From a virus, in IMG/VR virus record IMGVR_UViG_3300024974_000014, positions 1 through 30,979 of that record: 30,979 nt of DNA; one strand, 5' to 3'. The position numbers were made by a program, and so were the translations under genes. Of this stretch, positions 1 through 30,979 are shown piece by piece. Under the pieces are notes generated by a model. The model was not told where the DNA came from. It did not search any database and saw only the letters and a list, made by a program, of their open reading frames with translations. The number at the start of each line of letters is the position of its first letter. Position 1 is the first letter of the stretch.

Positions 1-874
1 TAATAGCTGAACCAGAAGTTAGTGCAGGTAAGGAAGCAAGGCTTACAGGTTGAGTTTCTGTTAAATCTGCTTTAAGCTGTAACTCTGTAAGGAGTAAATC
101 TTGTTTTGCTGAGGTAGACGCCCCAGTTGGGAGCGCTATAGAGCCTATACTTACAGGAAGGTCTGATTGGTCACTAGCAATGGTAACAGCAAAACTTGAT
201 GCCATTACTTTTTGCCCAAGTGATCCAGGAACAAGAGCTATGAGTGAAGTTAATCTCTGAGCAATACGTTGTAATCGTCCGTTAAGTCCAGAGCTAGCTG
301 TATCTGTGACTGGAGCTGTTTCATCTACTGCACCAAGATCAGTGATAATTGTATTTTGTTTACTTTCCGTAGATGGGGCAGCAATCACTTTTGCAAGTAG
401 TGCAGCTAATGTAGTTTGTGTTGCGAAATCCTTTGAAGCAATTGTGGAAAGTGATGAATTTCCAGTATCTTGCTTAGCTTCTGTTGATGGAGAAGTAATA
501 AGTTTTGCTAAAACAGAGGCAAGTGTTGTCTGCGTTGCGAAATCTTTTGCGATAAGAACATCTTGTTTAGTTTCTGTCGCTGCATTAGTCGGTAGTTGAA
601 CATTTGTAACATTAACTGAAGCCGCAGCAGCATCATCATAGTAAATGAGAAGCTTATCTGTATTACTCATTGTAGATGAATCAAACTCAAAGGTAAGTAC
701 ATTACTTGCTACAGTTCCACCAAGACCAGCTACAACAGGATTATAGATAAATGTATTTGTTGTTGTGTTTGCTACAAGAAGTATTGAGTCAAGTCTTACA
801 GACCCAAAATCACTAAACGTAACTGTTCTAGCAGTTTTATCAAATACGTAATTATTTACTTTTATTTTTGCCAT
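1..874 (-). CDS. Fibre-like phage structural protein with 38-residue repeats (3' end beyond window)
   Basis: The reading frame opens with ATG at 874 (protein MAKIKVNNYVFDKT...) and stays open to the left edge, giving 291 codons with no stop, so the C-terminus is missing. The first ~100 residues look like a beta-rich attachment domain. Next come degenerate copies of a module containing KDFATQTTLA and PSTEAKQD; two adjacent copies are spaced exactly 38 residues (114 bp). Such 'TEAKQD' modules occur in phage and prophage virion proteins, but I cannot assign a receptor or enzymatic role. It starts 5 bp after the collagen-like gene and is the last visible gene of the leftward operon. A GGAT sequence 9-12 bases upstream is a modest ribosome binding site. 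It is probably a virion fibre or tip accessory protein; the reading frame is sure, the function is inferred. Confidence 0.7.
   Translation of the reverse strand, partial: MAKIKVNNYVFDKTARTVTFSDFGSVRLDSILLVANTTTNTFIYNPVVAGLGGTVASNVLTFEFDSSTMSNTDKLLIYYDDAAAASVNVTNVQLPTNAATETKQDVLIAKDFATQTTLASVLAKLITSPSTEAKQDTGNSSLSTIASKDFATQTTLAALLAKVIAAPSTESKQNTIITDLGAVDETAPVTDTASSGLNGRLQRIAQRLTSLIALVPGSLGQKVMASSFAVTIASDQSDLPVSIGSIALPTGASTSAKQDLLLTELQLKADLTETQPVSLASLPALTSGSAI
363..590 (-). repeat. Tandem 114-bp coding repeat (38-residue KDFATQ...TEAKQD module)
   Basis: Within the partial left-edge gene, the segment around 365-430 recurs at 479-544 with an offset of exactly 114 bp. The anchor gttgcgaaatc is identical at 420-430 and 534-544. 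A further decayed copy of the unit's end lies near 571-590. The protein copies share KDFATQTTLA, then LLAK or VLAK, then PSTE.KQ. The copies differ mainly at synonymous or conservative positions, so this is an old protein-level repeat rather than a recent duplication. Confidence 0.7.
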
Positions 875-878
875 TGGA

Positions 879-1184
879 TTATCCAAAAATTAATGCTAAT
901 GCTACAGTTAGTCCTACATCAGTTGAACCTGATCCTGAACCTTGTGCGCCCTGTGGTCCTTGCGATCCATTTATTCCTTGTGGACCTTGACTTCCTATAG
1001 TTCCAATTACTCCCTGTGGTCCTTGTGCACCACTACCTGCTACTCCTTGAGCACCCTGTGCACCTTGTGCTCCAGCAGGTCCGATAATACCTAAATCTAC
1101 TATTTGAAAAGTTAATGTTTGTCCTGGACCAATTAACTGTATTCCAGACGTTCCTGGAAGGGTGAAATTAAAACTATCGCTCAT
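879..1184 (-). CDS. Collagen-like (Gly-X-Y) phage protein
   Basis: This 101-residue protein has three parts. Residues 1-34 are a polar or beta N-terminus ([14 protein letters not shown]...). Residues ~35-84 are near-continuous Gly-X-Y triplets rich in GAQ and GPQ. The C-terminus is a short hydrophobic tail ending [12 protein letters not shown]. Collagen-like repeats in phage proteins usually form trimeric stalks on fibres or decorations; that role is inferred here. Its ATG overlaps the stop of the upstream gene as ATGA (1181-1184), so translation is probably coupled. The hydrophobic end could be a trimer cap or a membrane-active tail. A second, longer collagen-like protein lies on the opposite strand at the right edge of the window. 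Confidence 0.8.
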
Positions 1185-1492
1185 AATGTTTCAGACCTCA
1201 AGACATTAAATTCTTTAGACTCTGTTAATAAAACTGTAGTAGTTTGAGATACTTTAATATCCCAAAACAATGTTCCAACAGGCCATAGTGTTGTGTCTAC
1301 AACTTCAAAAATACATGTACCTAATGCTTCATCAACTACGGTAATGGTTACAGAGGTAACTAATTCGTGTTTTCTAGTCCTAATCTGACTCGTCAAAGTC
1401 TTTCCAGTTAAAGAGTGCCCACCATTTGTATCTGTATATACTCCATTAAGTCTAAATGTAGCTCCTTGTTTTATGTTAAATGCAATTGCCAT
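1181..1492 (-). CDS. Small beta-strand virion-associated protein (QGxTF...WDIKV type)
   Basis: This is a 103-residue protein. It opens with [11 protein letters not shown], followed by [12 protein letters not shown] in the middle, [12 protein letters not shown], and an ESKEFNVL terminal strand. From memory this pattern matches small phage proteins found beside tail-fibre genes, a compact beta domain of the 'QGDTF ... LTG ... G.. YDL.. V' type; no symbol is warranted. It begins with a strong ribosome binding site (AGGA, six bases, ATG) and its stop overlaps the start of the collagen-like gene. It may anchor or initiate the collagen-like stalk. It is separated from the holin-like gene by 121 bp that I cannot assign. 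Confidence 0.7.
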
Positions 1493-1613
1493 ATTAATTC
1501 CTGTATAGGTTATTAGTTATTTCTTGTCCCAGACAGTTAATATATCTTTAACAAGCTTACTACGGATACAATCTTCTAGGTTAAATTGGAAAATTCCAAG
1601 GAGTTTCTCTTAG

Positions 1614-1817
1614 TTATTTTTCAGAACTTTTTTGATATGCCTTTATACCTAATGTACCTGTTGCTGCGAATAGAAAACTTTCTGCTAATCTAGTCGCTAG
1701 ATCAGATTCATAGATAATTGCAAGAATCCCAAAAGCTACACTTGCAACAGTTATTGTAAAAGGTACAAATCGTACAAGAGATTTCATTCCACTTTTTTCT
1801 TCAAGAAACCCATTCAT
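1614..1817 (-). CDS. Small two-TM membrane protein, holin-like candidate
   Basis: This 67-residue protein has two predicted hydrophobic segments, residues ~15-36 (LVRFVPFTITVASVAFGILA...) and ~45-60 (AESFLFAATGTLGIKA). The N-terminus is charged and the C-terminus is basic and polar (YQKSSEK). Size, two membrane passes and position just downstream of the endolysin are what a class II holin would show, but no family motif proves it. The ATG overlaps the stop of the 39-residue ORF (TGA 1814-1816, ATG 1815-1817). A second in-frame ATG lies 10 codons in (MKSL), a position where holin genes often have dual starts. Alternatively it is a membrane protein of unknown role. Confidence 0.6.
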   Translation of the reverse strand: MNGFLEEKSGMKSLVRFVPFTITVASVAFGILAIIYESDLATRLAESFLFAATGTLGIKAYQKSSEK

Positions 1818-1933
1818 AAATGTTTTGTCCTATCAGGGATGTCGGAAATATCAATAATATCTATAGAGTCGATGACTCTATATGAAAGAAGAAGTACGTA
1901 TGTGTATAGATTTATCGGAGGAAGTGTAGTCAT
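1814..1933 (-). CDS. 39-residue ORF in the lysis cluster
   Basis: A short ORF encodes 39 residues, starting MTTLPPINLYTYVLLLSYRV and ending PDRTKHL. It begins three bases after the endolysin stop, has a good ribosome binding site (GGAG, six bases, ATG), and its stop overlaps the next gene's start. The frame thus fills the gap between endolysin and holin-like gene exactly, which argues for a real coupled gene. It has one short hydrophobic run (residues ~9-17) and no lipobox cysteine, so it is not an obvious outer-membrane spanin. Function is unknown; it could also serve only as a translational link. Confidence 0.5.
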   Translation of the reverse strand: MTTLPPINLYTYVLLLSYRVIDSIDIIDISDIPDRTKHL

Positions 1934-1936
1934 AAA

Positions 1937-2497
1937 TTACTCCAAGACTTTTGTAAAAGCTTTCCAGAGTTTCTCTCTATCTGCAAGACCATTGACTCCA
2001 CCATTAATAATACGAGTAATTGAAGTAAATTTATCTACATCTGCTAGAAAATTACAATTATGTTTGTTCCAGAACCAACAAGCAGATTCAACTGCATGGA
2101 GTGGAAGGCTAAGAAGTTTTGGTTGACGAATTAAATCAATATCTAATGCTTTACCACATTCTCTATAGTTATAAAATCCCGTAATTTGTATCAATCCACG
2201 ACCTTTATAGAACTTTCCTGTGGTTGTATAATTTTGATGTGCCGCAAGTAATGCTTCTTGTTCTAAATTCCCCAAGTCCTTACGACTTTCATAAGCTGAT
2301 CCACTAGCAATTTCTTCTGTATAAATAAATCCAGCACTTTCATGACCTATTTGTGCTAAAAAAGCAGCTACTCTTTTGGTAGAATTAATTGAATACTTTG
2401 GAAGAAACTCATTCAAAAATGGTGTAAAGATTTCAATTCTACTTAGAGGAGTAGATTTAAAAACTTCGTGAAGTAAACTAGGTGAAAGTGCTTTCAT
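1937..2497 (-). CDS. Endolysin, GH19 chitinase-like muramidase
   Basis: This 186-residue, single-domain protein is of the GH19 type used by many phages of Gram-negative bacteria to cut the peptidoglycan glycan strand at lysis. Visible family signatures are FLAQIGHESAGF with the probable catalytic acid E53, a second acidic pair EE61-62, SAYESRKDLGN (67-77), YKGRGLIQITG (97-107) and NGGVNGL (165-171). Length is normal for a single GH19 domain. There is no signal peptide or cell-wall-binding domain, so export would depend on a holin; two candidate membrane proteins flank it. The start has a strong ribosome binding site (GAGG, five bases, ATG). It lies second in the leftward operon. Confidence 0.92.
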   Translation of the reverse strand: MKALSPSLLHEVFKSTPLSRIEIFTPFLNEFLPKYSINSTKRVAAFLAQIGHESAGFIYTEEIASGSAYESRKDLGNLEQEALLAAHQNYTTTGKFYKGRGLIQITGFYNYRECGKALDIDLIRQPKLLSLPLHAVESACWFWNKHNCNFLADVDKFTSITRIINGGVNGLADREKLWKAFTKVLE

Positions 2498-2514
2498 TAT
2501 AACCTCAAGAATAG

Positions 2515-2970
2515 TTATCTATTTTGATCTATGAGTCTATGATCTTTCAACATATCTGAAAGTTCTTGTTGTGTTATCATTGCTTGATTCTTTGTATTAG
2601 TTAAATCTTGTTGTAACATCTCTAATTTTATCTGGTTAGAATAAGACATGTCACGAATTTCACTTATAGTTTTATAACTGTATCCAGCTATACCAACTAT
2701 TCCTGCTTGTAAAAGTGCATACATTACTGTAAGAACTCTCCAAATCGTTCTCCCTTTCGCTAAAGTAGTATCGTATTCTTCAATCTTTCTTGTATATAAT
2801 ATATCTTTAGCTTTTACTTTATTCTCTATACTCTCTATTGTATCAACTACATGTATTAATCCTATAGTCATACTTTGTAGAATTAGTAACACATTTCGTT
2901 TCTCCGGGTCATTCTCTTGACGTATTAATGTATCTATATCGTCTAATTGTGTTGCGTTTATTTGTGCCAT
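2515..2970 (-). CDS. Single-TM coiled-coil membrane protein at head of lysis operon
   Basis: This 151-residue protein has a long charged helical N-terminal part (1-72, heptad-like around DTIESIENKVKAKD). One hydrophobic segment follows at ~77-98 (WRVLTVMYALLQAGIVGIAGY), then a second helical region rich in Q, E and K (99-151). It has no signal peptidase site and no enzymatic motif. As first gene of the operon, 17 bp before the endolysin, it may act in lysis (holin, antiholin or inner-membrane spanin-like). However, a central TM does not fit a classical i-spanin, whose TM is N-terminal. The ribosome binding site is weak (AAGA), with ATG at 2970. I regard the function as unknown. Confidence 0.65.
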   Translation of the reverse strand: MAQINATQLDDIDTLIRQENDPEKRNVLLILQSMTIGLIHVVDTIESIENKVKAKDILYTRKIEEYDTTLAKGRTIWRVLTVMYALLQAGIVGIAGYSYKTISEIRDMSYSNQIKLEMLQQDLTNTKNQAMITQQELSDMLKDHRLIDQNR

Positions 2971-3035
2971 AGTTTATTCTTATTATTGCTTAATATATTA
3001 GGAACTTCTTAAGTAGAACAGGATGTTCATATCCA

Positions 3036-3065
3036 AGTATATAAATTTTCTAACACTTTAGTCAA
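3036..3065 (-). promoter_or_regulatory. Leftward sigma70-like promoter for the lysis/fibre operon
   Basis: On the minus strand a TTGACT box (3060-3065) is followed 18 bp later by TATACT (3036-3041); each matches the sigma70 consensus at five of six bases. It points at the membrane-protein/endolysin operon, whose first ATG is 66 bp downstream of the -10 box. This is the best promoter match I found in the window. Function is inferred. Confidence 0.6.
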
Positions 3066-3083
3066 CTCGGAAAAAATCTTAGA

Positions 3084-3112
3084 TTGCAACTATAAATAAA
3101 GTATGTTAAACT
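3084..3112 (+). promoter_or_regulatory. Weak candidate rightward promoter for the packaging operon
   Basis: TTGCAA (3084-3089) is followed after 17 bp by TAAACT (3107-3112). Each box matches consensus at only four of six bases. The same -10-like word followed by TA (TAAACTTA) sits 17 bp after TTGACA before the protease gene, which is why I list it. A TACAAT (3116-3121) nearby is an alternative -10. A phage-specific or activated promoter is possible. Confidence 0.3.
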
Positions 3113-3135
3113 TAGTACAATAGTAACACAAATCT

Positions 3136-3163
3136 CTTTATTTAACAAATAAAGTTAAACTTT
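3136..3163 (+). promoter_or_regulatory. Two overlapping hairpins in the leader of the small terminase gene
   Basis: CTTTATTT-aac-AAATAAAG (3136-3154) is a perfect 8-bp inverted repeat. It overlaps AAAGT-taa-ACTTT (3151-3163), so the two stems are mutually exclusive. They end just before TTTAGGA, the only Shine-Dalgarno-like sequence for ATG 3181 (13 bases away, rather long). They could be operator half-sites or modulate translation of the terminase. Confidence 0.4.
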
Positions 3164-3180
3164 AGGAATATTACTGACTT

Positions 3181-3786
3181 ATGGAACAAACCTCTAAAGA
3201 ACCTGAAGTGAAATCAACCCAACTTACCTTTATTAATCCCGATCAAATAGTTTCACCGGCCATTCTTGCAGGTATTTTAGGAAGAAACGTAAGTCTATTA
3301 TATCAATGGGCACAAGCCGGAAGATTGCCTTCTCCTCTAAGTAGCTTTACCTACCGTGAATGTCTTACACATTTGATGGACTTTCACAGTAAAGAAGGGA
3401 ATAGAAGAGTCAAAGTAAGAGCACCTGCTGGAGGAGGAGAGTCTGAAGATAATATCCATCCTTTAATGGCTGCAAAACTTGAACAAAGTGTTAAGACAGA
3501 GTATGCGAGAGAAGCTCAACTTTGGCAAGCGATAGCTATTAAGAATGAAGAGTATGTAAGTTTTGCGAACAAACTTGCAGACCTTGAACCCTTTATACTT
3601 AATATAAGAGACTTATTGTTAGGGATTGCTTTAGACTTTCCAGAGACACAGAGTGCTATTGATGAAGGCATGGAGAATTTATATAAACTTGGTACAAGGA
3701 TGTTAGAAGAAGTTAAGATTGATCGAGATGAATTTGTACAAACAATGCTTGACAAACCTATTGATGAACTGGATGAACTCAAATGA
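3181..3786 (+). CDS. terS: Terminase small subunit (DNA-packaging, Nu1-like)
   Basis: The protein has 201 residues. Residues ~24-50 (VSPAILAGILGRNVSLLYQWAQAGRLP) read as a helix-turn-helix/winged-helix of the kind that opens lambda Nu1-type small terminases and recognises the packaging site. The middle is a basic, glycine-containing linker (RVKVRAPAGGGESE). The C-terminal half is helical and acidic, as expected for oligomerisation and contact with the large subunit. It is the first gene of the rightward block and lies one gene before the GpA-type large terminase, which supports the call. Its stop overlaps the next start as ATGA. Identification rests on context plus the HTH; sequence divergence from Nu1 is large. 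Confidence 0.75.
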   Translation: MEQTSKEPEVKSTQLTFINPDQIVSPAILAGILGRNVSLLYQWAQAGRLPSPLSSFTYRECLTHLMDFHSKEGNRRVKVRAPAGGGESEDNIHPLMAAKLEQSVKTEYAREAQLWQAIAIKNEEYVSFANKLADLEPFILNIRDLLLGIALDFPETQSAIDEGMENLYKLGTRMLEEVKIDRDEFVQTMLDKPIDELDELK

Positions 3787-4628
3787 AACATATAGTAAGT
3801 TTTTCAAGTGGTATGGGAAGTTTTGCAGAAGCAAAATCTTGTGTTGATAAATTTGGTAAAGAAGCCACTCTTCTTCTATTTGCAGATACTAAGATAGAAG
3901 ACGAAGATAATTATAGATTCAAAGATGAAGTAGTAGAATTTCTTGGATGTGAGGTCGTAGAACTTTCCGATGGAAGAACACCTTGGGAGTTGTTTAGAGA
4001 TGAAAGATTTGTAGGAAATTCACGATTAGATATATGTTCAAGAGTTCTTAAAAGAGAATTACTAATTAACTGGATAGAAAAGAACTACGGATACGATGTA
4101 GAAGAGCCTATGCTTAATTATCTTGGCTTACCCCTAGTTAATATCTTTGGAGAAGTTTGTAGAACTAATGTTGTAACATATTTAAACGCAGAAGTACATC
4201 TTGGTATAGACTTTTCAGAGCACCATCGCCTTACAAGAGTACAGGAAACGATGAAATCTTGGGTTTATCGTTCGACTTTAGTAGAAGAAGGAAGGATAAT
4301 TCCGAAGAATTATAGTGAGCAATTTGGTATAAGAAAACCAAGACTATATAGTATGGGTTTCGGGCATGCTAACTGTGGAGGTTTTTGTGTTAAAGCAGGT
4401 TTAGGACATTTTAAAACTCTATATGAGAAGTTACCTGAGAGATACAAATCGCATGAAGAACAAGAACAGACTCTTGCTAGAGAAGTAAAAACTTTACCTT
4501 TTTTAAAGAAAACTATAGGCGGGAAAGTTCATTATCTTACTTTAAAGGATTACCGAGAGCAATTTCTCGAAACTAATAAAGCAGAAGAAGATAGGTTTGA
4601 TATTGGTGGATGCGGTTGTGCAATATGA
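3783..4628 (+). CDS. PP-loop ATPase, PAPS-reductase/adenine-nucleotide alpha-hydrolase-like
   Basis: This 281-residue protein opens with a modified PP-loop, SFSSGMGS (6-13), where the fold activates a substrate by adenylation. FADTKIEDED (33-42) follows, as in PAPS-reductase-like proteins, then GNSRLDICSRVLKREL (78-93, Cys85) and PRLYSMGFGHANCGGFCVKAG with Cys198 and Cys202. The tail is GGCGC (Cys277, Cys279). From memory these blocks match a widespread family of phage and bacterial 'adenine nucleotide alpha hydrolases' of unknown substrate. The cysteines could hold an Fe-S cluster or carry sulfur, as in DndC- or TtcA-like enzymes, but this is inference. Residues ~102-127 look like an insertion. 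ATGA overlaps at both ends lock it between the terminase subunits. True sulfate reduction is unlikely here; a nucleic-acid or cofactor modification is more plausible. Confidence 0.8.
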   Translation: MKHIVSFSSGMGSFAEAKSCVDKFGKEATLLLFADTKIEDEDNYRFKDEVVEFLGCEVVELSDGRTPWELFRDERFVGNSRLDICSRVLKRELLINWIEKNYGYDVEEPMLNYLGLPLVNIFGEVCRTNVVTYLNAEVHLGIDFSEHHRLTRVQETMKSWVYRSTLVEEGRIIPKNYSEQFGIRKPRLYSMGFGHANCGGFCVKAGLGHFKTLYEKLPERYKSHEEQEQTLAREVKTLPFLKKTIGGKVHYLTLKDYREQFLETNKAEEDRFDIGGCGCAI

Positions 4629-6706
4629 TTAGAGAAATCCAAAGAGTCCAGGGGAACATATCAGAGCGTTCGCTATTTGCAAAACTCTATACAGCTTTTC
4701 GTAAGGCAGTACGAAGTACGACAATAGAGTGGACAGAAGCTAATCGTACAATGTCCTCTGATGAATCAGCTATACGAGGAAAATTCGATTGCTCTCGCAC
4801 TCCTGCCTTTAAGTACATCTACCATGTATGTGATAATTGGTATATTCACATTGTAGGTATGATGAAATCTTCGCAGATAGGAGCTAGTGAGTTAGAGAAT
4901 AATATAATAGGTAGAAAACTTAACCTTGACCCATGTCATACTGTTGTATTCTTTCCAGGAGTATCACTCCTCAAGGAGTATTCTCGGAAACGCTTCTCTC
5001 CTTTCTTCAAAGGAACGAAAGTTCTTAAAGATAAACTAAATATTGGTATCGCTAAACCTTCACATGATTACTTTACTTTTCCTGGAGGTTCCCTCGGCCT
5101 AAAGACCCTTGGTTCTATTCAATCTGTCTTATCTTCTGCAATTCCGTTTATTATCTTTGAAGAGTTTGCTCAAGTAAAAGCAGATGTAGCTAAACAAGGA
5201 GACCCGCTTGGTCTTGGTATGGGAAGACAGAAGTCTTTCCGGATTGGTAGAAAGAAAGTTCTAGGATTTTCAACTCCTACATTCAAAGATTATTGTAACA
5301 TGGAGAAACTTTTTAATCGAGGGTTTCAACTTATCTTTAAAGCACATTGCTATGCTTGCGAACAACTCGTAGAACTTTCTGGTTGGACAATGGAGCAATG
5401 CTTGCAGTATGATGAATATGGAGATCGTTACATTGATGAAGAGTTTGGAAAATATGATCCAGAAACAGCTACATTTGTATGTCCATCTTGTAAATCTCCT
5501 TGGACTTTTGAGGAAAAGACAGCCAATATAAAGAAAGGACTTAATTTTGGTTTTATAGATGATTGTGGAGACTTCTCCCACGGATGGCATCCAAGAAAAG
5601 AAATAAGAGAAACACTTACATTTGAAGAATACAAAGTCATTGAACCTTCTATAGATAAACTAGTTCTTCGGAAAAAGCTTCGCGATGAGAAAATCTCCCT
5701 AACCTACACATTTCAACATCCAGAAATACTCTCTTGTTTCGAGGCTACATCTGACGCAAGAGTACTTGTAACAAAGAAACTTCTAGCAGCTAAAGCATTG
5801 GAGCGTGGTGATGAATCTCTTTCAAAAGATTGGTGCAATAATAGTCTCGGTTTACCTTATACTTCTGGTGTTACGGCAATTGAAGCAGATGAAATGAAAA
5901 CATTTCGTAAGAACTATATTGAAGGTATAGTTCCAATGGATGGACTTGTTCTTACCGCTGGAATAGATGTACAAGATAATAGATTTGCTATAATAATTCG
6001 TGCATGGGGAAGAAATAATAACTCTTGGCTTGTTAAATGGATAGAGATTTTTGGAGATGTATTGACACAGGAGCAAGATGATGTTGGTAACTTTCTAGGA
6101 GTCTGGGGAGAACTTACAGATTATCTTATACATGGAAACTTTCAACATGTTACAGGGAAACCTATGAAGGTTCATGCAATTTCAATAGACTCTGCTGATA
6201 ATACTGAACTTGTCTACCGTTGGGTTCTTGCAATGTTAAAGTACAATAGCTATGTCTTTGCTACTAAAGGAGCTAAAGATTCTCGATATAGTGATAGTGA
6301 GATTTATAGAGAACCTGCGAAGGTTGATATAAAAACTGACATAGAAACACGTCAAAGTATTGCAGAACGTATGGGAGTTACACTTTTTATGCTTGGAGCA
6401 CATCGCGCACATGAGGAGATTCTCAAACGTGTTGCATTAAATAAAAATCCTGAAGCTCGAAGTAATCTTTACTACCACAACGAGCAAAGCTACGGTAACT
6501 ATGAAGAACAAATGACTTCTTGTAGGAAGATTATCGACATCGGTGGAACTACAGGGAAGTCAGTATTTAAACTCATATCAGGTAAACGTAAAGAAGCTAT
6601 GGATGGAGAGAAACTAGCTATGCACGCTTCTTATGCAGTAGGTATAAGAAATTACGATCATGAAGAATGGAAATCTTTAGAAAAATACTATAACCCAACT
6701 TCATAG
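4625..6706 (+). CDS. terL: Terminase large subunit (lambda GpA family)
   Basis: This is the ATP-driven motor and nuclease that packages phage DNA; 693 residues if ATG 4625 is used. Visible elements are an ATPase P-loop-like GMMKSSQIGASE (~78-89), a Walker B-like FIIFEEFAQ (~175-183), and a zinc-ribbon-like pair CYAC (242-245) and CPSC (286-289). The C-terminal nuclease start LTAGIDVQDNRF (~443-454) parallels lambda gpA. I chose 4625 because ATG there overlaps the PP-loop gene's stop as ATGA, the junction used at the previous gene pair; an in-frame ATG at 4610 would add five residues. Length and domain order are typical of GpA, which implies lambda-like packaging, perhaps at cos ends. Confidence 0.93.
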   Translation: MIREIQRVQGNISERSLFAKLYTAFRKAVRSTTIEWTEANRTMSSDESAIRGKFDCSRTPAFKYIYHVCDNWYIHIVGMMKSSQIGASELENNIIGRKLNLDPCHTVVFFPGVSLLKEYSRKRFSPFFKGTKVLKDKLNIGIAKPSHDYFTFPGGSLGLKTLGSIQSVLSSAIPFIIFEEFAQVKADVAKQGDPLGLGMGRQKSFRIGRKKVLGFSTPTFKDYCNMEKLFNRGFQLIFKAHCYACEQLVELSGWTMEQCLQYDEYGDRYIDEEFGKYDPETATFVCPSCKSPWTFEEKTANIKKGLNFGFIDDCGDFSHGWHPRKEIRETLTFEEYKVIEPSIDKLVLRKKLRDEKISLTYTFQHPEILSCFEATSDARVLVTKKLLAAKALERGDESLSKDWCNNSLGLPYTSGVTAIEADEMKTFRKNYIEGIVPMDGLVLTAGIDVQDNRFAIIIRAWGRNNNSWLVKWIEIFGDVLTQEQDDVGNFLGVWGELTDYLIHGNFQHVTGKPMKVHAISIDSADNTELVYRWVLAMLKYNSYVFATKGAKDSRYSDSEIYREPAKVDIKTDIETRQSIAERMGVTLFMLGAHRAHEEILKRVALNKNPEARSNLYYHNEQSYGNYEEQMTSCRKIIDIGGTTGKSVFKLISGKRKEAMDGEKLAMHASYAVGIRNYDHEEWKSLEKYYNPTS

Positions 6707-6714
6707 GAAAGAAA

Positions 6715-6984
6715 ATGGCAACATTTGATTTAACACAAGCAGAAGCTCTAGCATTACTTGCTAAAGTTAATATGGCAATAGAAGATATTCTTACAGGGAA
6801 ACGTGTAACAGAATTTCGTATATCTTCTGCTGATTTTAATAGACTCTATAAATATGACAGTATAACTCTTGAATCCCTTCAAGCTTTTAAAAACGATCTA
6901 TTAGATTATCTGAGTTCACTTGAACCAGCAGCTACTCCTGTATTTCGTTCTAACTCTTGTATACCTTTAATTGTGAGAAAATAA
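6715..6984 (+). CDS. Head-tail connector/stabiliser, gpW-like
   Basis: An 89-residue protein in the position of lambda gpW, between large terminase and portal. The core AEALALLAKVNMAIEDILTGKRVTEF mirrors gpW's pattern of a helix, a 'TGKR' turn and a beta hairpin, with a second helix (LESLQAFKNDLLDYLSSL). In lambda, gpW seals the filled head and is required before tail joining; the same role is inferred here. The C-terminal extension (~70-89) is slightly longer than in lambda. The ribosome binding site is clear (AGGAAAG before ATG), and the gap to the portal gene is one base. Confidence 0.8.
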   Translation: MATFDLTQAEALALLAKVNMAIEDILTGKRVTEFRISSADFNRLYKYDSITLESLQAFKNDLLDYLSSLEPAATPVFRSNSCIPLIVRK

Positions 6985-6985
6985 C

Positions 6986-8437
6986 ATGGCAACTTCTCCA
7001 TACAATAATATCTATCCTCTTTCAAATAACTTTGAAGGGGCAGAAACAAACTATAAGATAGGTCTACGAGGTATCTTTAAAGGTGAAGCAGATAAGCTTG
7101 CTGCACGAGAACTTGCATATTTACAAGCACGTTCTGCACATTTATGTCGAAATAATGGTTATTCTAAGATTGCTTTAAAAAACTGGGTAACACGAACAAA
7201 CTATATAAAGACAGTCTGGAAGTATTCTAATGGAAAAAGCCATAAGCTTATGCAAGGTTATTGGGATGAGTTTGAAGCTAATCCTTGCGTAGATGGACAT
7301 GGTAATTTAAAAGTAATGCAAGGAGTATCGAACTCTTCTATATTTATTACAGGAAATTCGTATATCCGTAAACTAATAGTTCGTGATGGAAATACCAACA
7401 CAGTTCCACTAAAGCTTCAACAGATTCCATCTCTACTTCATGATACTTTTTGGAATACAGCACTTACGGATCAAATAACTAGACCTGTAAGATATGGTAT
7501 AAAGTTTAATAATTCTGTTCCTGAAAGTTACTTTTTCCGAAAGAGTCTACTCGAACAAGCAGAAATGTATCAACCTGCTCTTACTCATGTAGAAGTTCCT
7601 GCTAATGAATTAATTCATACATTTATTCGAGAAGAACCAGGTCAATGGCTTGGAATACCTTTACTTGGTTCAGTGATTCTATCCCTTTATTCTCTTGAAG
7701 ACCTTATGACTGCAACGGTTAATAAACAGAAGGCTGCACAGAGTATAGCTGTTATTGTAGAGTCAACAGGACAAGCCTTGGCTCAGCTTCCAGTAGGTGG
7801 TGTGAGAACAAAAACTGATGAAGATGGGAATGATAAACTTGTTTTTCAAAACTCAACAGAAGAATCACAAGTACTTTACCCAAAAAAGGGTGAAGCAGTT
7901 AAAATGTTCCAAGGAACTGACATTGGAGCAAACTTTGGTGTACTCGTAGAAAAAGAACTTCGTAAGATTGCAACTGTAGCAGATGCACTATACCATGAAC
8001 TTACAGGAGATACAGCAGGATTAAACTATAGTTCTCTCATTGGACTTGCGATTCAATCACGTAATCGACTTGAGTACCTTCATAACTTCCTATTCATTCC
8101 TCTCCGGGATAAACCTATAGCAGATTATTTTAAAGAACTTGCAATTCTCTATAATCCAAAATGTTCTAGTGCTATTCCGTATTTCCAACTTCCACGTTGG
8201 AGAGGTATCGATGATATGAAAGATATTCAAGCTGATTTACTTGAACTCCAATCAGGTATGGGAATTACTACAGATAAACTCGCAGAACGTGGACTTACTA
8301 TTGAAGACATTGAAGCGGATAAAATTAATAGAGATTTACTAAAATCTATGGGAATAGATTTGTCCTTTACTTCAGCAAATTCTAGTACACAACAAAGTAG
8401 TAATCTACAAAGTAATAGTAATACAACAGGAATATAA
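6986..8437 (+). CDS. Portal protein (lambda gpB family)
   Basis: The protein has 483 residues and forms the dodecameric ring through which DNA enters the head. Family hallmarks are the N-terminal helical region with ARELAYLQARSAHLCRNNGYSKIALKNWV, and the central HVEVPANELIHTFIREEPGQWLGIPLL, matching the 'ElIH.f...rpgQ.rGip.l' block of lambda-type portals. A helical crown region follows (LEDLMTATVNKQKAAQSIAVIV). The tail is low-complexity Ser/Asn/Gln (462-483). It is followed by a 96-bp gap carrying an inverted repeat and promoter-like boxes. Lambda gpB is cleaved at its N-terminus; nothing here shows whether this one is. Confidence 0.92.
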   Translation: MATSPYNNIYPLSNNFEGAETNYKIGLRGIFKGEADKLAARELAYLQARSAHLCRNNGYSKIALKNWVTRTNYIKTVWKYSNGKSHKLMQGYWDEFEANPCVDGHGNLKVMQGVSNSSIFITGNSYIRKLIVRDGNTNTVPLKLQQIPSLLHDTFWNTALTDQITRPVRYGIKFNNSVPESYFFRKSLLEQAEMYQPALTHVEVPANELIHTFIREEPGQWLGIPLLGSVILSLYSLEDLMTATVNKQKAAQSIAVIVESTGQALAQLPVGGVRTKTDEDGNDKLVFQNSTEESQVLYPKKGEAVKMFQGTDIGANFGVLVEKELRKIATVADALYHELTGDTAGLNYSSLIGLAIQSRNRLEYLHNFLFIPLRDKPIADYFKELAILYNPKCSSAIPYFQLPRWRGIDDMKDIQADLLELQSGMGITTDKLAERGLTIEDIEADKINRDLLKSMGIDLSFTSANSSTQQSSNLQSNSNTTGI

Positions 8438-8459
8438 ATAAAGAGTAAATTATTTATAT
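8432..8459 (+). repeat. Perfect 10-bp AU-only inverted repeat at portal stop
   Basis: ATATAAATAA (8432-8441), an 8-nt loop, and TTATTTATAT (8450-8459) form a perfect stem that includes the portal stop codon. There is no G:C pair and no U-tract after it, so it is a poor intrinsic terminator. It may protect the upstream RNA 3' end or mark a regulatory boundary before the capsid genes. Confidence 0.45.
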
Positions 8460-8477
8460 GTTTAGTCTAAAAGAATC

Positions 8478-8516
8478 TTGACAAAAGTTGACTTTTAACC
8501 TAAACTTACCTAACAA
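8478..8516 (+). promoter_or_regulatory. Candidate internal promoter before the protease/capsid genes
   Basis: A perfect TTGACA (8478-8483) lies 17 bp before TAAACT (8501-8506). A second TTGACT (8488-8493) lies 17 bp before TAACAA (8511-8516), a 10-bp register shift. Within it, AAAAGT-tg-ACTTTT (8483-8496) is a 14-bp palindrome that could be an operator. The site sits in the largest gap of the head region and could boost protease, scaffold and capsid expression. The -10 boxes are weak, so an activator may be needed. Confidence 0.45.
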
Positions 8517-8533
8517 ATACCAAAGGTCTAATT

Positions 8534-9781
8534 ATGCGTTATCAAAGACTGCTTTCTCGATTACTAAACACACCTCTAGCAATCTCTCAAAGTAAGTTAG
8601 ACATTATTACATCTAATGTAAGTCTTAGACTTTTAGCTGGGGAATCTATAGGTCCTCTATCTGCGGAAGAAGTTCCTACTAGAAGTAAACTCTCTAAGGA
8701 TAAATCAGCAGTAATAGATGTGTTTGATTCTCTATCTGCTAAAAATGGTGCAGGTATGAGTGGTGGTACTACTTATGCAAGTATTACAGAAGATATACAA
8801 TATTTTTCCTCAAAAGGATATAAAAAGATATACTTTTATGTTGATTCTCCTGGTGGTGAAGTAGCAGGACTTTTTGGTCTTGCAGCTTTTATATCTTCTC
8901 TTCCAGTAAAATATGGTATTGAAACAGTTACCATTACTGATGGAATGATGACATCTGCTGCGTATGTAATTGGAGCAGCTACTCAAAAAGTTTACGCTAC
9001 AAGTTCTTCTATCATAGGTTCTATTGGTGTCATTATGACTCTAGTAAATACTATGAAAGCAGATGCTCAAGATGGAATTGAATATACAATCATACGGAGT
9101 AAGACTGATAAAGCTCTTCTGAATCCTCATGAGAAATTTCCTCAAAAGGCATTAGATGAAGCAACTTCTATGCTTGCAACACTTGATACAATTATGAATA
9201 CTACTGTGATGCAGTTTAGACCACAGATAACACAATCTCTGCTGGATTCTCTTGCAGGTAAAACAGTTCTAGCTGAAGAAGCTTTAACATTAGGTTTAAT
9301 TGATGGGATTGTAACTTCAATAGATGAAGTTTTATCTTTATCTACTACAACCTCACAACAATCTTTAACATCAACAAAGGATAATAATATGGCTATGACC
9401 TTAGAAGATGCTCTAGTACAGTTAAATGCAGTACAAACTGAATTAGCAGCGTTGAAAGCTTCGACTTCTTTGGAAGTCGCTAAAGCAAAGAATGAAGAAC
9501 AAGCAAGAATACTTGGTATTCTTGATGCTTCTGAAACTTTTAAAATTCCTACAACTTCAGCAATGAAGTTTATTAAAACTAATACATCAGTCGATGTTGC
9601 AGTTATGAGTTTCGAGTCTATTAAAGAAGCAATACAAGGTGCAAATCATGTAGATACTTCTTCAAAAGTACTAACTCCTTCTCAAGAAAAAGAACAAGAA
9701 CCTGCATCTGCTAAAGACTATTTTCTAAGAATGGCTGCGGCTGCAACTACTGAAAACGAAGCTATTAAAGGTATGTTATAA
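8534..9781 (+). CDS. Prohead protease, S49 (SppA/lambda gpC-like), with C-terminal scaffold
   Basis: This 415-residue protein has an S49 serine-protease domain in its first ~275 residues. SPGGEV (105-110) is the oxyanion/strand motif, TDGMMTSAAY carries the probable nucleophile Ser141, and IIGSIGVIM (160-168) and RSKTDK (189-194) follow. One of Lys190 or Lys193 is the likely partner, at the ~50-residue spacing known for SppA. Residues ~286-415 are helical, Ala/Glu/Lys-rich and scaffold-like. The layout is that of lambda gpC, which matures the prohead and shares its C-terminus with scaffold Nu3. The ribosome binding site is AAAGG seven bases before ATG. The stop overlaps the next start (TAATG). 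Confidence 0.92.
   Translation: MRYQRLLSRLLNTPLAISQSKLDIITSNVSLRLLAGESIGPLSAEEVPTRSKLSKDKSAVIDVFDSLSAKNGAGMSGGTTYASITEDIQYFSSKGYKKIYFYVDSPGGEVAGLFGLAAFISSLPVKYGIETVTITDGMMTSAAYVIGAATQKVYATSSSIIGSIGVIMTLVNTMKADAQDGIEYTIIRSKTDKALLNPHEKFPQKALDEATSMLATLDTIMNTTVMQFRPQITQSLLDSLAGKTVLAEEALTLGLIDGIVTSIDEVLSLSTTTSQQSLTSTKDNNMAMTLEDALVQLNAVQTELAALKASTSLEVAKAKNEEQARILGILDASETFKIPTTSAMKFIKTNTSVDVAVMSFESIKEAIQGANHVDTSSKVLTPSQEKEQEPASAKDYFLRMAAAATTENEAIKGML
9389..9781 (+). CDS. Nested in-frame capsid scaffold (Nu3-like)
   Basis: Inside the protease gene an in-frame ATG at 9389 follows AAAGG (9376-9380) at eight bases, a good Shine-Dalgarno. It would yield 130 residues beginning MAMTLEDALVQLNAVQTELA. The start falls exactly where the Ser/Thr linker (STTTSQQSLTSTKDNN) ends and the helical region begins. 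This is the arrangement of lambda C/Nu3, where the scaffold is made from an internal start and is lost during maturation. The product has a coiled-coil-like N-terminal helix and a C-terminal patch (SAKDYFLRMAAAATTENEAI) that may touch the coat protein. Inferred from start signal and architecture. Confidence 0.75.
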   Translation: MAMTLEDALVQLNAVQTELAALKASTSLEVAKAKNEEQARILGILDASETFKIPTTSAMKFIKTNTSVDVAVMSFESIKEAIQGANHVDTSSKVLTPSQEKEQEPASAKDYFLRMAAAATTENEAIKGML

Positions 9782-10653
9782 TGAGCTGGTCTAATAAAGA
9801 AGATAGAGAACAAGGTGGTGGCTGGAATGCTTATCCAGATAGAGTAACACTTCGTCAATTCTATAAGAAGGATGAATGTCCTGAAACAGATAGTGCGATT
9901 ATTAAATCTGGTCAAGTTATCCTTGCAGGTACGTTCCTGGAACGTGATACTACGTATCCATATCATTTGAAAGTTCATGGTGGTTTGTCTGAACAAGCAC
10001 TTGTAACAATCAATGCTGCTTTGACTGCTGCGGATACATTAACAGTTGGTACAGGTGGTATAGTTTTCACCGTAGGTTCTGGTGGTGCTTCTATTGCAAA
10101 CTTAGTTGATGCAATGGCAGTTCTTGTTGGTGGTGAAAATACCACTGTAGCTAATGCTGCATTACTTGCTGCTGGTATTGCAACTACTGTTGGTACATTT
10201 ACATCTGGTACAGCTCCTGCATTTTTCTTTAACAAAGTTGACACAAATACAGTTAATGCAACATCAACTGTTCTTGGTTCAGATGTAACAAACTTGGCTG
10301 TAGCTGCTTCTACTGGAACTGCACCTACGGTTACTGTTGTTGCTGGTACTGCAACTTTTAATAAGACTGCTGGTGTAACTGTGTATGATGTGGATGCAAC
10401 ATCTGCTGCAACTACTGCTGAAGTCTACATTGAAGCTTCTTTCTGGGCTGATGATGATGGTACTACTTTCTTACGTTGGGCAAATGATCCTTCAACTGTT
10501 CTGACAAAAGCAGATGGTTCTACTGTTGCTGCCACAGCTTATAATACAGGTTGTTCTGGTACATCTGCTGCAAGTAATAATTTGAAAAAGAAATTTGTTG
10601 AAGGGTCGGGATTCTACCGACTTGGTTTTATTAATATAGGAGACAGAAGCTAA
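9781..10653 (+). CDS. Head decoration protein (lambda gpD-like) with inserted beta module
   Basis: This protein has 290 residues, against about 110 for lambda gpD. The N-terminal part contains SGQVILAGTFLERDTTYPYHLKVH, like the gpD 'aGt.L..dstgk..p' block. The C-terminal part (VTVYDVDATSAATTAEVYIEASFW... FYRLGFINIG) resembles gpD's closing strands. Between them, residues ~75-195 are an Ala/Thr/Val/Gly-rich beta module (IVFTVGSGG... NLAVAASTGTAPTVTVVAG) not found in lambda gpD. The same kind of module is seen in this phage's tail tube. It sits directly before the capsid gene, as D sits before E in lambda. It probably trimerises on the shell and exposes the insert outward. It overlaps both neighbours as TAATG. 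Confidence 0.8.
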   Translation: MSWSNKEDREQGGGWNAYPDRVTLRQFYKKDECPETDSAIIKSGQVILAGTFLERDTTYPYHLKVHGGLSEQALVTINAALTAADTLTVGTGGIVFTVGSGGASIANLVDAMAVLVGGENTTVANAALLAAGIATTVGTFTSGTAPAFFFNKVDTNTVNATSTVLGSDVTNLAVAASTGTAPTVTVVAGTATFNKTAGVTVYDVDATSAATTAEVYIEASFWADDDGTTFLRWANDPSTVLTKADGSTVAATAYNTGCSGTSAASNNLKKKFVEGSGFYRLGFINIGDRS

Positions 10654-11813
10654 TGGCTGATTTAACTAATGCAGACTTCATGTCACCTTATGAAGTATCA
10701 AAATATCTTTCAGGTGTAATTGAAGGTAAGAAATTTAATAAAGGTACATTCTTGTCAGATCAATTTGCTGATAGAGATGTTACTGAAGCTCCTACATTTA
10801 ACGTAGATCGTGAAAACGATGCAAAAAATGTAATGGGTCAATATGTTCATCCTAAAGCAGATGCTGGATATATCCAACTTCCTGACTTTGGTACTGAAGA
10901 ACTTCGTTTTGCTTATGCAAAAGAAGCAATTAATACAGATGATTTTGAAACATTGAATCAACGTCAATTGGGTCAACCTTTTGGACAAATTGATGTTAAT
11001 GCTAATGATGCTGCAAGCTTACAGAAGAAGTTAGCAAATGCTTTAAATGCTTTTGATAACTTAAAAGAGAAAGCTGCTGCTGATATTCTATTCACAGGTG
11101 CTCATACTGCTTCAGGTCCTAAAGCTGCTACTGTTACTTGGAATTTTGGCCGTACAGTTGTAACTTCTGATGCAGATTATGTAACAGGTATGTATGTTCC
11201 TGAAATTGACTTAACCACACATGTTGGTAATGGTGGTTCTGGTAAACGTGCATGGGATTCTACTGGTGGTACTAAAGCACCTACACCATATCTTGATGTA
11301 AAACGTATGGTTCAAACTGCTATGGTAAGAGGTAAACCTCTTAAGATGATTGTAATGTCATCTAATGCGTACCAGTTACTTGAAGATGATATTAATGCAC
11401 ATTATAGTAAAGCTGCTGATTTAACTTTAGCAGTTAGTGATCGTATTGAAATGCAAATCATCCCAATGGTAGAAACTTATCGTGGTTTAACCTATCAAAG
11501 ACTTCTTCCTTTTGCTGGTGGTTCTGTTGTTGCAATCTATACATACACAGCAGCTTATAATGATCGTATTACTGGAACTGAGACAGCATACGTTCCTACT
11601 GGAAGAATTGTAGGTATTCCAGATGCAAGATACCAAGGTATGCGTTATGGTCGTATTAAACACCGTAAAGCACGTTGGGCTGCTATGCCTATATGGGTTA
11701 ATACCTGGATGGAAGAAAAGACTGGTGAATGGGAACAAGAACTTCATACTTCTTTCGTTATGTTCCCTTGGGATATTGACGCATTAGTCTCTTGGAAAGT
11801 TTCTTCAACCTAA
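10653..11813 (+). CDS. Major capsid protein (lambda gpE family)
   Basis: A 386-residue coat protein with the lambda gpE layout. The N-terminal arm contains FLSDQFADRDVTEAPTFNVDRE. The E-loop and spine region holds the conserved patch DVNANDAASLQKKLANALNAFDNLKEKAAADILFTG. The A-domain contains KMIVMSSNAYQLLEDD. The C-terminus, ARYQGMRYGRIKHRKARWAAMPIWVNTWMEEKTGEWEQELHTS, is typical of Phage_cap_E. A good ribosome binding site (AGGAGA) sits in the end of the decoration gene and the start overlaps as TAATG. The gene is followed by a structured gap with U-rich end, consistent with high-level, separately controlled expression. Confidence 0.93.
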   Translation: MADLTNADFMSPYEVSKYLSGVIEGKKFNKGTFLSDQFADRDVTEAPTFNVDRENDAKNVMGQYVHPKADAGYIQLPDFGTEELRFAYAKEAINTDDFETLNQRQLGQPFGQIDVNANDAASLQKKLANALNAFDNLKEKAAADILFTGAHTASGPKAATVTWNFGRTVVTSDADYVTGMYVPEIDLTTHVGNGGSGKRAWDSTGGTKAPTPYLDVKRMVQTAMVRGKPLKMIVMSSNAYQLLEDDINAHYSKAADLTLAVSDRIEMQIIPMVETYRGLTYQRLLPFAGGSVVAIYTYTAAYNDRITGTETAYVPTGRIVGIPDARYQGMRYGRIKHRKARWAAMPIWVNTWMEEKTGEWEQELHTSFVMFPWDIDALVSWKVSST

Positions 11814-11828
11814 ACTACTTTAAAGTTT

Positions 11829-11883
11829 TAGAGAGACTAGCTTAGCTAGGCGAAAAGTATTCAGAGTAATACCTGTCTCTTTA
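11829..11883 (+). other. Predicted three-way-junction RNA between capsid and connector genes
   Basis: A closing stem TAGAGAGAC (11829-11837) pairs with GTCTCTTTA (11875-11883): eight Watson-Crick pairs and one G-U. Inside are hairpin 1, CTAGC-tta-GCTAG (11837-11849, sharing one base with the closing stem), and hairpin 2, GTATT-cagagt-AATAC (11857-11872), joined by gcgaaaa. The 3' end runs into TTTATTTTA. It may be an unusual terminator, an RNase-processing site or a protein-binding element. Its position after the most highly needed transcript suits a transcript-end or stability function. No known ribozyme core is present. Confidence 0.5.
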
Positions 11884-11905
11884 TTTTAAATCCAAGGAAA
11901 TTTAA

Positions 11906-12190
11906 ATGAGTATACAATACCACAACGTAGATGATCTAGCTGCTGCAATAGCTACTACAGTCACACCAAGTAGTGCAATAACTGCAATCGGTGTAGCTGC
12001 AAATGCTTTTACAATTGCTACTTCGACAACAACAGATACTGCTATCCAAGCTGCAACAAACTCAACTCCTTTTGGTTTTGCTAATGCAAATGAAATGAAT
12101 GCAGTTCTTACGATTATTAAAAATCTTCATACAAGAAGTTTGGAACTTGAAGCAGTATTAGTTGCTCAAGGTTTACTTACAGCAAGTTAA
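11906..12190 (+). CDS. Small Ala/Thr-rich protein in the head-tail junction region
   Basis: This 94-residue protein follows the capsid gene, where lambda-like phages carry FI-type or connector genes. It opens MSIQYHNVDDLAAAIATTV. The central part is rich in Ala, Thr and Asn without charged residues. The C-terminus is helical (ANEMNAVLTIIKNLHTRSLELEAVLVAQGLL). I do not recognise a family; a small virion or assembly protein is likely from position. The ribosome binding site is AAGGA eight bases before ATG. Its stop lies just ahead of the next gene's ATG 12201, so the two are close enough to be coupled. Confidence 0.65.
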   Translation: MSIQYHNVDDLAAAIATTVTPSSAITAIGVAANAFTIATSTTTDTAIQAATNSTPFGFANANEMNAVLTIIKNLHTRSLELEAVLVAQGLLTAS

Positions 12191-12200
12191 ACATAGTTCT

Positions 12201-12887
12201 ATGCAAAACGTAAAAGTTACCATACCTGATTTTAAAGAGATTAAATCCTTTTTTTCTAAAGGTATGGAACTTTCTACATTTGAAGTAGAGTTTACACAAG
12301 CAGTCTTACTCGCAAGTGCTGCTATAGATAAAAGTGTAAAGGCTTTATATAATGCTCCAGGAGTTCCATCAGAAGTAATGGTTGGAAAGGCTGTAAAACC
12401 AGAAGCATTAGGTAAAACTTTTATTCGGTACGGGTTACAATATAGAGAGAAGAAGATTCCTCTTATAAAATATCCACATAGAGAAACTGAGGTTTCAGTC
12501 TTTAACGCAATACCTTTTAAAACATTAACTTCAGATAAGAAATATTTCTTACCTATAAACAAAGCTCGTAGTGTTAGTGTGAATGTAAGAAAGAAAGGAG
12601 GATATAGTTTAAAGCGTCAACGTACTCCTTATAAGAAATTCCTCGTAGATAATGGTTACATGAAAGGGATTTATGTAAGAGATATATCAGAGACTTGGAG
12701 TGAACTCCCTACACGTGGAGAAAGTGGTAAAATTGTTGGAGGACGTAGGGCAAAATACCATGAATTATATGGCCCAAGTCTAGCAGACCTTGCTGAAACA
12801 GTTTTTAAATATGAACCTGAAGTACAGAAAGCTTTAGACAATATCCCTGAAATAATCTTAAATAGTGTAGCAAAATATTATGGCTGA
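12201..12887 (+). CDS. Tail completion / minor tail protein, gpZ-like
   Basis: This gene encodes 228 residues from ATG 12201. The N-terminal half has an amphipathic helical stretch (FEVEFTQAVLLASAAIDKSVKALY). The middle is beta-rich and basic (SVSVNVRKKGGYSLKRQRTPYKKFLV). The end, ELYGPSLADLAETVF, matches the '.vlyGPS..' block common in lambda gpZ and HK97 gp10-like tail proteins. Lambda gpZ acts at the head-proximal end of the tail. The frame extends upstream to a TTG at 12162 inside the previous gene, but that start has no ribosome binding site; 12201 also lacks a clear one, so coupling to the preceding gene is likely. It overlaps the next gene by 8 bp. Confidence 0.7.
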   Translation: MQNVKVTIPDFKEIKSFFSKGMELSTFEVEFTQAVLLASAAIDKSVKALYNAPGVPSEVMVGKAVKPEALGKTFIRYGLQYREKKIPLIKYPHRETEVSVFNAIPFKTLTSDKKYFLPINKARSVSVNVRKKGGYSLKRQRTPYKKFLVDNGYMKGIYVRDISETWSELPTRGESGKIVGGRRAKYHELYGPSLADLAETVFKYEPEVQKALDNIPEIILNSVAKYYG

Positions 12888-13200
12888 AACACCTGAAATG
12901 ATACAATTTGCACTTGATACCGCTGGGGAGGAACTTGTATTCCTTAATGGAAGTATTAAAGCTATTCTAGGTGTTGCAGTCTATGCTATACAAAACTTTG
13001 TATCTCCATTTGATATGGAAAAACAAGTATATACTTTTACAACTTCCATTACATATGTTCAAGACTTTGTAATCGAAGAAGGGCAAGAGTTTACTCTGAC
13101 ACTTGGTACAAGAGTTTATATTTTCACAGTAGGATCTATTAAAGAACGAGAACCGTGTTGGGCACACATTAATGCTAACTTTATTTCAGTAGTTGGTTAA
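12880..13200 (+). CDS. Small head-tail joining protein (gpFII-like position)
   Basis: A 106-residue protein starting MAETPEMIQFALDTAGEELV. It is mostly beta-strand by inspection (VYTFTTSITYVQDF, FTLTLGTRVYIFTVGS) with one hydrophobic helix (SIKAILGVAVYAIQNF). The size is close to lambda FII (117 residues), a head-tail joining protein that binds the filled head, and the strand-rich C-terminal half fits. However, lambda FII lies before Z rather than after it, and I see no decisive motif. The start is inside the previous gene with an 8-bp overlap; the next gene starts two bases after its stop. Call made mainly from size and location. Confidence 0.6.
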   Translation: MAETPEMIQFALDTAGEELVFLNGSIKAILGVAVYAIQNFVSPFDMEKQVYTFTTSITYVQDFVIEEGQEFTLTLGTRVYIFTVGSIKEREPCWAHINANFISVVG

Positions 13201-13202
13201 CC

Positions 13203-13616
13203 ATGTACGAAGAAAGTTTACTTATAGACAGAATTTCTACTATTACAGGTTATATTACGGAGTATTCTAAAGAGTTTTCTATAGATGAATTTCCTCAAGG
13301 AGGATTAACTACATTGATTTATGTAGGACATCTTGGAATTAAACCTTTAAATTACGATAAAGAAGAAATGGTATCTTCTGGATATGCAGCTCATGAAAGC
13401 AATAAACTTCTTATGACTGGAATCCATATAATATGTTCACGAAGTGACTTTGTTACTGTCTACAATAACGTAGTTAATGCTTATAAAGATTGGTCTCCTA
13501 TAGGTGATCCAAACGTATCTTCACTCTTTTTAGTTGAAGGTTCTGTCCTTGCAGCAACTAATACAAGAATCCATTATCGAGAGATAGTAGGTGTAATTTT
13601 TCCACGAGTATATTAA
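13203..13616 (+). CDS. Tail terminator-like protein (gpU position)
   Basis: The protein has 137 residues. Features are an N-terminal helix (SLLIDRISTITGYITEYSKEF), a strand TTLIYVGHLGIKPL, a conserved-looking HESNKLLMTGIHIICSRSDF, and helix FVTVYNNVVNAYKDW. It ends in strands (VEGSVLAATNTRIHYREIVGVIFPRVY). An alpha/beta fold of ~130 residues located just before the tail-tube gene is what lambda gpU or its relatives show. They cap the finished tail tube and fix tail length. No clear ribosome binding site is seen; coupling to the preceding gene (two-base gap) is likely. Confidence in coding is high, in the specific role moderate. Confidence 0.6.
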   Translation: MYEESLLIDRISTITGYITEYSKEFSIDEFPQGGLTTLIYVGHLGIKPLNYDKEEMVSSGYAAHESNKLLMTGIHIICSRSDFVTVYNNVVNAYKDWSPIGDPNVSSLFLVEGSVLAATNTRIHYREIVGVIFPRVY

Positions 13617-13624
13617 AGGCTATT

Positions 13625-13858
13625 ATGTCTATACATATAGAAGAACACGGTAAGATACGATGTATCGTCCCAGATAGATCAATAAACGATCTATTAAAAC
13701 AACAATTTGAATCCATGAATGAAGTTAAAGTTCCAATGGTTGAAGAAGTTAACAGTTTTTTAGTTGATGAATCTTTAACAATTGATACTCCAGTAGCAAT
13801 ATTTAAACCTTCATCTTGTATCAAAGAAAGTCTTAATCAATTAAAAGTCACTTCTTAA
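13625..13858 (+). CDS. 77-residue hypothetical protein before the tail-tube gene
   Basis: The protein has 77 residues, starts MSIHIEEHGKIRCIVPDRS and ends SSCIKESLNQLKVTS. It has alternating charged and hydrophobic residues, two cysteines and no TM segment. The frame sits tightly between two genes (8-bp and 9-bp gaps) with a fair ribosome binding site (AAAGG, six bases, ATG). I do not recognise it. From position it may be an accessory tail protein or a chaperone for the tube. The opposite strand is open only as a shadow. Confidence 0.55.
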   Translation: MSIHIEEHGKIRCIVPDRSINDLLKQQFESMNEVKVPMVEEVNSFLVDESLTIDTPVAIFKPSSCIKESLNQLKVTS

Positions 13859-13867
13859 GGAGACGAC

Positions 13868-16228
13868 ATGACAGTTAAATTTTCAGAAAAGTCGCTTACA
13901 ATCTTTGGATGTAAGCAAATTGCAGAAAATATTCCAGTAGTTAATGCTACTCCAACTGGAACTATTTTAGCTACTGCTGCTAGTGCAACAGTAACAGGTT
14001 CAGGTACAGCTTTTCTTACAGAAGTTGCTCCATTCTCATATTTATATAATCTAAACAATGAAATCATTGGTCAAGTAGATACTATAAATAGTAATACAAG
14101 TATTACTCTTGTCGATGCTGTTTCTACTTTAGCTGTAGCTCAAGCTGAAGGTACAATGGCATTGTTTGGTAGGAAAGATGTAACTTTTACAATTGCAAGT
14201 GATTTAGTTACATTAACTGCACATGGTTTAACCACAGGTGATGGTGTTAAATTTTCAGTTATTACCACAACTACAGGTATTTCTACTGGTACAGTTTATT
14301 ATATTAATAAACAGAATGCAAATACGTTTAAACTCTATGATACTCGTGCAAATGCTATTGCTGGTACTGGTACTGGATTGATTGATCTTGCGACAGGTAA
14401 TGGTACTGGCACATTGAATGCACTATCAGGTATTGCATTTAAAACCGGTATGGGTCCACGTAATGCGTTACCTACACTGAACTTTAACTTTACAACAGAG
14501 TTTACTACTGAAGCCTTCCAGTATCTTGGGTCAAATCTTGATAGGGACGAACAAACCTCAGTCACAGATAAGTTTGCAAAGTTCGATTTTGAAGCTTTAA
14601 TGCCTGCATTAGGTGGTGTAAATAATACTGTTATGTCTACTGGTACAGGTATAATTGCATCACAGCTTGGCAGTAATTTATTAATGCAGCGTATTACTAC
14701 TGCGGTTACTAATGCTACTATCGCCGCCGAAGTATCCGTAGGAGATCAAATATTTACTGCCAGTGGTGTTCTTGTAGGTAAAGTTGCCCAACTTAACACT
14801 GATGTTACTTTTACAGATACAGGTGATTTGGTAACAATTGTAGGGCACCAACTTATTGATGGTACTGTTGTACGCTTTGCAGAAATCACAACGACAACTG
14901 GTATTACAGTTGATAACACGTACTTTGTACGTGATGCAACTGATGATACTTTTAAACTTTCTGCTATTCATGGTGGTTCAGTTGTAGCATTGTCAACAAA
15001 TGGTACAGGTAAATTACGTACCATTATTGTTCTGGAAGGTGATGCAACTGTAGCAATTCCTATAAATAGTGGATTTAAAATCGGTAAAGCTTCTACAACT
15101 CCTTTAGATCGTGAGCTTCCTATGGGCGCTTGGATGGAAGCAGTAGGTTTCGGTTGGATTAAAGGTAGTGGTTATGCTATGGCAACCAATGCTGTTAGCT
15201 CTAATGCTTTCCTAACTGTAGAATTACATCAATCCTCTGATGATATGGTTTCAGAGAATAAACAAAAAATCTATACTGCTACTGATTGCCGAGGAACCGT
15301 TGATTTAGATATTACAGTAGGTAAACGTGGAAAACTAAAATTTGATTACATGGGTAACTTATCTTCTATTGCAGATAAACTCACTATTGTTGCAAATTAT
15401 GAAACTAAGAAAGATGATATTGCAGATACTGCAAAAAGTAATGTAATTACTCTTTCCTCACTTTCCCCATATACTTCTTTAATTTCAGCAGTTCTTCCTA
15501 GTGCTGGTATTGGTGGTACATCTGGTGCTCCTTCTACGGCAACATTTATTGTAGGTGGATTAACTTTTACTGCTGGTGATACTGTATGGTGTTCTTCTAA
15601 CCAACTTGCTAATATTCTTGATGGTGCAGAGATTGGCCAAACAGGTGCAGAGATTCTAGCAGCTTATGCAGCTAATATTCCTGATGGTGAAACACTTCCT
15701 GGTGATTGGACATTGACAGGAACGCTGCGTTCATACTATATCCGTAAAGCTGGTATTAGAACTCTTAACTTCTATTCTCCAGGCCAATATGGAAACTTAG
15801 CTTCTTTAAGTATTACTGGTACTGCTCCTGCATCAACTGTTACTGTTATTTCAAATAATGCAGAGCCTCCAACAGCTACTCCAAGTAATGTTTGTTTTGA
15901 AAAACTTGTAGCACCAAAGGTGAATGGTTACGACTATGCAAGGTTCCAATTATCTTGTGGTGATGGTTGGAGTAAGAACGCTATGCCTTCAGATGTTACC
16001 TTGACTATTATTGAAGATAGAGCAGATGCAACTTATCGCCCAGATAATAACGTAGAACGTAATCATAAACTTGTTGTAAACTATGGATCAGAATTTAATA
16101 ATAAATTCGTATCAGTAAGAATGCATAAAATTCAACTTGGAAAATATACTGGTTCTAAAGTAGCTGGTTATCTGGGCCAAGACTTAAACTTCCGTAATAT
16201 TGGAACAACTGAAATTAGATTTAGCTAG
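13868..16228 (+). CDS. Major tail tube protein with multiple inserted beta modules
   Basis: At 786 residues it is about three times lambda gpV. It sits between tail-terminator-like genes and the gpG/gpGT frameshift pair, the tail-tube slot. Tube-fold segments are visible in NFNFTTEFTTEAFQYLGSNLDRDEQTSV, DKFAKFDFEALMPALG, and VDLDITVGKRGKLKFDYMGN, and a terminal block with MHKIQLGKYTGSKVAGYLG. Between them lie inserts: a GTGTxF module (~30-99), two copies of an 'HGL..GDxVKF...TYFV' module (~104-183 and ~312-384), and a module ending NLASLSITGTAPASTVTV (~548-662). The start is strongly supported: AAGGAG, six bases, ATG. Inserts should project from the tube surface. A terminator-like hairpin follows the stop. 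Confidence 0.85.
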   Translation: MTVKFSEKSLTIFGCKQIAENIPVVNATPTGTILATAASATVTGSGTAFLTEVAPFSYLYNLNNEIIGQVDTINSNTSITLVDAVSTLAVAQAEGTMALFGRKDVTFTIASDLVTLTAHGLTTGDGVKFSVITTTTGISTGTVYYINKQNANTFKLYDTRANAIAGTGTGLIDLATGNGTGTLNALSGIAFKTGMGPRNALPTLNFNFTTEFTTEAFQYLGSNLDRDEQTSVTDKFAKFDFEALMPALGGVNNTVMSTGTGIIASQLGSNLLMQRITTAVTNATIAAEVSVGDQIFTASGVLVGKVAQLNTDVTFTDTGDLVTIVGHQLIDGTVVRFAEITTTTGITVDNTYFVRDATDDTFKLSAIHGGSVVALSTNGTGKLRTIIVLEGDATVAIPINSGFKIGKASTTPLDRELPMGAWMEAVGFGWIKGSGYAMATNAVSSNAFLTVELHQSSDDMVSENKQKIYTATDCRGTVDLDITVGKRGKLKFDYMGNLSSIADKLTIVANYETKKDDIADTAKSNVITLSSLSPYTSLISAVLPSAGIGGTSGAPSTATFIVGGLTFTAGDTVWCSSNQLANILDGAEIGQTGAEILAAYAANIPDGETLPGDWTLTGTLRSYYIRKAGIRTLNFYSPGQYGNLASLSITGTAPASTVTVISNNAEPPTATPSNVCFEKLVAPKVNGYDYARFQLSCGDGWSKNAMPSDVTLTIIEDRADATYRPDNNVERNHKLVVNYGSEFNNKFVSVRMHKIQLGKYTGSKVAGYLGQDLNFRNIGTTEIRFS
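14178..14417 (+). repeat. Tail-tube insert module, copy 1
   Basis: Encodes DVTFTIASDLVTLTAHGL, then TGDGVKF, TTTTGIS, TVYYINK and NTFKLYD, and ends in a GTGTL strand. It is the first copy of a repeated ~75-residue beta module. The second copy is at 14802-15020; DNA similarity is still visible at the start (gatgtaacttttaca against gatgttacttttaca). Confidence 0.7.
14802..15020 (+). repeat. Tail-tube insert module, copy 2
   Basis: Encodes DVTFTDTGDLVTIVGHQL, then DGTVVRF, TTTTGIT, TYFVRDA and DTFKLSA, and ends GTGKL. It aligns block by block with copy 1, about 208 residues apart, indicating duplication within the tail-tube gene or capture twice from a related source. Confidence 0.7.
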
Positions 16229-16241
16229 TTGTAAACAACCT

Positions 16242-16268
16242 GGAGGAGAATCCTCTCCTCCTTTCTTA
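16242..16268 (+). terminator. Stem-loop terminator candidate after the tail-tube gene
   Basis: GGAGGAGA (16242-16249), loop atcc, and TCTCCTCC (16254-16261) form a perfect 8-bp stem, by far the most GC-rich hairpin in this AT-rich window. It is followed by TTTCTTAA. The U-run is interrupted, so termination may be partial, which would lower expression of the assembly chaperones relative to the tube protein. Confidence 0.6.
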
Positions 16269-16288
16269 ACTTAAGAGGACATCTTAAT

Positions 16289-16720
16289 ATGAAAAAACTA
16301 TACGTTAAAACACAAGCACCTTTTGTAGAAATTCCAACTTCGTCTACAGATAAGAATATAGAAATTATGATTGGGTTTAAGAAATATAATCTAAGTGAAT
16401 TGCAGAGTAAGTTTGAAGCACTAGGTGCTATGGATGAACAAGCTTTAGAAGCACATCTTCGTAATGAAATTCTATATATCAAGAACGCCTCACTTACTGA
16501 GTATGATGAAGATACATTTGAAGTAATTCAAGAAATAAATATCCCTGATACTCGTAAAGCTATCCCTTTAGAGGATTTCTGGACTACTAAAGAAGAATGT
16601 TTAGTCGTCCTCCTAGACACTTTTCTGGACTCTTCACTCTGGAAATCCTCTTTTTATGACTCATACAACAAAAGTCTTACAGCAGACTTGAGTTTTGAAG
16701 AAGCACAAGTAAAAAACTAA
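16289..16720 (+). CDS. Tail assembly chaperone, gpG-like (zero-frame product)
   Basis: This 143-residue product is terminated in the zero frame by tandem TAA TAG. It is acidic in its second half, with Glu/Leu-rich helices (LSELQSKFEALGAMDEQALEAHL, AIPLEDFWTTKEECLVVLLDTFL). It lies between tail tube and tape measure, where siphoviruses encode two chaperones linked by a -1 frameshift. The classic slippery heptamer A AAA AAC is located just before the stop. These chaperones coat the tape measure protein during tail assembly and are absent from the virion. The ribosome binding site AAGAGGA lies nine bases before ATG. Confidence 0.85.
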   Translation: MKKLYVKTQAPFVEIPTSSTDKNIEIMIGFKKYNLSELQSKFEALGAMDEQALEAHLRNEILYIKNASLTEYDEDTFEVIQEINIPDTRKAIPLEDFWTTKEECLVVLLDTFLDSSLWKSSFYDSYNKSLTADLSFEEAQVKN

Positions 16721-17073
16721 TAGAAGTCGGAGAACTATTAGGTAGAGTTTATCTTGAAGCATCTTCTGGAGTCGAAACGACAAATAAACAAGAAGAAGAT
16801 GCTCTCAAGACTTTAGGTCTTGATCTTGAGGAGGAAGAAGATGAACTCCTAGAAGAAGATTTTGAAATCTTCTATCTTTGGGACATTCATCTTGACTACT
16901 ATGAAATATTCAAAAGCATTAAAGATTATTTTGATGAAAATTATCTACCATCTTCGGCTATATTACTACGTTTAATAGATGGGAGAGGACTCCCTCTTGA
17001 AGAAGCCCTACGAAATATACATTATATTCGTTGCGGTTATGTTAATACAATTTTACCTCCTCAAACAAAATAG
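16289..17073 (+). CDS. Tail assembly chaperone gpGT-like -1 frameshift fusion
   Basis: A -1 slip on A AAA AAC (16711-16717) joins the 143 zero-frame codons to a 118-codon frame running from CTA 16717 to the TAG at 17071-17073, giving a 261-residue fusion. The added part starts LIEVGELLGRVYLEA and has a very acidic patch (LDLEEEEDELLEEDFE). It ends ALRNIHYIRCGYVNTILPPQTK. It has no good start codon of its own, explains the otherwise empty 361 bp before the tape measure gene, and matches the lambda G/GT design. In lambda only a few percent of ribosomes slip; the level here is unknown. The fusion stop is eight bases before the tape measure ATG. Confidence 0.88.
16711..16741 (+). promoter_or_regulatory. 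-1 programmed frameshift site with adjacent stem
   Basis: The heptamer A AAA AAC (16711-16717) is in the exact X XXY YYZ phase of the gpG frame (GTA AAA AAC TAA). CTAATAG (16717-16723) can pair with CTATTAG (16735-16741) across an 11-nt loop. The stem starts inside the heptamer, so it lacks the usual 5-9 nt spacer. It may re-form behind the ribosome or be irrelevant; the heptamer alone is a strong site. Confidence 0.85.
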
Positions 17074-17081
17074 GTTCTAAA

Positions 17082-20000
17082 ATGGCTAATAAAAAACTGA
17101 CTCTCTCTTTTGAAGCAATATTTGTAGATAGAGTAAGTCAAGGACTAGCTAAATTAGAAACCGATACTCTCAAGGTCTCTAAGAGTGTAAAAAGCTCTTT
17201 AGAGGCTATCCAGAAAGGGTTATTACCAACTCCTACAAATAACGATCAGATTGCTATAGCAAAGCTTACAGAGTTTAAGAGACTTCTTGATGAAACTAAA
17301 AAGAGTCTTGAGAATCTTAATTCTATTAAACTTCTTGGTGTTGGTAAGGTTCCTAAAGAATTGCAACAACAATTCTCTCCTGATTCATCTGGAAGATTCA
17401 ATGCTGCTAAAGCAGACAAGGAACGTAGAGATCAAATAAAAGCTACTCAAGAGTTTGCTACCAATTTAGAAAAAGAATTTACTGCTCTACATGCAGCGCA
17501 AGTTAAGCAAAGACTTGCAGACACTTTACAAGAAGTAGCTGTACAGAGAGAAATACAAGAGAATAATAAGAAGCGTATAGCTGAAGAAAACGATATAAAA
17601 CAGCGTATTATTGCACAGAAAGAAGCTTTAGCTACTTATGCAGTTAGACAAAAAGAATTAGCTGCACAAGAGTATAATCAAGCTATAAAGAATCTAAACA
17701 CTTTAAGACAAAGTGTAATTGAAGCACGGGAACTTGATAAGCAAGTAAGACAAACTCTTTTAGGGTTTAATGCTAAGAAACCTCTAGCATCTCTGACAAA
17801 CAAAGAAGAATATCTAAAAGATTTCTCTGAAGGATTAATCTTACATCGTAATTTTTTACAACAAAGGCAACAACAGCTTGAAGCAGCTTTAGAGAAAGAA
17901 ATACTTACTAGAAGTAAAGCTGCTCTTAAAGCTCAGCAAAATGAATTTTATTTAGGAAATATTCAAAAACTTGCTACACAGTATAGACCACTTTCTACTT
18001 TAGCAACTAAAGAATCTGCGATAAACGATCAAAACAAACTTAACGCTATTGGGAGCAAGATTCTTCAAGAAGAAGAGAAAGCTTTACAACATAATAGAGC
18101 TATATGGAAAGATTATATAACTGATAGATTAAATAAAGAAGATTTACTTAGAGATAAAATAATAAAAAGACTAGAAGTTGTCTCTAGGGCTGAAAGTTTA
18201 AAATCTCTCTCTGAAAAACCTTTAAGTAAGCTCATTGAAGCTGAAAGTGAAGCTATACATGCAGCAGATAAACTAAGAATCGCTTTAGAACTTATACAAA
18301 AACTTCCTCCTTTAACTGGGCAAAATCTATTAAAACTTCTTCCAGGTGATGCTGATAGAACTAGAGAAGGTTATAAGAAATTTTACTTAGAATTATATAG
18401 TGCTTATAAGAAATTTGCAGATGACACTGAGATATTAGCTAAGCAACAAGCCGCAAATTTAGCCTTACCTTTAGAATCTTTAAGCCGTAGGCTTGGAAGG
18501 GTAAACTCTACTATAGTTCCTCAAGGAGGTAGTCTTTCTTCTGGATTAACTAATCCAATTCTTCCGACACCAAAGATAAATACTGAAGCACTTGCTAACT
18601 ATCAAAAACAGTTTGCGAGACAAGAAGAACTTGCTAAAAATTCTGCAACTTCATTGGAAGGTATTGCTCTTCGTAGAGATATTGCTATTGAGCAAGAAGA
18701 GCAACGTCATGCTGAGAAACTTCTTACATCTGAGAAAGCACTTGCTGATGCTATTGCTAAGAACTGGAGTATCTCTGCTCAAAAACAAATAACAGATCAG
18801 GCAGCATTGGCTTCTAGTCAAAGTGCTCAACGTATAGCTCTGCTACAACAAAATGCAGCTAAGGAACTAGCAGTACAACAAGGGAATATAAATAAGTTTA
18901 ACCAAAACCTACAAGAGCAAACAGAACGTACAAGATTTAACATAGCAGAACAACATGCGTTACATGTGCATGGAGCAGAATCTTTACAAGTTGCACAAAT
19001 TCGTGCAAATGAGCGTCAACGCCAGCTTGCTCAAGACCTACAAAGAAGCCTTGCAGACATATCTCGTAGACAAGCTAGTGGGACGTTGCCTTTAGGTGCA
19101 GCTAATGCAGAAGTTCTTCATGCACAACAAGAATACCAAAGAAATATTCTTCAAAGTACAAGAGCATTACATGCTATGGAACAACAAGCTGCTGCTGTAG
19201 CTGAACGTCATAGAAGTATATTCTTACGTGTTGGGGAGATTATCTCTGCATATACAATATGGAATGCTATACGAAATATACTCTTTAATGCCCTAAAGTC
19301 AGTTCCATCAGTAGGTATGGAACTTGAAACAACTAAATCTGTCCTTGCAACAACAATGGGCGGATATAGTGAGGCTACACTTGTTCTAAAGAAACTGACA
19401 GATGAAGCAGATAGAACAGGTATAAAGCTAACTGCGCTAAGAGAAACTTGGAGAAACTTTAGTGCTTCTACATCTATAGCAGGTGAATCAGAAGAAACTT
19501 CTTGGAAAATCTTCAAGAATATGGATACGGTGATTACATCGTTGCACCTTAGTGCCGATAAAGCCACTGGTATCTTTAATGCACTTGCACAGATATTTAA
19601 TAAAGCTAAAGTACAAAGTGAAGAACTTGTAAAACAATTAGGTAACTTACTTCCTGGTGCTTTTGCTGCATTTGCCAAGGCGAATAACTTTGCAACACAA
19701 GAACTTGTAGCAAAGATGAAGCGAGGAGAAGTCTTTGCTCATGATACTATTGAGAAGTTTGCAGAATTCTATGCTAAGAGATTTGAACATAGTTTTGATA
19801 AAGCATCACAGAGTCTTAATGCTAATGTAGGACGTATGCAAAGCGCATGGATTCTCTTAGGAGAAACTATCTATGGACAGACCTCTGGGATAATGGTAAG
19901 TGTTGTTAAAACTTTTACTTCAGTAGCTCAATGGATAGATGAGGATATTAAAGGAGTAAACTTACTCGGAAATAGTTTCCAAGTCCTTGCAACTATTGAA

Positions 20001-23000
20001 GCAAGTTCTTTTGTAATGTTTCTTGCAAGACTTCCTCTAGTTGCAGCAGCTTTTGCAACAGTAACTAGGTCAGTTTATGCTACTAGAGCCTCTATAACTT
20101 TCCTAGCAGCAACATCTAGTACTTCATTTGCAGCAATGCAAGTCGGAGCTACTCTTACTGGAAGAGTGATTTCATCAGCATTTGCTTTACTTAAATCTCC
20201 TACAGTAATACTTGCAGGTATAGGTTTAATAATCTCCAAGATGTTAGAACTTCGTGGAGAAGCTAAAGAATTTAGAGACCGTATAGCAGAAGCAGCTAAA
20301 TATATACAAGAACCTGAAGTTAAAGGTCAAGGTAAAGAAGATGTTTTTAAAGCTACGTTAACAAATGATCCTGCATTACAACAGTATCTAGCAGACCTTA
20401 AGAAAGTTCAAGATGCTGAAGGTAGGATTTTAATACAACGGCTTAATCAAGGGAAAACTGAGCCTGATACCTCTGAAGAAGCTTTACAAAGAGCAGACCG
20501 TAGAATAGTTTTAGAAAAAGCTGTAGCTAAACGCACTGAAGAGATTCGTCAAACTGTTGACAAAGACTATATTGTTTCTACAAAAGATCACCATGCAGCT
20601 CTTCAACGGATGAGGATTGAGGCATTAAATAATGAAGGTAAAACTCTTGAAGCTGCTAAACTTCAATATGAACTAACAAATAAAGAAACTCTTATAGACT
20701 TTGAAGAAAAAGTAGCTGAAGAAGTTCGTATACGTGAACAGGCTAATAAAAAGATTGCTGAGTTTCAGAAGATGGGACTTGCTACTCTTAGTAAGAGTAA
20801 TGAAGGAGATTATGCTCTTGCACAACAGCAAAGAGAAGATGCTGATAAAGCAATTATAGAATATCTTACAGGAATTGAGAATTATAAATTCAACCTTACT
20901 AGTGCTGGTAGAGTTAAAGAGACTCAGGCAGATTCTCAAGCATCTGCAAGCCAACTAAAAATTGCAAAGACTAAATTTGAAGCTTTGTTGAAACAACAGA
21001 AAGAATATTTACAGACTTCCCTAACTTTCTATGATGATTATATAGAGGAACTTGAGTACAAGCAAAGTAATATAAACACAGCACTAACACAAGAAGGCTT
21101 CCTTGCGGATAAACGTAGAGCATTGGAAGAGAAGAGACTAGAGCTTCTTACAAATATGACTACTCAAGTTAAGTATCAAGTAGCTTATAGTAAGACCTTA
21201 GCAGAAGTAGAAGCAAGTAATCTTTCAAATACCAAGAAGCGTGGAGAATATACTGTACAGGAGTTTATTAAAGCTACACAGAAAAAAGAAAGTGCAGGAT
21301 ATAGAGATAGGAATGGGAATGTTGATCCAGATGCCGCTGTAAGTTCTACTGCTGCATTAGGTAGATATCAACTTCAACCATCAACTGCTTTAGACTTTGA
21401 AGTTAAATTTCCTGCAAAAATAGAAGCTAGACTTTTAGCCCTTGAAACTAAAGGTAAAGGAATTTCTAAAGGACAACCCTTAGATTCTGCTAAAGTTTTT
21501 TCAACAGAAGAACTTACTTTCCTGGAAAAGATTGCTAAAGAGTATAAACCAATTATAGATGAAGGTGCTATTCGTAAGATAGTTAAAGATTATGTTGATG
21601 CTAATGGACAGATAAAACCTTTTGTAGACGCGTATTATGGTAAAGCTGATCCAAAATACATAGTTCCTTTTACAAGACATTTGAATGAAGCTAAAGGAAC
21701 TTCAGGTGGGCTTGAAAGTAAGCTTGCTATAGCAGAAATTAATAATGAAACTGAAGCACTAACGCAAGTAGAAGATAGAAAACAAGCACTACTTGATCTT
21801 GACCGTGAGTTAATAAAACTTAATCGTGAAAGTTCTAACTTCCAACTACAGAGACTTCAAAAGGTATCCGAGTTTGCTATACAAGAGCTTGAGTTAAAAA
21901 ATAAAGGACATGAAGTAGCTCTTGCTCGATTTGATCTTGAAAACAGAAACTTAATTATCGAAGAAACTCGTAGAGTTAATACAGCTCGTATACTTGATCT
22001 TGATGGGCAAGGAACTGAAGAAACACAACAAGCTTATGAAATACGAGTTAAAGAAGCTCAGAAGATACTAGAAATTCTTGGATTAGAAAGAAAACGTCTT
22101 GATATTCAATCTTCTTTAGAAGTCCTACAAAGAACTCAAGCAGCTAATAGTGATTCTTATGGAATCAAAAGGAACCTAATTGACCTAGCAGCCTCACGGA
22201 ACCAAATCACTTCTTTTAGAGCTGATTTGTTTAAACAAACTACAGCAGAACAAGAGCTTCAAAGTAGTAACTTTGTACAACAGATAGCAGCTATTCGCAG
22301 TAGAATGGGCACTGAGACTGGCTCAGATTTAACTAAGTCTCAGAATGAAATTGATTCTCTCATACTTCGGATGAAGGAACTTGAAGCTGAGAGTAATAAA
22401 GTTGGAGATGTAATCAAAGGTCAAGTTGTAGATAATCTGACAAACTCATTCATTGAATTCGCAAACGGTACTAAAACCGCTACAGAAGCTCTAAAGAGTT
22501 TTGGAGTAAACTTTCTACAGATGATTGAACAAATCATTGTAAAAGAAATGGCTCTTGCTGCTGTTGAAGCTGGTATAAAAAGTATCAAGATGATGATGTT
22601 TTCATCTGGTGGAAGTGTTGGAGGTGGAATAGTAAATGGAGGAAATTCCATTAATGTAAGTTCAGCTATACCTAATAAAGCTACTGGTGGAATATTATCT
22701 TCAGTAGCACGAGATAACATCGTTCAACTTAATAACTTCCGTAAAGTTCCTCCAGGAAAGATTTCTGGCCCAGGTTCAGATACTTCTGATAGTATATCAA
22801 CAGTTCTGCCGGATGGTAGTTATATTCTTAAAGCTTCAGCCGCAAGAAGAATAGGTTACGATAGATTACAGAAACTTATTTCTGAAGGCTCAAAGAGAGG
22901 TGTAAACCGTCCAGGCAAGCTTGTTAATGTAAGTGCAAACGAGGTCAATATTCCTCCTGAAGTTGTGCAAAAGTACGGTGTAGGTTTCTTTGACAATCTA

Positions 23001-23252
23001 AACCGTGCAGATGGTGGAGCAGTTGGACATATTGATAATCTTTTACAGTTTCAAGGAAAACAAGCTACAATTGCTTCTACACAGGTAAATAATATTAATA
23101 TTCATGTATCCCATACAGGTAAAGAGTCTTCAGATGAATTAGCTAATAAGATTTCAACATCAGTTGTTCAAGCTATAGCACAAAAAGAAGCTTCAAAACA
23201 AATTTATCTATATGACAAAAATCAAAAGATTGCCAATAGGAGAAAAGTATGA
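17082..23252 (+). CDS. Tape measure protein with embedded lytic-transglycosylase-like domain
   Basis: This 2056-residue protein is the longest gene in the window. It spans the tail lumen and sets tail length. Residues ~1-720 are mostly long charged coiled coils. At ~725-910 is the tape-measure N-terminal-domain signature (LRETWRNFSASTSIAGESEE, LAQIFNKAKVQSEELVKQLGNLLPGAF). Hydrophobic segments lie at ~965-1055, candidates for membrane insertion on DNA entry. At ~1395-1545 is a transglycosylase-like block: KKESAG with probable catalytic Glu1403, and GRYQLQPST (1427-1435). The C-terminus has Gly-rich KATGGILS and ISGPGSDTSDSI segments typical of tape measures. Its stop overlaps the next start (ATGA). 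Processing of the C-terminus, known in lambda gpH, cannot be judged. Confidence 0.92.
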   Translation: MANKKLTLSFEAIFVDRVSQGLAKLETDTLKVSKSVKSSLEAIQKGLLPTPTNNDQIAIAKLTEFKRLLDETKKSLENLNSIKLLGVGKVPKELQQQFSPDSSGRFNAAKADKERRDQIKATQEFATNLEKEFTALHAAQVKQRLADTLQEVAVQREIQENNKKRIAEENDIKQRIIAQKEALATYAVRQKELAAQEYNQAIKNLNTLRQSVIEARELDKQVRQTLLGFNAKKPLASLTNKEEYLKDFSEGLILHRNFLQQRQQQLEAALEKEILTRSKAALKAQQNEFYLGNIQKLATQYRPLSTLATKESAINDQNKLNAIGSKILQEEEKALQHNRAIWKDYITDRLNKEDLLRDKIIKRLEVVSRAESLKSLSEKPLSKLIEAESEAIHAADKLRIALELIQKLPPLTGQNLLKLLPGDADRTREGYKKFYLELYSAYKKFADDTEILAKQQAANLALPLESLSRRLGRVNSTIVPQGGSLSSGLTNPILPTPKINTEALANYQKQFARQEELAKNSATSLEGIALRRDIAIEQEEQRHAEKLLTSEKALADAIAKNWSISAQKQITDQAALASSQSAQRIALLQQNAAKELAVQQGNINKFNQNLQEQTERTRFNIAEQHALHVHGAESLQVAQIRANERQRQLAQDLQRSLADISRRQASGTLPLGAANAEVLHAQQEYQRNILQSTRALHAMEQQAAAVAERHRSIFLRVGEIISAYTIWNAIRNILFNALKSVPSVGMELETTKSVLATTMGGYSEATLVLKKLTDEADRTGIKLTALRETWRNFSASTSIAGESEETSWKIFKNMDTVITSLHLSADKATGIFNALAQIFNKAKVQSEELVKQLGNLLPGAFAAFAKANNFATQELVAKMKRGEVFAHDTIEKFAEFYAKRFEHSFDKASQSLNANVGRMQSAWILLGETIYGQTSGIMVSVVKTFTSVAQWIDEDIKGVNLLGNSFQVLATIEASSFVMFLARLPLVAAAFATVTRSVYATRASITFLAATSSTSFAAMQVGATLTGRVISSAFALLKSPTVILAGIGLIISKMLELRGEAKEFRDRIAEAAKYIQEPEVKGQGKEDVFKATLTNDPALQQYLADLKKVQDAEGRILIQRLNQGKTEPDTSEEALQRADRRIVLEKAVAKRTEEIRQTVDKDYIVSTKDHHAALQRMRIEALNNEGKTLEAAKLQYELTNKETLIDFEEKVAEEVRIREQANKKIAEFQKMGLATLSKSNEGDYALAQQQREDADKAIIEYLTGIENYKFNLTSAGRVKETQADSQASASQLKIAKTKFEALLKQQKEYLQTSLTFYDDYIEELEYKQSNINTALTQEGFLADKRRALEEKRLELLTNMTTQVKYQVAYSKTLAEVEASNLSNTKKRGEYTVQEFIKATQKKESAGYRDRNGNVDPDAAVSSTAALGRYQLQPSTALDFEVKFPAKIEARLLALETKGKGISKGQPLDSAKVFSTEELTFLEKIAKEYKPIIDEGAIRKIVKDYVDANGQIKPFVDAYYGKADPKYIVPFTRHLNEAKGTSGGLESKLAIAEINNETEALTQVEDRKQALLDLDRELIKLNRESSNFQLQRLQKVSEFAIQELELKNKGHEVALARFDLENRNLIIEETRRVNTARILDLDGQGTEETQQAYEIRVKEAQKILEILGLERKRLDIQSSLEVLQRTQAANSDSYGIKRNLIDLAASRNQITSFRADLFKQTTAEQELQSSNFVQQIAAIRSRMGTETGSDLTKSQNEIDSLILRMKELEAESNKVGDVIKGQVVDNLTNSFIEFANGTKTATEALKSFGVNFLQMIEQIIVKEMALAAVEAGIKSIKMMMFSSGGSVGGGIVNGGNSINVSSAIPNKATGGILSSVARDNIVQLNNFRKVPPGKISGPGSDTSDSISTVLPDGSYILKASAARRIGYDRLQKLISEGSKRGVNRPGKLVNVSANEVNIPPEVVQKYGVGFFDNLNRADGGAVGHIDNLLQFQGKQATIASTQVNNINIHVSHTGKESSDELANKISTSVVQAIAQKEASKQIYLYDKNQKIANRRKV

Positions 23253-23560
23253 TAAACTTACCGTTAACTTCTAAAATTAGTGCTAAAGCAATCACTGAGC
23301 TTTCTGCAAATATTAACTCCTTTACTGGTGGTTCAATCCAAACAGTTGAAGGAGTTACACCTAATTTACTTTCTGAGAAAACAGTAGTAGAATATCCAAT
23401 GTTAACTATAAATGAACTTGCATCTATAGAACAAGTCTTAGACTCATCTAAAGGATCAGAAAGATTTTCGTGGAATAGTAAAAAATGGATAGTAGACGAA
23501 TATACTTCCTCCTATTATCCTCAATATGCTCTTTCAGTGACATTAAATCTAATAGGTTAA
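23249..23560 (+). CDS. Minor tail protein, gpM-like
   Basis: A 103-residue protein placed directly after the tape measure gene, where lambda has M. Its C-terminal half, SERFSWNSKKWIVDEYTSSYYPQYALSVTLNLIG, follows the gpM pattern of an 'F.W' strand, a 'W.c..w' turn and a final strand pair. Lambda gpM lies on the tail-tip side between tape measure and gpL. The N-terminal half lacks the usual Cys-containing loop. The start overlaps the tape measure stop (ATGA). A second gpM-like gene follows, so the division of labour between the two is open. Confidence 0.65.
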   Translation: MINLPLTSKISAKAITELSANINSFTGGSIQTVEGVTPNLLSEKTVVEYPMLTINELASIEQVLDSSKGSERFSWNSKKWIVDEYTSSYYPQYALSVTLNLIG

Positions 23561-23563
23561 CCT

Positions 23564-24211
23564 ATGGTAATCTATGAATTACCTTTTCAACAGAGTATTT
23601 TAAATACATTAAAGTGTAAAACTACATTTAATGTTGTTAGAAGTAAAGCATTGAATTTGTATACACAAAGTTACTCAGTTGGAGTTAGTAGAATTAAAGA
23701 ATATTCTTTAACCTATGGAAAACTTTTAGATGATGATCCAGAGCATTTTTTCCCAAACGTAGTAGATGTAGAGAATCTATTCTCTACTCAAGAGACAGAT
23801 ACTTTTATCTCATGGGTTCCTCCAACCGAAAGTGTAAAACACTCAACACTTGAAACTGGAACAATTAAAGGTAGTGCTGCGAGCAAGACTCTAACAGGAA
23901 CTGGGACTTCATTCACATCTCTAACTATAGGAGATTTTATTTTTACATCCCTTACAGAGATAATTAACGTAGTTACTCTTGAAGAGTCTACTATTGATAT
24001 TTTTGTTGGAGTTATAGATTCAATTGAATCAGATACAAGTCTTACCCTTCGGACATTAAGTTTTGATTTCACTGGTAACAGTTTTAAATCAGTTCCACCA
24101 ATGTTATTTTACATCCCTACATCCTGGACAAAAGAAAGAAATTCAACTTATGTAGCTGGTGAGAAAATCTTCTATACATCTTTAACTTTTACCTTAAAAT
24201 TGGTGTATTAA
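23564..24211 (+). CDS. Second gpM-like minor tail protein carrying an inserted beta module
   Basis: The protein has 215 residues. The flanks read like gpM: DTFISWVPPTESVKH (the F.W.PP block, ~78-92) and a terminal SWTKERNSTYVAGEKIFYTSLTFTLKLVY. Between them residues ~98-165 are an insert: GTIKGSAASKTLTGTGTSF, GDFIF, then VGVIDSIESDTSLTL. That insert matches the first module in the tail tube (GTI.ATAASATVTGSGTAF ... IGQVDTINSNTSITL). It starts three bases after the preceding stop and overlaps gpL as TAATG. It may be a tail-tip ring protein with a surface-exposed module. Insert identification is strong; the gpM assignment is by pattern only. Confidence 0.65.
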   Translation: MVIYELPFQQSILNTLKCKTTFNVVRSKALNLYTQSYSVGVSRIKEYSLTYGKLLDDDPEHFFPNVVDVENLFSTQETDTFISWVPPTESVKHSTLETGTIKGSAASKTLTGTGTSFTSLTIGDFIFTSLTEIINVVTLEESTIDIFVGVIDSIESDTSLTLRTLSFDFTGNSFKSVPPMLFYIPTSWTKERNSTYVAGEKIFYTSLTFTLKLVY

Positions 24212-24738
24212 TGGCTACAGTACTTGAAACGCTTCATGAACTTGATCTCCCAGCTCTTATAGAACTATTTATAATTACGAGTCCAGATAATGTTAATTAC
24301 TATATTACTAATACACGTAGAACTACTGATATATATTGGAACGGGCATAAATTCCTTTCTTTTCCTGTCACAATTACAGGGATAGGATTTACCACAGATA
24401 ATATTAGTGAAGCTCCGAAGCTTACGCTTAGTACAGTAGGGCTTAGTTTTAGTTCCCTATTTCCTGGAATAACTTCACTTAAAGGTTATAGCGTCACGTA
24501 TTTAAAGACCTTTGAAACGTACATTGGCACATCAGCAATGACTGATACAAGTATCTTCATTGAACGTAAGTTTTATAAATTCGCAAAACCTTTAAGTATA
24601 ATTCCAAAGACTCAAGTAGTTTATCAACTTAGTACACTTACATCTTGGGAAACTAAAAAACTTCCTGCAAGACAAATGCTTAGAGAAGGACCATTGAATC
24701 TACGATTTGAAGGTCTTGGTGTTTATAAACAATTCTAA
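24211..24738 (+). CDS. Minor tail protein gpL-like, cysteine-free and short
   Basis: The protein has 175 residues, against 232 for lambda gpL. The N-terminal part is beta-rich with gpL-type features: LIELFIITSPDNVNYYITNTRR (strand pair), NISEAPKLTLSTVGLSF (the 'lP...l.vsnv' block), and the closing LPARQMLREG, a hallmark of gpL. After that motif the protein ends within 17 residues, whereas lambda gpL continues into a cysteine-containing domain reported to bind an Fe-S cluster. This protein contains no cysteine at all. It lies between gpM-like and gpK genes as expected. The stop is 10 bp before the likely start of the gpK gene. Confidence 0.8.
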   Translation: MATVLETLHELDLPALIELFIITSPDNVNYYITNTRRTTDIYWNGHKFLSFPVTITGIGFTTDNISEAPKLTLSTVGLSFSSLFPGITSLKGYSVTYLKTFETYIGTSAMTDTSIFIERKFYKFAKPLSIIPKTQVVYQLSTLTSWETKKLPARQMLREGPLNLRFEGLGVYKQF

Positions 24739-24748
24739 ACTACGTTTT

Positions 24749-25471
24749 ATGAATCTATCAGAAACATTACTCATATCTATCGAACTTGAAGTAAGGAAAG
24801 CTTTTCCTGAAGAATTTTGTGGATTAATTCTTTCAGATGAAAGTCTAGTTGTTCTCCCCAATGAGGCAGAAGATAGAGTTAAAAACTTTGACTTTAATCG
24901 TAGTTTTCTATCCCTCTATGAAGGGAATATCTCTTATATTATTCACAGTCATACAAGTAAAGGATTTTTTCATCTCTGTACACCTTCATCTAAAGACATC
25001 ATCGCACAATATGAGCTTCAGCTCCCATTTTTAATATGTGGTATGGAAGAAACACATTTTACTCCACCAGTAGAATATCCGCCGAAGCGGAGAAAGAAAT
25101 ACATTGATCGACCTTTTATAATGGGAGTTAATGATTGCGGTACGTTAGTACAAGACTTCTACCTATATGAATTTGAAATAGTTATTGAAAATAACCTTTT
25201 AAAGAAAGCAGAGGATAGAAAAACATATCCACAAAGCCTCAAAGAAGAGTTTAGAGATAATAACTTTATTGAAATAAGAGACTGGGATAAAGATGCTTTA
25301 ATTTTTGGAGATATTTTACTCTCTTCCACTATAGGTATTCGTGGAAACCATACAAGTATCTTTATTGATAGGACAAGAGTCTTAAATCAATCTACTATTT
25401 CAGCCTATGAACCTTTAGAAAATCTCTTTAACAGTATTGAAAAAGTCTACAGGCACGCCTCCTTATGTTAA
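24749..25471 (+). CDS. Tail tip protein gpK-like: JAMM peptidase plus NlpC/P60 domain
   Basis: The protein has 240 residues from ATG 24749. The N-terminal Mov34/JAMM metalloprotease domain keeps EEFCGLIL (Glu21/22), HSH (66-68) and PSSKD (Ser80, Asp83), the full zinc-site set. The C-terminal NlpC/P60 domain keeps VNDCGTLVQDFY (Cys130) and GNHTSIFID (His201). Both sites look intact, as in lambda gpK, which is thought to act in tail-tip assembly and cell-wall entry. The frame is open upstream to a TTG at 24707 inside gpL, but 24749 follows the gpL stop naturally; neither has a good ribosome binding site. It overlaps gpI by 7 bp. Confidence 0.88.
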   Translation: MNLSETLLISIELEVRKAFPEEFCGLILSDESLVVLPNEAEDRVKNFDFNRSFLSLYEGNISYIIHSHTSKGFFHLCTPSSKDIIAQYELQLPFLICGMEETHFTPPVEYPPKRRKKYIDRPFIMGVNDCGTLVQDFYLYEFEIVIENNLLKKAEDRKTYPQSLKEEFRDNNFIEIRDWDKDALIFGDILLSSTIGIRGNHTSIFIDRTRVLNQSTISAYEPLENLFNSIEKVYRHASLC

Positions 25472-26160
25472 TTCTATTCCATACAATCAATTTCAAAGAA
25501 AGTTTAACTCTTGATGTGAATAATCTTGCACAGGTAGTAGATTATTTAAAGAATAATAGAATAGACCTCTGGAATGGGATAAAGGAAAGTAAACTCTCAT
25601 ATGTTTTAGGAAGTTTTACTAAAGAAAGTACTCCAATACCAATCTATCCCACTGGACCTATGATAGATTTCTCATCCTATGATCTTCTTCTTGTCGGAGA
25701 TAAAGTCTCTCTCTCAACAGGTATTGAAGAAGCTGCTGCTGTTGCTGCTTCTAGTGCGGCATTTGTTTCTGCTGGAGGTGTTGCAGGTGGTGCTGCTGCG
25801 GCGGCTGCTGCTACTGCGGCTTCTTTAGTTGCTTATGCTGCGACATATATTGCAATTTCTGTTGCAGTAAGTCTTGCTATTGGTGCAATTATTCAAGCAC
25901 TTTCACCAACTTCTACTGTATCAGGTGATCCATCAACATCTCAAAGTAATAAAAGTTTCAACGGAGTTCCTAATATAAAAGAACAAGGTGGAAGTGTACC
26001 ACTTGTGTTTGGAAAATGTATCTTTGGTGGTATAGTTATTGCAGCAGATATGTACTCTGTCTCTTCAGGGCTTCATGGAATTTCTGTAGCAGCAGGTGGA
26101 GTTGGTGAAGCTCCTTTAGTAAATGTTCCTGGAAATTCAAACTGGTTTAGAGTAGGATAA
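25465..26160 (+). CDS. Tail assembly protein gpI-like
   Basis: The protein has 231 residues in the slot of lambda I, between K and J. The N-terminus is a compact domain (LTLDVNNLAQVVDYLKNN...). A long Ala/Gly-rich hydrophobic helix follows (~93-148, AAAVAASSAAFVSAGG..., TYIAISVAVSLAIGAII). The C-terminus contains VPNIKEQGGSVPLVFGKCIFGGIVIAA, a block typical of this family, including the 'VPlvyG....gg..is.' motif. Lambda gpI is needed for tail-tip assembly but is not found in finished tails. The hydrophobic helix could insert in the host membrane or be packed by gpJ. ATG 25465 overlaps the K stop. Confidence 0.82.
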   Translation: MLILFHTINFKESLTLDVNNLAQVVDYLKNNRIDLWNGIKESKLSYVLGSFTKESTPIPIYPTGPMIDFSSYDLLLVGDKVSLSTGIEEAAAVAASSAAFVSAGGVAGGAAAAAAATAASLVAYAATYIAISVAVSLAIGAIIQALSPTSTVSGDPSTSQSNKSFNGVPNIKEQGGSVPLVFGKCIFGGIVIAADMYSVSSGLHGISVAAGGVGEAPLVNVPGNSNWFRVG

Positions 26161-26162
26161 AT

Positions 26163-28916
26163 ATGGAAGATAATAATATACAGTTAGCTATGGGTGGTGG
26201 CGGAGGTGGAAGTACAGTTGTTCCAGATACTGATAAAAGCCAACAAACACTTCTTCTTCTAATTGCATTTAGTGAAGGAGAAGTTGAATCTCTGGATAAT
26301 GTTACTTTCAACGATAGTTCAATAATCAACTATAGTGCTGATGTTGCTTGGGTACGTGGAACAATTACACAAGATAGTATTGAAGGTTTTGATAAAGTAG
26401 GTACATTTATTGGAGGTCCGGCGAGTGAAATTCGTTGTGAAACAGGTGGTTCTCCTAACTCACCGACATATACAATACCTGCTGATGCAAGAACTGCAAG
26501 AGTAATCATATCTTTTCCTTCTGGATTTTCTTGGCAAAGTCCTAAAGGTAATGTAAGTACAAGTGGTGTAGAACTGACAATGGACACTGCTCCGAATGCT
26601 GGAGCTTTAGATGGATTAGACCCTCCAGATTCAATTTCTTGGACAAAATATCGTAACATGGGTAAGGCTGGAATTAAAACCTCTAGCCCCTATAGCTATG
26701 ATATTATGGTTCCTAGACCAGATGGAACTATAGGTTCAACAGGTTGGGCAATACGAGTACGTCGAATATCTGCTGACTCTGTGACATCAGGCCCAGGACA
26801 TTATAACAAAACATACGTCCAAACAGTTGTAGCTTATACAAACACAGACCACACAGTCTATGCTGGAACAGCTTGCTTGGCTGTGAGGATCAATGATGCA
26901 AGTGAAATTGGAAATAGTATTCCTGTTGTAGGAGGTGAAGGTAGAGGTATGAAACTTTACCTTCCTAAATCTACTTACTATGTAAATGACTACACAAATC
27001 CATCCTATAGAACATATCTTTCCAGTTCTTGGGATGGGACATTCGGAACGACAAAAGCTTATACAGAAAATCTTAGTTGGATAATTTACAATCTTTTAGG
27101 AGATAAGTTAAACACCTGGTGTCCTATAGTTCACTACTATTGGGTGTTTAATAATACATCGGAACGAACGTCTTATGTCTATCCAGATAATGCAGCAGGT
27201 AAATGGGTAAAACAACTTGATGATCCTGATAATGTGTGGAGAATTACTTCAGTAGTGCCAACTGTAGGTACTGCTACGTTTACAACAGTTAGCTCAACTT
27301 CACCTACAGTTAGGCAAAGAATTATTCGTGGTATTGGGATTCCTGAAGAGTATCTTGCAAAGTATACTTTTGAAAAATTTGCACGATATTGTGATGAAGT
27401 AATCACTACTACGTATAATGGAAATTCTTATTCTGAGTTTCGGCATAGTGTGCATGGTCAATTTCTTGAGCGTAAAGATGCTGAAGTATTCTTAAATGAA
27501 TTACTTAGTATTGGTAATGCAAATATTGTAGAAATTGATGGACTTGTTAGTGTTATATATGATAAGAAATTAACAACGGATGAACTAGCAGTAGTTCCAC
27601 TTTTTACGAATCAAAATGTAGATAATGGTGTCTTTGAATATTCTGGAAGTGATATTACTGAAAACTATACTCAAATCAACATCACTATTCAAGATAAAGA
27701 TAATATGAATAGGACAAAAACTGTCTCTGTACAGAGTGGAGAACTTGCAACTTATCTAAGTAAATCATCTTCGACATACTACACTGATCTTTATGGGTTT
27801 AATTCTACTGATATAGTCTTACAAGGTTGTAATAGTGATTTTACGGCAGTACGTAAGGGAAGAAGTCTACTCTTTGATAGTTTAGAAAACGATAGATTTG
27901 TTCATTTTAAACTAAGTTTACTAGCAACAAAGTTACACAAGGGACAAGTTATACAAGTTCAAGACTCTGATAATGCGAAAGAAACACTTTCTGGAAGAGT
28001 GATTTCATCATCTTGGACTTCTGGAGTATTAACACTTCATCTTGATAGGAGTTTAACGCTTTCAGGAGTAACATATCTTACAGTCTATGCTCAAGGAGCA
28101 GCTACAACTAATACAAAACTAACTGATACCGATACTTATTCTTTTCTTCGTGCAGTGAAACTTACTTTAAATGAAACTTCTGGAGTACATTCTACTGTTA
28201 CAGCAGATACAGCTTCACTAACCCTTGTTCCTGAGAGTATTTTTGCAGTAGTTTCAACAGAAATAGAATATTTCACTATTACCCAAATTACTTTTGAAGA
28301 TGGTTTCTATATTATCTCTGGTTTAAAGTACCAAACAGTTAAATTCGACTACATCGAATATATAAGATCAGATGTAAAATCTACAACTAATAAACTTGCA
28401 CTCCGTAGTAAGAATAACAAAGTTATTATTGATCCTGCAACAGATATTACTTTTGCAATCTCCTACAGCACTGTATCTGACCATGCAATAGTTAACGAAG
28501 AAAGAGGAATTTATAGTTTTAATCTAGTATGGACACACGTTCCAGTGATGGATGATGAAGCACTTCGTCTTGTACGAAAGACAACTTATAAAGTTGTTTG
28601 TAAATTCCCTAACGGAAGTATAAGTATTTTTCATGTAGATGGTAATCATACTGAACTCTATAAGACCACAGATACTATATTTAAGGTTGGAGAAACTCCT
28701 GATACAGAATATAATTACATCTATGGAGAACTTACAGTTCCGATACCGAATCAAATCTTTGATGAACTACAAGGTGATGAGAATTTGACTTTTACCTTCT
28801 CAATCACTGCATCTTGTAATGGTGCAGACGATAGTCTTGCAAAGATTATAACAAAAAATATTTATGCAGGAGATATAAATTATAATGTAATTAGTGGGAG
28901 TCTATACGATGCGTAA
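26163..28916 (+). CDS. Central tail tip / host-specificity protein (gpJ-like)
   Basis: The protein has 917 residues, against 1132 for lambda gpJ. It has the short poly-Gly N-terminus (MGGGGGGST), then SQQTLLLLIAFSEGEVESL as in the J family ('...v.dllsEGpI.Gl'). Next come a hub domain with WTKYRNMGKAGIKTSSPYSYDI and WAIRVRRISADS, and the RQRIIRGIGIPEEYLAKYTFEKFARYC block. Fibronectin-like beta domains lie toward the C-terminus. As the central hub and fibre it trimerises at the tail tip and, in lambda, recognises the receptor. The C-terminal receptor-binding part is shorter here, and three fibre-like genes follow. Good ribosome binding site (AGGA, five bases, ATG). Stop overlaps the next start. 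Confidence 0.88.
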   Translation: MEDNNIQLAMGGGGGGSTVVPDTDKSQQTLLLLIAFSEGEVESLDNVTFNDSSIINYSADVAWVRGTITQDSIEGFDKVGTFIGGPASEIRCETGGSPNSPTYTIPADARTARVIISFPSGFSWQSPKGNVSTSGVELTMDTAPNAGALDGLDPPDSISWTKYRNMGKAGIKTSSPYSYDIMVPRPDGTIGSTGWAIRVRRISADSVTSGPGHYNKTYVQTVVAYTNTDHTVYAGTACLAVRINDASEIGNSIPVVGGEGRGMKLYLPKSTYYVNDYTNPSYRTYLSSSWDGTFGTTKAYTENLSWIIYNLLGDKLNTWCPIVHYYWVFNNTSERTSYVYPDNAAGKWVKQLDDPDNVWRITSVVPTVGTATFTTVSSTSPTVRQRIIRGIGIPEEYLAKYTFEKFARYCDEVITTTYNGNSYSEFRHSVHGQFLERKDAEVFLNELLSIGNANIVEIDGLVSVIYDKKLTTDELAVVPLFTNQNVDNGVFEYSGSDITENYTQINITIQDKDNMNRTKTVSVQSGELATYLSKSSSTYYTDLYGFNSTDIVLQGCNSDFTAVRKGRSLLFDSLENDRFVHFKLSLLATKLHKGQVIQVQDSDNAKETLSGRVISSSWTSGVLTLHLDRSLTLSGVTYLTVYAQGAATTNTKLTDTDTYSFLRAVKLTLNETSGVHSTVTADTASLTLVPESIFAVVSTEIEYFTITQITFEDGFYIISGLKYQTVKFDYIEYIRSDVKSTTNKLALRSKNNKVIIDPATDITFAISYSTVSDHAIVNEERGIYSFNLVWTHVPVMDDEALRLVRKTTYKVVCKFPNGSISIFHVDGNHTELYKTTDTIFKVGETPDTEYNYIYGELTVPIPNQIFDELQGDENLTFTFSITASCNGADDSLAKIITKNIYAGDINYNVISGSLYDA

Positions 28917-29304
28917 ACATAGTAAGAGTTCTATTAGTCACACATTGATTGCGTGGAAATTTAATAACGAAGCGGATCGCTTAAGTGGAACCCTCCCATC
29001 TACTGCTATTGTTACCTTCGTAGAAGCTGATCTTGGTCGTCGTGCCTACGATATTGATACTATGACTTTCTGGGATATTTCTGATGTAGTTGCAGGTGTA
29101 CCTACTTGGGTATCTTCTGGAGGACTTTCTTCAGAAGAAATTAACATACTAATCTCCACTGCTATAGATGGAATACCTAAAAGAGTCTTTATAATGCAAC
29201 ATGAAGGTTTTAATGAAGATGTTCCTTATATCACAGGAATAAATCAAATACCGAACTTTGTCCTTCATGCTAATGGTTCTCTCTTTTACGTCGAATTGGA
29301 TTAA
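28909..29304 (+). CDS. Tip accessory protein with 'ADxG..YD..TFW' module
   Basis: The protein has 131 residues from ATG 28909, which overlaps the gpJ stop and follows GGGAG by eight bases; a GTG at 28894 would add five residues without better support. The N-terminus is a basic tail. Residues ~35-70 read TAIVTFVEADLGRRAYDIDTMTFWDISDV, a small module that recurs in the next two genes. The C-terminal part has a helix (SSEEINILISTAI) and strands ending FVLHANGSLFYVELD. It probably binds at the tail tip and links to the fibres that follow; no enzymatic motif is visible. Confidence 0.65.
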   Translation: MRKHSKSSISHTLIAWKFNNEADRLSGTLPSTAIVTFVEADLGRRAYDIDTMTFWDISDVVAGVPTWVSSGGLSSEEINILISTAIDGIPKRVFIMQHEGFNEDVPYITGINQIPNFVLHANGSLFYVELD

Positions 29305-29309
29305 ATAAA

Positions 29310-30287
29310 ATGGCTAGAACAATTGATGCTTTACATAAAAACCTTCCTTTAGGTCAAAATCATATACTACATGACGGAGAATATGCTGATGCTACTGCAA
29401 GAATCGCTGAAGCCGCTTTCACAGATGATAATGTAGATAAAGTTTACAAGCAAGTTGATGACTTAAGCCTGTGGAGATGTATAAGTCAAACTACAGGAAC
29501 TCCTGCTTGGGAAAGATTAGGTTCTGGAGGAGGGCTTGTAAATTTTATAGAAAGTGCCACCACTTACGATTCTGTTAATAGTTTTAACTTAACAAGTACT
29601 GGTGACACTTTTTCTGGGGTTACTTTAGGTATTCAAGCTGGCCCTCTTACTCTATCCATACCAGACGGAGCTGATGGTGGGAATAAAAGAGGGGCCCGTG
29701 CTATAGATTTACAAGCTTATAGAAATTCCCCATCCGAAGTGGCTTCTGGAGAGTTAGCAGTTATTCTAGGAGGAGGATTCAATACAGCTTCAGGGGTAAA
29801 TTCCATATCTTATGGGTATTCAGCTAATGATTTTGGGATTAATGCTAAAGTTTCTCATGGAGCTAGGCTGGCTGGTACAGGTACAGGAAGAGCACAAGTT
29901 GGAAGATTAATTCTAACAGCAATACGTTTTAACGCAACTCCTGTTGTTCTTCTCTCTGATAATAACGTAGGAACAGCAGCAAATAGTCAACTACTTCTTC
30001 AAGATAACCAAGCAATGACTTTTGTAGGAACTTGTATTGCCAAGAAGTCTGGAACAGCTGATATTGCAAGTTGGAAAGTTGAAGGATGTATTGTTAGAGA
30101 AACTGGAGCAGCTTCTACTACTTTAGTAGCTTCTACAGTGACAGCGATAAGTAATGTCCCAAGCTGGACTCTTGCCCTTTCGGCTGATACAACTAATGGA
30201 GGTTTGTCTGTTACATTTACTGGAGTTGCTGCGACAACAATCCATATAGTGTGTAACTTAGAATCCTCTGAAATTATTCTTGCTTAA
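29310..30287 (+). CDS. Tail fibre-like protein with YadA-head-like repeats
   Basis: The protein has 325 residues. The N-terminal ~70 carry the same module as the neighbours ([28 protein letters not shown]... PAWERLG). At ~145-186 is a YadA/Hia-head-like stretch ([35 protein letters not shown]), which forms left-handed beta rolls in trimeric adhesins. The C-terminal ~140 residues ([49 protein letters not shown]) match, from memory, a C-terminal domain shared by many phage fibres. A trimeric fibre or receptor-contact role is inferred. It starts five bases after the preceding gene, with a poor ribosome binding site. Confidence 0.75.
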
Positions 30288-30295
30288 GGAATTTT

Positions 30296-30979
30296 ATGAG
30301 TCTTATTTTAACTAAAGATTTACTTCCGATAAATCGTCCTCCTACAGTAAGTTTAGAGTTTGTTGACGCTACAGCTCGCGATGCAGAGACTTATACCTCT
30401 TTTGATATAAGTAGGATAGCTGCTTTATCTGACGGGACTTTCTGGGTTCTTAAAAGTGTTGGGCCTGATGTATGGGAAGAAATCTTTCTTCCTCCTGGTG
30501 TTGGTCCACAAGGTCCACAAGGATTTCAAGGTGCTCAAGGTAATAGTGGAGGAGTTGGTGCACAAGGAAGTCAGGGAACTATAGGTTCACAAGGAGCACA
30601 GGGAGTACAAGGTTCCCAGGGTTCTATTGGAACTCAAGGTAGTCAAGGTGCTACTGGAGCGAATGGAACTCAAGGTAGTCAAGGTGCACAGGGAGCAACT
30701 GGTTCCGCAGGATCAACTTTAGGTAAACAGTCTCTATGGGTAGCTGCTGGCAGTATGAGTGATGGTACAGTAACAGCTACCTATACAGCAAGTACGCGTA
30801 CATATGATTTTAGTAGTACGACAGCACAAGATATAGTCTTTGGGTTTGAACTTCCTAAGTCTTGGGATATAGGAACGCTTACGTTCCTAGTTCGTTATCG
30901 TCAAGCAAGTACAAGCGCCGGTGGCGTAGCATGGGGACTTAAAGTAGCATCACATGCAGATGGTGACTCAACCACCCCT
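30296..30979 (+). CDS. Collagen-like tail fibre protein (3' end beyond window)
   Basis: ATG 30296 follows AAGGA at six bases, and 228 codons stay open to the right edge. Residues 1-65 hold the third copy of the N-terminal module ([19 protein letters not shown]... [20 protein letters not shown]). Residues ~68-139 are a collagen-like run of Gly-X-Y triplets, mostly GSQ, GAQ, GPQ and GTQ, with some GAT and GAN. From ~140 a beta domain begins ([23 protein letters not shown]...). This is the architecture of a fibre: attachment module, collagen stalk, then a C-terminal knob or receptor domain. The C-terminus is cut by the window. Confidence 0.8.

Follow-up and report, generated by a model that had tools for sequence, protein, structure and literature searches.

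A gene for an SspD/PptA-like, putative sulfur-transfer protein lies beside the terminase genes in a phage lineage

A gene at positions 3783-4628 of a virus record from IMG/VR encodes a 281-residue PP-loop protein that, judged by profile comparison, very probably belongs to the branch that holds bacterial SspD and phage PptA. The record, the whole of which (30,979 bases, probably a fragment) is called the window here, thus carries a further representative of a common kind of phage enzyme already known as phrog_424. We propose, as a reading about as likely to be right as wrong, that the protein is an orphan enzyme that would take sulfur from a host cysteine desulfurase and deliver it, probably to a nucleic-acid phosphate, in counter-defence. 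The gene, its motifs and its two neighbors are as follows.

3181-3786, plus strand: presumed small terminase subunit (TerS), named by position and conserved gene order only; its stop overlaps the start of the next gene
3783-4628, plus strand: gene for the SspD/PptA-like PP-loop protein, a putative sulfur transferase of phrog_424 (annotation 'PAPS reductase'); ATG start, 281 aa
3798-3821, plus strand: degenerate PP-loop SFSSGMGS, residues 6-13; S8, G10, and S13 are invariant in the alignment of 99 homologues
4035-4037, plus strand: Cys85, probable iron-sulfur ligand; invariant and aligned with SspD Cys88
4374-4388, plus strand: CGGFC (Cys198 and Cys202), probable iron-sulfur ligands; invariant and aligned with the SspD CxxC
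4611-4619, plus strand: CGC (Cys277 and Cys279), candidate sulfur-carrying cysteines in the C-terminal low-confidence tail
4625-6706, plus strand: large terminase subunit (TerL), lambda gpA type; its start overlaps the stop of 3783-4628

The gene is joined to its neighbors by ATGA overlaps, one at 3783-3786 (stop of the upstream gene and start of 3783-4628) and the other at 4625-4628 (stop of 3783-4628 and start of TerL, which also has an alternative in-frame ATG start at 4610). The original prediction had placed the gene between the two terminase subunits. The joins on both sides are there and the large terminase neighbor is clearly of the gpA type (PF20454 4.6e-44, PF05876 1.2e-37, phrog_15 3.7e-98), whereas the small terminase label is a presumption, with no convincing Pfam or PHROG family match to the 3181-3786 gene or to its relatives. 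The open reading frame is not a product of chance, given that the longest open frame in shuffles of the whole window was 164 codons, that homologues of 73-76% identity exist and that the gene is under purifying selection. The last point follows from comparison with the relative in phage L045 (76% identity), which gave a low dN (0.19) relative to a dS of about 1.7 that is near saturation, values similar to those of TerL. Base composition is that of the neighboring genes. The protein has cysteines at positions 20, 56, 85, 126, 198, 202, 277, and 279, and the features described for it at the outset (its length, the PP-loop SFSSGMGS at residues 6-13, Cys85, CGGFC at 198-202 and a C-terminal CGC at 277-279) are all present. 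Elsewhere in the window, positions 879-1184 of the minus strand encode a short protein with collagen-like G-x-x repeats, near a GH19 endolysin at 1937-2497.

The protein matched phrog_424, labelled 'phosphoadenosine phosphosulfate reductase', over residues 1-279 (E 3.7e-29), a family that takes in PptA, SspD, and BrxP as well as the window protein. When it was scanned with the PADLOC models at E values up to 1, SspD was the sole family returned (3.8e-5) and the DndC profiles gave no match; NCBIfam had no family for it. We then compared families by use of A2, an alignment of 99 relatives drawn from phages, viral contigs, and genomes. The hhalign values were 99.6% for PptA (1.1e-23), 99.3% for SspD (9.9e-21), 94% for BrxP (1e-7), 26% over 86 columns for CysH, 6.7% for QueC, and 0.7% for TtcA, SspD being represented by a three-sequence profile and the other comparators by single sequences. 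CysH, TtcA, and QueC were thereby ruled out as the closest relatives.

The cysteine layout of the SspD/PptA branch is found in the window protein: C85 follows the PP-loop domain, C198 and C202 form a CX(2-3)C motif, and C277 and C279 form a pair. All five are among the invariant positions of A2, as are the PP-loop residues S8, G10, and S13. In a 157-sequence alignment of relatives that includes PptA, C85, C198, and C202 were present in every sequence and C277 and C279 in 152 of the 157. The enzyme class proposed for this protein at the outset includes relatives of DndC and TtcA. Its nearest characterized bacterial relative is SspD, which in the Ssp phosphorothioation system takes the place of DndC; TtcA is a far weaker match than SspD. 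Homologues are carried by cultured phages such as mycobacteriophage Pound and Bacillus phage Stills. Several records of mycobacteriophages and Bacillus phages label proteins of the phrog_424 type as tRNA methyltransferase or ribonucleotide reductase (among them L008:1676-2593 and L010:4001-4906).

An AlphaFold2 model built on A2 had a mean pLDDT of 95, with the CGC motif carried on a low-confidence tail. The model has the PP-loop fold, and comparison with the PDB gave matches of Z 11-13.5 to PAPS/APS reductases, GMP synthetases, LarE, TtuA, and NcsA. The fold predicted originally, that of a PP-loop/PAPS-reductase enzyme of the sulfur-insertion kind, was thus borne out by the model. Fold comparison of a predicted structure does not discriminate among PP-loop families, however, and the choice among these came from the profiles. 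DndC was not among the PDB fold matches listed, which is uninformative either way.

The common annotation would make the protein a genuine PAPS/APS reductase, an auxiliary metabolic enzyme by which the infecting phage raises sulfur assimilation. PAPS/APS reductases head the fold ranking (Z 13.5 and 12.8), the protein shares with CysH the PP-loop adenine-nucleotide fold, and its PP-loop is without the ATP-type Lys-Asp. In CysH the catalytic cysteine lies on a C-terminal tail, and the catalytic-looking cysteines of the window protein are similarly placed. However, the match to PF01507 was weak, at 18.1 bits falling below the gathering score of 22.5 (E. coli CysH scored 199.5), the ECGxH signature of CysH is absent from a tail that reads GGCGCAI, and the CysH profile match is poor beside those of SspD and PptA. 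We consider a true reductase quite unlikely. A TtcA/TtuA-like tRNA thiolase that tunes translation during infection also seems unlikely to us. Fold matches at Z ~11-11.6 include the sulfur transferases TtuA, NcsA, and LarE, which have 4Fe-4S forms, but the TtcA comparison was very poor, an RNA-binding domain was not detected in the window protein and the recurrent bacterial association of the family is with DNA phosphorothioation genes.

The A2 profile gave one match among PDB sequences, chain C of entry 21fy, which is named 'PptA' (E 1.4e-27). Over 250 residues this chain has the same sequence as a protein from the Vibrio harveyi phage vB_VhaP_VH-5, and a search of the PDB with the E. coli IscS sequence found IscS in the same entry. 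Hence, one structure entry combines a phage-encoded family member with a host cysteine desulfurase; a literature search found no publication on PptA. Like the window protein, PptA is a phage-encoded orphan of phrog_424, and the S-G-S residues of the PP-loop, C85, C198, C202, and the C-terminal cysteines align between the two. They differ in that PptA is only ~22% identical to the window protein, has SCGAPS as its PP-loop, spaces its C-terminal cysteines differently and has its gene, in a T7-like phage, between those for the RNA polymerase and the head. We predict with fair confidence that the window protein transfers sulfur by use of the host cysteine desulfurase, which would probably be its donor; a nucleic-acid phosphate as its substrate is predicted with less confidence.

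The presence of PptA and IscS in one PDB entry would also suit a decoy or inhibitor that binds host IscS or displaces SspD in Ssp complexes, blocking host phosphorothioation or the flow of sulfur to Fe-S clusters and tRNA and itself modifying nothing. A degenerate PP-loop and the lack of SspB/C beside the phage copies of the gene are what such a protein might have. However, the five putative catalytic cysteines and S8, G10, and S13 are kept family-wide, which would be needless for a mere binder, and phage-type copies occur also within bacterial Ssp loci. We regard a decoy as possible but doubtful and favor sulfur transfer.

The SspD comparators were taken from plasmid loci that encode a DUF4007 protein (SspB), an SspC-like ATPase and a PAPS-reductase-family protein, two of them together with a cysteine desulfurase gene. 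SspD and the window protein have in common the same fold region, a 1 + 2 + 2 cysteine layout and the same PHROG and PADLOC family. The differences lie in the PP-loop (SGGKDS in the three plasmid-borne SspD proteins, SSGMGS without Lys-Asp in the window protein), in the paired cysteines (CX2C in SspD and CX3C in the window protein, followed by a C-terminal CX2C and CxC, respectively) and in an additional stretch, at residues ~103-135, that marks the clade of the window protein. The Firmicutes SspD proteins encoded beside SspB/C have SGGxxS and are likewise without K-D. SspD is also encoded with SspA, SspB, and SspC, whereas no such partners accompany the window gene within this incomplete record. 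BrxP has a core homologous to the window protein, to which a further domain and a cysteine-rich region add length (PMC12839542).

DndC is likewise described in the literature as a PP-loop enzyme with Fe-S cysteines that obtains its sulfur from DndA/IscS, but PADLOC gave no DndC match to the window protein and no DndA, DndD, or DndE was present among the proteins scanned here, as had been noted before. The 4Fe-4S cluster of DndC has four cysteine ligands, three of which are in common with APS reductase (PMC12193691). By analogy with this pattern, Cys85, Cys198, Cys202, and one tail cysteine of the window protein are likely to be Fe-S ligands.

Neither the window nor the partial records of the sister phages L014 and L045 gave a match to SspB, SspC, or an IscS-like protein; hence a complete Ssp system within the phage was not found in these three incomplete records. 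Likewise, SspB/C adjoined the gene in none of the 76 viral homologues, all of which have a GGCxC tail. We examined bacterial genome loci picked by similarity to the family for SspB and/or SspC within 6 kb. Such loci held 17 of the 20 homologues with the SspD-type PCVC tail and 9 of the 44 phage-type homologues (GGCxC tail), and PADLOC confirmed SspB, SspC, and BrxP in the loci tested (L149, L117, L128, and L130). In each of five Ssp loci (L100, from Bacillus sp. FJAT-27445, L107, L123, L137, and L147), SspD is accompanied by a phage-type copy that runs in the same direction.

Firmicutes Ssp loci can have two SspD-type genes (L100:4347-6804, L107:3784-6783, L123:4856-6792, L137:4273-6792, L147:6001-12525, and also L128), of which the copy with the PCVC tail adjoins SspC and the second is of the phage type; the phage-type copy of L128 is without C-terminal cysteines. 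In L117:6001-12780, L112, and L113 a phage-type gene lies beside a BrxP-SspB-SspC set (BrxP being PADLOC-confirmed in L117 only), and type-4 BREX/Ssp-like loci thus also carry the phage-type gene. SspD-type genes with a PCxC tail occur in L164, L170, and L171 with no SspB/SspC within 6 kb. Two unverified metagenome scaffolds recorded as gut 'phage' (L264 and L265; MT835493 and MT835506) encode homologues of BrxP, SspB, and SspC one after another, and were left out of the evidence.

The site of the gene had suggested a modification linked to packaging. In the viral contigs a single TerL protein used as query gave no match, whereas a TerL alignment recovered relatives; TerL was located in 25 other records, and nine annotated phage neighborhoods were read. 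TerL identity to the window was 72% for L045, 51% for L173, 48% for both L174 and L014, 43% for L019, and 35% for L021. In these seven phages of one lineage, the window included, the gene lies before TerS in one (L014), between TerS and TerL in one (the window) and after TerL in three (L045, L019, and L021), and it was not found in two syntenic but incomplete records, L173 and L174, where TerS adjoins TerL. It is within ~1.5 kb of TerL in L014, L019, L021, and L045, the last of which also has overlapping gene and TerL frames, and near TerL in a few other phages. Other contigs have it 1.5-8 kb upstream of TerL, on the opposite strand, or far off; outside the phages that have the two genes close together, the distances run from 2.3 to 35 kb. 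Most other contigs and the cultured phages have it in early or replication regions, kilobases from TerL, and its neighbors in the cultured phages are genes for replication, MazG, dCMP deaminase, primase, or exonuclease. These positions rule out terminase linkage as a general rule: homologues sit beside terminase genes within the close lineage but, a few cases apart, not elsewhere. Outside this lineage the pattern is the one named at the outset as refuting a packaging link. Between the window and L014 the gene is 73% identical and TerL 48%, which fits gene exchange or slower change of the gene. The best reading is that of a mobile accessory gene which, in the lineage of the window, came to rest among the packaging genes, and its place beside terminase is a habit of that lineage, not a clue to function. 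The tail-tip gpJ-like protein of the L014 phage record (L256:2-4942) carries a PT-HINT domain (7e-13) close to the N-terminus; no such domain was found in the window counterpart at 26163-28916.

A packaging-linked enzyme would modify DNA in or close to the packaging site, leaving a mark for terminase to read, hence the TerS-gene-TerL operon. The overlap of the frame with both its neighbors in the window, and its closeness to TerL in the four related phages, are as such an enzyme would have them, but the three different slots, the two syntenic records in which the gene was not found and the distance of most homologues from terminase leave the packaging role mostly unsupported, and we consider it extremely unlikely. 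Very unlikely, too, is a scheme in which, at the time of late expression, one phage protein with no other help than the host cysteine desulfurase equips phage DNA with a phosphorothioate or other sulfur mark, and the co-translated terminase of this lineage packages or recognizes the marked DNA.

In the mechanism we favor, that of an orphan sulfur-transfer enzyme, the window protein would dock on the host cysteine desulfurase (IscS or its equivalent), the C-terminal CxC would take up the persulfide sulfur and a putative Fe-S cluster would be held by Cys85, Cys198, Cys202, and one further cysteine. The acceptor of the sulfur would be a nucleotide or phosphate group and the most probable product a phosphorothioate in nucleic acid, for and against which we see about equal chances; the resulting mark would protect the phage against host nucleases. 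As SspA, SspB, and SspC were not found in the sequence examined, the desulfurase and possibly other partners would be supplied by the host, or the protein would act alone. The slot between TerS and TerL would be the result of accessory-gene insertion and would give co-expression with the packaging operon.

Three points cast the most doubt on this mechanism: the PP-loop is without Lys-Asp, partner genes are lacking, and a decoy would also fit the IscS complex. Given the lack of Lys-Asp, the protein may have little or no ATP-pyrophosphatase activity, a trait that it would share with PAPS reductases. Known phosphorothioation needs an ATPase and DNA-binding partners. The literature is divided on phage PAPS reductases, which are assigned to sulfur metabolism, considered possible anti-Dnd genes or left open (PMC10945359, PMC11437467), and in one study it made no difference to infection by vibriophages that carry a PAPS-reductase gene whether the host was Dnd+ or Dnd- (PMC10945359).

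Phage genes that carry the 'PAPS reductase' label are very common: a scan of IMG/VR gave at least 562 matching stretches, and matches were present in 71 of the phage records searched. The label is usually taken to mean sulfur metabolism in phages. Our results move one large group of these proteins to the SspD side, where the insertion of sulfur is tied to DNA phosphorothioation and host IscS is the likely donor. If phages use these proteins to place sulfur marks on their own nucleic acid or to jam host marking, this would be a widespread and directly testable form of counter-defence, overlooked owing to a misleading label.
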